NCBI GenBank assembly: GCA_016841765.1
Contig: JAENYN010000004.1
Span: 1-64,000 of the forward strand
Length of the DNA: 64,000 bases
Direction of reading: 5' to 3'
Origin: Guptibacillus hwajinpoensis
Lineage (GTDB): Bacteria; Bacillota; Bacilli; Bacillales; Bacillaceae_O
The number at the start of each line of letters is the position of its first letter. The first letter of the stretch is position 1. Made by a program: the position numbers and the translations under genes. The notes beneath the pieces are model-generated. The model had not been told where the DNA came from. It was given only the letters and a program-made list of their open reading frames with translations, and did not search any database. This document shows positions 1 to 64,000 of the stretch, piece by piece.

Positions 1-70
1 CCTATCATTTTCGTGAGGGAGGCTCAGCGCCCGCCCCGCGGAAAGCGAGCCCCTGGAACGGAAATCAACT
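1..70 (+). repeat. 3' end of a dispersed Bacillaceae-type repeat
   Basis: The stretch around 19-70 contains the CGCCCCGCGGAAAGCGA block followed by a CCTGGAACGGAAATCAAC-like tail. The same block ends the copies at 12320-12464 (opposite strand) and 15604-15726. Only the 3' part is inside the window. I recall near-identical intergenic repeats in many Bacillaceae genomes; no function is established. Confidence 0.6.
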
Positions 71-562
71 CCCCGTTTCAAAATACAATAACCAGGTTTC
101 GCCTAGAAGTCTTTCTTTTTCTGAAAATCTCAGCCTCTTCAGCCAGGGACAGCAAGTAAGATAAATGGTTCGTCTGCTGGTAATCAAGTTTCGACCATGG
201 ACTATTTTTTTACAGCCAATCCCTGCCGCACAACCACATTTTTCCTCTTCACATGCTAAAAGTTCCATCCGCAAAGTTTTTCCCGAACCAAAAATGGGAA
301 AAAAGAATGGATAAGGGGCAATTCTCTCTGCAGGAATAAACATCCCGGGAAGAGACTCGGAAGGTTGTCCCTCAAAAGTGGAAAATAATGCACATGAAAA
401 CGTAAAATTCGTGTAAACTAGTAGGTAATAGATTAAATCCACACTGGCTGAGGAAGCTGTAATCAACGGCGCAATGGGGCAATCCTGGAGCTTTCGCAAT
501 GCAGCCTGCCGGTGGGATGGAGACTTACATTTCAACTGTTTTAGTACATAAGGAGGCGTGCA
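71..562. other. Leader region before murAB, no recognised gene
   Basis: About 490 bases with no convincing gene. A minus-strand reading frame reaching from inside murAB to position 65 has no ribosome binding site or recognisable product and looks like a shadow. In B. subtilis the genes upstream of murAB are tal and fbaA; they would lie to the left of this window. Confidence 0.5.
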
Positions 563-646
563 GTGCTGCTTCCGAAAGGCGTTGAGGATGGAGACGGCTT
601 CACACAATGCAAGTACTGGAAGGGAGATCATGATGGAAAAGCTTAA
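563..646 (+). CDS. Possible 27-codon upstream ORF overlapping the murAB start
   Basis: A GTG codon at 563 follows a near-perfect ribosome binding site (AAGGAGG, 550-556) with 6 bases spacing. The frame runs 27 codons and stops with TAA at 644-646, overlapping the murAB start at 633 by 14 bases. The inferred peptide (starts [10 protein letters not shown], Trp near the end) resembles nothing I know. It could couple translation to murAB or be chance. Confidence 0.25.
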
Positions 647-1919
647 AATTGAAGGCGGACGAACACTGACCGGAAAGATAAAAGTCAGCGGAGCGAAAAA
701 CAGTGCCGTAGCCTTGATACCGGCTGCCATTCTCGCAGAGTCACCGGTAACAATAGAAGGGCTTCCAAACATATCGGATGTTCACACGCTGAGCTCGCTG
801 CTTCAGGAGATCGGCGGCAAGGTGGATGTCAATGAGAATGAAATCAGAGTGGATCCGGCGGAAATGGTCGCAATGCCGCTTCCGAACGGCAAGGTGAAAA
901 AGCTGCGTGCTTCTTATTACTTGATGGGTGCGATGCTTGGCCGGTTCAAAAAGGCGGTTATCGGCCTTCCTGGCGGCTGCCATCTCGGCCCGCGGCCGAT
1001 TGACCAGCATATTAAAGGATTTGAAGCGCTTGGCGCCCAGGTGACAAATGAGCAAGGGGCGGTCTATCTCCGTGCTGAGGAACTGCGCGGTGCCCGCATT
1101 TACCTTGATGTCGTCAGCGTCGGTGCGACGATCAATATCATGCTGGCCGCAGTGCGTGCCAAAGGGCAGACAACAATCGAGAATGCTGCCAAAGAACCTG
1201 AAATCATTGACGTGGCCACATTGCTGACAAGCATGGGTGCAAAAATCAAAGGAGCCGGAACGGATGTCATCCGCATACAGGGTGTCGACCAGCTCCACGG
1301 GTGCCGGCATACAATCATCCCAGACCGGATCGAAGCCGGCACGTTCATGATCATGGCGGCCGCTGCCGGGCAGGATGTCATCGTTGATAACATCATCCCG
1401 CAGCACCTTGAATCCCTGACCGCCAAGTTGCGGGAAATGGGTATCAAAATTGAAACGAATGATGAACAGGCCCTTATTTCAAGGGCCCGCAACCTGAAAA
1501 CGGTTGATATCAAAACGCTTGTCTACCCGGGTTTTGCGACCGACCTGCAGCAGCCGTTCACAGCCCTGCTGACATCCGCTTCAGGGACAGGCATTGTGAC
1601 GGATACGATTTACGGTGCCCGCTTCAAGCATATTGATGAACTGCGGCGCATGAACGCAAACATAAAAGTTGAAGGGAATGCCGCCATTGTGAACGGACCT
1701 GTCCAGCTTCAGGGGGCGAAAGTGAAAGCGAGCGATTTACGCGCAGGAGCCGCCCTGGTTGTGGCCGGCTTGATGGCAGACGGCATCACGGAAGTCACCG
1801 GCCTGGATCATATTGACCGCGGATATGAAAACCTGGTTGAAAAGCTCAAGGGCGTAGGTGCCGTGATTTGGCGCGAAAAGATGACCGAAAAGGAAATTGA
1901 GCAGCTGCAGAGCTCTTAA
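633..1919 (+). CDS. murAB: UDP-N-acetylglucosamine 1-carboxyvinyltransferase, second paralogue (MurAB/MurZ)
   Basis: Catalyses the first committed step of peptidoglycan precursor synthesis in the cytoplasm, moving enolpyruvate from PEP to UDP-GlcNAc. The 428-residue product has the family length. The N-terminal substrate motif SGAKNS is at residues 19-24 and the catalytic, fosfomycin-reactive cysteine is Cys116 in [11 protein letters not shown]. The start is the second ATG of ATGATG, six bases after AAGGGAG (620-626). The neighbours glpX-rho-rpmE reproduce the B. subtilis murAB context. The first paralogue, murAA, lies at 44758, the usual two-MurA state of low-GC Gram-positives. Confidence 0.96.
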
Positions 1920-2104
1920 TGGTTGCATTATTTCCCGAAAACGATTACCGTTAAATTGGTAAGATACTCGCTGTTAGAGAGGGGAACAGCCTGACGCAAT
2001 GCCCGGCATTTAAGGTGTTTCCCTTTGTTTTTACCAGGCAAAGCAAACGCATACAAAACGTTTTGAATTTCATTTATAGTATAAGAGCCGGGGGAGGAAC
2101 AACA

Positions 2105-3073
2105 ATGGAAAGAAGTCTGTCAATGGAATTGGTCCGTGTCACTGAAGCGGCTGCGCTTGCATCTGCCCGCTGGATGGGACGCGGCAAGAAGGAAGAAGCC
2201 GATGATGCTGCGACGTCCGCGATGCGGGATGTTTTTGACACCGTGCCGATGAAAGGGACGGTCGTGATCGGTGAAGGTGAAATGGATGAGGCGCCGATGC
2301 TTTATATCGGTGAAAAGCTCGGGACCGGATATGGACCGCGTGTCGACGTGGCTGTCGATCCGCTTGAAGGCACCAATATCGTCGCTTCCGGAGGCTGGAA
2401 TGCACTTGCCGTGCTGGCTGTTGCCGACCATGGCGATCTTTTGCATGCACCGGATATGTACATGGAAAAAATTGCAGTCGGCCCTGAAGCCGTCGGCAAG
2501 GTCGACATCAATGCATCTGTGCTGGATAACCTGAAGGCCGTTGCCAAAGCCAAGAACAAAAATGTGGAAGACGTCGTCGCCACCGTTCTTAACCGTGAGC
2601 GCCATGCCGGCATCATCCAGGAAATCAGGGAAGCCGGAGCCCGCATCAAACTGATCCAGGACGGCGATGTGGCCGGAGCGATCAACACAGCGTTTGACAC
2701 GACCGGTGTCGACATCCTGTTCGGAACAGGCGGCGCACCTGAAGGCGTCCTTGCAGCTGTGGCATTGAAATGCCTTGGCGGGGAAATCCAGGGCAAGCTT
2801 GTCCCTCAAAATGAGGAAGAGCTTGTACGGTGCAAAAAGATGGGAATCGACGATATAAACAAAGTTCTCATGATGGAAGACCTCGTAGGCGGCGATGATG
2901 CAATTTTTGCCGCAACAGGCGTAACCGACGGCGAATTGCTGAAAGGGGTCCAGTTCAAAGGCAGCAACGGGACGACCCAGTCTGTTGTCATGAGGGCGAA
3001 ATCGGGAACGGTCAGGTTTATTGACGGGCAGCACAGCCTTGCGAAAAAACCGAACCTTGTCATTAAGCCATAA
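2105..3073 (+). CDS. glpX: Class II fructose-1,6-bisphosphatase (GlpX)
   Basis: Hydrolyses fructose 1,6-bisphosphate to fructose 6-phosphate in gluconeogenesis; Li+-sensitive, metal-dependent lithium-phosphatase superfamily. The 322-residue protein shows the metal/phosphate motifs GEGEMDEAP (about residues 55-63) and DPLEGT (about 85-90), typical of GlpX. The ATG at 2105 follows GGGGGAGGAAC and gives the family N-terminus ([23 protein letters not shown]); an upstream in-frame extension is not conserved. It lies between murAB and rho as in B. subtilis (ywjI). Confidence 0.95.
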
Positions 3074-3086
3074 ATCATTGAACAGC

Positions 3087-3120
3087 GCGGCGGACCTTTT
3101 CATGCGTTCGCCGCTTCCTT
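3087..3120 (+). terminator. Hairpin after glpX, weak T tract
   Basis: GCGGCG (3087-3092) pairs with CGCCGC (3109-3114), extended by further pairs, followed by the short tract TTCCTTTG. Plausible but weak intrinsic terminator. Confidence 0.5.
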
Positions 3121-3573
3121 TGTTTCAGTGTTTTTTAAAATAAGTGATGGGACATCTTCCCTAATTTATTCCAGAAAAAAGTGCAATCTCAAAAAAACCC
3201 GTTGCGTTTAAGTTGATAGAGTAGTATAAAGAGACGTATAAAGGGAAAAATAAGAAGTACTGCCAACCAACTGCTTCGGAGAATTTCTTCTTTCCTATTC
3301 TCTTCTATGAGTGTGTTGTGCAACATGTACAGACAGACTCAAAAAGCCTTCCAGTTGTCTTTTCACGAAGTGCCAATGCAGATTTCAAATCAGGTTCTTT
3401 GGTAAGGGTTCGTTATTTTTGTGATCAAAACGGACCGGGTATGTGAATCAGCGGGGAAAGGGCAAGACCCCGAGGAGTGCCGCAGAAGACCCGGCCCGGC
3501 AAAAAACGTTACCTTTCAGAACACGCAAAAAGATGCAAGAAAAAAAGCTAAAAAGAAAAAGTGTGGTGTCATA
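3121..3573 (+). other. Long rho leader region
   Basis: About 450 bases upstream of rho with no supportable gene. It contains a good sigma-A promoter at 3202-3230, which would leave a leader of roughly 330 bases. Rho expression is autoregulated in B. subtilis, so the long leader may matter for control; the sequence alone does not show how. Confidence 0.5.
3202..3230 (+). promoter_or_regulatory. Sigma-A promoter for rho
   Basis: -35 TTGCGT (3202-3207), 17-base spacer, -10 TATAAA (3225-3230). Confidence 0.65.
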
Positions 3574-4851
3574 ATGATTTTAACGATTTCCAATCTTGAA
3601 GAAAAAAACTTGAAAGACTTATATGAACTTGCCCGCAATTATAAGATTTCGTATTACAGTAAACTGACAAAACGGGAACTGATCTTTTCCATCTTGAAAG
3701 CACAGGCGGAAAAAGACGGCCTGCTTTTCATGGAAGGCGTCCTCGAAATCATCCAGTCGGAAGGATTCGGTTTCCTGCGCCCTATCAACTATTCTCCAAG
3801 TGCCGAGGATATTTATATTTCCGCTTCGCAGATCCGCCGATTTGACCTCAGAAATGGTGATAAAGTATCCGGAAAAGTACGGCCGCCGAAGGAAAACGAG
3901 CGTTATTACGGCCTTCTCCATGTCGAAGCCGTAAATGGGGAAGACCCGGAAACGGCGAAAGAACGTGTCCATTTCCCGGCGCTGACGCCGCTATACCCTG
4001 ACCGGCATATAAGTCTGGAAACCGCTCCAAATAGGCTTTCCACCAGGATCATGGATTTGATCGCACCGGTCGGATTCGGCCAGCGCGGCTTGATTGTGGC
4101 CCCGCCGAAAGCAGGGAAGACGATGCTTTTAAAAGAAATCGCCAACGCCATCACAACCAATCACCCGGAAGCGGAGCTGATCATGCTTCTCGTCGATGAG
4201 CGCCCGGAAGAAGTGACGGACATCGAGCGTTCGGTTGACGGTGATGTTGTCAGCTCGACGTTTGACGAAGTGCCGGAAAACCATATCAAAGTGTCCGAGC
4301 TTGTCCTTGAACGGGCCATGCGCCTTGTCGAACATAAAAAGGATGTCATCATTCTGATGGACAGCATCACACGTCTGGCCAGGGCTTACAACCTCGTCAT
4401 TCCGCCGAGCGGACGTACTCTGTCCGGCGGTATCGACCCGGCAGCCTTCCACCGCCCGAAGCGGTTTTTCGGTGCGGCAAGGAATATTGAAGAAGGCGGC
4501 AGCCTCACCATCCTTGCGACCGCACTGGTGGACACCGGCTCGCGCATGGATGATGTCATTTATGAGGAGTTCAAAGGAACCGGCAATATGGAGCTTCATC
4601 TGGACCGTTCCCTTGCCGAACGAAGAATCTTCCCGGCCATCGACATTCGCCGTTCCGGCACGCGGAAAGAAGAGCTTCTTATTCCGAAGGATCACCTCGA
4701 CAAGTTATGGGCCATCCGCAAGTCGATGTCAGATGCGCCTGACTTTGTGGAACGCTTCATGAAGAGGCTGCGGCAGACGAAAACGAACGAAGAATTTTTT
4801 GAGATAATGTCACAGGAAATGAACAACGGGGTAAAACGGGCGAAAGGATAA
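3574..4851 (+). CDS. rho: Transcription termination factor Rho
   Basis: Hexameric RNA-dependent ATPase helicase that ends transcription. Residues 1-45 form the Rho N-terminal helical domain ([21 protein letters not shown]), then the cold-shock-like RNA-binding domain ([10 protein letters not shown]) and the RecA-like ATPase core with Walker A APPKAGKT and the [14 protein letters not shown] motif. The 425-residue product closely matches the B. subtilis protein length and sequence. A longer frame opens at 3421, but its extra N-terminus is lysine-rich and not conserved, so I take the ATG at 3574, although its ribosome binding site (GTGGTG) is weak. Confidence 0.95.
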
Positions 4852-4865
4852 ATTCATCCGTGGTG

Positions 4866-4894
4866 TTGCAAAACATCTTACATCCTGTTATAAT
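4866..4894 (+). promoter_or_regulatory. Sigma-A promoter for rpmE
   Basis: -35 TTGCAA (4866-4871), 17-base spacer, perfect -10 TATAAT (4889-4894), 15 bases after the rho stop codon. Confidence 0.7.
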
Positions 4895-5064
4895 TTCATT
4901 TGTGTGGTTAGAAATGCCGCCTGGCAGACAGCTGCTTACCGGCATGCCAGCATTGATTCAAAAGATGTGCGGCTTGTAAAGGGACACCTTGAAGTGACTG
5001 CACTCTGGGAATATATACTAAACTCTGTTTCCAAAGAGATTCAGGGCGGAAGGAGATGTAAGGC

Positions 5065-5265
5065 ATGAAAACTGAAATCCAGCCTAAATACAACACAGCG
5101 AAGGTTAAGTGCTCTTGCGGTAACGAATTCGAAACAGGATCTGTAAAAGAAGATATCCGTGTCGAAGTTTGTTCCGAGTGCCATCCTTTCTATACTGGAC
5201 GCCAGAAGTTTGCTGATGCAGGCGGCCGTGTAGACCGTTTCAGAAAAAAATACAACCTCAAGTAA
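5065..5265 (+). CDS. rpmE: Large-subunit ribosomal protein L31 (zinc type)
   Basis: A 66-residue 50S subunit protein. Four cysteines (Cys16, Cys18, Cys36, Cys39) form the zinc site that separates the L31 (RpmE) type from the zinc-free YtiA type; the paralogue used under zinc starvation is not in this window. The C-terminal motif [10 protein letters not shown] is typical. ATG follows GAAGGAGATG. The gene has its own promoter and terminator and follows rho as in B. subtilis. Confidence 0.97.
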
Positions 5266-5319
5266 TCGTTCGTTCCAAAAGCCGCATTGCCGGCTGAATG
5301 AATATTATATTGATCTTGG

Positions 5320-5357
5320 GAAACAGGCAAGTTTTCATATTCTTGCCTGTTTTTTTA
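5320..5357 (+). terminator. Intrinsic terminator of rpmE
   Basis: AACAGGCAAG pairs with CTTGCCTGTT around a short loop and runs into a T7 tract. Confidence 0.85.
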
Positions 5358-5496
5358 CGTGTTTATCCCCTATAATTAGGAGAAGTTACATATCTTTTTG
5401 CTGAACATACGATGAAAATATAAAGGTGGATTTGTCCGCCGATGACGCTGCAAGATGTGGCTGCAGCGCGCGGAACAAGGAAGGGAGAGGCCGTCC

Positions 5497-6120
5497 ATGT
5501 ATGTCATGAAACAAAGCGGATGGGTTGAAATTATTTGCGGGAGCATGTTCTCGGGAAAGTCGGAGGAGCTGATTCGCCGGGTCAGAAGGGCCCAGTACGG
5601 TAAATTGAAGGTCCAGGTATTCAAGCCTGCCCTTGATAACCGTTACAGCGAAGAAGCGGTTGTTTCACATAACGGAACATCCGTCATAGCGGAGCCCCTG
5701 GCCGCTTCACGCGATATTCTGGATAATGTGCTTCCTGAAACGGATGTCGTCGGCATCGACGAAGTCCAATTTTTTGATGAAGAAATTGTCGATGTCGTTG
5801 AAGAACTGGCTGAACGCGGATACCGTGTCCTTGCCGCCGGCCTTGACCAGGATTTCCGCGGCGAGCCGTTCGGAACGATGCCGGCCCTCATGTCGCTGGC
5901 GGAATCGGTCACCAAGCTGCAGGCGATTTGCCTCGTGTGCGGCTCACCGGCAAGCAGGACGCAGCGCCTGATCGACGGCGACCCCGCTTCCTATGACGAT
6001 CCGATCATTCTCGTGGGGGCATCGGAATCATATGAGCCGCGCTGCCGCCATTGTCATGACGTGCCGAATAAGCCGAAGATTTCAGATCAGCTCAAAAAGG
6101 AAAATACAGCAAGGTCATGA
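5497..6120 (+). CDS. tdk: Thymidine kinase (type II)
   Basis: Phosphorylates thymidine to dTMP in the salvage pathway. The 207-residue protein has the P-loop GSMFSGKS at residues 15-22, the DEVQFFD motif with the metal/base region, the lasso region, and zinc cysteine pairs CLVC and CRHC near the C-terminus. ATG at 5497 follows AAGGGAGAGG and gives the family N-terminus [20 protein letters not shown]; the in-frame GTG/ATG region upstream is not conserved. It follows rpmE as in B. subtilis. Confidence 0.95.
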
Positions 6121-6125
6121 TAGGA

Positions 6126-6154
6126 AGCCTGCCGCTAAGAACGGCAGGCTTTTG
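6126..6154 (+). terminator. Intrinsic terminator of tdk
   Basis: AGCCTGCCG pairs with CGGCAGGCT around CTAAGAA, followed by TTTTG. Confidence 0.75.
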
Positions 6155-6253
6155 TGCGTCTTCATCGGAAGGGAGCGCGGGATTCTGATAACGTGAATTT
6201 CCTGGCCGGCCAGTGGGCACACTACCTCTGAAATAGACTCGGAGGTGACTTTT

Positions 6254-6715
6254 ATGAACCATTTATGCATAAAAAGCCTGGCCGTGTCAGCTGTACTTGC
6301 TGCTGTTACTGCCTGCTCACCGGTTCAACCGCCGGATGCCGCCATGTATGAAGACGATCCCTATGAAAAAATGAATGCCGAAAAAGAGAAGGCCGATCTG
6401 CACGGATACAATGACTACGATTTGACAGAACGAACAACAGATACAGATCAAAATCCAAACTTCCTTGATATTGGAGGCGGTGAACAATCAGGCGGAAAAA
6501 ATAGGGGTAAAGACCAGGCGATGCTTCGTGGTGTCGTTGAACGGATGGATGAATTCAAGCCTGGAAGCATCAGTATTGTCGGTGACGATGCCTTTGTGAA
6601 CGCTACATTCAAACGGGATTTCCCGAAAGACGAACGCCGCAGGCTGAAAGATGAATTGGAAGATCGCCTGACCGGTGTGATGCCGCGCTATAACATTAAT
6701 TTGAAGGTCGACTAG
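6254..6715 (+). CDS. Small secreted lipoprotein, possibly YhcN/YlaJ-like
   Basis: The 153-residue product opens with a short signal peptide ending in the lipobox VTAC (Cys about residue 21), so it should be anchored to the outer face of the membrane. The mature part is charged and acidic at first, then has a compact domain (about residues 85-153, DQAMLRGVVERMDEF ... RYNINLKVD) that resembles the YhcN/YlaJ type of spore-associated lipoprotein, though I cannot confirm the family. ATG at 6254 follows GGAGGTGA; an in-frame GTG at 6245 overlaps that site and is unlikely. It is monocistronic, with its own terminator. Confidence 0.7.
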   Translation: MNHLCIKSLAVSAVLAAVTACSPVQPPDAAMYEDDPYEKMNAEKEKADLHGYNDYDLTERTTDTDQNPNFLDIGGGEQSGGKNRGKDQAMLRGVVERMDEFKPGSISIVGDDAFVNATFKRDFPKDERRRLKDELEDRLTGVMPRYNINLKVD

Positions 6716-6774
6716 CGGAGTTTGGAAAAACGGGCTGGAACAGCAGCTGTTGGGTGTTGCAGCTTCGCCTTATG

Positions 6775-6813
6775 AAAAAAAGATGCCTCTCTGCAATGGA
6801 GAGGCATCTTTTT
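6775..6813 (+). terminator. Bidirectional-looking intrinsic terminator
   Basis: AGATGCCTCT pairs with AGAGGCATCT, with an A tract before and a T tract after. It ends the lipoprotein gene and could also stop minus-strand transcription arriving from 6982. Confidence 0.85.
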
Positions 6814-6844
6814 CGTTGTTAAGGAAATTATAAAATGTTGGTAT

Positions 6845-6980
6845 TGTCGATAAAAAAGCGAGAAGGGAGTCAACCAGCTCCAGGCGTCAGCGGCTATCGT
6901 CCTCCAGAAGGAGAAAGCACCTTCCTGCGGATACCCCCGCTTATGCGTACGCCGCTAAGCGGTCGCCCTCCGCTTTTGTT
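6845..6980. repeat. Probable dispersed Bacillaceae repeat (single copy here)
   Basis: The GC-rich stretch with AGCTCCAGGCGTCAGCGGCT, GTCCTCCAGAAGGAGAAAGC, TTATGCGTACGCCGCTAAGC and GGTCGCCCTCCGCTTTTGTT has the structure of intergenic repeats I recall from many Bacillaceae genomes. It abuts the 3' end of the minus-strand flavoprotein gene. No second copy is in the window, so the call rests on memory of the family. Confidence 0.4.
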
Positions 6981-6981
6981 C

Positions 6982-8310
6982 TTATTTCGCTTTTCGTGCT
7001 GCCTGCTGGACCGGATCCCATACACTGTTGAACGGCGGTGCATAGGTAAGGTCGAGATCCATCAAGTCTTCGATGCTCATTTCATTAAATAAAGCTGTGG
7101 CAATCACGTCAATCCGTTTCTCTGCGCCGTTTTCGCCGATGGCCTGGGCCCCGAGTAATTGGCGGGAATCTTTATTATAAATGAGCTTTACGTGAATCGG
7201 CTTGCTGTCCGGGTAGTAATGGGCTTTATCCCGGGCATCCACTTTTATCGAAGCATAAGGGAGTCCGAGACTCTCAGCCTCACGCTCGGAAAGTCCGGTG
7301 CGGGCGAGCCCGAGATCCATGAATTTGACAACGGAAGAACCGACGATCCCTTTGAATGTTTTGGTCACCCCGGACATGTTGCTTCCGGCAATGACGCCCT
7401 GCTTGTTCGCATTCGTCCCGAGCGGAATATGGTCATCTTTTTCTTTGATGCGATGATATTGGGAAGCACAGTCACCCGCAGCATATACATCCTTCACATT
7501 CGTTTCCATATAGGCATTGACTTTGACTTCTCCTTTATGGCCGAGCACAATATTGGATTCGGCCAGGAAGCGGGTGTTTGGCCGGACGCCGATTGAAACA
7601 AGCACCAGGTCGGAGTCATACGAGCCTTTATCCGTTTTCACCTTGCTTACTTTTCCGTCCCCTTCAAAGCCGGTCACTTTTTCAGACAGCTTGACTTCGA
7701 AGCCGTGGCGCTTTGCTTCTTCAAGAATATATTCGGCCATATCGGAATCGAATGTCGTGCCGAGCTGCGGTGCCATTTCAATGATGGTCACACTTTTACC
7801 CAGCTTCACAAACGATTCAGCCATTTCCAGGCCGATATAGCCGCCGCCGATGATGGTCACATTTTGGACGCCGTCCATATTTTCCATTACCTTATGGGTG
7901 TCAACGATTGTCTTTAGCGGGAAAATGCTATCAAGCTCTATTCCTTCCCATGGCGGAATGATAGATGAAGCGCCAGTTGCAATCAAAAGCTTGTCATAAT
8001 CATATTCAAAATCTTCCCCGGTTTTCACTTGCTTGCCGTAAACTTTTTTGTTCACCGTATCGACGGAAGTGACTTCATGATACTCCGTTGCATTGATTCC
8101 GTGTTTCGAAACAAACGTCTCCCGCTTTCGGGCGACCAGGTTGTCAGTTGATTCGATATCGCCGCTCACAACATACGGAAGCCCGCACTGAGCATAAGAA
8201 TAATGGGTCCCTTTTTCAAGTACAGTAATTTCTGCATCAGGCTGATTGCGGACAATCTGCATTGCCGCACTCATGCCGCCTGCGTCTCCCCCGATGATAA
8301 CTACTTTCAT
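6982..8310 (-). CDS. CoA-disulfide reductase-like FAD/NAD(P)H oxidoreductase
   Basis: A 442-residue flavoprotein of the single-cysteine pyridine nucleotide-disulfide oxidoreductase group. It has the FAD motif GGDAGGMSAA at residues 7-16, the redox cysteine Cys42 in YAQCGLPY, the NAD(P)H motif GGGYIGLEMAE near residue 155, and the second FAD motif VYAAGDCA. The C-terminal dimerisation domain ends NSVWDPVQQAARK. This fits CoA-disulfide or CoA-persulfide reductase; a thiol NADH oxidase is the main alternative. ATG follows GGGAGGT. No rhodanese domain is fused. The gene stands alone on the minus strand, with a perfect 16-bp palindrome about 40 bases upstream. Confidence 0.88.
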   Translation of the reverse strand: MKVVIIGGDAGGMSAAMQIVRNQPDAEITVLEKGTHYSYAQCGLPYVVSGDIESTDNLVARKRETFVSKHGINATEYHEVTSVDTVNKKVYGKQVKTGEDFEYDYDKLLIATGASSIIPPWEGIELDSIFPLKTIVDTHKVMENMDGVQNVTIIGGGYIGLEMAESFVKLGKSVTIIEMAPQLGTTFDSDMAEYILEEAKRHGFEVKLSEKVTGFEGDGKVSKVKTDKGSYDSDLVLVSIGVRPNTRFLAESNIVLGHKGEVKVNAYMETNVKDVYAAGDCASQYHRIKEKDDHIPLGTNANKQGVIAGSNMSGVTKTFKGIVGSSVVKFMDLGLARTGLSEREAESLGLPYASIKVDARDKAHYYPDSKPIHVKLIYNKDSRQLLGAQAIGENGAEKRIDVIATALFNEMSIEDLMDLDLTYAPPFNSVWDPVQQAARKAK

Positions 8311-8351
8311 GAATGACTACCTCCCTGTAATAAGCTGATTCACCGGATAAA

Positions 8352-8367
8352 ATACCTATATAGGTAT
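8352..8367 (-). promoter_or_regulatory. Perfect 16-bp palindrome upstream of the CoA-disulfide reductase gene
   Basis: ATACCTATATAGGTAT reads the same on both strands and lies 42 bases before the start codon, inside the likely promoter region. The TACC-N6-GGTA layout is like operators of the CsoR/CstR repressor family. No such repressor gene is in the window, so the regulator is an inference. Confidence 0.55.
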
Positions 8368-9243
8368 ATTAAAAGATGTAAAACTCCGGTTGGGCTGTAA
8401 TTAAACTATTCTACACTTCAGTATGATTCCCTTTTTGTCATGCATTGAACCCTTTTCACATAAGAATTGCCCTGTGAACTGCAAAAAGCGGGAGTGACGG
8501 GGAAGAGAGCCGGTTTGCTTTTTGACTGGAAACGAACGGCGGTTGAAAAAGTCATGATTTAGACACAAATTTATATGTGCAGTAAGTGGATATTGGTTCT
8601 TCGATTGAATGTTGGACTTTCATCCCAGTGGCGGGGAAAAGTGGTGCTGCGGGAACTGGCCTGGCCGGACTGGGGGCCGGAGCGGAGTGTTGCTGCAGAC
8701 GGTTTTCTTGCGGCAGCTCATCGTTTTCATGTCAAAGGTATTGATTTTTAAGCGAAAATCGGGAAAATTCACGCCGGTTTGTGCCAAAGTGAGGGCGAAT
8801 GCTGCCATACCTGGCAGGCGGAGAAACCCTGTGGGGTGGTTTTCGCGCGGTAACTTCGTGCTTTCACGCCGCTGATACAGATTTTCAAACCAAACCCGGG
8901 AAACATCACGCGTGAGAAACGTTATTTCACGCCGTATCACCCGTTTCATGCCTGAGTGAAGGTTATTCACGCCATAACGGGTTGTTTTCCTGCCAAAGGA
9001 TAGCCGGGTGTCCCGCCAGATTAGTGAAGCGGAGAAACCCTGTGGAGTGGTTTTCGCGCGGCAACTTCGTGCTTTCACGCCGCAGATACAGATTTTCAAA
9101 CCAAACCCGGAAAAAATCACGCCAACCAAATGTTATTTCACGCCGTCTAACCAATATCGCCACAAACTAAAGGAAATTCATGCCATAACGAGGTGTTTTC
9201 ACGTTCTTTTTTCCATTCACTGCCGCCCCGCTGCGATTTGATT
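8368..9243. repeat. Gene-free region with ~118-bp direct repeats and a TTTCACGCC motif field
   Basis: About 880 bases without a credible gene. Bases 8818-8935 recur at 9029-9146 (offset 211) with only scattered differences in most of the unit, including the shared blocks GGAGAAACCCTGTGG and CAGATTTTCAAACCAAACCC. The motif TTCACGCC or a one-base variant occurs about eleven times between 8768 and 9205. Short frames here read through the repeats and have no family resemblance. Confidence 0.8.
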
Positions 9244-9273
9244 TTGACTGGCATGTATGTCCTATACTATAAT
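9244..9273 (+). promoter_or_regulatory. Sigma-A promoter for prfA-prmC
   Basis: -35 TTGACT (9244-9249), 18-base spacer, -10 TATAAT (9268-9273), 32 bases before the prfA start. Confidence 0.7.
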
Positions 9274-9305
9274 TAGAATGTTATGGACCAAAAAAGAGGT
9301 GAGCG

Positions 9306-10373
9306 ATGGTGTTTGATCGTTTAGAAGCAGTCGAAGAGCGTTATAACAAATTGAATGAACTGCTGAGTGATCCTGAAGTCATCAATGATTCCAACAAGCT
9401 TCGGGAATATTCAAAAGAACAGGCAGATATACAGGAAACCGTTGAAAAATATCGTGAATATAAAGAAGTCACTGAGCAGCTTGATGATGCAAAAGCCATG
9501 CTTGAGGATAAGCTTGATGCCGATATGCGCGATATGGTAAAAGAAGAGATTTCAGAGCTGCAGGAGCAGAAGGAAGAATTGAGCGAACGGCTGAAGATCC
9601 TTCTTTTGCCGAAAGATCCGAATGATGATAAGAACGTCATTATGGAAATCCGCGGAGCGGCCGGCGGCGATGAAGCGGCGCTGTTCGCAGGAGATTTGTA
9701 TCGCATGTACAGCCGCTTTGCAGAAGTGAAAGGCTGGAAGACGGAAGTCATTGAAGCCTCTCCGACGGAACTTGGCGGCTATAAAGAAATCATTTTCATG
9801 GTGAATGGGGACGGCGCCTATTCCCTGCTGAAATATGAAAACGGCGCGCACCGCGTCCAGCGTGTGCCGGAAACCGAGTCAGGCGGCCGTATCCATACGT
9901 CGACAGCGACAGTGGCCGTTCTTCCGGAAGCAGAGGAAGTCGAAGTTGATATCCATGAAAAAGATATCCGTGTCGATACGTTCGCTTCTAGCGGACCGGG
10001 CGGGCAGAGTGTCAACACGACAATGTCAGCTGTCCGTTTGACGCACGAGCCGACCGGCATTGTTGTCTCCTGCCAGGATGAAAAATCGCAGATCAAAAAC
10101 AAGGAAAAAGCGATGAAAGTCCTTCGGGCTCGCATCTATGATAAGTTCCAGCAGGAAGCCCAGGCTGAGTATGCTGAAAACCGGAAGATGGCGGTTGGAT
10201 CCGGTGACCGTTCCGAGCGGATCCGTACGTACAATTTTCCGCAAAGCCGCGTGACCGATCACCGTATCGGCCTGACGCTGCAAAAACTGGACCAGATTTT
10301 ACAGGGCAAGCTTAATGAAATCATTGACGCGCTTATTATGGAAGAACAGGCGAAACAAATGGAGAATGCATAA
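9306..10373 (+). CDS. prfA: Peptide chain release factor 1
   Basis: Recognises UAA and UAG stop codons and triggers peptide release on the ribosome. The 355-residue protein has the release-factor N-terminal helical domain, the codon-recognition domain, and the universal GGQ motif at residues 232-234 ([12 protein letters not shown]), whose glutamine is methylated by PrmC. ATG at 9306 follows AGAGGTGAG. The stop codon overlaps the prmC start (TAATG), so modifying enzyme and substrate are translationally coupled, as in B. subtilis. Confidence 0.97.
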
Positions 10374-11251
10374 TGCCGCGTATATATGAAGCCCTCAACT
10401 GGGCTTCTTCTTTTTTGGAAGAAGCCGGGCGCGAACGGGCGGCGGGTGAGCTGCTGCTGCGCCATGTACTTGGTGTAAGCCGTACGCAGCTGTTTATGCA
10501 ATACCGTGATGAAATGGGTGAAAAAGCGTATGAGACGTTCCAGGAACATATCTGCCGCCATGCCGAAGGGATGCCTGTTCAGCATATAACCGGCAGCGAA
10601 CAATTTTACGGACGGACATTTGCGGTCACAAGAGACGTGCTCGTCCCCCGGCCGGAAACAGAAGAATTGATTGCTGGCTTGCTTGAGCGCATTCACATCC
10701 GGTTCCCTGGCAGAGATGCAATCAAGGCGGTTGACGTAGGAACCGGCAGCGGCATCATCGCCATCACCCTTTCACTAGAGGAACCGCGGCTAACAGCAGT
10801 TGGAACCGATATCGCTGAGCCGTCCCTGGCAATTGCCAGGCAAAATGCCCGCACACTCGGAGCGGAAGTGGAATTCATACAGGGTGATCTCCTGCAGCCC
10901 CTGATCGAAAAGGGTGAAAAAGTGGATGTTGTCGTGTCTAATCCGCCTTACATTCCTGAAGCGGAAGTGGCAAAGCTTTCGCCGGTCGTCAGGGAGCATG
11001 ATCCGATGCGGGCGCTTGCCGGCGGGGATGACGGCCTAGTGTTTTACCGCAGGTTTATGGAGGAAATCCCGCATGTCATAAAGGATGAAGCGATAATCGC
11101 TTTTGAAATTGGTGCCGGACAGGGAGTAGAGGTCGCTGGCATGATCCGGAAGGCTTTCGCACATAAAAACCCGGCAGTAGAAGTGGTGAATGATATCAAC
11201 GGCAAGGACCGGATGGTGTTTGCGGAAATCGGATTCGATATGAATTGTTGA
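10373..11251 (+). CDS. prmC: Release factor glutamine N5-methyltransferase
   Basis: Methylates the GGQ glutamine of release factors with S-adenosylmethionine. The 292-residue protein has an N-terminal helical domain for factor binding, the SAM motif DVGTGSGIIAI around residue 120, and the catalytic NPPY motif at residues 190-193. The start overlaps the prfA stop by one base. A 16-bp palindrome inside the gene (10825-10840) encodes a normal family segment (SLAIARQNA) and is not an insertion. Confidence 0.96.
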   Translation: MPRIYEALNWASSFLEEAGRERAAGELLLRHVLGVSRTQLFMQYRDEMGEKAYETFQEHICRHAEGMPVQHITGSEQFYGRTFAVTRDVLVPRPETEELIAGLLERIHIRFPGRDAIKAVDVGTGSGIIAITLSLEEPRLTAVGTDIAEPSLAIARQNARTLGAEVEFIQGDLLQPLIEKGEKVDVVVSNPPYIPEAEVAKLSPVVREHDPMRALAGGDDGLVFYRRFMEEIPHVIKDEAIIAFEIGAGQGVEVAGMIRKAFAHKNPAVEVVNDINGKDRMVFAEIGFDMNC

Positions 11252-11280
11252 AAACCGGCCAATCGCGCGCCGGTTTTCTT
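11251..11280 (+). terminator. Intrinsic terminator of prfA-prmC
   Basis: AAAACCGGC pairs with GCCGGTTTT around CAATCGCGC, starting at the last base of the stop codon. Confidence 0.75.
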
Positions 11281-11470
11281 GCATTGTATAAGCATTCGGA
11301 TGAAAACTCCCTGGCTTTGCTGCCCATCCTTTTTTTCGCAAAGCATCGGAACGCCGTTATGACACAGACTAAGAATCTACTATTGCCAATGTCGAAATTT
11401 GCTCCTGATTTCCATGTTTAAGAGATTCCCATCCTGACCACACTGTCCTAGTGAAGGGATGGTGGAAAAC

Positions 11471-12091
11471 ATGAACATGAAAAAAACAGTAATCATATAT
11501 CTTATCTTTCTTTTAATGAGTGTGAATCTTTTACCTGCCGACGGCGGCGGGCAGAAAGCGGCGGCTGTGGCAGAACCGGTTGTCATTCCGGACGATGCGA
11601 TCCGGCTCAGAATACTCGCAAACAGCAACAGCGCAGAAGACCAGGCGGTTAAACGGCTCGTCCGCGACCGTGTGAACGAATCCATTAACGAATGGGTGGC
11701 AGAGTTGACGTCGTTTGAAGAAGCAAGAAAGGTGATCCGCTCGCATTTGCCTGAAATAAGGGAGATTGTTGGCCGTGTCATCTCAGAAAACAGCCCGGGG
11801 AGCCAGTTTACCGTCAACTTTCGTGAAAATGTAAAGTTCCCGACAAAACTGTACGGCAACTTCATCTATCCGGCTGGAACTTACGAAGCGATTTTGATTT
11901 CTATCGGCCAGGCTCAAGGCGCAAACTGGTGGTGTGTCCTCTTCCCGCCGTTATGCTTCCTCGATTTTTCAAACGGCGATGCCGTAAAACAGGAAGAAAC
12001 TGCGGTGGCCCAGGAAAAAGAAACAGAGGAAGTCGAAGTGAAATTCTTCGTTGTCGAATGGTTCAAAAAAGCCAAATCAATGTTCAGCTAG
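11471..12091 (+). CDS. spoIIR: Stage II sporulation protein R
   Basis: Forespore-made signalling protein that is secreted into the intermembrane space and is required for SpoIIGA to process pro-sigma-E in the mother cell. The product (about 206 residues) has an N-terminal hydrophobic signal/anchor segment (VIIYLIFLLMSVNLLPA) and the conserved SpoIIR body (IRLRILANSNSAEDQAVKRLVRD ... NFIYPAGTYEAILISIG ... NWWCVLFPPLCF). ATG at 11459 touches its Shine-Dalgarno, so I prefer the ATG at 11471 after GGGATGGTGG. I did not find a convincing sigma-F promoter. The location after prmC matches B. subtilis. Confidence 0.93.
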   Translation: MNMKKTVIIYLIFLLMSVNLLPADGGGQKAAAVAEPVVIPDDAIRLRILANSNSAEDQAVKRLVRDRVNESINEWVAELTSFEEARKVIRSHLPEIREIVGRVISENSPGSQFTVNFRENVKFPTKLYGNFIYPAGTYEAILISIGQAQGANWWCVLFPPLCFLDFSNGDAVKQEETAVAQEKETEEVEVKFFVVEWFKKAKSMFS

Positions 12092-12118
12092 GAATCGGTA
12101 GGGGCCGGTTCCTTTTTT
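12091..12118 (+). terminator. Intrinsic terminator of spoIIR
   Basis: GGAATCGG pairs with CCGGTTCC (one G-T pair), followed by T6. Confidence 0.75.
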
Positions 12119-12319
12119 ATGGCTTGTTAAAGCATAAACTGATTTGTTTTGAAGTTGATTGGAGCGGAAGGTGATTGCCTGAAAAAACAAGAGCATCGTT
12201 AAGTGGAGCCTCTTTTAGCTTTGTTAAGTTATTACTGATGTTCAGATAGGCAATCCAGCTTAACAATTTAGTCATTTTTTATTCAACGAAACAGGGTTGT
12301 TAGAAGGGAATTTGCACCC
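12119..12319. other. Intergenic DNA after spoIIR
   Basis: No gene or clear motif. Together with the repeat at 12320-12464 and the AT-rich stretch to 12686 it fills the roughly 570-base gap between spoIIR and ywlB; B. subtilis ywlA would fall here, but I see no trace of it. Confidence 0.4.
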
Positions 12320-12464
12320 TGAAACTTGTCCGTTCCTTTCCACTGCAGGCATTCGCTTTCCGCGGGGCGATCGGGAAGCCTCCTCGGCGCTATTCGCGCC
12401 TGCGGGGTCTTCCCTGTTCGCTACTCCCGCAGGAGTCGAATGCCTTCCGCTCCAATCCACTCAG
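12320..12464 (-). repeat. Dispersed Bacillaceae-type repeat, full-length copy
   Basis: Read on the minus strand this starts CTGAGTGGATTGGAGCGGAA, contains GAACAGGGAAGACCCCGCAG and CGCCCCGCGGAAAGCGAATG, and ends GGACAAGTTTCAG. It matches the plus-strand copy at 15604-15726 over its length but has about 27 extra bases inside (GCGCGAATAGCGCCGAGGAG...). Confidence 0.85.
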
Positions 12465-12686
12465 TTATAATACGCTAGTCTCCATATACCACATAATTGT
12501 AAATAGTCAATTTTTATTTATACTTCCTCTTTCTGAATGGTTTTAAAAAACTTTTACATAGACTCCCAAACTGTTATCCATAAAACGGCCCCCGCCAAAA
12601 GGAAAGATTAAAAATCTATCAGCAGTCATGAATCTTCCAGACTTCTCATAGAATAGAGCAAAATGAGTATTTGGGGAGTGGTCGAT

Positions 12687-13145
12687 ATGGTAAAAAAAAT
12701 ACGATTTGCCAGCGAAGAGGATCAGGCAAAAATTACAGAAGCGGCACAGGCAGCCGGAGTTCCGGCAGAAGATACCGGCAAAGACGGGACATTCCTGCTG
12801 ATGGAAAATGACGACCGGTCGATAAGCGCCGCAATTGGCATAAAAGTGAGTGGAAAAGAGGGGCTGCTCCGAACTTTTATTCTATCACCCGGAACAGCTC
12901 CATCAGATATTTTGCATTTTTTCCAACAAACCGTGGCGGCTGCGGAAACGACCGGGGTGCGCCAATTGTATCTTGTGACACCGGATCGGCGGTTTTCACC
13001 GTTTTTTGAAGCGTTCGGTTTCAAACCGATGGAAAATCTGCCGGAAGAGCCGGTGACAGAGATGCGGGAAAAGATTCATGAGCTTCTCTGTTCGAAAGAT
13101 GAAGATGGCATGTTGTTATGTTATGATTTTGATATTGTAAGTTAG
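12687..13145 (+). CDS. ywlB: GNAT-like N-acetyltransferase (YwlB)
   Basis: A 152-residue protein with the general layout of a GCN5-related acetyltransferase: strands and an acidic N-terminal half, a central LLRTFILSPG segment in place of the acetyl-CoA strand, a helix (FFQQTVAAAETTGVRQLYLVTP) and the C-terminal FFEAFGFKPM signature. Position between spoIIR and ywlC matches B. subtilis ywlB. The substrate is unknown. ATG at 12687 follows GGGGAGTGG; an ATG at 12663 in the same frame lacks a site. Confidence 0.8.
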   Translation: MVKKIRFASEEDQAKITEAAQAAGVPAEDTGKDGTFLLMENDDRSISAAIGIKVSGKEGLLRTFILSPGTAPSDILHFFQQTVAAAETTGVRQLYLVTPDRRFSPFFEAFGFKPMENLPEEPVTEMREKIHELLCSKDEDGMLLCYDFDIVS

Positions 13146-13146
13146 C

Positions 13147-13212
13147 ATGTCCACAAAGTTATCCACTATCTTTATGAAGTTATTCACAAACTGTGGATAT
13201 GTAAGTGGATAT
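13147..13212. promoter_or_regulatory. DnaA-box cluster upstream of ywlC
   Basis: Four near-consensus DnaA boxes lie in 55 bases: TTATCCACT (13159-13167), TTATTCACA (13180-13188), and on the minus strand TGTGGATAT (13192-13200) and AGTGGATAT (13204-13212). A weaker match (ATGTCCACA) is at 13147. Perfect boxes continue inside ywlC at 13324-13332, 13432-13440 and 14047-14055, with a one-mismatch box at 14138. I recall that ywlC carries one of the DnaA-box clusters described in B. subtilis. Confidence 0.8.
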
Positions 13213-13264
13213 CATTAAGGTAGAACGAAAAATAAACCTATTGTACCAGGCCGAGGTGTACGAA

Positions 13265-14323
13265 ATGAAAGATTTGCATACAAAGTATTGGGTTGTGGAA
13301 AAAGAAGGTGGCAGCAGCGGCAGTTATCCACAACTTGGCGAAGCGGCATTGCTGCTCAGAAAGGGTGAAACCGTCGCATTCCCAACGGAAACCGTATATG
13401 GGCTCGGGGCCAATGCCCTGTCTGATGAGGCTGTGGATAAAATTTTCAAGGCGAAGGGCCGGCCCGGGGATAACCCGCTCATCGTCCATATCGCTTCCAG
13501 CAGGCAGTTGGACAGCCTGGCTGTCGACATTCCGGAAACCGCAAAGCGATTAATGGAAGCGTTCTGGCCAGGCCCGCTCACCCTTGTCTTGAAAAGCAAG
13601 GAAACAGTATCGAAAAAAGTGACAGCCGGACTGGCGACAGTAGCCGTCCGGATGCCGGACCACCCGGTCGCGCTTTCCCTGATCGGACAGGCAGGCGTTC
13701 CGATTGCAGCCCCGAGCGCCAACGTTTCCGGACGGCCGAGTCCGACATCTGCTTCCCATGTGAAAGAGGATCTTGACGGAAGGATTGCCGGAATCGTTGA
13801 CGGCGGGGAAACAGGGATCGGAGTAGAATCGACGGTTGTCGATTGTACCGGTGAGATCCCGGTTATCTTGCGGCCGGGCGGCGTTACAAGAGAACAGCTT
13901 GAAAAGGTTGCTGGCCAGGTCCAGGTCGATCCCGCCCTTTCAGGAATGGAAGCAGCGCCGAAATCCCCGGGCATGAAATACACGCACTATGCCCCGAAAG
14001 CGCCGCTGATCATTGTGGAAGGAGACCGGACGTATATCCAGCAGCTTGTGGATAACGCCCATACTGCCGGAAAAAAAGCGGGGGTGCTGACGACTTATGA
14101 ACATGTGGACAGTTTTGAAGCGGACGCCGTCCTCCCCTGTGGATACCGGAACAGGCCCGAAACCGTCGCCCGGGGCCTGTACCAAACACTGCGCCGCTTT
14201 GACGAATACGATCTTGACCTCATTTATTCCGAATCTTTTTCCGAAGAAGGCGTCGGTGCCGCAATTATGAACAGGCTGGTGAAGGCGGCCGGCCACCGCG
14301 TGATTAAAGCAGAAACAGAGTAA
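13265..14323 (+). CDS. ywlC: L-threonylcarbamoyladenylate synthase (YwlC, Sua5 type)
   Basis: Makes threonylcarbamoyl-AMP from threonine, bicarbonate and ATP, the first step of t6A modification of ANN-decoding tRNAs. The 352-residue protein has the YrdC/TsaC domain (about residues 25-215; FPTETVYGLGANA, KGRPGDNPLIVH, AAPSANVSGRPSPT) and the C-terminal Sua5 domain linked by PGMKYTHYAPKAPL. ATG at 13265 follows GAGGTG and fits the B. subtilis protein; an earlier frame start at 13205 lies inside the DnaA-box cluster. The gene body itself carries several DnaA boxes. Confidence 0.95.
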   Translation: MKDLHTKYWVVEKEGGSSGSYPQLGEAALLLRKGETVAFPTETVYGLGANALSDEAVDKIFKAKGRPGDNPLIVHIASSRQLDSLAVDIPETAKRLMEAFWPGPLTLVLKSKETVSKKVTAGLATVAVRMPDHPVALSLIGQAGVPIAAPSANVSGRPSPTSASHVKEDLDGRIAGIVDGGETGIGVESTVVDCTGEIPVILRPGGVTREQLEKVAGQVQVDPALSGMEAAPKSPGMKYTHYAPKAPLIIVEGDRTYIQQLVDNAHTAGKKAGVLTTYEHVDSFEADAVLPCGYRNRPETVARGLYQTLRRFDEYDLDLIYSESFSEEGVGAAIMNRLVKAAGHRVIKAETE

Positions 14324-14331
14324 GGATGTAC

Positions 14332-14369
14332 AATTCCGGATTGGCCTTGTAGCTGGTCCGGGATTTTTT
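14332..14369 (+). terminator. Intrinsic terminator of ywlC
   Basis: AATTCCGGA pairs with TCCGGGATT (one wobble) and runs into T6. Confidence 0.65.
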
Positions 14370-14781
14370 GTTTTTGCGGGCTGGCTTTTGTGCGAAAGCT
14401 TATCGCTATGGCGCGATATCGGACATGAACGGTGTGTTTACGCATGTATGGCGTGAAACCCTCCTGTTTTAGCGCGGTTTAATTAATGTACGGCATGAAA
14501 ATTGAATTGTATAGCATGATTTCCTTTCCTTTTGGCGTGAAAGCAGCGCTGCCCGGCTTTTACGGTAGAACACAAATTAGGTTCGCAAGACAGTAACCAT
14601 CCAAAGTTGGACATCCCATGATTTTCACCCATTTTCATGCAATTTCCCCCGTTTTTCCTGACAGCTTTGTATTTTTACAACGAACAGACAGCCCCAAACC
14701 TCCTCCAGCTCCCTTCATTTTTACGTCTATTCCCACCTGGACGTGCATAACGTGAAAGTAACAGGCCGGGGAGGGACAAGA
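14370..14781. repeat. Gene-free region with GGCGTGAAA motif field
   Basis: About 410 bases without a gene. Between 14421 and 14545 the motif GGCGTGAAA recurs in variants: GGACATGAAC, GGCGTGAAAC, CGGCATGAAAA, TAGCATGATT and TGGCGTGAAAG, spaced about 20-40 bases. It is the reverse complement of the TTTCACGCC motif at 8768-9205. I see no manganese (yybP-ykoY) riboswitch before mntP. Confidence 0.6.
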
Positions 14782-15339
14782 ATGGACGTTTCTATTTTAG
14801 GAGAGCTGTTGACACTGATGATAATGGCCTTTGCGCTGGGAATGGACGCATTTTCGGTCGGGCTTGGCATGGGCATGATCCCGTTGCGCCTGCTGCAAAT
14901 CTTTAAAATCGGCATTACGATCGGCGGTTTCCATGTGGTCATGCCGCTGACCGGCATGGCGATCGGCAAGCTGTTATCTGCCCATTACGGAACAATCGCC
15001 ACACTGGTTGGAGGCTGCTTGCTTCTCCTGTTGGGGCTGCAGATGATCATATCGTCCTTTCGCCCGGGCGAGGATAAAATGATTACACCGGTTGGCATCG
15101 GCTTGTTTGTGTTTTCCATCAGTGTAAGCCTCGACAGTTTTTCAGTCGGCTTGAGCCTCGGCATTTACGGGGTCCGCACAATCCTCACCGTAACACTGTT
15201 CGGCATCTTCAGCACGGTGCTCACATGGGGCGGCCTGCTGCTTGGACGCAAAGTCCAAAACTGGCTCGGTACATACAGCGAAGTCCTCGGCGGCAGCATT
15301 CTATTCATATTCGGACTGAAACTGCTGCTTCCGATTTAA
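14782..15339 (+). CDS. mntP: Manganese efflux pump MntP (YwlD)
   Basis: A 185-residue inner-membrane protein with six predicted transmembrane segments. The two internally similar acidic motifs, [14 protein letters not shown] (about residues 16-29) and [14 protein letters not shown] (about 114-127), carry the conserved aspartates of the MntP family, which exports Mn2+. ATG at 14782 follows GGGGAGGG; an in-frame start at 14743 adds a soluble segment not found in the family. Location after ywlC matches B. subtilis ywlD. Confidence 0.92.
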
Positions 15340-15603
15340 TGATGAAGAACAGTCGGAAAAGGAGGAGCCAGGAATAACAGGTTCCGTGTAGAGATACAAC
15401 AGAATACTTCAAAACATGTACGCATGGGATTTCGTAATAGAAATTCTATGCGTTTTTTAACAGGGAAGATCGTTTATTCACATTCGGTCAGGAGGATGGA
15501 ATGTGTAAGGCTATTTAAGGTCGGGTGTTTCCTGAATTGTCATAAGTGGTTTGAAGAACACATAATCAAAGTTGTTCAGCGGGTTTGCAAATTGTTTATT
15601 CAC
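15340..15603. other. Intergenic DNA after mntP
   Basis: No supportable gene; an open frame from 15424 runs through the downstream repeat and shows no family resemblance. Together with the repeat at 15604-15726 it makes up most of the 650-base gap before ywlE. Confidence 0.4.
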
Positions 15604-15726
15604 CTGAGTGGATTGGAGCGTAAGGCATTCGACTCCAGCGGGAGTAGTGAACAGGGAAGACCCCGCAGGAGCGATCGCCCCGCGGAAAGCGAATGCCTGC
15701 AGCGGAAGGGAACTGACAAGCTTCAG
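15604..15726 (+). repeat. Dispersed Bacillaceae-type repeat, copy with internal deletion
   Basis: Starts CTGAGTGGATTGGAGCG, contains GGGAGTAGTGAACAGGGAAG and GCCCCGCGGAAAGCGAATGC, and ends GACAAGCTTCAG. It is the inverted partner of 12320-12464 but lacks about 27 internal bases. Confidence 0.85.
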
Positions 15727-15867
15727 AATAAATCAATAGTATACTCCGCATGATTTACATTTTTACAGGGTTAGTTTGTTGAAAAACAAAAATTTGTTAC
15801 GATAAACAGTCCAAGACTGTTGCAAACAGAACAGATTCTATATAGCGGCATTACAAAAAATCCACCC

Positions 15868-15892
15868 GTTACAAAAATCGTCCACAGGGTAT
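15868..15892 (+). promoter_or_regulatory. Possible sigma-B promoter upstream of ywlE
   Basis: GTTACA (15868-15873; consensus GTTTAA), 13-base spacer and GGGTAT (15887-15892) match the sigma-B pattern, 96 bases before ywlE. A TATAAT at 15914 lacks a good -35. Confidence 0.35.
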
Positions 15893-15988
15893 AAAATCGG
15901 TAAAAGTTTCCGATATAATAAATGACGTGGAAATGTTTTCTGTACAATCGCCAAAAACGAAAACGTTACCGCGGGGAGGAATTCAAAA

Positions 15989-16450
15989 ATGAAAAAGATA
16001 TTATTCGTTTGTACCGGCAACACATGCCGCAGCCCGATGGCCGAAGCACTGCTGGCAAATAAGTCACAGGGAAAATATGAAGCGAAATCGGCCGGAATCT
16101 ATGCAGCCGGCGGGAGTGCTGCCTCATCGCAGACAGAGCTTGTCCTGAAAGAACTTGGCATTCATATTGACCATGCATCTTCACCGTTGACAGAGGAACT
16201 TCTCGAGTGGGCCGACCTGGTGCTTACAATGACGGAAAGCCACAAAAAGATGATCGGCCGCGAGTATCCGCAAACGCTCGATAAACTTTTTACACTGAAA
16301 GAATATACAGGCGGGGGCGGCACGGCGGGAAAAGATGTGTCCGATCCGTTTGGCGGCTCCGCACAGGTGTACCGGCAAACGAGAAAAGAGATTGAGGCGG
16401 AGGTAGACCGCCTGATAGAAAAGCTGGAGGAGAATGAGGGGGAAAGCTAG
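15989..16450 (+). CDS. ywlE: Protein-arginine phosphatase YwlE
   Basis: Removes phosphate from phospho-arginine residues set by the McsB kinase, balancing the ClpCP degradation tag and CtsR control. The 153-residue low-molecular-weight phosphatase fold has the P-loop CTGNTCRSP at residues 8-16. The threonine at position 12 is the residue that favours phospho-arginine over phospho-tyrosine in this family. The general-acid loop is [11 protein letters not shown] follows GGGGAGGAA. The stop overlaps the next gene's GTG start (TAGTG), so a chemoreceptor is translated right after it. Confidence 0.95.
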
Positions 16451-17745
16451 TGAAGCCGCAAAGAAAACATCGGTTCAGCCTGCGCTGGAAACTGGTTGTG
16501 TTTGTCACCATCTTGTCGCTTGTCACTTACACAATCAGCGGATTGGTCGTTTTTGTCTTGTACGATCTGATCAAGGAATTTATACCGTTTGGAGAAATGA
16601 CGTTCACCATTATCACGATGATTCTCGGAATCATCTGGACAGGCATTCTCGGCTTTTTTGCCGCAGGCACACTTATTAATCCGCTGCAGCGCCTGGAAAA
16701 GACGGCCCGGCTTGCGGCAGCAGGCGATATCTCACAGGATGTGGTCGTGTCCAAGTCGGATGACGAAATCCGTTCGCTTGGCCTTGCTTTCAACGAGATG
16801 CTGGGTAATTTGCGCAGTTTAATTGAAGGTATCAATCATAATTTTGAAGATACGAACCAAAAAGTAGCTGAAATCACAAAAGGCTCATACATAGCAAACG
16901 AACAGGCGGCTAACATCAGCCGGACAGTTGAAGAAATCGCTTATGGAACCGAACAATCAGCAGCTTCAGTCCACGGTGCCGCCCAATCCGTGCAGCATTC
17001 GGCCGCCATCGCCGGCAAGGTGCAGGAAGAAGCGGAACAGACCCGGAAGCTGTCAGCAGATATGGTGGAAGGGCTGAAAGAGAATCGCAAAACCATCGAA
17101 TCACTCATCCACGGCATGGAAAAACTGTCGGAAGGCCAGCAAACATCGCTTCATGCTGTCAACCGGCTCGAAAAAAACGCCAGGGAAGTGGGCGAAATCA
17201 TTTCGCTTGTCGGGGAAATTGCGGAACAAACGAACCTGCTTGCCTTAAATGCATCCATTGAGGCGGCCCGGGCCGGCGAGCATGGCAGAGGCTTTGCGGT
17301 CGTTGCTGATGAAGTCAGGAAGCTGGCCGATGAAAGTGCGAAGGCCGTCAACGGCATCTCGGCGCTCGTCAACACCATCCAGCAGGAAGTGAAAAATGTC
17401 GTCACCCATATTCACCAACAGGTCGAAACGGCAGAAACCGAAGTGAAAAAAGGCTCCGCCGCCAGCGAAGCAATCAATGAGATGGCAGCATCGATCAGCA
17501 ATGTCGCTGTATCCGTTGAGAAAATTACGGGACATGTGAATGAACAGTTAGAAAATATCCAGATGACGGCCCGCCAATCCGAAACCGTTTCCGGTTTGAT
17601 GGAAGAAACATCAGCCGGTACAGAAGAAGTGGCTGCGTCAATCCAGGAACAAACGGCAGCCATCGAAAACCTTTCTATTGTTTGCGATAAGCTCGCTGCA
17701 AGCGCCGAGCTACTGAAAACCGGCATCAAACGATTCAAAGTGTAA
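16450..17745 (+). CDS. Methyl-accepting chemotaxis protein with minimal sensor
   Basis: A 431-residue receptor. Two transmembrane helices (about residues 13-39 and 50-72) are joined by only about ten residues, so there is no periplasmic ligand domain. A HAMP region follows (about 72-125, [19 protein letters not shown]), then the long helical signalling domain with the conserved tip [20 protein letters not shown] and the flank [15 protein letters not shown]. It should couple to CheW/CheA and sense something in or near the membrane or cytoplasm. The GTG start overlaps the ywlE stop and follows GAGGGGGAAAG. B. subtilis has rpiB (ywlF) after ywlE; here that gene is absent. Confidence 0.93.
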
Positions 17746-17749
17746 CAAT

Positions 17750-17778
17750 AACGGCTCTTATAGGGCCGTTTTTTTTAT
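17750..17778 (+). terminator. Intrinsic terminator of the ywlE-receptor pair
   Basis: AACGGC-TC pairs with GG-GCCGTT around TTATA, followed by T8. Confidence 0.8.
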
Positions 17779-17977
17779 TTGGAAAATATTCGAAATCAGC
17801 GGATTGCTATAACTGCAGGTGATTCCCCTATTTTTTCTATCTATCATTTTCTTTTTTCCCGTTGTTATATTAAGATGGAAAGTATGAATTGACTGAACTT
17901 TTTAAACAGATAGTATAGAGGAAGTATTTCTCCCTTCTTAAGGGCAGAAGGCAGTATCAAGGAAGGGGTTTTGGCTA

Positions 17978-18547
17978 ATGAATGGCGAAAACGTCAAAGA
18001 CCAGCTGCGCCAGGCGCTTGATGATCTGCAGGCATCTGCACAATTGAAACCCGGGCAGCTTTTCGTAATCGGCTGCAGCACCAGTGAAGTGACTGGCAAG
18101 CGCATCGGAACCGCAGGGACAACCGATGTGGCCGAAGAGTTATATGAAGAATTCACCCGGTTCAAGGAAAAGGCAGGCGTCCAGCTCGCCTTTCAGGGAT
18201 GTGAACATATCAACAGGGCATTGCTGCTTGAACGGGAAACTGCGGAATCCCGCGGGTATGATCTCGTATCCGTCATTCCGGCCGCCAAAGCGGGCGGGGC
18301 GATGGCTGCATATGCATATAGCAGGATGACTGATCCCGTCGTAGTCGAATTCATCAAGGCGGATGCCGGCATTGACATCGGCGACACTTTGATCGGCATG
18401 CACCTGAAGCATGTCGCGGTTCCGGTCAGGAGCACCGTGACATCCATCGGTGACGCCCACCTGACGATGGCAAAAACCCGCCCGAAACTGATCGGCGGCG
18501 AGCGGGCAGTCTACAAACCCCACCAAAACAGCTGCTTTGGAAAGTGA
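17978..18547 (+). CDS. ywlG: UPF0340 family protein YwlG
   Basis: A 189-residue conserved protein of unknown function, family UPF0340. Visible signatures are [19 protein letters not shown] near the N-terminus, [15 protein letters not shown] in the middle and a glycine/alanine-rich GGAMAAYAY segment. ATG follows GGAAGGGG with a ten-base gap. It precedes glyA as in B. subtilis. No catalytic residues can be named from the sequence. Confidence 0.9.
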
Positions 18548-18657
18548 ACACAAACAGATAAATACAGTTCTATCCAACAAATGGCACAAAAAAGACCAAA
18601 ACACCCATCGGTTTAGATGGTAAAATAAAATAACAACCATATTCAAGGAGGCCAACC

Positions 18658-19932
18658 ATGGAAAGAGTCGCAAGCAACACAGGCATCTCACAGAAGTCAT
18701 TGAAAGAACAGGACCGTGAACTTTATGAGGCTATTCAGCTCGAACTGGACCGCCAGCGCAGCAAAATCGAATTGATCGCTTCTGAAAATTTCGTTTCTGA
18801 AGCGGTAATGGAGGCGCAGGGATCCGTTCTTACGAATAAGTATGCGGAAGGCTATCCGGACCGCCGTTATTATGGCGGCTGTGAATATGTCGACATCGCC
18901 GAAAACCTGGCCCGTGACCGTGCGAAAAAACTGTTTGGTGCGGAACATGCCAATGTCCAGCCGCACTCCGGAGCCCAGGCCAACATGGGTGTATATTTCA
19001 CGATTCTTGAACAGGGTGATACCGTCCTCGGCATGAACCTGTCCCACGGCGGCCACCTTACCCACGGAAGCCCGGTCAACTTCAGCGGCAAACAGTATAA
19101 CTTCATTGAATACGGAGTAGACGAAAAAACGCATCGCATCAACTATGAAGACGTACTTGAAAAGGCGAAAAAGCACCAGCCGAAATTGATTGTTGCCGGC
19201 GCGAGCGCTTATCCGCGCGGCATCGATTTCAAGAAATTCCGGGAAATCGCCGATGAAGTCGGCGCATACTTGATGGTGGACATGGCCCATATCGCCGGAT
19301 TGGTCGCAGCGGGGCTTCACCAAAATCCGGTTCCTTATGCGGACTTTGTCACAACGACAACTCATAAAACACTGCGCGGCCCGCGCGGCGGCATGATTCT
19401 CTGCAAAGAGGAATATGCCAAAAAAATCGACAAATCGATTTTCCCGGGCATCCAGGGCGGCCCGCTCATGCACGTCATCGCCGCGAAAGCCGTCGCGTTC
19501 GGCGAAGCGCTTGAAGACAGCTTCAAAGATTACGCGGAACATATCATCGACAATGCCAGGCGCCTGGGCGAACAGCTTGAAAAACAGGGCCTGGATCTCG
19601 TATCCGGCGGCACGGACAATCACCTGCTCCTCATTGACGTCCGCAACCTCGGAACAACCGGTAAAGCTGCCGAGCATGCACTTGATGAAGTCGGCATCAC
19701 CGCCAATAAAAACACGATTCCATTCGATCCGGAAAGCCCGTTTGTCACTAGCGGCGTTCGTATCGGCACAGCCGCTGTCACATCCCGCGGTTTCGGCACA
19801 AATGAAATGGATGAAATCGCCGCTATCATCGCCGGCACTCTGAAAAACATGGAAAATGAAGAGAAGCTTGAAGAAATGAAAGAACGCGTCGAGAAACTGA
19901 CTGCCAGGTTCCCGCTTTACCCGAACCGTTAA
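18658..19932 (+). CDS. glyA: Serine hydroxymethyltransferase
   Basis: PLP enzyme converting serine and tetrahydrofolate to glycine and methylene-tetrahydrofolate, the main source of one-carbon units. The 424-residue protein has the family motifs [38 protein letters not shown] and the PLP-binding lysine Lys237 in [16 protein letters not shown] follows AAGGAGG. It sits between ywlG and upp as in B. subtilis. Confidence 0.97.
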
Positions 19933-19940
19933 GTTAGACT

Positions 19941-19967
19941 GAGCCCGTGATAGTGCGGGCTCTTTTT
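19941..19967 (+). terminator. Intrinsic terminator of glyA
   Basis: GAGCCCG pairs with CGGGCTC around TGATAGTG, followed by T5. Confidence 0.85.
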
Positions 19968-19989
19968 GGTGCATGAAGGTGCCATAAAA

Positions 19990-20033
19990 GGTGCCTGACC
20001 CCCGGTGCTTTAAAGCACCGGGGGTCAGGCACC
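19990..20033. repeat. Perfect 44-bp palindrome (REP-like)
   Basis: Each 22-base half reads GGTGCCTGACC then CCCGGTGCTTT on its own strand, with no loop and no mismatch. It lies just after the glyA terminator. The outer GGTGCCTG/CAGGCACC ends resemble REP-type elements common in Bacillus genomes and the element at 60030-60076. Confidence 0.85.
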
Positions 20034-20080
20034 GCCTTTGCAATCCAATGATTGGGGGGATTTGACATCGGCAAGATTAC

Positions 20081-20109
20081 TTGAATATCTGCCCCTTTTT
20101 CTGTACAAT
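20081..20109 (+). promoter_or_regulatory. Sigma-A promoter for upp
   Basis: -35 TTGAAT (20081-20086), 17-base spacer, -10 TACAAT (20104-20109). A TTGACA at 20062 could be an alternative -35 but has a poor partner. Confidence 0.55.
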
Positions 20110-20162
20110 TCATCAAGAATACAAAGCATGCGACCAACAGTTGTTTTGAATTTTTATCATAA

Positions 20163-20807
<645 letters not shown>

Positions 20808-20825
20808 CAATCATTAATCATTCAA

Positions 20826-21059
20826 AGGTCACTCGGTGTGCCTGTCCTCGTTTTGCGTGATACAACAGAGCGCCCGGAAGGCATCGTAGCGGGAACGCTC
20901 AAGCTTGCCGGAATTGAAGAGGAGCACATTTACAACCTGGCGCATGAGCTTCTCACAGACGATGAAGCCTATGCCCACATGTCCAAAGCGTCCAACCCGT
21001 ATGGGGACGAGGAAGCTTCCAGCCGCATCGCGGAAGCCATCCGCTATCACTTCAATTAA
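20826..21059 (+). pseudogene. mnaA: Remnant of mnaA (UDP-GlcNAc 2-epimerase), C-terminal ~75 codons only
   Basis: The frame reads SLGVPVLVLRDTTERPEG, KLAGIEEEHIYNLAHELL and SKASNPYGDEEASSRI, the C-terminal end of non-hydrolysing UDP-N-acetylglucosamine 2-epimerase, which supplies UDP-ManNAc for teichoic-acid linkage units. The normal protein has about 380 residues, so roughly the first 300 are gone. The similarity begins 20-25 bases after the upp stop. The place (upp-mnaA-atp) matches B. subtilis, so this looks like an in-place deletion. A GTG at 20838 could start translation but has no good ribosome binding site. Confidence 0.85.
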
Positions 21060-21100
21060 ATAGAAAAACGGCCGCAACCGTTCAAACCGTTGTAAGTATG

Positions 21101-21132
21101 AAAACCCGCTGCCTTTGGCAAGCGGGTTTTTG
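21101..21132 (+). terminator. Intrinsic terminator after upp and the mnaA remnant
   Basis: AAAACCCGCT-GCC pairs with GGC-A-AGCGGGTTTT, followed by TG and further T. Confidence 0.8.
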
Positions 21133-21360
21133 TTTCGGCAAGATTCGACCGCCGGTGCTTCCCCGGGTCAAACGGACAGCCGGGTTTGGATTGTTTTCAG
21201 CAATTCTTCACGAAACACAGGATAAACCTGGTGAATTGATCAAAAAGACGGTGAAATGGTTTAGAACTTTTCTAAATATAAAGGCACTCTCTGCATGAAA
21301 CCTCCCGTTTCCGTACACGATAACAAACACCAAACACCAACTGCAAAGGAGGCGGGTACT
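21133..21360. other. Spacer before the subtilase gene
   Basis: About 230 bases without a gene. An ATG at 21295 opens the subtilase frame early but without a ribosome binding site. Confidence 0.4.
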
Positions 21361-23568
21361 GTGCGCGGATTGATTTTTTTCTTTGCCATCATCATTTTTT
21401 TAATCCCTCATCAGGCCCTGGCTTATACGTTTCCAGAGCGGCCGGCTGTGACCTATGAACGATTCAATCCAGTCGAAACGGCAATATTGACGACGGATGA
21501 GCCGGCTGCCGGGTTTCTTGCATCCATTAAAGAACAGTATCCTTCTCTCACTGTCACCGCTGTTTATAATACGTTGTTCCATGGATTTGCCGTCCGGGGA
21601 AAAAGGAGTGTCATCAAAGAGCTTGAAACGGAAATCAAGCCGAAGGCCATTGCGCCGGCAGCTGGATACCGCGTAAGCAATGAGAACATTTCTTTCATAG
21701 GCGCTGACGAGGTTCATCGCCTTTTTGACAGAAGCGGCCGGCGCCTTACCGGAAAGGGTGTGAAAGTCGGGGTCATCGATACCGGCATCGACTACCGGCA
21801 CCCCGATCTCAGCATCAATTACAGCGGCGGCTTTGATTTGATTGATAATGACAGCGATCCGATGGAAACCCGGGCACCGAAAGAGTTTGCCACCATTCAT
21901 GGTACGCATGTCGCCGGAATCATCGCCGCCAATGGCAAATTGGAAGGCATGGCACCAGATGCGGAAATTTATGCCTACCGCGCCCTTGGACCTGGCGGAA
22001 TGGGAAGTTCAGATCAGGTCATTGCGGCAATTGAAAAAGCGGTGGAAGATAATGTGGATGTGTTGAACCTTTCGCTTGGCAATACCGTGAATGGTCCCGA
22101 CTGGCCGACAAGCCTTGCGCTTGATAAAGCAGTCGAGCACGGTGTCGTAGCAGTGACATCAAGCGGGAACTCCGGCCCTGAGCGCTGGACAGTCGGCTCT
22201 CCGGGCACTTCTGCAAAGGCGATCTCGGTTGGCGCATCCGTTCCGCCGCTTTCCGTGCCGTACCTGACCGTTCCGCTCCGGGACAGGGAGATTCCGCTTA
22301 CCCTGTTGCGCGGATCCGGGTCATGGCTGAAAGCGAGGGAGGAAGTGATTGTATACGGCGGGATTGGCCGCCCGGAGGAATTGGCTGATGCGGAAGGTAA
22401 GATTGCCCTCGTGAAGCGTGGTGTTCTCCCATTTACGGAAAAAGTGAAAAACGCTGAGAAGGCCGGTGCGATCGCCGTTCTGATTTTTAATCATGAAAAA
22501 GGCGTGTTCAATGGCCAGCTCGAAGAATCGGTTTCCATTCCGGCCGCTTCTCTTTCGAAAAAAGAAGGGGAATGGCTGAAAAAAACGATAGCGAAAGCGG
22601 GCACAGTCAAAACGGGCTACCGCCAGGTGCAGGACAGGCTGGCTCCGTTCAGTTCACGCGGTCCGGTCACGCATACATGGCAAGTGAAACCGGACATGCT
22701 GGCACCGGGTGTCGAGATCAACAGTACGATTCCGCATGGTTACAGGGCCCTTGATGGCACCAGTATGGCAGCGCCGCATGTAGCCGGAGCAGCCGCTTTG
22801 ATTAAACAGGCGCATCCGGACTGGACGCCTGAGCAGGTGAAAGCGTCAATGATGAACACAGCTGTACTTATAAAAGACAGGGGCGGGAATCGTTACCTGC
22901 CGGACCAGCAGGGGGCCGGACGCATCCGGACCGATTTGGCAGTCGAGGCGGACACACTTGTATACCCTTCCTCCTTTTCATTCAATTTGGCGAAAAAAAC
23001 CCGATACCGCACTGAGCAAAAGGTGGACGTCACAATTGAGAACACTGGCGAAAAAGCTCGAACCTACTATTTTAATACACCGGAAGAAGCGAACGGCATC
23101 CAGTGGAAGCTCCCTTATCCCGTCACTGTTCCGGCAGGGGCCCGCAAACAGGTTGAGATAGCGGTCGATGTACAGCCGGGACATATGAAAAAAGGGGTGC
23201 ACCAGGATTATTTAGAAATTGAAGCCAGTGGCACGGATAAAATTACATTACCTTACCTTTTTGTCGTCGGTGAACCAGATTACCCCAGAATAATGGGATT
23301 CGAATGGAAACAAGATGAGAAAACCGGAAACAATCGCTATGAGGTGTATTTGCCGGGGGGTGCCGATCAATTCGGGATTGCACTTTATGATCCGGATACC
23401 TTTCATTTCATCCAATATTTGGACTACAGGGAGAATGTGGAACGGGGGATGTCGGCCTTTATGCCTGATATCACGGGCTTAGAGCCAGGTAAAGAGTATA
23501 AAGCACTGGTTTTTGCAAAAAAAGCCGGGCGGGAAAATACAATTGAAACGATATTTGCATCCTATTGA
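21361..23568 (+). CDS. Secreted subtilisin-like serine protease (S8, Vpr-like) with PA domain
   Basis: The 735-residue product starts with a signal peptide (RGLIFFFAIIIFLIPHQALA), then an inhibitor-type I9 propeptide (about residues 30-105). The catalytic triad is Asp140 (VIDTGID), His180 (HGTHVAG) and Ser468 (GTSMAAPHVAG). A PA domain is inserted between His and Ser (about 285-390, GKIALVKRG ... GAIAVLIFNHEKG), and a beta-rich C-terminal region follows, without a visible cell-wall anchor. This is the minor extracellular protease (Vpr) layout. GTG at 21361 follows a perfect AAGGAGG. The gene occupies the spot between upp and atp, next to the decayed mnaA. Confidence 0.92.
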   Translation: MRGLIFFFAIIIFLIPHQALAYTFPERPAVTYERFNPVETAILTTDEPAAGFLASIKEQYPSLTVTAVYNTLFHGFAVRGKRSVIKELETEIKPKAIAPAAGYRVSNENISFIGADEVHRLFDRSGRRLTGKGVKVGVIDTGIDYRHPDLSINYSGGFDLIDNDSDPMETRAPKEFATIHGTHVAGIIAANGKLEGMAPDAEIYAYRALGPGGMGSSDQVIAAIEKAVEDNVDVLNLSLGNTVNGPDWPTSLALDKAVEHGVVAVTSSGNSGPERWTVGSPGTSAKAISVGASVPPLSVPYLTVPLRDREIPLTLLRGSGSWLKAREEVIVYGGIGRPEELADAEGKIALVKRGVLPFTEKVKNAEKAGAIAVLIFNHEKGVFNGQLEESVSIPAASLSKKEGEWLKKTIAKAGTVKTGYRQVQDRLAPFSSRGPVTHTWQVKPDMLAPGVEINSTIPHGYRALDGTSMAAPHVAGAAALIKQAHPDWTPEQVKASMMNTAVLIKDRGGNRYLPDQQGAGRIRTDLAVEADTLVYPSSFSFNLAKKTRYRTEQKVDVTIENTGEKARTYYFNTPEEANGIQWKLPYPVTVPAGARKQVEIAVDVQPGHMKKGVHQDYLEIEASGTDKITLPYLFVVGEPDYPRIMGFEWKQDEKTGNNRYEVYLPGGADQFGIALYDPDTFHFIQYLDYRENVERGMSAFMPDITGLEPGKEYKALVFAKKAGRENTIETIFASY

Positions 23569-23655
23569 ACAATCAACTATGCTAAAATAGAAAATAACCT
23601 GCTCTTTTGATAACAAATTTTTGGCAGATTCGTGAACAAATTCACCCTAAACTGA

Positions 23656-23685
23656 TTGACATCACTTCGTGGGCTATTGTATGCT
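23656..23685 (+). promoter_or_regulatory. Sigma-A promoter of the atp operon
   Basis: Perfect -35 TTGACA (23656-23661), 18-base spacer, -10 TATGCT (23680-23685), 96 bases before the first atp gene. Confidence 0.65.
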
Positions 23686-23780
23686 TACAAAGGACATTAT
23701 GATAAGGTTTTCATTAGTGTAAAACCATTCTATACATAAGAAGTCTGAATGGTTTTACTAAGCAAGGAGGAGCGTTTCCA

Positions 23781-23997
23781 TTGGGTAATGAAAAACGCTA
23801 TCCTTTTCAAGCTATGGCCTTGATGTCTGCGGTTCTTTCCCAGCTCGCCGGCTCTGTCCTCATCGGGGTATTCGGCGGCAGGTGGATCGATAAGCAGCTT
23901 GGCACTATGCCGTTATTTTTGATAGTCGGCCTTTTACTGGGGCTGGCTGCTGGTGTGTACGGAGTGCTGCGCATAATCCAAAGATTTATGGAGAAAT

Positions 23998-24011
<14 letters not shown>
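23781..24011 (+). CDS. atpZ: AtpZ/AtpI family small membrane protein
   Basis: A 76-residue protein with two transmembrane helices (VLSQLAGSVLIGVFGG and PLFLIVGLLLGLAAGVYG), first gene of the ATP synthase operon. Homologues (AtpZ) help c-ring assembly and may form Mg2+/Ca2+ channels with AtpI. The start is TTG at 23781 after AAGGAGGAGCG. It overlaps atpI by 14 bases. Confidence 0.85.
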
Positions 24012-25417
<1,406 letters not shown>

Positions 25418-25442
25418 TAGGATTTTATGGACAGTGTCTGAT

Positions 25443-25481
25443 AATGGCGAAGATCGTTTTTTAACGATAACCTTCGCCATT
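25443..25481 (+). promoter_or_regulatory. Hairpin between atpE and atpF
   Basis: AATGGCGAAG (25443-25452) pairs with CTTCGCCATT (25472-25481), with additional pairs (TCGTT/AACGA) inside. No T run follows. It may stabilise the upstream atpE message or attenuate transcription partly. Confidence 0.6.
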
Positions 25482-25594
25482 CCTTTATGTAAGTATTGAA
25501 AATAAACGGCATCCGGGCGCCCTGGAATCCGGCGGCCCGGTGCCTGCAAACTTCTGTATGTTGAAGTGGTTGTTCATGGCAATCATGAACCTGA

Positions 25595-26703
<1,109 letters not shown>

Positions 26704-26706
26704 TAA

Positions 26707-28227
<1,521 letters not shown>

Positions 28228-28406
28228 AAATGTGCAGATAAATAGCGGTACAAAGTTTTTATGAAGGTGTCTATGAAAAATGGTGTCCCGGCGGCGGTGT
28301 GCCTGGTTGTGATTCGGCGGAAGCCTGGATTTCAGTAAAGGAATTCCCGCCCTGGGATCAATGATTGTTTGGAATAGAGCCAACCTAAAAAAGGTGGTGA
28401 GAATGA
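28228..28406. other. 179-base spacer between atpA and atpG
   Basis: No gene or clear hairpin with a T tract. Longer than the other joints of the operon. Confidence 0.35.
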
Positions 28407-29270
<864 letters not shown>

Positions 29271-29273
29271 TAG

Positions 29274-30743
<1,470 letters not shown>

Positions 30744-30798
30744 TGGGGTTGACGAAGACCGATTCATTACAGGTTCAGCCGCATGCTGAACCAACTAG

Positions 30799-31221
<423 letters not shown>

Positions 31222-31264
31222 TAAAAGCAATAGACGCCGGCATAACGGCGGAGTATTTAAAACA

Positions 31265-31308
31265 GGGCTTCGCTGGATGGATCAGATTCCTTCCAGCGGG
31301 GCTTTTTT
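31265..31308 (+). terminator. Intrinsic terminator of the atp operon
   Basis: GGGCTTCGCTGGA pairs with TCCAGCGGGGC (G-T pairs allowed) and runs into T6. Confidence 0.85.
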
Positions 31309-32134
31309 ATTTTATTTTTTTCTATTATGAAATTGGTGAGAACAGATAGGCTTTACAAGTTCAAAGGACAGGGGATTTCAAGGATTGTGCCCTTTTTGAA
31401 TGCATAGGAAAAGACGTGGGGTTGTTGATTTTTTTGCTGAATTCTATTGGAGTTATCAGTGTCAGAAAAAATATAAGTTGATGAAAGAGTGCTTGTATAA
31501 AAGGCATGGGAACTGGGGGCTGTGCCTGTAATGAGATCATGTAGGAGATTATAGGTACGGGAACCGGAATGCCGTGCCTATACTTCGCTCAAATAGCTAC
31601 CTATAGGCACGAGAACAAAATCCCGTGTGCTAATCTTAAGGCTCTTTTAAAGTTTGTAGTTGATAATTCGCCAAACAGTGAAAACATAAAAATGGAAGCC
31701 ATTGATACGCTTGAAGTTGATCAGTATTCATTAAAAGGCCAAAATGGCGATGAACACTAAATCAAGTTATTTTTCACGTCTGCATTGTTACACAACAGGA
31801 CAACCCATGTTTTTCCTGTCACTGGACAATCCGTCCATAAAAAAGGCCATTTTAAATAGAAAAAAAGTTTCTTAATTCCGTCACAAACATCCACATACAG
31901 ATAAAACAGAAAGCTTTCAATGGTAAGTTATGGACGAGAAACTTCGTAAACCCTGGTTGGTATCGCGATGAAACCGGTTAGCGTAAGCTTTGTGACTACT
32001 TGAACAAATTGGGTAAACAATCATCATAAATCAACAAATTCCGACCGTCAACAGCAATTTGAAAACGTCAAAAACCATTCACAAATCCAGCGAAAATTAA
32101 TCGAAAATGAAGTCCATACATCTGCCAGGTGTTA
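31309..32134. other. Gene-poor region between atp and nuo operons
   Basis: About 830 bases with no supportable gene. A 63-codon frame at 31569-31760 starts inside the hairpin array, has no clear ribosome binding site and matches nothing I know. The region holds the hairpin array at 31501-31632; the rest is AT-rich. Confidence 0.5.
31501..31632 (+). repeat. Three-unit tandem array of hairpins
   Basis: Units at about 31501-31529, 31550-31582 and 31601-31632 share the pattern ATAGGCACGGGAAC ... CCGTGCCTA. Each is an inverted repeat in itself (for example GGTACGG ... CCGTGCC in the middle unit). Period is about 50 bases; the outer units are more degenerate. Confidence 0.7.
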
Positions 32135-32163
32135 TCGACACAAATATTGGGATTTGCTATAAT
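32135..32163 (+). promoter_or_regulatory. Sigma-A promoter of the nuo operon
   Basis: -35 TCGACA (32135-32140), 17-base spacer, extended -10 TGCTATAAT with TATAAT at 32158-32163, 43 bases before nuoA. Confidence 0.75.
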
Positions 32164-32206
32164 GAGTACGGTTACAAAAGTTTAGTGGAAGATGGAGGGG
32201 GCGGGT

Positions 32207-32581
32207 ATGGAACAGTTGTTTCTGTATCAAAACAATTACATTTTGGTAGGAATTTTCTTAATCTTAGGTGTATTACTGCCGGTAGTGGCGTTAAGCTTTG
32301 GAACGCTGTTAAGGCCGTCAGCACCGAATGAAAAGAAACAGGAGACGTATGAAAGCGGTATCGAACCGGTTGGGGACAGCCGTGTACAGTTTAATGTAAG
32401 GTATTATATTTTCGCCCTGATGTTTGTCATATTTGATGTTGAAACCGTCTTTTTATACCCATGGGCAGTCGCCTATGACAAACTGGGCATTTTTGCACTG
32501 ATTGAAATGCTGATTTTTGTCATCATGCTCATAATTGGGCTAGCGTATGCCTGGAAGAAGAAGGTGCTAAAATGGAGCTAA
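32207..32581 (+). CDS. nuoA: Complex I subunit A
   Basis: A 124-residue membrane subunit with three transmembrane helices. The conserved loop [22 protein letters not shown] and the helix motif [16 protein letters not shown] are diagnostic of NuoA/ND3. ATG at 32207 follows GGAGGGGGCGGG. It overlaps nuoB by ten bases. Confidence 0.96.
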
Positions 32582-33093
32582 ACCTGGAGAATATCACACC
32601 GGAAGAATATGCAGAACTTGAGCGCAACGTGTTCATGACAACGCTTGAACAGGTAAAAGGCTGGGCGCGAAGCAATTCGCTCTACCCGCTCACCTTCGGG
32701 CTGGCTTGTTGTGCCATTGAAATGATGGGTGTCGGATCATCCCACTATGACCTGGACCGGTTCGGATCGTTTTTCCGTACATCACCGCGCCAGTCGGATG
32801 TCATGATCGTATCCGGAACCGTCACAAAGAAAATGGCTCCAGTCATGAGAAGGCTGTATGAGCAAATGCCTGAACCGAAATGGGTAATTGCCATGGGTTC
32901 TTGTGCAACAGCCGGAGGTCCTTATATCAATTCATATGCCGTTGTAAAAGGAGCGGATCAAGTCGTTCCTGTTGATGTTTATATTCCTGGCTGCCCGCCA
33001 AATCCGGCAGCTTTGATTTATGGTCTCAATAAGCTCAAGGAAAAAATCCGCTACGAGGCAAAAACCGGAAAGCGGGTGAATGCGAATGAGTGA
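32572..33093 (+). CDS. nuoB: Complex I subunit B (N2 cluster protein)
   Basis: A 173-residue peripheral-arm subunit holding the terminal 4Fe-4S cluster N2, which reduces quinone. The four cysteine ligands are visible: Cys46 and Cys47 ([10 protein letters not shown]), Cys111 (MGSCATAGG) and Cys141 (IPGCPP). It overlaps both nuoA and nuoC. Confidence 0.97.
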
Positions 33094-34210
33094 GAAAGAC
33101 CTGGAACAACAGAAAAAAGAAGCGGCAGCCAAAGCGAAAGCCGCAGCTGCAGCCAAAGCGAAAGCGGCAGCCATGAAAAAACAGCAGGAATCAGGATCTT
33201 CGCCGGAAGACGAAAAAGCGAAAGCAGCCGCAGAGGCGAAGGCAAAAGCCGCTGAAATGAAGAAAGAACGTGAATCGGGCGGCGCCTCAGACGACGAGAA
33301 AGCGAAAGCGGCAGCCAAAGCAAAGGCAGCGGCAGCAGCCAAAGCAAAAGCCGCAGCAAAGAAGAAAGAACAGGAAGCAGGCGGCGGCGCTTCGGACGAT
33401 GACAAGGCGAAAGCGGCAGCCAAAGCAAAAGCGGCTGCAGCAGCCAAAGCGAAAGCCGCAGCGAAGAAGAAGGAACAGGAAGCAGGCGAGGGCGCCTCGG
33501 ACGATGATAAGGCGAAAGCGGCAGCCAAAGCGAAAGCAGCCGCAGCAGCGAAAGCAAAAGCTGCAGCAGCGGCCAAAGCGAAAGCGGGCGGTGCCGGAAC
33601 TGCCGATGATGAGAAAGCAAAAGCGATTGCAGCAGCCAAAGCAAAGGCGAAGGCAGCAGCCGCGGCCAAAGCAAAAGCAGCCTCTTCGGGCGGCGGAAAA
33701 GCTGAAGCTGAAGAAGTTCAGGAAGAACCGTCACCGAACCAGCCGCTGCTTGATAAGTATGTGAAAGTCATTACAGATAACCTCGGCAGTGAGGTTCTTG
33801 AAGACTCATATATTAATAAGCTTTCCAAGGACGTGCCTACCCTTGTGGCGAATAAAGACAGCTATTACAAGCTTGCCGAGTTCCTGAAATTTAATGAACA
33901 GCTGAGCTTTGAATATCTGTCAGAGCTGCATGGGACAGATTTCCAGACTCATATGGAAATTTACGTCCATCTTTATTCGTATAAAAACCGCCAGCCGGTG
34001 GCCTTAAAAGTGAAAATCGACAGGGATCATCCTGAAATCGAGTCGCTTGAGCCGGTTTGGAAAGGCGCCAACTGGCCTGAACGCGAAGCTTATGACTTAC
34101 TGGGGATCACATTCAAAGGCCATCCGGACTTGAGGCGCATCATGCTGCCGGAAGAGTGGGTGGGCCATCCTCTTCGAAAAGATTACGAACCGTACGACGT
34201 GGAGGTGTAG
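33086..34210 (+). CDS. nuoC: Complex I subunit C with long Lys/Ala-rich N-terminal arm
   Basis: A 374-residue protein. Residues about 220-374 are the NuoC (30 kDa) domain of the peripheral arm: [64 protein letters not shown]. Residues 1 to about 215 are low-complexity, nearly all Lys and Ala with acidic breaks. Three copies of a 35-residue unit ([20 protein letters not shown] ... KKKEQEAG) occupy about residues 65-170. The layout recalls histone H1 tails and the TolA stalk. Other Bacillus NuoC proteins also carry variable arms, as I recall. Start at 33086 (overlapping the nuoB stop) follows AGCGGGTGA; ATG 33080 is possible. Confidence 0.93.
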
Positions 34211-34213
34211 CGC

Positions 34214-35314
34214 ATGCTTCGAACAGAGGAAATGCTATTGAACGTAGGCCCGCAGCATCCAAGTACCCACGGCGTTTTCCGTCTAGTCGTAAAAGTGGAC
34301 GGGGAAACGATCAAGGAGGCTACACCTGTAATCGGCTACCTCCACCGCGGAACGGAAAAAATTGCGGAAGACCTGCAATATACTCAAATCATTCCATATA
34401 CAGACCGTATGGATTATCTCGCAGCCATGACAAACAACTATGTCCTTTGCCATGCTGTCGAAACGATGATGGGACTGGAAATTCCCGAACGGGCAGAATA
34501 CTTGCGCGTGCTGGCAATGGAGCTCGGGCGCGTAGCGAGCCACCTGGTCTGGTTTGGCACATATCTGCTTGATATCGGGGCTGTCAGTCCATTCTTATTT
34601 GCTTTCAGAGAACGTGAAATGATTATCAATCTATTGAATGAACTTTCCGGCGGCCGCCTGACATTCAACTATATGAGAGTAGGCGGTGTCAAATGGGATG
34701 CTCCGGAAGGCTGGATTGAAAAAATAAAAGAGTTCATCCCATACATGCGTGAGCAGCTCGCCGGTTACCATGAACTTGTGACCGGAAACGAAATTTTCCT
34801 CAACCGCGTAAAAGATGTCGGAAAATACTCGAAAGAAGATGCACTCGAATATTCCCTGAGCGGCACGAACCTGCGCTGCACCGGGGTGAAATGGGACCTT
34901 CGCAAAGATGAGCCATATTCCATCTATGACCGTTTCGATTTTGATGTGCCGGTCCGCGATGGCGGAGATGCCTGGGCACGTTACCAGGTCCGCATGGAAG
35001 AAATTGAAGAGTCCTTGAAAATTATTGAACAGGCAGTTGAACAGTTTCCGGAGGATGGGGCAATCATGGCGAAAGTGCCGCGGATCATCAAGGCACCGAA
35101 AGGCGAAGCGTTTGTGCGCATTGAATCGCCGCGCGGCGAAATTGGCTGTTACATATACAGTGACGGCAAAAAAGAACCGTATCGGTTAAAGTTCCGGCGC
35201 CCATCGTTTTATAACCTTCAGATCCTCCCGAAATTGCTGGAAGGGGAAAACATGGCGAATATGATTGCGATCCTTGGCGCCATTGATATTGTTCTCGGGG
35301 AGGTCGACGGATAA
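34214..35314 (+). CDS. nuoD: Complex I subunit D
   Basis: A 366-residue 49-kDa-type subunit forming the quinone pocket with NuoB. It opens MLLNVGPQHPSTHGVFR, with the quinone-site histidine loop HPSTHG, and has the EIFLNRVKDVGK and SPRGEIGCYIYSDG motifs of the family. It is related to the large subunit of NiFe hydrogenases but lacks their nickel cysteines. ATG follows GGAGGTG. One-base overlap with nuoH. Confidence 0.97.
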   Translation: MLRTEEMLLNVGPQHPSTHGVFRLVVKVDGETIKEATPVIGYLHRGTEKIAEDLQYTQIIPYTDRMDYLAAMTNNYVLCHAVETMMGLEIPERAEYLRVLAMELGRVASHLVWFGTYLLDIGAVSPFLFAFREREMIINLLNELSGGRLTFNYMRVGGVKWDAPEGWIEKIKEFIPYMREQLAGYHELVTGNEIFLNRVKDVGKYSKEDALEYSLSGTNLRCTGVKWDLRKDEPYSIYDRFDFDVPVRDGGDAWARYQVRMEEIEESLKIIEQAVEQFPEDGAIMAKVPRIIKAPKGEAFVRIESPRGEIGCYIYSDGKKEPYRLKFRRPSFYNLQILPKLLEGENMANMIAILGAIDIVLGEVDG

Positions 35315-36315
35315 TGCAGGAACTGCTTACAAGCCAGCCCGGCTGGTCGAATTTTTTCATTTCCTTCGGGCTCGCCACTGCCTTTTTGTTCGGTATTCTT
35401 GCCTTTGTCATGTATGCCATTCTGGCAGAACGTAAAGTAATGGGTTACATGCAGGGACGCCATGGCCCGAACCGGGTCGGCGGAAGATTCGGCCTGCTCC
35501 AGACCGCGGCTGACGTTTTGAAGCTTCTTATAAAAGAAATTTCCATTCCGAAGCTTGCGGACAAACCGCTGTTCATCATGGCCCCGATCATCGCCTTTGC
35601 GCCGTCTTTCATGGTGCTGGCGACGATGCCGTTCACGGACGCTTTCCAGTTTGCGGATCTCGGGGTCGGCCTGCTGTATTATATTGCCATTTCAGGCATC
35701 ACAACCGTCGGGGTTGTTGCCGGCGGCTGGGCATCGAACAACAAGTATTCCCTCATGGGGGGGATGCGTGCTGCAGCCCAGATGATTTCCTATGAAATTC
35801 CGCTCGTCATGTCTGTCATCGGCGTCATTTTGCTTGCCGGCACGCTGAATCTTAGTGACATTGTGGCAGCCCAGGAAAATTGGGCATTCATCATTTTGCA
35901 GCCGATCGGGTTTCTGGTCTTCTTCATTGCATCGGTTGCGGAACTGAACAGGACGCCATTTGACTTGCCGGAAGCGGAATCAGAGCTGGTTGCCGGTTAC
36001 CATGTCGAATACGGCGGCTTCCTGTTTGCCTTTTTCATGCTGGCCGAATATGTGTATCTGTTCGGCATGGCATCTCTGACGACGATTTTGTTTCTGGGAG
36101 GCTGGAATCCGATTCCGGGGCTTGGCTTCATACCGGGCGCGGTCTGGTTTGCCCTTAAGCTTTCGCTGATTGTATTCACGATGGTCTGGTTCAGGTCCAC
36201 ATTCCCGCGGATCAGGGCCGACCAGTTGATGGAATTCGGCTGGAAAGTGCTGCTGCCGATTGCGCTTGCAAACATTTTCCTGACAGCGATTGTGAAAGAA
36301 TTATTCAGCCTGTAA
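35314..36315 (+). CDS. nuoH: Complex I subunit H
   Basis: A 333-residue membrane subunit with about eight helices that links the quinone site to the proton-pumping arm. Diagnostic segments are ERKVMGYMQGRHGPNRVG, ELNRTPFDLPEAESELVAGY and the C-terminal FPRIRADQLMEFGWKVLLP. ATG overlaps the nuoD stop (TAATG). Confidence 0.97.
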   Translation: MQELLTSQPGWSNFFISFGLATAFLFGILAFVMYAILAERKVMGYMQGRHGPNRVGGRFGLLQTAADVLKLLIKEISIPKLADKPLFIMAPIIAFAPSFMVLATMPFTDAFQFADLGVGLLYYIAISGITTVGVVAGGWASNNKYSLMGGMRAAAQMISYEIPLVMSVIGVILLAGTLNLSDIVAAQENWAFIILQPIGFLVFFIASVAELNRTPFDLPEAESELVAGYHVEYGGFLFAFFMLAEYVYLFGMASLTTILFLGGWNPIPGLGFIPGAVWFALKLSLIVFTMVWFRSTFPRIRADQLMEFGWKVLLPIALANIFLTAIVKELFSL

Positions 36316-36360
36316 GAAAGCCGTACCATGCCGCCATCAACATAAAAAGGGGTGAAAAAC

Positions 36361-36780
36361 ATGCTGGGATTGGCAAAAGGCTTAAAATATACCCTGAACG
36401 TTTTTACAAAAAAACAGCCGACTTATGAATATCCTGACGAGTCGCTGAAACTGCCGGATCGTTTTCGGGGCATTCAAAAGTTCTATCCGGAAAAATGCAT
36501 TGTCTGCAACCAGTGTGCAAATATCTGCCCGACCGATTGTATCCAATTGACGGGCAAGCCGCATCCGGATCCGGACAAAAAAGGGAAAATCATTGATACG
36601 TACGATATCAATTTTGAAATCTGCATCCTCTGCGATCTCTGTACAGAAGTTTGTCCGACAGAAGCAATTGTCATGACAAATAACTTCGAGCTTGCGGAGT
36701 ACAGCCGTGAAGATCTGTTTAAAAATCTTGAATGGCTGGATGAGAACGACAACAATGTGCGAAAGGAGAATAAAGCGTGA
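36361..36780 (+). CDS. nuoI: Complex I subunit I (2x 4Fe-4S)
   Basis: A 139-residue ferredoxin-like subunit carrying clusters N6a and N6b in the peripheral arm. Cluster ligands: Cys46, 49, 52, 56 with Cys60 before the second half, and Cys88, 91, 94, 98. ATG at 36361 follows AAAAGGGGTG; the in-frame GTG at 36352 is part of that site. It overlaps nuoJ by four bases. Confidence 0.96.
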   Translation: MLGLAKGLKYTLNVFTKKQPTYEYPDESLKLPDRFRGIQKFYPEKCIVCNQCANICPTDCIQLTGKPHPDPDKKGKIIDTYDINFEICILCDLCTEVCPTEAIVMTNNFELAEYSREDLFKNLEWLDENDNNVRKENKA

Positions 36781-37292
36781 ATGCAGAATTAGTCATTTTC
36801 TTTATCCTTGCACTTATAGCCATTGGCGGCGGCGTGCTGATGATCAATTTGAACAAAGTCATTCATATGATGATTTCGCTCGTGTTCACCTTTCTCAGCA
36901 TTGCCGGACTGTTCGTTCTCCTGTCAGCTGAGTTTGTGGCGGCCGTGCAGGTGCTCATCTATTCGGGCGCCATCACGATCATCATGATTTTCGGCATCAT
37001 GCTTACTAAGCATAACGATGAAAGCCGTTCAACAGTCGGCACTGCCCGGCTGTTGACGGTCCTGGTCGCGGTCGCCGGTTTTTTCATTGCCGTCTACTTC
37101 GGCATCAACGACCTTACCCTTGGCGAACAGGCGGCCAACCTGCATGTGAACAACACGGAGCAAATCGGGGTGGCCCTTTATTCCAAGTACATCATTCCGT
37201 TTGAGCTGACGTCTGTCATACTGCTGGTCGCATTGATTGGCGCCATTATTCTTGCCAAACAGGACACCGATGAGGAGGTAGATGAAAAATGA
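36777..37292 (+). CDS. nuoJ: Complex I subunit J
   Basis: A 171-residue membrane subunit with five helices (ND6 type). The conserved helix 3 region [21 protein letters not shown] contains the pi-bulge segment of the family. The start is GTG in GTGA, overlapping the nuoI stop, after AAAGGAGAA. Confidence 0.95.
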
Positions 37293-37603
37293 GCAGCATT
37301 CCATTATCCGTTTACCTCGTTGTCGCCCTGATATTATTTTCAATCGGCCTGTTCGGTGCATTGACAAAACGGAATACCGTCATCGTGCTCGTATCAATTG
37401 AACTGATGCTCAATGCCGTCAACTTGAATCTGGTCGCTTTCAGTAAATACGGCGTCAACGCGAGCATTACCGGACAGATCTTTGCCCTGTTCACCATTAC
37501 GGTTGCTGCGGCAGAAGCGGCTGTCGGCCTGGCGATTTTAATCGCGCTGTACCGGAACCGCAATACGGTGAACATAGATGAAATGAACATGATGAAGAAA
37601 TAA
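37289..37603 (+). CDS. nuoK: Complex I subunit K
   Basis: A 104-residue three-helix subunit (ND4L type). The membrane glutamates used in proton transfer are visible in [16 protein letters not shown] and [15 protein letters not shown] overlaps the nuoJ stop (ATGA). Confidence 0.96.
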
Positions 37604-37812
37604 AAAACCTACGTGTTATCAGGGGGGAGAGCGGTTTTGACTGGCAGTTGTGCCTGATGATTCAATTCCCGCCTCTCGGTTTTCACATCACAGCCAGAAT
37701 GGCCCGCATTCTGGGAAAAAGAAGGATTGCACCTGGCCGGCAAACTCCCAACCTGAAGGAGTCCAATGCCGGAGCGGGACCTGCATCCTTTTAAGAAGGG
37801 GATTGTGATACG
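37604..37812. other. 209-base gap inside the nuo operon
   Basis: The only long gap in the operon, between nuoK and nuoL. I see no gene, no clear T-run terminator and no strong promoter. Confidence 0.4.
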
Positions 37813-39681
37813 ATGATGGAATATGCTTGGCTTATACCGCTGTTTCCGCTCCTTTCTTTCATTTTCCTTCTCCTTTTCGGACGGAATCTGAAAGAGGGAA
37901 GCGCCTATATCGGTATACTGGCCACATTGATTTCGCTGGTCATGTCGATAGTCGTGCTAGCGGAACGCTTGGATGCACCTACGTTAAAACAGACATTTAC
38001 ATGGTTATCGATCGGCGGTGTAGATCTTACAGCAGGCATGGTTATCAACCAGCTGAATGCCTTAATGCTGCTGATTGTATCGCTGGTCAGCTTTTTGGTA
38101 CATATGTACTCGAAAGGGTATATGCAGGGAGATGACCGGTTTCCGGTATTCTATGCATATCTGGGGCTCTTCAGCTTCGCAATGCTTGCGCTGGTCATGT
38201 CGCCGAGCCTCCTGCAGATGTATCTGTTCTGGGAGCTTGTCGGACTGGGCTCGTTCCTGTTGATCGGTTTTTACTTTTACAAAGACGAAGCAAGAGCTGC
38301 CGCGAAAAAGGCGTTCATCGTCACCCGCATTGGGGACGTCGGCTTTTTCATCGGCATGATTCTGTTGTTCTGGCAAGTCGGCTCGTTTGATATCGCTGCG
38401 ATTTTCGAAGCTGTGGAAGCGGGCGAAATCGAAACCGGCATGATCACGCTGACTGCCATCTTGATCTTTATCGGGGCTGTCGGCAAATCAGGCCAGTTCC
38501 CGCTCCATACGTGGCTTCCGGATGCGATGGAAGGCCCGACGCCAGTTTCTGCATTGATCCACGCGGCCACAATGGTTGCAGCAGGTGTATACCTCGTTGC
38601 TACGATGTTCCCGCTTTTCCATGCGAGTGAAACCGCAATGACTGTTGTAGCGGTGACCGGTGGATTCACGGCAATCTTTGCCGCATCGATCGGCCTTGTC
38701 CAAAAAGACATCAAGCGTGTACTCGCTTATTCAACCGTCAGCCAGCTCGGCTACATGATGCTTGCGCTTGGCGCAGCAGGTTATGTTGCAGGTGTTTTCC
38801 ACCTGATGACACACGCCTTTTTCAAAGCGCTGCTTTTCCTTGCTGCCGGAAGTGTCATCCATGCGGTCCACACCCAGAACATCGATGAAATGGGCGGGCT
38901 GTGGAAAAAGCTGAAGCTGACCGCACCGCTGTTTTTAATCGGCACCCTGTCCATCAGCGGATTCCCGCTGTTTTCGGGATTCTTCAGTAAGGATGAAATC
39001 CTGGCCGCCGTTTGGGCAGACGAACGTTATTTCTTGTTCTGGATCGCTGTGATTGCGGCATTTTTCACCGCATTCTATATGTTCCGCCTGTTCTTCATGG
39101 TCTTTACCGGGGAACCGCGCGGCGAACAAAAAGAGGTGCATGAATCACCTGGCTTCATGACATTCCCGATGATTGTGCTTGGCGTTCTTGCTGTAGTTGC
39201 CGGCTTTGTGAACACACCGTGGTTCGGCACGTTCCTTGGCGACTGGCTGCTTGAAGGCAACCCGGCACTCGGTGAAGGGCACCATGAGGCACCGGGCTGG
39301 ATCATGATCGTGGCAACACTCGTCTCGTTTGCCGGCATCTTATTGGCATGGCTCATATATGGCAAGCGTTCTATTGACCGGGAGCGTGTGCGCAACATAT
39401 CACCGGCGCTTTACTCGATCTTATTTAACAAGTACTATATGGACGAAATTTACGATAACACCGTTGTCCGCGGAACAAGCGTCATCAGCATCTTCTTGAA
39501 ATACATCGACGAATTCATTGTCGAAGGCATCGTGGCCGCAACAGCCGCCGCCACACGCGGCATCGGCCGCATCGGTGCGAAGATGCAGAGCGGACAGGTG
39601 CAGATGTATACATCCGTCGCCTTTATCGGATTGGCCGTATTGGTCGTCATCCTGGCGCTGACAGGGGGGTATTTCCAATGA
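37813..39681 (+). CDS. nuoL: Complex I subunit L (antiporter-like)
   Basis: A 622-residue distal proton-pump subunit with about 16 transmembrane helices. Key signatures are FWELVGLGSFLLIGFY with the first-helix-pair glutamate, GAVGKSGQFPLHTWLPDAMEGPTPVSALIHAATMV and FHLMTHAFFKALLFLAAGS. The amphipathic lateral helix would be in the C-terminal extension. ATG at 37813 follows AAGAAGGGGA. It overlaps nuoM by four bases. Confidence 0.97.
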   Translation: MMEYAWLIPLFPLLSFIFLLLFGRNLKEGSAYIGILATLISLVMSIVVLAERLDAPTLKQTFTWLSIGGVDLTAGMVINQLNALMLLIVSLVSFLVHMYSKGYMQGDDRFPVFYAYLGLFSFAMLALVMSPSLLQMYLFWELVGLGSFLLIGFYFYKDEARAAAKKAFIVTRIGDVGFFIGMILLFWQVGSFDIAAIFEAVEAGEIETGMITLTAILIFIGAVGKSGQFPLHTWLPDAMEGPTPVSALIHAATMVAAGVYLVATMFPLFHASETAMTVVAVTGGFTAIFAASIGLVQKDIKRVLAYSTVSQLGYMMLALGAAGYVAGVFHLMTHAFFKALLFLAAGSVIHAVHTQNIDEMGGLWKKLKLTAPLFLIGTLSISGFPLFSGFFSKDEILAAVWADERYFLFWIAVIAAFFTAFYMFRLFFMVFTGEPRGEQKEVHESPGFMTFPMIVLGVLAVVAGFVNTPWFGTFLGDWLLEGNPALGEGHHEAPGWIMIVATLVSFAGILLAWLIYGKRSIDRERVRNISPALYSILFNKYYMDEIYDNTVVRGTSVISIFLKYIDEFIVEGIVAATAAATRGIGRIGAKMQSGQVQMYTSVAFIGLAVLVVILALTGGYFQ

Positions 39682-41174
39682 TTGATTCATACTTGCTTTC
39701 GTTATTGATTTTCTCCCCGCTGGCAGGAATCATCGCCCTGGCGTTCATCCCGGCCACCCAGGAAAAGACATTGAAACTTGTCGGCTTCCTTGGGACATTG
39801 CTGCCTTTGATCCTGTCATTGGTTGCATACGGCATGTTCGATTTCAACTCAAAAATCAGCCAGTTCCTCGAAGCCCGTGATTGGATTTCGTTTGGGGATC
39901 CGGCCATCATGAACGGCCGTACGTTCAACATCGGCTACGAGCTCGGCGTCAACGGCCTGTCCCTTGTTCTTATTTTGCTGACAACGGTTGTGGCAAGCCT
40001 TGCAGCGGTTGCTTCCATTCACATCAAACGTGAATGGAAAGGGTATTTCATGCTGTTTTTGCTGCTCGAAATCGGCATACTCGGTGTTTTTGCCGCGGAA
40101 AACCTGCTGCTGTTCTTCGTCTTCTTTGAAGTGACGCTCATTCCGATGTTTTTCCTGATCGGAAAATGGGGTTATAGCGAAAAGGAGCGGGCTGCATACA
40201 GCTACTTGATTTATAACGGCATCGGCTCAGCCATCATGCTCATCGTCTTTGCCGCCCTGTTTGTCAGGACCGGCACGTTGAACATCGACCAGCTTGGCCA
40301 GGTCGTGGGCATGCTGTCGCCGGAATTCAGATATGGCGCACTGATTGCACTCCTGTTTGCATTCGGCATCAAGCTTCCGATTGTGCCGCTGCACAGCTGG
40401 ATGCTGCGCGTCCACGTCGAAGCGCCGCCATCCATTGTTATGATTCACTCCGGCATTTTGCTGAAAATCGGGGCATACGGCTTGATCCGCTTCGGCCTCG
40501 GCCTGTTCCCGGATGAATTTATGGATATTGCGCCGGTTCTGGGCGTGCTCGGGGTCATCAACTTGCTGTATGGGGCTTTCCTGGCGTTCATCCAGGAAGA
40601 TTTCAAAATGGTGCTTGCTTACTCTTCAATTTCCCATATGGGCATCGTTTTAATCGGCCTGGCCGCATTGAATGAAGCAGGAATTCAGGGAGCGGTCTTC
40701 CAGGTGATTTCACACGGCTTGATTTCACCACTTCTGTTCTTCCTGGTTTCGGTTATATACGAAAGAGTCGGCACAACATCAATCGTCCACCTTGGCGGTC
40801 TTGCAAAAGCGATGCCGCTCGCAGCAGGGTTCCTGCTTGCAGGTGCGATGGCTTCCCTCGGCTTGCCGGGGATGAGCGGATTTGTCAGTGAATTCATGGC
40901 TTTCCTTGGCCTGTTTGACGTCATGCCGGAACTCGCTGCTGTCGGGGCCATCGGCATCATTCTGACAGCTGCCTACTTGCTGCGCGCTGTACTGAGCATT
41001 TCATTCGGGGCGATGCGCCCTCAATTCGAACGGGCATACGATATCCGCCCGGTTGAAATGGTTCCCGTACTCGTCCTGCTGGGATTCATTATCCTGATCG
41101 GCGTCTATCCGAATATACTTGTCAATTCACTGCAGCTGACGCTTGAAACCATCATGGTAGGGATAGGGGGGTAA
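39678..41174 (+). CDS. nuoM: Complex I subunit M (antiporter-like)
   Basis: A 498-residue proton-pump subunit with about 14 helices. Family signatures are FFVFFEVTLIPMFFLIGKWG, FAFGIKLPIVPLHSWMLRVHVEAPPSIVMIHSGILLKIGAYG and YSSISHMGIVLIGL. ATG overlaps the nuoL stop (ATGA); five bases before nuoN follow its own stop. Confidence 0.97.
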   Translation: MIDSYLLSLLIFSPLAGIIALAFIPATQEKTLKLVGFLGTLLPLILSLVAYGMFDFNSKISQFLEARDWISFGDPAIMNGRTFNIGYELGVNGLSLVLILLTTVVASLAAVASIHIKREWKGYFMLFLLLEIGILGVFAAENLLLFFVFFEVTLIPMFFLIGKWGYSEKERAAYSYLIYNGIGSAIMLIVFAALFVRTGTLNIDQLGQVVGMLSPEFRYGALIALLFAFGIKLPIVPLHSWMLRVHVEAPPSIVMIHSGILLKIGAYGLIRFGLGLFPDEFMDIAPVLGVLGVINLLYGAFLAFIQEDFKMVLAYSSISHMGIVLIGLAALNEAGIQGAVFQVISHGLISPLLFFLVSVIYERVGTTSIVHLGGLAKAMPLAAGFLLAGAMASLGLPGMSGFVSEFMAFLGLFDVMPELAAVGAIGIILTAAYLLRAVLSISFGAMRPQFERAYDIRPVEMVPVLVLLGFIILIGVYPNILVNSLQLTLETIMVGIGG

Positions 41175-41179
41175 CCGAT

Positions 41180-42694
41180 ATGGATTTAGATACTTTACTG
41201 AGCTATGAATGGGGAATCATGGCGCCGGAATTCATCATTCTCGGCGTTGCAACTCTCCTGTCACTTATCGATTTGTTCATGGGGCGGGACAAGAGCAGGA
41301 AACCTCTCGTCTGGATCGGCATCGTGGGAATCATAGCGGCAATCGGCTTTGTCATTGCCCAGCTTGATGCACCGGTGACACAAATCCTTGCCGATACGTA
41401 TCGCCTTGATTCTTTTTCAAAAGTATTCAAACTGATTTTGCTTGCCGGTGCCGGTTTGGTGCTCGTGATGTCACTCAACTATGACCCGGAAGACAGCCGC
41501 GAATACCGCGGCGAATTCACGTACCTGATTCTGACCGCGCTTTTGGGCGCGATGATGATGGCATCAAGTGCGGATTTGATCACGCTGTTTGTCGGACTTG
41601 AACTGTTGTCCATTTCGTCTTACATTCTGGCCGGCATCCGCAAAAAACGCCATCTGTCCAATGAAGCCGCAATGAAATACGTCATCAACGGCGGCATTTC
41701 AACAGCGATCTTCTTGTTCGGCTTAAGTTATGTGTTCGGTCTGACCGGCAGTACAAACCTGTATGAAATCGGCCAGATGCTGCAGAGCCTTGCAAATGCT
41801 GACCACCTGTACTTGATGGCCATCGCCTTTTTCATGGTATTTGTCGGACTTAGCTTTAAAATTGCATCCGCTCCGTTCCATATGTGGGCGCCGGATGTGT
41901 ATCAGGGCTCGCCGACACCGATTACGGCTTTCCTGAGTGTCGTTTCCAAAACAGCTGGTTTTGTGATCCTGATGAGAATCGTCATTCTCGTCTTCCTGTT
42001 CACACCGGCAACAACGATGAACAGCTCACTGCTTCTATCCGTACAGGCGTATATCGCAGTGCTCGCTGCCATCACCATGATTCTCGGAAACACCGTTGCA
42101 CTGAGGCAGAAAAACGTCAAGCGGCTGTTCGCTTATTCAAGTATCGCGCATGCCGGATACTTGCTGGTGGCCTTCACCGCATTTTCACCGGCACTGCTGT
42201 TCAGCAACATGTGGTTCTACCTTGTTGCCTACTTGCTCATGAACCTTGGTGCCTTCGCAATCATCCAGACCGTGACAGAGCGGTCCGGAACAGAGGATAT
42301 CAGCGGTTTTGCCGGTTTATACCGCCGGTCACCTGTAACCGCAGTCCTTATGGGAGTCCTTCTGTTATCCCTTGCAGGCATCCCGGGAACAGCCGGCTTT
42401 ATGGCGAAATTCAACATCTTCCTTGGGGCGCTTTCGTCCCAGCCGGCTCAATACGTACTGGCCGGCATCATGATCGCAACGACAGTCGTCTCATATTTTT
42501 ACTATTTCGGCTTGATGGCGCAAATGTTCATGCGCCCGGCCCATGATTACAGCAAAGTGAAAATGCCGGCCGGCGTTCTGGCGGTTGTCATCATCACCGT
42601 TGCAGGAACACTGCTGTTCGGTGTCATGCCTGGCCTGGCACTCGACTTTTTCCATAACAACTTCAACTTCCTGGAGTTTTTCGGCCAGGCGTAA
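41180..42694 (+). CDS. nuoN: Complex I subunit N (antiporter-like)
   Basis: A 504-residue proton-pump subunit, last gene of the operon. It shows LFVGLELLSISSYILAG, FKIASAPFHMWAPDVYQGSPTPITAFLSVVSK and KRLFAYSSIAHAGYLLVAF. Together with the other ten it makes the 11-subunit complex; no nuoE, nuoF or nuoG is nearby. Confidence 0.97.
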   Translation: MDLDTLLSYEWGIMAPEFIILGVATLLSLIDLFMGRDKSRKPLVWIGIVGIIAAIGFVIAQLDAPVTQILADTYRLDSFSKVFKLILLAGAGLVLVMSLNYDPEDSREYRGEFTYLILTALLGAMMMASSADLITLFVGLELLSISSYILAGIRKKRHLSNEAAMKYVINGGISTAIFLFGLSYVFGLTGSTNLYEIGQMLQSLANADHLYLMAIAFFMVFVGLSFKIASAPFHMWAPDVYQGSPTPITAFLSVVSKTAGFVILMRIVILVFLFTPATTMNSSLLLSVQAYIAVLAAITMILGNTVALRQKNVKRLFAYSSIAHAGYLLVAFTAFSPALLFSNMWFYLVAYLLMNLGAFAIIQTVTERSGTEDISGFAGLYRRSPVTAVLMGVLLLSLAGIPGTAGFMAKFNIFLGALSSQPAQYVLAGIMIATTVVSYFYYFGLMAQMFMRPAHDYSKVKMPAGVLAVVIITVAGTLLFGVMPGLALDFFHNNFNFLEFFGQA

Positions 42695-42737
42695 TCCGGA
42701 AAAAGGCTGTGCTGGCAGGTTTGCAAGGACAATGAAT

Positions 42738-42770
42738 GGAGGGGCTGCATGATGCGGCTCCTTCTTTTTT
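42738..42770 (+). terminator. Intrinsic terminator of the nuo operon
   Basis: GGAGGGGCTGC pairs with GCGGCTCCTT-type sequence (two G-T pairs) and ends in T6. Confidence 0.75.
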
Positions 42771-42850
42771 GTGTTAGGGTGGTTGATTGGAGAGGTGGGG
42801 GAATGCTTTGGGGGAAGCGGCTGGCAGGGTTTTGGCCATCAGCTGGATGT

Positions 42851-43020
42851 GTGCCCTTTTTTGGTGAGTGGGTTGCATTTTGGTTACGGATAACTGGATT
42901 TCGTGCCCTTTTCGGCAAGGTTGGAACCTTTTTCGGTACGAATAGTTTGGAATCGTTGCCCCTTTTCGTGAGTTGATGCCCATTTAGGTTCCGAATAATT
43001 TAGCTTGCCCTATTCGGTGA
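42851..43020. repeat. Degenerate ~53-bp tandem repeat array
   Basis: Units begin GTGCCCTTTT at 42851, GTGCCCTTTTCGG at 42903, TTGCCCCTTTTCG at 42956 and TTGCCCTATTCGG at 43005. Between them the spacer repeats a GGTTACGGATAA / GGTACGAATAGTTTGG / GGTTCCGAATAATTTAG pattern. Confidence 0.7.
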
Positions 43021-43156
43021 TGTGCACTCAGGGGTTTTCTTCTATATGTGTGGATTGGAGCGAAAAGCATGAAATCCCCCGATTATTAAAACAAAAACTC
43101 ACCCGTCTAAGCCAAAAGGAACGTACATCCAGAAAACAGGGAAAAATTACCTATGG

Positions 43157-43178
43157 TTGCCTGGCAATTGCCAGGCAA
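43157..43178. repeat. REP-like palindrome, short form
   Basis: Perfect 22-bp palindrome with halves TTGCCTGGCAA and TTGCCAGGCAA. It is the short form of the family seen at 46663, 50385, 50601, 62383 and 63318. Confidence 0.85.
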
Positions 43179-43478
43179 TTGCAGGGACATCTACCCGGAA
43201 GTATGCGAAAATAAGATGATGCCATCGACAAACCGGCGTTTTTGGCAGGTTCCGGGGCAAAATAATTGACTTTTTATCATAAAAAGACATGTTTCGGTTT
43301 GCTGTTATGCTGGTTTCCTGGTTTTGGAAGTGTTTACATGGATTGAAAACGGGGAAGCGGCATAATTACAAGCCGTAAAATGGGTCTCTTGGCTGTGTTA
43401 ATTAACATGAAAAGGATACATAATAGGGTTTGTGTGCAACAGGCTTATTGATTGTATCCCATGAAAGGAATGGTCTAC

Positions 43479-43715
43479 ATGATGCAACAGTTCGGTCAAT
43501 TTTCCGCAATCGGCTTGATTTCACACATAGTATTTCTTACCATCACCTGGTATGCACTGCAGGCGCTGCGAATTGATGTGCTGATCAGGCCTGGAAGAGA
43601 AATGCAGGCAAAGGTGCTGTTGATTTTGCTTACGATTGCCATCGGTTCACTGGTAAGCAATTTCTTCCTCGACTATTTGCAATGGTCCCAAAACCTGCGT
43701 TTCATGTTTGGCTGA
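43479..43715 (+). CDS. ywzB: DUF1146 family membrane protein (YwzB-like)
   Basis: A 78-residue protein with two transmembrane helices (GLISHIVFLTITWYALQAL and AKVLLILLTIAIGSLVSNFFLDYL) separated by a basic loop (RIDVLIRPGRE). This is the DUF1146/YwzB layout, and the gene lies before ywmB as in B. subtilis. Function unknown. Several in-frame ATGs exist; 43479 is best spaced from AAAGGA, and 43461 or 43470 are possible. Confidence 0.82.
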   Translation: MMQQFGQFSAIGLISHIVFLTITWYALQALRIDVLIRPGREMQAKVLLILLTIAIGSLVSNFFLDYLQWSQNLRFMFG

Positions 43716-43975
43716 CAGCCTGCGGCATGATGGAGAAGGACTAGAAAAAAAGTTTGTGCATATAGTTTTAAAAAAGTGGAAAGCGGGCATATAACAGTTG
43801 GAATTACTGTTTATGACGGCCATATTTGTGAATGTTTAGCAAAGTTGCCATTTATAAATTTTATCCCGGCTGCTTACAAGTCCCGCAGGAAGCTGTCGTA
43901 AACTGACGACAAATTCCACGTATGCCTCTTTTTATCCAGGAAAAAATAATGGATAAGGAGAGGGAGTGTACGGGG

Positions 43976-44725
43976 ATGGAAAAAATCATGTTGAGTGTTC
44001 TTATTCTTTTCAATGTTTACTTTGCTTCACCTAACGGGAAGGGTCTAGTAGATGAACATCAAGAACTGCAGCCGATACCGGAGATGATCGGGGCGGTAAA
44101 AGAGAATGGGTTTACCCTGAAAGAATGGTCCGTCTACACCCGGGAAACGATTGATGGTATCCGCTCATACCAGGACTTCGAAGAAGAGTTGAAACGCTTG
44201 AAGGCCGCTGCCGGCTTCAACAACTGGCAGATCAAGAAAACAGCGGATGGCTGGAAGGCTTTTGGAGCTTCAACGGACTCTGCAGACGTCAGTGAGCGTG
44301 TTACGTTTATCCAATCTACCCCCCAAAATGGCATGCCACATGCGTATGTTATTTACGAAGCAAGCGGGAAATACTGGAAAGAATATGAATGGCAAAACTG
44401 GTCAGAGAAAATCTTGTCAAAAATCGACAGCATATTTCTAGAAAATTCCACAATTTTCTCTTGTGTCCGAGCTCACACAAGTGATATGATGGAAAGTGTT
44501 TTGTATAACCATGCAAGCAAATTACTTGACGAATTCAGTGCAAAAGAAGTCGAGCGCCTGGATGAGGCACATTTCGTATCGGTTTCCGCCTATACGCAAG
44601 AATGGGAACATGTCATTCCGGCTAAAGAAGGCTCGATGAATTTGCAAGTCGCACTACGGACATTACCAGACGAAAACACGACTGAAGTTGTAATTGGAAC
44701 ACCAATCATTACTTCTGAATATTAA
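43976..44725 (+). CDS. ywmB: YwmB family protein (DUF1779, TATA-box-binding-protein-like fold)
   Basis: A 249-residue protein with an N-terminal hydrophobic segment ([15 protein letters not shown]) that suggests export. The body is mixed alpha/beta ([40 protein letters not shown]) and matches the YwmB family, whose structure resembles TATA-binding protein but whose role is unknown. ATG at 43976 follows AAGGAGAGGGAG; the earlier in-frame ATG at 43922 is unlikely. It lies directly before murAA, as in B. subtilis. Confidence 0.85.
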
Positions 44726-44757
44726 TAATAGAGAATATGGACGCGGAGGGGAAAACC

Positions 44758-46104
44758 TTGGAAAAAATCATCGTCCGCGGCGGAAAGCGGCTGCAAGGCT
44801 CAGTACCAGTAGAGGGAGCCAAAAATGCAGTTCTGCCTGTTATTGCCGCAACAATTTTAGCTAGAAGAGGAAAAAGCACCATAACAAATGTGCCCACTCT
44901 TGCTGATGTATATACAATCAATGAAGTGCTACGCTATATGAACGCAGACGTACATTTTGAAAACAATAAAGTGATTGTAAATGCGACACGGTCTTTGAAA
45001 ACAGAAGCTCCATTTGAATATGTGAGAAAAATGCGCGCTTCTGTTCTTGTGATGGGACCGCTTTTGGCCCGCTCAGGCCATGCCCGCATCGCATTGCCGG
45101 GCGGATGCGCGATTGGATCACGCCCGATTGATCAGCATTTGAAAGGCTTCGAAGCCATGGGCGCAGAAGTGAAAGTCGGAAATGGATTCATTGAAGCACA
45201 CGTGCCGAACAATCAGCTGAAAGGCGCGAAAATTTATCTTGATTTCCCGAGTGTAGGCGCAACTGAAAACATCATGATGGCCGCAGTTCTGGCCAAAGGC
45301 ACAACCGTCATTGACAACGTTGCAAAAGAACCGGAAATTGTTGACCTCGCGAACTTCCTGAACGCGATGGGAGCAAAAGTTGTGGGTGCCGGAACCGGCA
45401 CAATCCGCATTGAAGGGGTCGATTCCCTTGAAGGCGTGGAACACAGCATCATCCCTGACCGTATCGAAGCAGGTACGTTCATGGTTGCAGCAGCCATCAC
45501 AGGTGGAGACGTATTCCTTGAAAACGTCGTGCCTGAGCACTGCAGTGCCTTAATGGCCAAAATGGAAGAAATGGGCGTCACCTTTCAAGAGCAGGGCAGC
45601 GGACTTCGCGTCATCGGCCCAGAAAACCTGAAGCCGGTTGACCTGAAGACAATGCCTCACCCTGGTTTCCCGACTGATATGCAGTCCCAGATGATGGCGT
45701 TGCTCATGAAAGCTGGAGGAACAAGCGTCATCACGGAAACTGTATTTGAAAACCGCTTCATGCATGTGGAAGAATTCCGCCGCATGAACGGAAACATCAA
45801 AATCGAAGGCCGTTCCGCTATTGTGACCGGACCGGTTGAACTTCAAGGCGCTGAAGTCGCTGCAACCGACCTTCGCGCAGGTGCTGCACTGGTACTGGCC
45901 GGGCTTGTCGCTGAAGGCCATACCCGCGTGACCGAGCTGAAGCATATCGACCGCGGCTACGTAAACTTCACCAACAAACTTGCCACTCTTGGTGCGGATA
46001 TTTTCCGCGTCAACGAAGCAGACGAAGTGATCGAAGGCAAAAATGCGGAAGAAAAAGCAGCAGATGAAACAAACGTAATCAAAATCCGTCCGAATCTTGC
46101 GTAA
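44758..46104 (+). CDS. murAA: UDP-N-acetylglucosamine 1-carboxyvinyltransferase, main paralogue (MurAA)
   Basis: Same reaction as MurAB at 633. From a TTG start at 44758 (after GCGGAGGGG) the product has 448 residues, the N-terminus [10 protein letters not shown] and the catalytic cysteine at position 117 ([11 protein letters not shown]), the number known for B. subtilis MurAA. An in-frame ATG at 44737 would add seven residues but precedes the ribosome binding site. The C-terminal tail after [11 protein letters not shown] is charged and variable. Context ywmB-murAA-spoIID is conserved. Confidence 0.95.
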
Positions 46105-46144
46105 GGAAGATTGGATAGTTTAATTTGAATATGAAGATAACAGG

Positions 46145-46176
46145 AACCGCAGGCTCTTTGGAGTTTGCGGTTTTTA
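46145..46176 (+). terminator. Intrinsic terminator of murAA
   Basis: AACCGCA-GG-CTC pairs with GAG-TT-TGCGGTT, followed by TTTTATTT. Confidence 0.75.
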
Positions 46177-46822
46177 TTTGTGTTTGAGAGGTGTGACGGG
46201 ATGGCAGCGGGAGCGGGAGGCTGGGACGGAGCCCGTGGAAAGAATGAAGGATAAGGAAAGCACGGATTCTGGCGTGTGTGCAGATGCCGGGGCTCGGCGG
46301 ACATGCGGTTTTCTTTGGCGTGAAAGAGCTCAGTTATGGCGTGAAACCTGCTGCTCGCAACTGCCCCTCCGCTGCGGGTTGAATGATCTGCTAACTGCAG
46401 AAGCCACACAATTTTCCGGCCCTATTCCGGAAAATTGTAAACAGAAATTGATTTTTTATCTAAAATGACAATTCTTCTTTATCATTTTCCAAGCATCATC
46501 CTGCTAAGCTTTATCCACTATACGACCAGAAACCTGTAAGCAGCACAGGACAAGTCCCACCTATTCACTACTGTATCCTATGACGATGCCGCCTATATAT
46601 GCCCACTGTAACGGAAATGTAACAGGGTGTAATTGGAATGTAATGGAAGCCCTTGGGTCAAATGCCTGGCAATTGCCTCGCAATTGCCAGGCAATAATTC
46701 CTCCCCAAAATCTTCACGCGCACTGCAAGTTTGTGCAATGTGACAGGTTTACCGTTCTAAATGCTTGTCCCCGCCCATAGAAATATAGTAAACAGTACGC
46801 TACGCATTGGAGGATCAAGGGC
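46177..46822. other. Intergenic region between murAA and spoIID
   Basis: About 650 bases without a supportable gene. It contains two GGCGTGAAA motifs (about 46318 and 46340) and a REP-like hairpin (46663-46693). A weak sigma-E-like -10 (CATAGAAAT, near 46780) precedes spoIID. Confidence 0.5.
46663..46693. repeat. REP-like hairpin, long form
   Basis: TGCCTGGCAATTGC, loop CTC, GCAATTGCCAGGCA: perfect 14-bp arms. Confidence 0.9.
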
Positions 46823-47845
46823 ATGCACAATATTAAACCGATGTTATGTGTTGCGGCAATTTTGACGGCACTTGTACTATTGATTCCAACACTTCTTGTT
46901 ATCCCTTTTTCGGGGAAGGAGCAGGCTGATGTACCGGAAAAGGAAACCGCACCCCGCACTGATACGAAAGGTGAGATCGTCCAGGATTCACCTGTCGACG
47001 TTCCGGTATATCGCAGTGCGGTGAAGAAAGTCGAAAATGTGCCGATTGAGGAATATGTAAACGGTGTGGTGGCTGCAGAAATGCCCGCTGAGTTTGAAAT
47101 GGAGGCTTTAAAGGCGCAGGCGCTGACAGCACGGACGTATATTTACAAACAATTGATGAGTGAAGGAAATGTCAGTGTTCCGGAAGGGGCAGCCGTGACT
47201 GATACGGTTATGCACCAGGTGTATAAAAGTCCGGACGATTTGAAAAAAGCATGGGGAAGCGAATTTGAAACAAAGATGAAGAAAATCAAACAGGCGGTCA
47301 AAGCGACAGAAGGCCAGATTTTAACGTACGACGGCCAGCCGATCACCGCTTCGTTTTTCTCGACTAGCAACGGCTTCACTGAGAACTCCGAAGATTACTG
47401 GACCAATTCGTTTCCGTACTTGCGCAGTGTTGCAAGCCCGTGGGATAAAAACTCCCCAAAATATATGAGTGAACAGGAAATGCCGGTGTCCGAATTTGAA
47501 AGCAAGCTTGGAGTCAGCCTTCCGCCCGGTTCTGTCGGTACAATTATCGGCCGTACGAAAGGACAGCGCGTGGCAGCTGTTGAAATCAACGGCAAAAAAT
47601 TCAACGGACGCGACATCCGCACCAAACTCAACCTGAAATCGACCGACTTCACCTGGAAACGGAAAGACGATACCATCATCATCACGACAAGAGGCTACGG
47701 CCACGGTGTCGGCATGAGCCAGTACGGAGCAAACGGCATGGCATCCGAAGGAAAATCATACGAAGACATCATCAAGCATTATTACAAAGGCGTAGCGATT
47801 GCGAAGGCGCAGCCGTTTGTGGAAAAGCTAACGGCGAAAAAGTAA
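46823..47845 (+). CDS. spoIID: Stage II sporulation protein D
   Basis: Membrane-anchored lytic transglycosylase of the DMP engulfment complex, cutting glycan strands made bare by SpoIIP. The 340-residue protein has one N-terminal transmembrane helix (about residues 7-28), the SpoIID domain with the catalytic glutamate Glu86 in [26 protein letters not shown], and the C-terminal [17 protein letters not shown] motif. ATG at 46823 follows GGAGGATCAAGGG. Follows murAA as in B. subtilis. Confidence 0.96.
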
Positions 47846-47852
47846 AGACCGA

Positions 47853-47884
47853 AGGCACACTGCAAATAGCGGTGTGCTTTTTTG
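47853..47884 (+). terminator. Intrinsic terminator of spoIID
   Basis: AAGGCACAC-TGC pairs with GC-GGTGTGCTTT around AAATA, ending in T6. Confidence 0.8.
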
Positions 47885-47927
47885 CGTTTGAAAAAACACA
47901 ATGGGCAGGGAATAGCGATTCATTTGC

Positions 47928-47972
47928 AGCCCGGGGAGAAAAGTTTTATCCGAAAACTTTTCTCCCCGGGCT
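47928..47972. repeat. Hairpin with perfect 20-bp arms
   Basis: AGCCCGGGGAGAAAAGTTTT, loop ATCCG, then the exact reverse complement. It is not followed by a T run, lies after the spoIID terminator and has no second copy in the window. Confidence 0.85.
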
Positions 47973-48061
47973 TGTCAGAACGATATAATCAACGGCTCCC
48001 CGCCAAATTGGAAATCCATGCTAAAATAGCGATATATACATAGAACTGGGGGCCAACACCA

Positions 48062-48217
48062 ATGATGATTATGAGTTTCATTTTTCCGCTGATGTATATA
48101 GCGGTTGTTATTTTTGGGATTTACGCAGTCATCACCATCTTGAAGTCAATGAAAGAACGGAACGAGATCCTGGCTGAGATTCGCGAAGAACTGCAAAAGA
48201 ACAACGGCAGGTTGTAA
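48062..48217 (+). CDS. Small single-span membrane protein (51 residues)
   Basis: ATG at 48062 follows GGGGG (eight bases upstream). The peptide MMIMSFIFPLMYIAVVIFGI continues YAVITILKSMKERNEILAEI and ends REELQKNNGRL. It has one transmembrane helix (about residues 5-28) and a charged amphipathic tail on the probable cytoplasmic side. A good terminator follows at once, which supports a real gene. I do not recognise the family; a role in sporulation is only suggested by the spoIID/spoIIQ neighbours. Confidence 0.7.
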   Translation: MMIMSFIFPLMYIAVVIFGIYAVITILKSMKERNEILAEIREELQKNNGRL

Positions 48218-48234
48218 AAAAGAATAACGCAGAT

Positions 48235-48265
48235 AAAAATACCGCCAGTCCGGTATTTTTTCTTT
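48235..48265 (+). terminator. Intrinsic terminator of the 51-residue protein gene
   Basis: AAAAATACCG pairs with CGGTATTTTT around CCAGTC, continuing into T. Confidence 0.85.
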
Positions 48266-48314
48266 TATATTGATGATTTCCCCCCGGCAGCCGAAACTTT
48301 TTTCAGCGAGCCAT

Positions 48315-48345
48315 GCATATTTAAAACCGCTTTGTCGAAAGATAA
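48315..48345 (+). promoter_or_regulatory. Possible sigma-F promoter of spoIIQ
   Basis: GCATA (48315-48319) matches the sigma-F -35 (GYATA) and CGAAAGATAA (48336-48345) is a partial match to the -10 at 16 bases spacing. The expectation that spoIIQ is sigma-F dependent comes from B. subtilis. Confidence 0.3.
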
Positions 48346-48419
48346 GTGGAAAAAATTTTTAATGGAAATGTATATAATTCTCACAATCTGCTCAGAATGA
48401 TTGCTGAGGTGATGATTGA

Positions 48420-49340
48420 ATGAGAGAGGAAGAAAAACAATTTTCTCAAAAATCCAAATGGCAACAGCTTCTACGCAAGAAATGGTTTTACCCGGCTGTA
48501 TATATCGCTAGTGCAGCGATCATTTTAACAGCGGTTCTCTGGTACCAGGGTGCCAGCAACCAGGAAGTCCAGCCGGAAGCGCCGGGCCAAACTGAGTCCG
48601 ACGGTGTAGCATATTACAAGAATGAAGATGTTGTTCCAGTCAATTTGTCGGAAGAAAATGTCAAGATGCCTGTTTTAAAAGAGGAAAAAGTCAAGATCAC
48701 AAAACAATTCTATGATGCGGCTGCCCCTCAAGAACAGCAGGAAAATGCCCTAGTATTCTACAATAATACGTACAGGCAGAGCACAGGGATTGACATTGCA
48801 GCTGAAAGCGGCGAAACGTTCGATGTCGTCGCGGCCCTAAGCGGAACAGTCGTAAAGGTTGAAAACGACTCACTGCTGGGAAATGTCGTGGAAGTTGAGC
48901 ATGAAGACGGTGTGACGACCCATTACCAGAGCCTTGAGGATGTAGCAGTTGAAACTGGTGCATTTGTTTCCCAGGGTGAGCTGATCGGTAAGGCCGGCCG
49001 CAATGTGTATAACAAAGACGCCGGTATCCACACCCACTTCGAAGTCCGTAAAGACGGCGAACCGATTAATCCGGAAGATGTTTTCAACAAGCCTTTGTCT
49101 GATGTACTTAATGAAATGAAGCAAGAGCTGGAAGAAAAGCAAGCGTCTGATGAAGCTGGCGAAAAAGCAGATGCCGATGAACAGCCGGCTTCTGACGAAG
49201 ACAGCCAGGAAGACGGTGCATCTGACGAGTCTGAAAAGGCTCCTGAAGATGGAAGCGGTGACGAAGAAGACGGCGGCTCCGAAAATGGAGACGAGTCTCA
49301 AGGTACACCTGGCGCATCTGTCGGAATGGCAAGAGCGTAA
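48420..49340 (+). CDS. spoIIQ: Stage II sporulation protein Q
   Basis: Forespore membrane protein whose LytM (M23) domain binds SpoIIIAH across the intermembrane space during engulfment. The 306-residue protein has one transmembrane helix (about 23-42) and the LytM domain (about 95-230). The zinc site is degenerate: the first histidine is Ser121 in STGIDIAA, while Asp125 and HTH (204-206) remain. B. subtilis SpoIIQ has the same kind of loss, so no peptidase activity is expected. The C-terminal tail (about 235-295) is extremely Glu/Asp/Ser rich. ATG follows GAGGTGATG. Confidence 0.93.
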   Translation: MREEEKQFSQKSKWQQLLRKKWFYPAVYIASAAIILTAVLWYQGASNQEVQPEAPGQTESDGVAYYKNEDVVPVNLSEENVKMPVLKEEKVKITKQFYDAAAPQEQQENALVFYNNTYRQSTGIDIAAESGETFDVVAALSGTVVKVENDSLLGNVVEVEHEDGVTTHYQSLEDVAVETGAFVSQGELIGKAGRNVYNKDAGIHTHFEVRKDGEPINPEDVFNKPLSDVLNEMKQELEEKQASDEAGEKADADEQPASDEDSQEDGASDESEKAPEDGSGDEEDGGSENGDESQGTPGASVGMARA

Positions 49341-49455
49341 CGTTTTGAATGAAGCGGGGGCCGGTCCTGGAACCGGGTATCCGCGCAACTGAAATCAGCG
49401 TCCAAACTCTAGTTTTTGATATGCGAAATACTTTCCCCTTTGAAAAATAAAGGTT

Positions 49456-49487
49456 GCCCCTGGATAGTCCATCCGGGGGATTTTTTA
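49456..49487 (+). terminator. Intrinsic terminator of spoIIQ
   Basis: CCCCTGGAT pairs with ATCCGGGGG (one G-T), followed by ATTTTTTA. Confidence 0.75.
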
Positions 49488-49612
49488 TTGATGAGCTTGT
49501 GGCCGGTTGTCCGAAGAATTATAGTGAAAAAGAGCTAATAGGAAATTTTTTCTGTAATGATGTAACCTTCCGGATAGCTTAATCGTCTAACAAAGTGAAA
49601 GAGGTGACAGAG

Positions 49613-50332
49613 ATGAAAAAAGTATGGATGAGTTTATTTGCTATGATGCTGCTGTTGGGGGTTGCTGCCTGCGGGACGGCTGAAGAAGAGTCAACCGGGG
49701 AGGACAGTGGATCCGTCAATACCCAATCATCTGAGGAAAAAGCAGAAGAACCGGCAACAGGGACAGAAGATGAAGGAACTGAGCAAGAACCGGCTGAAGA
49801 AACCGGAGCAGAAGCGGAACAGGAAGGCACAAACGGTGAAGGTGCCGGAGCCCTGCCTGAAGAAAAAGAAATCGAAGTAAAGGGCGAAGCGCCGGAAATG
49901 AAAACGGCGAAACTGCAGCAAAGCGATCTGGGCTATTATATGTATGTGCTTGACGGGTACTCCCTTGAAGCGGAGGAGCCGAACAAAGATGTGCTCTTGA
50001 GCCAAAAAGATGATGAATTCTTTGTGCGGATTGAACCGATGCCGGCAGGAGCCAACGTGGAAGACATAAAAAAGAATGCCAAAATGGGCCTTGAAACTGT
50101 TGGAGAGGTGCAAGAGTATCCTGCATCTGAAATTCATGATGAATACTTCAAAGATGCCGCCTATTACATGGTGGCGGAAGACGATAATGTCAATGTGACT
50201 GCACTTGCCAAAGAAATCGACGGTCAGCTGTTCAAATTCACTGTGTTCACACCTGAAAAAGAAACAGCCGAAGCCATCACCCCTGGATTCTGGGCAATGA
50301 TGCGCAACATTGTCGTGCCGGAAGTGAAATAA
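49613..50332 (+). CDS. Lipoprotein of unknown function with acidic linker
   Basis: A 239-residue product. The signal peptide ends in LGVAAC (Cys about residue 20). Residues about 22-85 are a Glu/Thr/Gly-rich linker, probably a spacer through the cell wall, and about 95-239 form a compact domain (LQQSDLGYYMYVLDGYSLEA ... DDEFFVRIEPMPAG ... GFWAMMRNIVVPEVK) I do not recognise. ATG at 49613 follows AAAGAGGTGACAG. It is monocistronic with its own terminator. Confidence 0.8.
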   Translation: MKKVWMSLFAMMLLLGVAACGTAEEESTGEDSGSVNTQSSEEKAEEPATGTEDEGTEQEPAEETGAEAEQEGTNGEGAGALPEEKEIEVKGEAPEMKTAKLQQSDLGYYMYVLDGYSLEAEEPNKDVLLSQKDDEFFVRIEPMPAGANVEDIKKNAKMGLETVGEVQEYPASEIHDEYFKDAAYYMVAEDDNVNVTALAKEIDGQLFKFTVFTPEKETAEAITPGFWAMMRNIVVPEVK

Positions 50333-50344
50333 TACAATAACCCA

Positions 50345-50377
50345 AAAAATCGTTGCAGAGTGCAGCGATTTTTTTCG
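50345..50377 (+). terminator. Intrinsic terminator of the lipoprotein gene
   Basis: AAAATCGTTGCA pairs with TGCAGCGATTTT around GAG, ending in a T tract. Confidence 0.85.
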
Positions 50378-50384
50378 TGCGTGG

Positions 50385-50423
50385 GAAGTGCCTGGCAATT
50401 GCCTCGCAATTGCCAGGCACTTC
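50385..50423. repeat. REP-like hairpin, long form
   Basis: GAAGTGCCTGGCAATTGC, loop CTC, then the exact reverse complement: perfect 18-bp arms. Confidence 0.9.
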
Positions 50424-50946
50424 TTTCCAAACTCTATCTCTTATTCTTAATAAATTAGTAAATGTGCAACAAATCGCTATTAATAATAGGCCTAAATTTG
50501 ACAGTCTTTAATGCAGGTGACCAAATGGTTAACGCCACCCATATAAATGTTGCTCGAGGATCATCCACTTGGAAATTTAAAATATAATGACCGAATGCCT
50601 GAAAAATGCCTGGCAATTGCCTCGCAATTGCCAGGCATTTTTCTTTATCACGAACAAAATTCCGCTAGGAAATATAGACTATTAAGAAAATTTAGTATAT
50701 AATGCGAATCATATTATCGGAAGCATGCGAAAGAAAGGGTGGCATTTGTTACGTTTTGCAAGAAAATCAGGGGATAAGGAATCAAACCGGAACCAAAATA
50801 CGTTTAGGAAGCGTTTGGTTTGCCGGAATGAAATGCAGCGGGGACTTCCACAAATTCATCCTTGCCAGCGAACAAATTTCATAGAAAAGATAGGTGGGGT
50901 CAGGGGAAGTGATCGTCAACTTAGATGAACAGGGCAGGTGTTAACG
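50424..50946. other. Gene-free region before the Lrp gene
   Basis: About 520 bases. It contains the REP-like hairpin at 50601-50643. Two overlapping short frames (50702-50884, 50725-50928) match nothing known and lack good ribosome binding sites. No T-box or riboswitch was recognised. Confidence 0.45.
50601..50643. repeat. REP-like hairpin, long form
   Basis: GAAAAATGCCTGGCAATTGC, loop CTC, then the exact reverse complement: perfect 20-bp arms. Confidence 0.9.
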
Positions 50947-51396
50947 ATGAAGATTGATGAAACAGACCGAAAAATACTGAATCTGCTGAGTGAAAACGGC
51001 AGGATGTCGTATGTGGATATCGGCAAAGAACTCAATTTATCCCGTGTATCGGTGCGCGAGCGGGTCAATCAACTGGCCAGGGGCGGCATCATCGAAAAGT
51101 TCAGTGTCGTGATCGATTCCGAGAAGGTCGGCAAGAAGGTCTCCGCTTTTTTTGAAGTCGATTGCGAGCCTTGTGCTCTTGTAACGGTGGCGGAGACACT
51201 TGCGAACAACCCGAATGTGGCAAGCTGTTACCAGATGACCGGGCCGAGCACGCTCCATATGCACGTTCTCGTCGATGACTTTACGTCTCTGGAAAACTTC
51301 GTGAATAAAGAACTGTATGGGCTGGATGGAATCACAAGAGTCGAAAGCCATATCCTGCTCAGGCGCTTCAAAAGCCGGTCTGGATTAAAACTATAG
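50947..51396 (+). CDS. Lrp/AsnC family transcriptional regulator
   Basis: A 149-residue regulator. Residues 1-60 form the helix-turn-helix domain (ETDRKILNLLSENGRMSYVDIG, LSRVSVRERVNQL) and residues about 65-145 the RAM effector-binding domain (SCYQMTGPSTLHMHVLVDD). Lrp-type proteins sense amino acids and form octamers. ATG at 50947 follows GGGCAGGTG. It has its own terminator and lies just before the peptide transporter operon in the same direction, so it is a candidate regulator of that operon. Confidence 0.9.
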   Translation: MKIDETDRKILNLLSENGRMSYVDIGKELNLSRVSVRERVNQLARGGIIEKFSVVIDSEKVGKKVSAFFEVDCEPCALVTVAETLANNPNVASCYQMTGPSTLHMHVLVDDFTSLENFVNKELYGLDGITRVESHILLRRFKSRSGLKL

Positions 51397-51400
51397 AACC

Positions 51401-51435
51401 AAAATCGAAAGAAACGATTTCTTTCGATTTTTTTA
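51401..51435 (+). terminator. Intrinsic terminator of the Lrp gene
   Basis: AAAATCGAAAGAAA pairs with TTTCTTTCGATTTT around CGA, followed by more T. Confidence 0.9.
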
Positions 51436-51851
51436 TGCCCTTTTTTCATGCTGAGCTGACCGGCAGTGAGGGAAGATGGGAAGCCGTAATCGGATTTGTA
51501 AGATTGTGTTTCTCCTCCCCCCATTAAAAAAATCTCCTTCACAATGAAAAAATGCCGTCACTTTCTGCAAAAAAAATTTCCGTTTCTTCCACATCCCGGA
51601 AACCGCGCCACTGCGCTGTTTTACCCCTAAAACGCTTTAAAGAATGTAAGCGTTTTATTTCAATATTCGAAATTTTTTCCACAAAAGGTATAGATTTTCA
51701 GAAAATTATGTTTTATAATTCAAAACAATCTTAACGAAAAGAAGTCAAACAAAACAAAAATATTTCTTTTCGGAACAAAAAGGCAGGAAAACATAATTTT
51801 TTGTAAAAATCGCACCAGGTTTTTTCTGTACTGACAGGAGGGGGAAAGAAA
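51436..51851. other. Regulatory region of the peptide transporter operon
   Basis: About 415 bases, AT-rich in the second half, without a credible gene. It holds the inverted repeat at 51629-51656 and a TATAAT at 51714-51719 with a poor -35 (TAGATT, 17 bases upstream). Transcription would give a leader of about 130 bases before the ATG at 51852. Confidence 0.5.
51629..51656. promoter_or_regulatory. 9-bp inverted repeat upstream of the transporter promoter
   Basis: AAAACGCTT (51629-51637) and AAGCGTTTT (51648-51656) are exact reverse complements ten bases apart. The halves resemble half-sites of catabolite-responsive elements (AAGCG), but the spacing does not fit a standard cre. It could be an operator or a weak terminator-like hairpin. 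Confidence 0.4.
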
Positions 51852-53414
51852 ATGAGAAAAGCAGGATGGTTAGGGACAATCGGATTTCTGCTCGTATTCC
51901 TGTTTGTGGCAACCGGATGTTCCGGGCAGCAGGCATCGACAGAAAAGGATAGCGGGGAAGAACCGGTGACGGCAGGTGCAAAAGCGGACAAGACCACTCT
52001 TGTCGCCGGCCTGGACGATGACCCGCCGCAGCTCGACCCGCATTTTTCAACAGCCGCAGTTGACCGCCAGGTATTTCATAGCATCTATGACAAATTGGTC
52101 GATGTCGATGATCAATTGAACTTCGTGCCGCAGCTTGCAGAAAGCTGGGACATTTCAGAGGACGGAAAGACGTATACACTTCATCTCCAACAAGGAGTCA
52201 AGTTCCATGACGGAACACCATTCAACGCTGAAGCGGTAAAATTCAACTTTGACCGCATGATGGACCCGGATGCCGGATCAAGCCGGACATCCGAGCTGAG
52301 CCCGGTTGAATCCGTATCAGCCGTTGATGAAAATACAGTCGAGATCAAGCTGAAGGAAGCATTCAGCCCATTCCTCGCCGTACTGAGCGACAGGGCTGGA
52401 ATGATGGTTTCTCCGACAGCTGTCAAAGAAAAAGGGGATGACTTCAAAAACTCCCCGGTTGGAACAGGCCCTTTCAAATTCGTTGAACGTGTCAAACAGG
52501 ATAAAATCGTCGTTGAAAAGAACGCCGACTATTGGGGCGGCGAACCGAATTTCGAGAAAATCATTTACCGCCCATACAGTGATGAAAACGTCCGTGTGAC
52601 TAACCTTGTGTCAGGTGACGTTGATATCATCAACAAAGTTCCGCCGAAAGACGTTGAGAAGCTTGAAAAGGATCCGAACATCACCCTTTCCGAAAAAGGC
52701 GCTCTCGGTTTCCAGGGACTTTACTTGAACAACAAGAGCGAACCATTCAGCAACCAGAAACTGCGTAACGCGCTTGATCTCGTCATTGACCGCGATGCGA
52801 TTGTAAAAGTTGCCCTTCGCGACACAGCCGTTACATCAGGCGGACCGATCGCCCCTGGCACATGGGCATTCAACGAGGACATCAAGCCGAAGGAACGCGA
52901 CATTGAGCAGGCGAAAAAGCTTATGGCTGAAGCTGGCTATCCGGATGGATTCTCCTTCACGCTGAAAATCACGGCCAAGCCGGTTGAAGAGCAGCTGGCC
53001 CAGATGATCCAGTCAATGGCCAAAGAAGCCGGCATCACAGTGAAAGTTGAAAAAGTCGAGTTCGGCACAATGCTTGACCAGATGGATAACTTCGAATTTG
53101 ACGCTGTGCGTCTCGGCTGGAGCGGACGCACCGATCCGGACGGCAACATCCATGCGCTGTTTCACAGCACCGGTTACATCAACTACGGCTACAGCAATCC
53201 GGAAATGGACAAGCTCCTGGAAGAGGCCCGCAAAGAGACGGACCAGGAAAAACGGAAAGAATTGTACACAAAAGCACAGCAGCTGGGACAGGAAGAATCA
53301 CCGTTCATTTTTATCTATCATGAAAAAGACTACAAAGGCTTTAAGAACTATCTGCAAGGTTACAAGCACATCCCGGATACGATGATGCGCTTCCACGACG
53401 TATCATTTAAATGA
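51852..53414 (+). CDS. ABC transporter substrate-binding lipoprotein (SBP family 5, dipeptide/glutathione type)
   Basis: A 520-residue extracellular lipoprotein. The signal peptide ends in the lipobox VATGC (Cys about 23). The family 5 signature is YDKLVDVDDQLNFVPQLAESWDISEDGKTYTLHLQQGVKFHDGTPF. The length and pattern are closest to glutathione (GsiB) and dipeptide (DppA) binding proteins. First gene of the operon encoding two permeases, two ATPases and a DUF1028 protein. ATG follows GGAGGGGGAAAG. The ligand cannot be read from the sequence. Confidence 0.92.
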   Translation: MRKAGWLGTIGFLLVFLFVATGCSGQQASTEKDSGEEPVTAGAKADKTTLVAGLDDDPPQLDPHFSTAAVDRQVFHSIYDKLVDVDDQLNFVPQLAESWDISEDGKTYTLHLQQGVKFHDGTPFNAEAVKFNFDRMMDPDAGSSRTSELSPVESVSAVDENTVEIKLKEAFSPFLAVLSDRAGMMVSPTAVKEKGDDFKNSPVGTGPFKFVERVKQDKIVVEKNADYWGGEPNFEKIIYRPYSDENVRVTNLVSGDVDIINKVPPKDVEKLEKDPNITLSEKGALGFQGLYLNNKSEPFSNQKLRNALDLVIDRDAIVKVALRDTAVTSGGPIAPGTWAFNEDIKPKERDIEQAKKLMAEAGYPDGFSFTLKITAKPVEEQLAQMIQSMAKEAGITVKVEKVEFGTMLDQMDNFEFDAVRLGWSGRTDPDGNIHALFHSTGYINYGYSNPEMDKLLEEARKETDQEKRKELYTKAQQLGQEESPFIFIYHEKDYKGFKNYLQGYKHIPDTMMRFHDVSFK

Positions 53415-53429
53415 TCGAATGGAAACCCA

Positions 53430-53458
53430 GGGCCTGGAGCATTTGCTTCCGGCCCGCT
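53430..53458 (+). promoter_or_regulatory. Intercistronic hairpin after the binding-protein gene
   Basis: GGGCC-T-GGA pairs with TCC-GGCCC around GCATTTGCT. No long T tract follows. Such hairpins often stabilise the abundant binding-protein message or cut read-through. Confidence 0.5.
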
Positions 53459-53555
53459 TTGTTACTCGGGACTTTCAGGTTTTTCAGATTATAAAACAGC
53501 GGTTTTGCAGCCGCTTCTCATCAGGACAGATAGTTTTAACAGGAGGGTTGGATAA

Positions 53556-54515
53556 ATGGGGGCATTTTTACTAAGAAGGCTTGGCTTAATGTTTGTCATT
53601 TTATTTCTCGTCAGTATCATCATCTTTTCGCTTGTCCATGTCACACCGGGAGATCCCGCGGTCATCATGCTCGGCCAGGAAGCAACCCCTGAAGCACTGG
53701 AAGCCCTTCGCGAAAACCTGGGCTTGAATGATCCGCTTTATATGCAGTACTGGAACTGGATTTCCGGGGTAGTGGTCGGGGACTTCGGTTACTCGCTGAA
53801 AGATAATACACCGGTCCTGTCGATCATCGCCCAGAAAATTCCGGTGACCGTCCAGCTGACGATCCTATCATTCATTATCGCACTTTTGATCGCGATTCCA
53901 GCCGGCGTCATATCGGCAACAAAAAAGGGGACGTTCTGGGATTACCTTGGCACGACATTCGCGCTCTCAGGCGTTTCGATCCCGCCGTTTTTCCTCGGTA
54001 TCCTGCTCATTTTCATTTTTGCCATCAGCTTCGGCCTGCTGCCGCCTTCCGGTTATGTGGCGCCGTGGGTTGATTTCAAGAAAAGCATCATGCTGATGAT
54101 TTTACCGGCTCTGACAGTCGGCGTCAGGTTATCGGCTGAAATTACAAGGATGCTGCGCTCAAGCATGCTCGAAGTGCTGCAGGCTGACTACATCCGCACC
54201 GCTTACGCAAAAGGCCTGATGGGCAAAACCGTCATCATCGGCCACGCACTTCGGAACAGCTTGATTCCCGTCGTAACGGTAAGCGGTCTGCAGCTTGCGA
54301 CATTCCTTGGCGGAGCGGTCATCACAGAAACGATCTTTGCGGTGCCGGGCCTTGGCCGGCTTGTCATCGACGCAATCCTGACAAGGGACTTCCCGGTCGT
54401 TCAGGGAGCCGTCATGTTCATGGCCATTGCGGTCATCGTCGTCAACTTCGTGGTCGACATCTTATATTCCGTACTTGATCCGCGCATCAAATTGACAGGA
54501 GGGAAGGCGGCATGA
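53556..54515 (+). CDS. Peptide ABC transporter permease (DppB/GsiC type)
   Basis: A 319-residue integral membrane protein with about six helices. It begins with the DppB-type N-terminal helix (RRLGLMFVILFLVSIIIFSLVHVTPGDPA) and carries the ATPase-contact EAA loop around YIRTAYAKGLMGKTVIIGHALRNSLIPVVT. ATG follows AGGAGGGTTGG. It overlaps the next permease by four bases. Confidence 0.94.
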   Translation: MGAFLLRRLGLMFVILFLVSIIIFSLVHVTPGDPAVIMLGQEATPEALEALRENLGLNDPLYMQYWNWISGVVVGDFGYSLKDNTPVLSIIAQKIPVTVQLTILSFIIALLIAIPAGVISATKKGTFWDYLGTTFALSGVSIPPFFLGILLIFIFAISFGLLPPSGYVAPWVDFKKSIMLMILPALTVGVRLSAEITRMLRSSMLEVLQADYIRTAYAKGLMGKTVIIGHALRNSLIPVVTVSGLQLATFLGGAVITETIFAVPGLGRLVIDAILTRDFPVVQGAVMFMAIAVIVVNFVVDILYSVLDPRIKLTGGKAA

Positions 54516-55423
54516 GTGCTGTAGAAGTAAAAACAGAACAACAACCGGTTCAGCCGCCTCTTCCGAAAGGCGAGAGCCCGAAAAGACGGATGCTGAAAGA
54601 AATCGGCGGCCGGTTTTTGAAAAACAAGCTGGCGGTTGCGGGCGGAATTTTCATCGTCCTGCTCATCTTCATGGCCATCTTTGCACCGGTCATTGCGCCG
54701 GATAATCCGAACGAGCAAAGCTATGCCGACTTTTTGAGCAACCCGAGTGCTGATCATTGGTTCGGCACCGATGAACTCGGGCGCGATGTGTTGAGCCGGG
54801 TCATCTACGGAGCACGCGTATCGCTGCAGGCCGGCATGATTTCCGTTGGCATCGCCCTTGCCATCGGGGTGCCGGTCGGATTGTTTTCCGGCTATTACCG
54901 CGGCGTGCTCGATGAATTCATCGTTATGCGTTTCACCGATGCATTGCTCTCCTTCCCGCCGCTCGTACTGGCGCTGTCAATGGCGGCGGTGCTCGGTGCT
55001 GGATTGCAGAATGCGATGATCGCGATTGGAATTGTTTTTACACCGAACATCATCCGGCTGATGCGGGCCGAAGTGCTGAGCCAGCGTGAACGGGATTACG
55101 TCATGGCAGCAAAGGCTTCAGGGCTGAGTGACCGGAAAATCATTTTCCTTCATATCTTCCCGAACTGCCTGCCGCCGATTCTCGTCCAGGCCACACTCGC
55201 TGTTGCCGGCGCCATTATTTCGGAAGCATCTCTCAGCTACCTCGGCCTCGGCACACAGCCGCCGACACCGAGTTGGGGCGCCATGCTGTCGATGGGACAG
55301 GGGTACCTTGCCGATGCGCCGTGGATCGCGCTATTCCCGGGCATCTTCATTTTCATCACCGTCTTATCCATCAACCTTTTCGGCGACGGGCTCCGGGATG
55401 CGCTTGATCCTAAGATGAAGTAA
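54512..55423 (+). CDS. Peptide ABC transporter permease (DppC/GsiD type)
   Basis: A 303-residue permease with a cytoplasmic N-terminal tail, the DppC-type signature HWFGTDELGRDVLSRVIYGARVSL and the EAA loop (YVMAAKASGLSDRKIIFLHIFPNCLPPILV). ATG overlaps the upstream stop (ATGA). Confidence 0.94.
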   Translation: MSAVEVKTEQQPVQPPLPKGESPKRRMLKEIGGRFLKNKLAVAGGIFIVLLIFMAIFAPVIAPDNPNEQSYADFLSNPSADHWFGTDELGRDVLSRVIYGARVSLQAGMISVGIALAIGVPVGLFSGYYRGVLDEFIVMRFTDALLSFPPLVLALSMAAVLGAGLQNAMIAIGIVFTPNIIRLMRAEVLSQRERDYVMAAKASGLSDRKIIFLHIFPNCLPPILVQATLAVAGAIISEASLSYLGLGTQPPTPSWGAMLSMGQGYLADAPWIALFPGIFIFITVLSINLFGDGLRDALDPKMK

Positions 55424-55436
55424 GGGGGAAACGGCC

Positions 55437-56105
55437 ATGATTGAACTGAATACTTTTTCACTGACGGCCCGCTGCCCGGAAACCGGCATGCTCGGTGTCG
55501 CGATTTCAACCGCGCGCCCGGCGGTCGGTTCCTTGGCCCCTTATGTAAAAGCGGGAGCCGGCGCGATTTCCACACAGGCCCTCGTCAACCCGTTTTACGG
55601 AATCGATGGACTGAAGCTGTTAAGTGAAGGAAAAAATGCCGCAGACGTGATCAAACTTGTCACGGCTGCAGATGAAGACCGGGAACGCCGCCAGCTGGCG
55701 ATTGTCGATGCAAACGGCAATACCGCCGCATTTACCGGCAGGGACACTGTTCCGTGGCAGGGCCATATCGAAGGAGAACAGTTTGTCGCCGCCGGCAATA
55801 TGCTGACCGGTCCGGAGACGCTTGAAAAAATGGCGGAAACGTTCACCATGCTGCAAACCGAACCATTTGAAATCCGCATGCTTGAAGCGCTGAAAAGTGC
55901 CCAGGCTGCAGGAGGCGATAAACGCGGCAAGCAATCGGCCGCCCTCTATATCGCCGCTGATGAAGAGTATCCGTATATCGACCTCCGTGTCGACGACCAT
56001 GAAAATCCTGTCCAGGAATTATTCCGCATCTATGACGTATGCCGGAAGGACTTATTTCCATATACATCAAATATGCCGAAAAGAAAGCAAGGGGGTCTTG
56101 ATTAA
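55437..56105 (+). CDS. DUF1028 family protein, short form, encoded inside the transporter operon
   Basis: A 222-residue protein of the DUF1028 family (Pfam PF06267), whose solved members have an Ntn-hydrolase-type fold; the reaction is not established to my knowledge. Conserved features are the N-terminal strand FSLTARCPETGMLGVAIST, AGAGAISTQA, YGIDGL and AAGGDKRGKQSAAL, then a short LRVDDHENPVQELFRIYD end. It lacks the extra C-terminal domain of the paralogue at 61490. ATG follows AAGGGGGAA, 13 bases after the permease stop, and its own stop overlaps the ATPase start (TAATG), so it belongs firmly to the importer operon. No signal peptide. Confidence 0.88.
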   Translation: MIELNTFSLTARCPETGMLGVAISTARPAVGSLAPYVKAGAGAISTQALVNPFYGIDGLKLLSEGKNAADVIKLVTAADEDRERRQLAIVDANGNTAAFTGRDTVPWQGHIEGEQFVAAGNMLTGPETLEKMAETFTMLQTEPFEIRMLEALKSAQAAGGDKRGKQSAALYIAADEEYPYIDLRVDDHENPVQELFRIYDVCRKDLFPYTSNMPKRKQGGLD

Positions 56106-57124
56106 TGGGAAAAAAATTATTGGAAGTCAATGATCTCCAGGTGTGCTTTGAAAATAAAAAGAAACAGAAAACGTGCATCGTGGAAGGTGTCGACTTCAGT
56201 GTCGAGAAGGGAAAAACGCTATGCATCGTCGGTGAATCAGGCTGCGGGAAAAGCTTGACATCGCTGTCGGTCATGGGCCTGCTTCCGGATTCAGGAAAAG
56301 TGACCCGCGGCGAGATCCTCTTCAACGGGGAGAACCTGGCAAAAAAATCGAAAAAAGAAATGAGCAAAATCCGCGGCAACAACATTTCGATGATTTTCCA
56401 GGAACCGATGACATCACTGAATCCCGTCCACAAAGTCGGCGACCAGATCGCTGAGGCGGTCATCCGCCACCAGAATGTGAGCAAAAAAGAAGCAAGAGTT
56501 CGGGCGACTGCAGCTCTAAGGGATGTCGGGATCCCGTCACCGGAAGAGCGCTACCACGCCTATCCGCACGAACTGAGCGGCGGCATGCGCCAGCGCGTCA
56601 TGATCGCAATCGCATTGAGCTGCAATCCTGATCTGCTCATTGCCGATGAACCGACAACAGCGCTTGATGTGACGATCCAGGCGCAAATCCTCGACTTGAT
56701 GAAGGACCTGCAGAAAGAGCGAGACATGGGCATCATCATGATCACCCACGACCTGGCCGTCGTTTCGGAAATGGCTGACGACATCCTTGTCATGTATGCC
56801 GGCAAAGCTGTCGAAAAATCATCCAGCGATGCACTGTTTGAAAATCCGCTTCATCCATATACACAGGGCCTGATGCAATGCATTCCGGATGTCGACGGGG
56901 AAGAAAAAGAGGAGCTGTTCGTCATCAAAGGGACGGTCCCGTCTCCGGACAAGATGCCGGCCGGATGCCGTTTCGCCGACCGCTGCCCGTTCGCAAAAGA
57001 CATGTGCAGAAACGAAGTGCCTCCGCATGTTCAATTTAACAGCGAGCAAAGCGTTAGCTGCTGGAAGTACACCGAGAAATGGAAACTGGAACCGGAAACG
57101 GAGGTTGAAGCCATTGGCAGTTAG
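56105..57124 (+). CDS. Peptide ABC transporter ATPase (DppD/OppD type)
   Basis: A 339-residue ATPase with Walker A GESGCGKS (residues 43-50), signature LSGGMRQRV, Walker [13 protein letters not shown] and the oligopeptide-transporter C-terminal domain with a cysteine motif ([21 protein letters not shown] ... SCW), which in relatives can bind an iron-sulfur cluster. It overlaps the second ATPase by 11 bases. Confidence 0.95.
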
Positions 57125-58106
57125 TGCGCTGAAAACAAAACCCGATAACTTAATGGAAATCACAGACTTGAAAAAATATTTTCCGGTTGGAAAGACCGGC
57201 TTTTTTGCAAAAGAGCAGCAAGTCGTAAAAGCCGTGGACGGCGTCAGCTTCACCTTGAAAAAAGGCGAAACGCTCGGAATCGTCGGCGAATCCGGCTGCG
57301 GCAAATCAACAATGGGCCGGGCCATCCTCCGCCTCCAGGAACCGACATCCGGCAGCCTTACTTTTGAAGAGGAAGACCTGAACGCATATTCGGCCAGGCA
57401 GCTGCGCGAAAAACGGAAAGACCTGCAAATCATTTTCCAGGATCCGTATGCGTCGTTGAATCCGAGAATGTCGGTTGGAGCCATGCTTTCTGAAATCATT
57501 GAAACGCATAAAATCGTGCCGAAAAAAGAAGTGCAAAACTATGTCAACCAGCTGCTCGTTGAAGTCGGCCTGACACCTGACCATTTCCACCGCTTCCCGC
57601 ACGAATTTTCAGGCGGCCAGCGCCAGCGCGTCGGCATCGCCCGCGCCCTGTGCGTCAATCCGAAGCTGATCGTCTGCGACGAAGCGGTATCCGCTCTTGA
57701 TGTGTCGGTGCAGTCCCAGATCCTTAACCTGCTGCAGAAACTGAAAAAACAGCACGACCTTACGTATCTATTCATCTCCCATGATTTGAGTGTCGTCAAG
57801 CATATCAGCGACAGGGTCGGCGTCATGTATCTCGGGAAAATGGTGGAGCTCGCACCGAAGAAATGCCTGTATGACAATCCGCTTCATCCTTATACAAAAG
57901 CACTATTATCCGCCATCCCATCAACGAAAAAAGACAGCAAGCGCGAGCGGATTGTACTGCAGGGCGACGTGCCAAGCCCGCTGAATGTGCCGAATGGCTG
58001 CCGCTTCCATACACGCTGCCCGCTTGCAGAGGATGTGTGCAGGCAAAAAGCGCCTGAGTTCAGGGAAGTCGGCGAAGATCATTTTGTCGCCTGCCACCTG
58101 GTGTGA
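57114..58106 (+). CDS. Peptide ABC transporter ATPase (DppF/OppF type)
   Basis: A 330-residue ATPase with Walker A GESGCGKS, the FQDPYASLNPRMSV Q-loop, signature FSGGQRQRVGIARAL and Walker B LIVCDEAVSALD. The C-terminal domain has the cysteine pattern CRFHTRCPLAEDVC ... C. I place the start at TTG 57114, after GGAGG (57100-57104). The frame stays open to 56889 inside the upstream gene, but that part is not homologous. Confidence 0.93.
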   Translation: MAVSALKTKPDNLMEITDLKKYFPVGKTGFFAKEQQVVKAVDGVSFTLKKGETLGIVGESGCGKSTMGRAILRLQEPTSGSLTFEEEDLNAYSARQLREKRKDLQIIFQDPYASLNPRMSVGAMLSEIIETHKIVPKKEVQNYVNQLLVEVGLTPDHFHRFPHEFSGGQRQRVGIARALCVNPKLIVCDEAVSALDVSVQSQILNLLQKLKKQHDLTYLFISHDLSVVKHISDRVGVMYLGKMVELAPKKCLYDNPLHPYTKALLSAIPSTKKDSKRERIVLQGDVPSPLNVPNGCRFHTRCPLAEDVCRQKAPEFREVGEDHFVACHLV

Positions 58107-58405
58107 AGTAAAAAAAGAGGAAATCTTTTTCATTTCCAGAAGATATTTTAATAGGAATGTATGTTAATCGCTGGTCATGCTGGTTATTGCCAGAGTGCGA
58201 GATTCAGGCCGGTGCAGCAGGACAGATGCTGTTCCTGCAGGGCCGCCGCGGACGTTCATATCGCGCGCACCCTGGGGAAATAACGAATCGCCGATAACCG
58301 GCAGTCAGAAAAGCCGGGGACTCCCGCGGAACATGACCATGCTTTAATCTCCAGAGTACCAGGACAAAGATGTAAAATTTCATGGAACAAGAGGAGGAGC
58401 ACACA
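58107..58405. other. 299-base gap before the gamma-glutamyltransferase gene
   Basis: No gene. A weak hairpin (GGAAAT/ATTTCC, 58119-58137) follows the ATPase stop and is not a clear terminator. Read-through from the importer operon is possible. Confidence 0.35.
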
Positions 58406-60022
58406 TTGAATCACGACTACTTATCATATCCTTACCCATCCCAGCGTATGGCGACCGTCGCCCGAAATGGCATGGTGGCGACATCGCAGCCGCTTGCGGC
58501 CCAGGCCGGGCTGGATATACTGAAAAAAGGCGGCAATGCGGTTGATGCTGCGATTGCAACCGCAGCGGCCCTCACCGTCGTCGAACCGACATCGAACGGA
58601 ATCGGCGGCGACTCTTTTGCGCTCGTCTGGATAAAAGACGACGAAAAGCTATATGGCTTGAATGCGAGCGGACCTTCGCCGCAAAGCATTTCCATCGATG
58701 CCGTAAAAGAAAAAGGGCATGAAGAAATACCGAAATACGGCTGGGTGCCGGTAACCGTCCCGGGAGCGCCGGGTTCATGGGCGGAACTGTCGAAACGGTT
58801 CGGGAAGCTGCCGCTCACAGCAGTGCTGCAGCCGGCGATCGACTATGCCGAAAACGGCTACCCGCTGTCACCGACACTCGCCAAGTACTGGAACCTGGCG
58901 TTCGACCGGTTTAAGGAACAGCTGACAGGGGAAGAATTCAAGCCGTGGTTCGATACGTTTGCACCGGACGGAAACGCGCCGGGCATCGGCGATATGTGGA
59001 AATCACCGGGCCATGCCGCGACATTGCGGTCAATCGCCGAAACGAACGGCGAATCGTTTTACCGCGGTGAGTTAGCTGATAAAATCGATACGTATTCGAA
59101 AAAGCACGGCGGGTTCCTTTCAAAAGAGGACCTGGCGGCTTACAAGCCGGAGTGGGTCGAGCCGATCAAAGCCAATTATCGCGGCTATGACGTGTGGGAA
59201 ATCCCGCCGAACGGCCAGGGGCTTGTCGCGCTGATGGCACTGAACATGCTGAAAGGCTTCGACTACACCGAAAAAGACAGCGTTGCAACCTATCATAAGC
59301 AATTTGAAGCAATGAAGCTTGCCTTCACGGACGGCCAGCAATACATCACCGAACAGGATAAAATGTCCGCTGCGACAGAAGGCTTGCTTTCGGACGAATA
59401 CGCAGAACAGCGCCGCTCCCTCATCGGGGAAAAAGCGCTCGACCCCGAGCCGGGCAATCCGCCGAAGGGCGGCACCGTCTACCTTGCCGCGGCAGACGGG
59501 GACGGGAATATGGTATCCTTTATCCAGAGTAACTATATGGGCTTCGGCTCGGGCATTGTCGTGCCGGACACCGGCATCGCCCTGCAAAACCGGGGCCATA
59601 ACTTCTCGCTCGATCCGGAACATGACAACCGGCTTGAGCCGGGCAAGCGCACATACCACACGATCATTCCGGGTTTCCTGACGAAAGGGAACGAAGCGGT
59701 CGGACCGTTCGGCGTCATGGGCGGATTCATGCAGCCGCAGGGCCATGTCCAGGTCGTCATGAACATGATCGACTTCGGGCTCAACCCGCAGACGGCCCTC
59801 GATGCGCCGCGCTGGCAGTGGATGGAGGGGAAAAAGTTTCTCGTAGAACAGGACTTCCCGAATGACATCGCCCAGGCGCTCGCCCGCAAAGGACACAAGA
59901 TCGAAGTCTCCCTCGACAAAGGCCCGTTCGGCCGCGGCCAGATCATCGTGCGTGATCCCGAAACCGGCGTCCTTTACGGCGGCACCGAAAAACGGACAGA
60001 CGGCTCGATAGCAGCGTGGTAA
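58406..60022 (+). CDS. Gamma-glutamyltransferase, cytoplasmic type (YwrD-like)
   Basis: An Ntn-hydrolase that splits or transfers gamma-glutamyl groups, for example from glutathione. The 538-residue precursor has the substrate segment GGNAVDAAIATAAALTVVEPTSNGIGGDSFALV and the autoprocessing threonine Thr357 in KGGTVYLAAADGDGN, followed by NYMGFGSG and the glycine pair PFGVMGGFMQPQGH. There is no signal peptide, so it should act inside the cell, like B. subtilis YwrD and unlike secreted Ggt. TTG at 58406 follows GAGGAGGAG; an ATG at 58382 precedes that site. Confidence 0.92.
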   Translation: MNHDYLSYPYPSQRMATVARNGMVATSQPLAAQAGLDILKKGGNAVDAAIATAAALTVVEPTSNGIGGDSFALVWIKDDEKLYGLNASGPSPQSISIDAVKEKGHEEIPKYGWVPVTVPGAPGSWAELSKRFGKLPLTAVLQPAIDYAENGYPLSPTLAKYWNLAFDRFKEQLTGEEFKPWFDTFAPDGNAPGIGDMWKSPGHAATLRSIAETNGESFYRGELADKIDTYSKKHGGFLSKEDLAAYKPEWVEPIKANYRGYDVWEIPPNGQGLVALMALNMLKGFDYTEKDSVATYHKQFEAMKLAFTDGQQYITEQDKMSAATEGLLSDEYAEQRRSLIGEKALDPEPGNPPKGGTVYLAAADGDGNMVSFIQSNYMGFGSGIVVPDTGIALQNRGHNFSLDPEHDNRLEPGKRTYHTIIPGFLTKGNEAVGPFGVMGGFMQPQGHVQVVMNMIDFGLNPQTALDAPRWQWMEGKKFLVEQDFPNDIAQALARKGHKIEVSLDKGPFGRGQIIVRDPETGVLYGGTEKRTDGSIAAW

Positions 60023-60029
60023 CTACAGG

Positions 60030-60076
60030 TGACAGGTACCTGTCAAATATTCAAGAAGTGACAGGCACCGCCCGAG
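60030..60076. repeat. REP-like element with a perfect 16-bp palindrome
   Basis: TGACAGGTACCTGTCA (60030-60045) is a perfect palindrome, followed by AAGTGACAGGCACCGCC. The last part shares CAGGCACCGCC with the end of the 44-bp palindrome at 19990. Confidence 0.65.
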
Positions 60077-60092
60077 AAAAGGATTGGATTTT

Positions 60093-60683
60093 ATGAAACA
60101 GTTGAATTTATTCATGGCGTTTTTACGTGTCGGATTGCTCGGGTACGGCGGCGGGCCGTCGTCGATTCCGCTCGTGCACAAAGAGGTCGTGGAAAAGTAC
60201 AAGTGGATGACAGATGAAGAGTTCGGCGATTTGCTGGCACTCGCCAATACGCTGCCGGGACCGATCGCGACGAAAATGGCGGGCTATATCGGCTACCGCG
60301 TCGCGGGAATTATCGGGATGGTGAACGCCGTCCTTGCGACCATTTTCCCGACAATTGTGCTGATGATCGTACTGCTCACCTCGCTGCGCGCGTACAAGGA
60401 CCAGCCGTGGGTGGCCGGAATGACGGAAGCAGTCATGCCGGTCGTCGGCGTTATGCTCGCCGTTTTGACGTGGCAGTTTTTGAAAAAAGCGCAGACCGGG
60501 CTCGGCTGGGCTAAGACATTGCTGCTTGGTGCGGCCAGTGTCATTCTGCTTGAGCTTCTCGGCATCCATCCCGGCATATTAATCGCCATTCTACTTATTT
60601 ATGCACTTGTCAAACCGGCCCGCGAAGCCGGCAAGACGAACAAAGAACAGACAGCTGCGGCGGAAGGGAGGAAGATGTCTTGA
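60093..60683 (+). CDS. Half-size CHR (chromate-type) transporter, first of a pair
   Basis: A 196-residue membrane protein of the short-chain CHR family (PF02417). The N-terminal motif FLRVGLLGYGGGPSSIPLVHKEVV and the LPGPIATKMAGYIGY motif are diagnostic; about five helices follow. Short CHR proteins work as pairs of oppositely oriented halves. The substrate is usually called chromate but is often unproven. ATG at 60093 follows AAAAGGATTGG. The stop overlaps the TTG start of the partner. Confidence 0.9.
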   Translation: MKQLNLFMAFLRVGLLGYGGGPSSIPLVHKEVVEKYKWMTDEEFGDLLALANTLPGPIATKMAGYIGYRVAGIIGMVNAVLATIFPTIVLMIVLLTSLRAYKDQPWVAGMTEAVMPVVGVMLAVLTWQFLKKAQTGLGWAKTLLLGAASVILLELLGIHPGILIAILLIYALVKPAREAGKTNKEQTAAAEGRKMS

Positions 60684-61210
60684 TTTATTGGGAGATTTTT
60701 CTCGCCTTTTTCATCCCAGGGATCCTCGGGTATGGCGGCGGGCCGGCCTCGATTCCGCTCGTCCAGAACGAAGTCGTCGCCAACTACGGCTGGATGACGG
60801 TGGCCGAATTCAGTGAAGTGCTGGCGCTCGGCAATGCGCTTCCGGGCCCGATCGCGACGAAGATGGCCGGCTACATCGGCTATCAGCAGGGCGGCATCCT
60901 CGGTTCCGTCGTCGGCATTTTTGCGACCGTCGCCCCGTCACTGATTTTGATGATCACACTGCTCGGCCTGCTTTATAAATTCAAGGACTCGCCGAAAGTC
61001 AAAAATATGACGATGCTGATCCGCCCGACAATCGCGGTTCTGCTCGGCGTCATGGCCTACGAATTTTTCTTCAATTCATATGAAGCAAGCGGCACATTGC
61101 AGCTCGTGCTGATTGCGGCAGCAAGCTTTTTGCTGCTCGAGAAATTCAAGGTCCACCCGGCGTTTGTCATTGTCGGTGCGCTCGGATATGGAGCGGTTTT
61201 CCTGGGCTGA
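60680..61210 (+). CDS. Half-size CHR (chromate-type) transporter, second of a pair
   Basis: A 176-residue paralogue of the preceding gene, with FFIPGILGYGGGPASIPLVQNEVV and LPGPIATKMAGYIGYQ. The TTG start overlaps the upstream stop (TTGA) and follows GGGAGGAAG. The two-gene arrangement fits a heterodimeric transporter. Confidence 0.9.
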   Translation: MIYWEIFLAFFIPGILGYGGGPASIPLVQNEVVANYGWMTVAEFSEVLALGNALPGPIATKMAGYIGYQQGGILGSVVGIFATVAPSLILMITLLGLLYKFKDSPKVKNMTMLIRPTIAVLLGVMAYEFFFNSYEASGTLQLVLIAAASFLLLEKFKVHPAFVIVGALGYGAVFLG

Positions 61211-61233
61211 GTGATAGCGGAGCAAAATTAGCG

Positions 61234-61273
61234 GAGGAAATGGGAGGCGTGATTCCCTTTCCTCTGTTTTTTT
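61234..61273 (+). terminator. Intrinsic terminator after the CHR pair
   Basis: GAGGAAA-TGGGA pairs with TCCC-TTTCCTC, followed by GT7. Confidence 0.75.
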
Positions 61274-61489
61274 GTTCCTATATAGGGAAAGCATACATTG
61301 GCAGCATGGGAGGATTTCGGTGCAGCTGTCATAGATAAGGGCAGCTACGCCTCTGTCTTCGCCTAAACGTTTCTCAGTCTGTGAGTTTTCTATACCGGCG
61401 GCGGGAAACCCGTACAGCAGGAAAAAGCAGGGGACTGGCGAATATCTTCTATATAAATAGTGTGGAAAAGGATGGAAGGAGAGGAAAGA

Positions 61490-62377
61490 ATGAAGAACAT
61501 ACCAAACGATCTAGTGGCCACTTTTTCAATTGTGGGATTCGATCCGGAAACAAAGGAACTCGGCATTGCGGTACAGTCCAAATTCCTCGGGGTCGGCGCG
61601 GTCGTTCCGTGGGCGAAAGCGGGTGTCGGTGCAATTGCGACCCAATCTTATGCTAATACAAGCTACGGGCCGGAAGGGCTTGACTTGATGGCTTCCGGCA
61701 AAACAGCACAGGAAACGCTCGACCTGCTTACCGGGGAAGACGCGGAACGGGAACTGCGGCAGGCCGGCATTGTGGATGCACAGGGGAATGCCGCTACATT
61801 CACTGGCTCTGAGTGCTACGACTGGGCCGGCGGAATCTCCGGCGGCAACTATGCCGCCCAGGGAAACATCCTTGTCAGTGAAGATACGGTGAAGGCGATG
61901 GGCCAGACGTTCGAGCGATCTGATGGCTCGCTTGCCGACCGGCTCCTGAACGCGCTTGATGCCGGCCAGGAAGCGGGAGGCGACAGCCGCGGCAAACAAT
62001 CAGCGGCCTTGCTGGTCGTGAAGGAAAGAGGGGGATACGGCGGATTCAACGACCGTTACATCGACCTGCGCATCGATGACAACCCGGAACCGATCAAAGA
62101 GCTCATCCGGATCTACCGGCTCCAGCAGCTCTATTTCTCCGAACCGAAACCGGAAAATATCCTGACCATCGAGGGCGAGCTCAAGGACGAACTGATCACC
62201 CAGCTCAAGCGCCTCGGCTACCTTGAAGACATGGACCAATACACCGAAGAAGAATGGCACGAAGCCTTGACCACCTACATGCACACCGAAAACTTCGAAA
62301 ACCGTGAAATCGGACAGGGCAAAATCGACCGCGAAGTCTTTGAATATATGAAAGAACAACCGACAATGCATTTTTAA
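61490..62377 (+). CDS. DUF1028 family protein, long form with C-terminal extra domain
   Basis: A 295-residue protein. Residues 1 to about 215 match DUF1028 closely: ATFSIVGFDPETKELGIAVQ, KAGVGAIATQSYANTSYGPE, DWAGG, AAQGNILVS, AGGDSRGKQSAALLVV. Residues about 220-295 form the extra domain common in this family, annotated as a putative peptidoglycan-binding module (LIRIYRLQQLYF ... LITQLKRLGYLEDMDQYTEEEWHEALTTYMHTENFENR). No signal peptide. ATG at 61490 follows GGAAGGAGAGG. Separated from the CHR pair by a terminator. Confidence 0.88.
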   Translation: MKNIPNDLVATFSIVGFDPETKELGIAVQSKFLGVGAVVPWAKAGVGAIATQSYANTSYGPEGLDLMASGKTAQETLDLLTGEDAERELRQAGIVDAQGNAATFTGSECYDWAGGISGGNYAAQGNILVSEDTVKAMGQTFERSDGSLADRLLNALDAGQEAGGDSRGKQSAALLVVKERGGYGGFNDRYIDLRIDDNPEPIKELIRIYRLQQLYFSEPKPENILTIEGELKDELITQLKRLGYLEDMDQYTEEEWHEALTTYMHTENFENREIGQGKIDREVFEYMKEQPTMHF

Positions 62378-62382
62378 GCATG

Positions 62383-62414
62383 AAAAATTGCCTGGCAATT
62401 GCCAGGCAATTTTT
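62383..62414. repeat. REP-like palindrome, short form, doubling as terminator
   Basis: A perfect 32-bp palindrome with halves AAAAATTGCCTGGCAA and TTGCCAGGCAATTTTT, six bases after the DUF1028 stop. Its A and T ends make it a good bidirectional intrinsic terminator for this gene and for the minus-strand gene ending at 62440. Confidence 0.85.
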
Positions 62415-62439
62415 TGTGGTTTAGGCGGTGGCTTTCGGC

Positions 62440-63078
62440 TTAGTAAGAATGAGTGAGTTTCGGACGGGATTTTTCCAGGCCGGTCCGGATTTTTGTCCAC
62501 CGTGTGTTCGAGAAACTGAACACAGGGCCGAGCAGCGGTGACACGAGCAATGTGCCGATGAAGAACGGCCCGCCGATGATGATACCGATCACGAGGATCG
62601 AGCTTTCCAGCATGAGCCGTGTTTTCGGCGTTGACAGTTTCAGCTTCTCGGAAAGGGTCAGCAGGACGCCGTCCCGCGGGCCCGCTCCAAGGCGGGCGGC
62701 GACATACATGCCGCTGCCAAACCCGTTCAGCAAAATTCCCGCGATGAGCAGAAAATATTGTTCCCACCGTTCATCAAGGACAGGGATGAATTCGAGTGAC
62801 CGGTAAAAATCTATCATCGGCCCGATCAGAAGGGTATTCATGACCGTTCCGACATGAATGAGCGCCCGGTTGAAAAACGAGACGATCCCGACCAGCACAA
62901 GCCCGATCATCATGTTCCACATTCCAAACGTCAGGCCAAAATGGTCAACAAGCCCGACAGTCAGCACATCCCACGGCGCGATGCCCAGGTGCTTAACCTC
63001 GAGCATCAGGCTCGTCCCAAACGCCAATATGGAAACGCCGATAAAATAAATACTAAATGACACCATATGAATACGCAC
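62440..63078 (-). CDS. YczE-like integral membrane protein
   Basis: A 212-residue protein with about five hydrophobic helices. The segment MLEVKHLGIAPWDVLTVGL and the later AARLGAGPRDGVLLTLSEKL are the duplicated loop signature of the YczE/YitT-like family. Function is unknown. The start is GTG at 63078 or ATG at 63066; neither has a strong ribosome binding site. It converges on the DUF1028 gene. Confidence 0.8.
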   Translation of the reverse strand: MRIHMVSFSIYFIGVSILAFGTSLMLEVKHLGIAPWDVLTVGLVDHFGLTFGMWNMMIGLVLVGIVSFFNRALIHVGTVMNTLLIGPMIDFYRSLEFIPVLDERWEQYFLLIAGILLNGFGSGMYVAARLGAGPRDGVLLTLSEKLKLSTPKTRLMLESSILVIGIIIGGPFFIGTLLVSPLLGPVFSFSNTRWTKIRTGLEKSRPKLTHSY

Positions 63079-63107
63079 AATATCCCGGCTTTCTGTATAA
63101 ATTCTGA

Positions 63108-63139
63108 GATGTTAAGCGGCCGCGATGTTAAGCGGCCGC
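63108..63139. repeat. 16-bp tandem duplication with GC-rich palindromes
   Basis: GATGTTAAGCGGCCGC occurs twice in direct succession; each unit contains the palindrome GCGGCCGC, so hairpins can form within and between units. It lies just upstream of the minus-strand YczE-like gene. Confidence 0.8.
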
Positions 63140-63317
63140 TTACACCATTTCACTTTAAAAAATCTATCACAAAAGACACAACGCTTTTTCCAGTTAAAAT
63201 CCAAATACGGTAGCCAATACTACTACGGTCCAAACAGGCCGTCAACAGTATGAAAAGATTTCTAAATAATAAAATACGTATCCGCTTTCTTTATGGTTTG
63301 AAAGCGTTTTCAGTGTT

Positions 63318-63356
63318 GAGGTGCCTGGCAATTGCCTCGCAATTGCCAGGCACCTC
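63318..63356. repeat. REP-like hairpin, long form
   Basis: GAGGTGCCTGGCAATTGC, loop CTC, then the exact reverse complement: perfect 18-bp arms. Confidence 0.9.
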
Positions 63357-63529
63357 TCACCAACTCCTGTGCTCAGAAGGAAAAAAGTTTGTCCAAAAAA
63401 ACAAAAAAGTACTTGAGTATTCAGAATATTTCTGTAATAATAATGAATATTCACAATATTGTCTCAATAAAAAGGAGGGCGTCCTATACGGAAAATGGGC
63501 CGAATCTAATTCGGAGAGGAGTATGAAAA

Positions 63530-63712
63530 ATGTTGTTTCCAATCGTTATGATCACTTTATCGATCGCCAGTTTTTTCTTTGCTATCCGGAAGCAAAGACC
63601 CCAATTATTGCTTGTTCCGCTCGCCGCGCTTGTTTTGTATGTAACTGTAGAGGTTGCTATGGTTCCTGCCCCATTCTTTGATACCGTCAAATTTATTTTC
63701 AACTTGCGTTAG
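63530..63712 (+). CDS. Small two-helix membrane protein (60 residues)
   Basis: ATG at 63530 follows GGAGAGGAG. The peptide has a first helix (MLFPIVMITLSIASFFFAI), a basic loop (RKQRPQ) and a second helix (LLLVPLAALVLYVTVEVAMV), ending in DTVKFIFNLR. I do not recognise the family. It lies 160 bases before, and in the same direction as, a DUF4212 symporter subunit gene, so the two may be co-transcribed. Confidence 0.65.
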   Translation: MLFPIVMITLSIASFFFAIRKQRPQLLLVPLAALVLYVTVEVAMVPAPFFDTVKFIFNLR

Positions 63713-63872
63713 ACACAAAGAACTGCAAAGAGTGAACGAAAAATGGATACTGCCAGCTTCCCGCCAACCTTCCGCCGGATAATACCGGTTCGGATCAAGG
63801 AAGTGCCGGGCAACATCCAGCCTGGCTGCCAAAAAGATAACTGCTAATCTATTAACCGAGAGGAGTCATGAA

Positions 63873-64000
63873 ATGAAAAAAATCAGCAAAGAACATGCGG
63901 ATGCCTACTTCCGCGCACGCACCCGCAACATTGTCTTTTATTTGATTATTTGGGCGCTTGTATCCTTCGGGGTCGTCATGTTTGCCGAGTCTTTATCGAA
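63873..64000 (+). CDS. DUF4212 sodium:solute symporter small subunit (5' end only)
   Basis: The first 42 codons are in the window: MKKISKEHADAYFRARTRNI, then a transmembrane helix (VFYLIIWALVSFGVVMFAESL). This is the start of the DUF4212 family, small proteins encoded directly before a sodium:solute symporter large subunit, which would lie to the right. ATG at 63873 follows GAGAGGAG. Confidence 0.85.
   Translation, partial: MKKISKEHADAYFRARTRNIVFYLIIWALVSFGVVMFAESLS

Follow-up and report, generated by a model that had tools for sequence, protein, structure and literature searches.

Clusters of DnaA boxes away from the replication origin are known from Bacillus subtilis, where DnaA region 6, with nine sites, lies upstream of ywlC and downstream of ywlB (Smith and Grossman 2015, PMC4447404). 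DnaA binds the ywlC region both in vitro and in vivo; the region is among the eight strongest in vitro, those eight are readily detected in vivo, and ywlC appears to be repressed by DnaA directly (PMC4447404). ywlC is also on a list of genes directly regulated by DnaA (PMC8203912), and its expression drops as DnaA rises (PMC12112137). With respect to initiation timing, removal of six clusters leads to early initiation (PMC13220808), and another article, citing Okumura 2012, describes early initiation after deletion of six clusters outside oriC, which a single cluster, placed at various sites, partly relieves (PMC5295017). B. subtilis cells that lack ywlC show an induced stringent response (PMC4634966). 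The role of the Bacillus clusters outside oriC is debated.

We analysed a window of 64,000 nucleotides (the whole stretch of DNA studied) from Guptibacillus hwajinpoensis, for which a sequence-only reading had proposed a conserved DnaA-box cluster at ywlB-ywlC. That reading had placed ywlC among the B. subtilis clusters and had linked such clusters to initiation timing; the former agrees with region 6 (PMC4447404), and the latter with the six-cluster deletion as described in PMC5295017, citing Okumura 2012. The ORF whose 3′ end abuts the cluster (12663..13145, + strand) has the position of ywlB and gave no Pfam match, and the name is therefore by synteny only. The gene ywlC (13265..14323, +) encodes a threonylcarbamoyl-AMP synthase (TsaC/Sua5) of 352 aa, with PF01300, PF03481 and Sua5/YrdC-type PDB matches. 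A GTG at 13205 was considered as its start and ruled out, because the sister species (genome G017) has an in-frame stop between 13205 and 13265. We therefore place the start at ATG 13265, which makes 13147-13200 intergenic and the remaining six boxes of the interval coding, in line with the earlier claim of boxes inside ywlC. Matches of YwlC to solved structures begin at residues 23-29, so that the boxes at codons 10-13 and 20-23 sit in an N-terminal extension. A weak terminator-like hairpin follows ywlC (14332..14365, +; one found, where shuffles give 2.8). Elsewhere in the window, a methyl-accepting-chemotaxis-like ORF (16450-17745; so named from sequence only) stands between ywlE-like phosphatase and ywlG-like ORFs, and at 8620-9163 the ORFs upstream of prfA contain recurring peptides such as RVWFENLYxRRESTKLPREN, in what looks like a repeated non-coding element.

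Within 13147-14146, four boxes match TTATNCACA perfectly: core box C in the spacer (TTATTCACA, 13180..13188, +), and three coding boxes, at codons 20-23 (S-Y-P-Q, the -58 position, 13324..13332, +), codons 56-59 (A-V-D-K, the +50 position, 13432..13440, -) and codons 261-264 (L-V-D-N, the +665 position, 14047..14055, -), the last of which is common to the sister locus (L089) and L103. Five more have one mismatch. These are core box B (TTATCCACT, 13159..13167, +), which has an identical non-consensus form in several relatives; core box D (ATATCCACA, 13192..13200, -), inverted and 3 nt from C; the box at codons 10-13 (TTTTCCACA, the -88 position, 13294..13302, -), unchanged in the sister; and two weak coding boxes, TTATGAACA (14095..14103, +), which may be a chance match, and GTATCCACA (14138..14146, -) at the +756 position, where several relatives have ATATCCACA. 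Two matches with two mismatches were read from the sequence, at 13204-13212 and at 13147..13155 (+); the latter, the degenerate ATGTCCACA, matches the conserved core in position and is our box A. The sequence-only reading had counted at least seven matches, three of them perfect, with four packed in 13159-13212. The clustering stands and is stronger than claimed, but the perfect boxes number four rather than three, and of the four packed boxes three have at most one mismatch whereas the fourth (13204-13212) has two.

The check proposed with that reading, a comparison with shuffled and genome-wide background, gave an excess over both. In 1000 dinucleotide shuffles of the 1-kb segment, perfect boxes averaged 0.019 (maximum 1) against four seen, and boxes at up to one mismatch averaged 0.55 (maximum 4) against nine; none of the 1000 shuffles reached the observed counts. 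Across the genome there are 218 perfect boxes in 4.27 Mb, or one per 19.6 kb, and 76 occurrences of a reversed control pattern. The clustering at ywlB-ywlC is well above both the shuffled and the genome background.

For comparison across the class, the ETVYGLG motif served to align 80 named loci and others from the order and class, giving a set of 180 ywlC loci of Bacilli with pairwise DNA identity below 80%. Perfect boxes concentrate in the spacer and at the beginning of ywlC (first ~100 nt): among 78 aligned loci the spacer bin has 1.97 of them per locus and the first coding bin 1.32, with flanking bins mostly near 0.01. At least two spacer boxes occur in 154 of the 180 loci, and 124 of those 154 also have a perfect box in the first ~40 ywlC codons; a coding box alone was found in 2/180 and neither set in 24/180. 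The conservation that had been proposed for a distinct species, coding region included, thus extends over much of the class. The cluster-less loci are mostly outside the window's order, and those of group f50 are among them. Even at 66-71% GC (L223 and L224), perfect boxes upstream of ywlC are kept, about one helical turn from a neighbouring box.

The spacer boxes have a fixed geometry. In 103 loci with an alignable inverted pair (3-nt gap), the consensus has two direct boxes upstream of that pair, at 12-nt and 3-nt gaps, and a promoter consensus, TTGttt-17-TATAcT, begins 3 nt after box D, which sets the core directly against the -35 element and leaves the coding boxes downstream of the start; a -10-like hexamer occurs at that exact offset in 39 of the 103. 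The window keeps the 3/12/3-nt gaps exactly, including the 12 nt from B to C, by a criterion that was derived here from the relatives and not from literature. Three of its four core boxes (A, B and D) and its -88 box are off-consensus, and a consensus scan and a reading of the alignment revealed no recognisable sigma-A promoter in its spacer at the usual offset.

The coding boxes likewise hold fixed codon positions relative to ETVYGLG, which answers the proposal to compare box positions in the ywlC of other Bacillaceae, and they do so in differing codon frames and peptides. The -88 and -76 boxes, on the reverse strand, give VDK/VDN, the -58 box reads xYPQ, the -69 box reads LST in the B. subtilis group, and the -32 box reads LWI/MWI. 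We compared these boxes with a synonymous null, in which each protein was fixed and codons were redrawn from local usage in 400 draws. The N-terminal parts of the 180 loci hold 194 perfect boxes where 21.7 are expected (maximum of the draws, 38); by position, the -88 box is perfect in 64/180 loci (7.0 expected), the -58 box in 57/180 (7.0) and the +50 box in 10/180 (0.9), all of these counts being inflated by shared ancestry of the loci. Among 869 other ORFs of the same loci there were 48 boxes against 28.5 expected (~1.7 times), with three missed ywlC genes still included, and within 40 codons of the start of other ORFs there were 14 against 2.1. Five of those 14 are ywlC itself in three loci missed by the filter, and 5 of the remaining 9 lie in one gene of related loci and probably go back to one ancestor. 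A thymidine-kinase-like ORF of ~200 aa has one perfect box at nt 110, in its 5′ part, in the five related loci L005, L010, L011, L012 and L015, a sharing that probably reflects common ancestry. Mapped on a tree that excludes the N-terminal columns, the -88, -76 and -58 boxes show 32, 26 and 32 changes of state, respectively, and they are therefore not one inherited event. Compensation between coding boxes (-32 against -58 was considered) was not significant on the tree; loci with at least one coding box are about as frequent as independent boxes would make them, and we do not claim compensation.

Comparison with a single sister genome within the genus (locus L089; YwlC identity, 85%) gives a similar picture at short range. 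None of the 54 bases of the six coding boxes has changed, against 183 of 1002 (18%) in the remaining CDS (Fisher p 5e-5), and at third positions 1/21 changed in boxes, counting a seventh box at 14265, against 121/331 outside (p 0.002). The -58 box is unchanged while 9 of its 24 flanking bases differ. The block 13100-13223, spanning the end of ywlB and the core, differs at 2 of its 124 bases, and one of these two lies inside box C.

This locus is the Bacilli ywlC DnaA-box cluster, and we consider it probable that it acts as a DnaA reservoir near oriC that also represses ywlC, with coding boxes under selection. In this reading a four-box core, two direct boxes followed by an inverted pair at 3/12/3-nt gaps, directly precedes the ywlC promoter, more boxes occupy the first ~40 ywlC codons, and some species have boxes deeper in the gene. 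In G. hwajinpoensis, we infer that DnaA would bind both the core and the coding boxes; the bound DnaA would be kept from oriC, forming the reservoir, and ywlC would be repressed from both sides of its promoter, as boxes flanking a promoter would be consistent with a repressing nucleoprotein complex. Selection on the coding boxes would in turn have constrained the N-terminal extension of YwlC, in its codons as well as in short peptide motifs.

One alternative is that the cluster merely stores DnaA near oriC, and that repression of ywlC is a by-product, which we regard as a real though not a probable possibility. It draws on the early initiation seen when six clusters are deleted and the partial relief that a single cluster gives from various sites (PMC5295017), and on the position of ywlC, which remains near oriC at 69-604 kb from dnaA (median 197) in 24 genomes; in the source assembly of our window, the window (C74) and dnaA (C75) are on separate contigs. 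Boxes deep in the ywlC body also exceed the codon null (80 observed, 9.7 expected), and a cluster lies 3′ of tsaD (gcp), where control of that gene is not expected, in 25/29 Bacillales loci (L084:4396-4646, L244-L272). Storage alone does not need the exact core-promoter spacing found in many relatives, however, nor does it explain why the cluster stays with the same gene across the class. The G. hwajinpoensis genome also has counterparts of the B. subtilis clusters at oriC (L085), upstream of mnmE/trmE (L087) and 3′ of tsaD/gcp (L084). An htrA-family protease gene is followed on its 3′ side by four perfect boxes (L082:4737-5071, G000:C10), a cluster which, from gene order, we take to be the probable counterpart of the B. 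subtilis yydA/yyzF region. A further five perfect boxes in ~360 bp (L083:4434-4918, G000:C19) adjoin the 3′ end of an rlmCD-like gene; this cluster is outside the eight strong regions of B. subtilis, the listing for that species giving just a weak site ‘inside rlmCD’.

It is also conceivable, if rather unlikely, that the boxes serve to tune ywlC expression to DnaA activity and affect free DnaA little. That would fit a core abutting the -35 element in many relatives, as well as the repression of B. subtilis ywlC by DnaA, with expression falling as DnaA rises (PMC12112137), but it leaves aside boxes that run hundreds of bases into ywlC and the similar cluster 3′ of tsaD. Titration and control of ywlC are compatible and not exclusive, and sequence alone cannot tell them apart; the reading that we prefer, a reservoir that also represses ywlC, includes both.

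Could the coding boxes instead simply follow from conserved protein motifs (VDK, YPQ) together with codon bias? The motifs are indeed common in box-bearing loci, but with the protein fixed the boxes still reach about nine times expectation, compared to ~1.7 times in other genes, and the coding boxes are thus conserved beyond codon choice. In addition, loci that lack the spacer cluster seldom have the motifs: YPQ-like motifs occur in 0/26 loci without it and in 74/154 with it, and VD[KN] in 2/26 and 107/154, respectively, though the cluster-less taxa are also distant. We consider this explanation very improbable, and the DNA-binding sites appear to constrain the YwlC N-terminus. Both the background counts and the conservation rule out a chance cluster, for which we found no supporting point and whose probability is negligible.

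The stringent response slows replication. Beyond our main reading, we hypothesize a feedback from DnaA through ywlC to the stringent response, in which more free DnaA would mean less YwlC and t6A, more (p)ppGpp and slower replication. The fuller proposal, that the boxes in ywlC codons are an ancient part of the cluster dictating the N-terminal peptide of the enzyme and that this feedback operates as well, is speculative, and we think it doubtful as a whole.

The cluster type itself is already known from B. subtilis ywlB-ywlC. Its class-wide conservation, the fixed geometry of core and promoter, and boxes that constrain codons and peptides were not found in a search of mainly freely accessible papers; Okumura 2012 and Ishikawa 2007 may mention part of these features. 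Given the debate over clusters outside oriC, conservation across the class together with selection at synonymous sites argues that the ywlC cluster, at least, matters in nature. The coding boxes give exact bases that can be mutated without changing the protein, and they offer a clear case in which an array of DNA-binding sites constrains protein sequence in several codon frames. With the cluster at tsaD, two t6A genes (tsaC/ywlC and tsaD) have conserved clusters, and this shared pattern points to a possible connection of replication control with translation that can be tested.

Among systems described elsewhere, E. coli datA and DARS are likewise arrays of DnaA boxes outside oriC that affect initiation (PMC5295017). 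They act on the nucleotide state of DnaA, through DnaA-ATP hydrolysis or exchange, whereas the ywlC cluster is not assigned such an activity. The closest counterpart is the B. subtilis ywlB/ywlC region, with which our locus has in common the gene neighbourhood, the box consensus and the presence of many boxes ahead of ywlC; in B. mojavensis (L078) the same core occurs, plus a coding LST box. Compared to the B. subtilis region, boxes A, B, D and -88 are weaker in G. hwajinpoensis, a promoter is not recognisable at the standard offset, and additional perfect boxes stand in the coding sequence, at +50 and +665.
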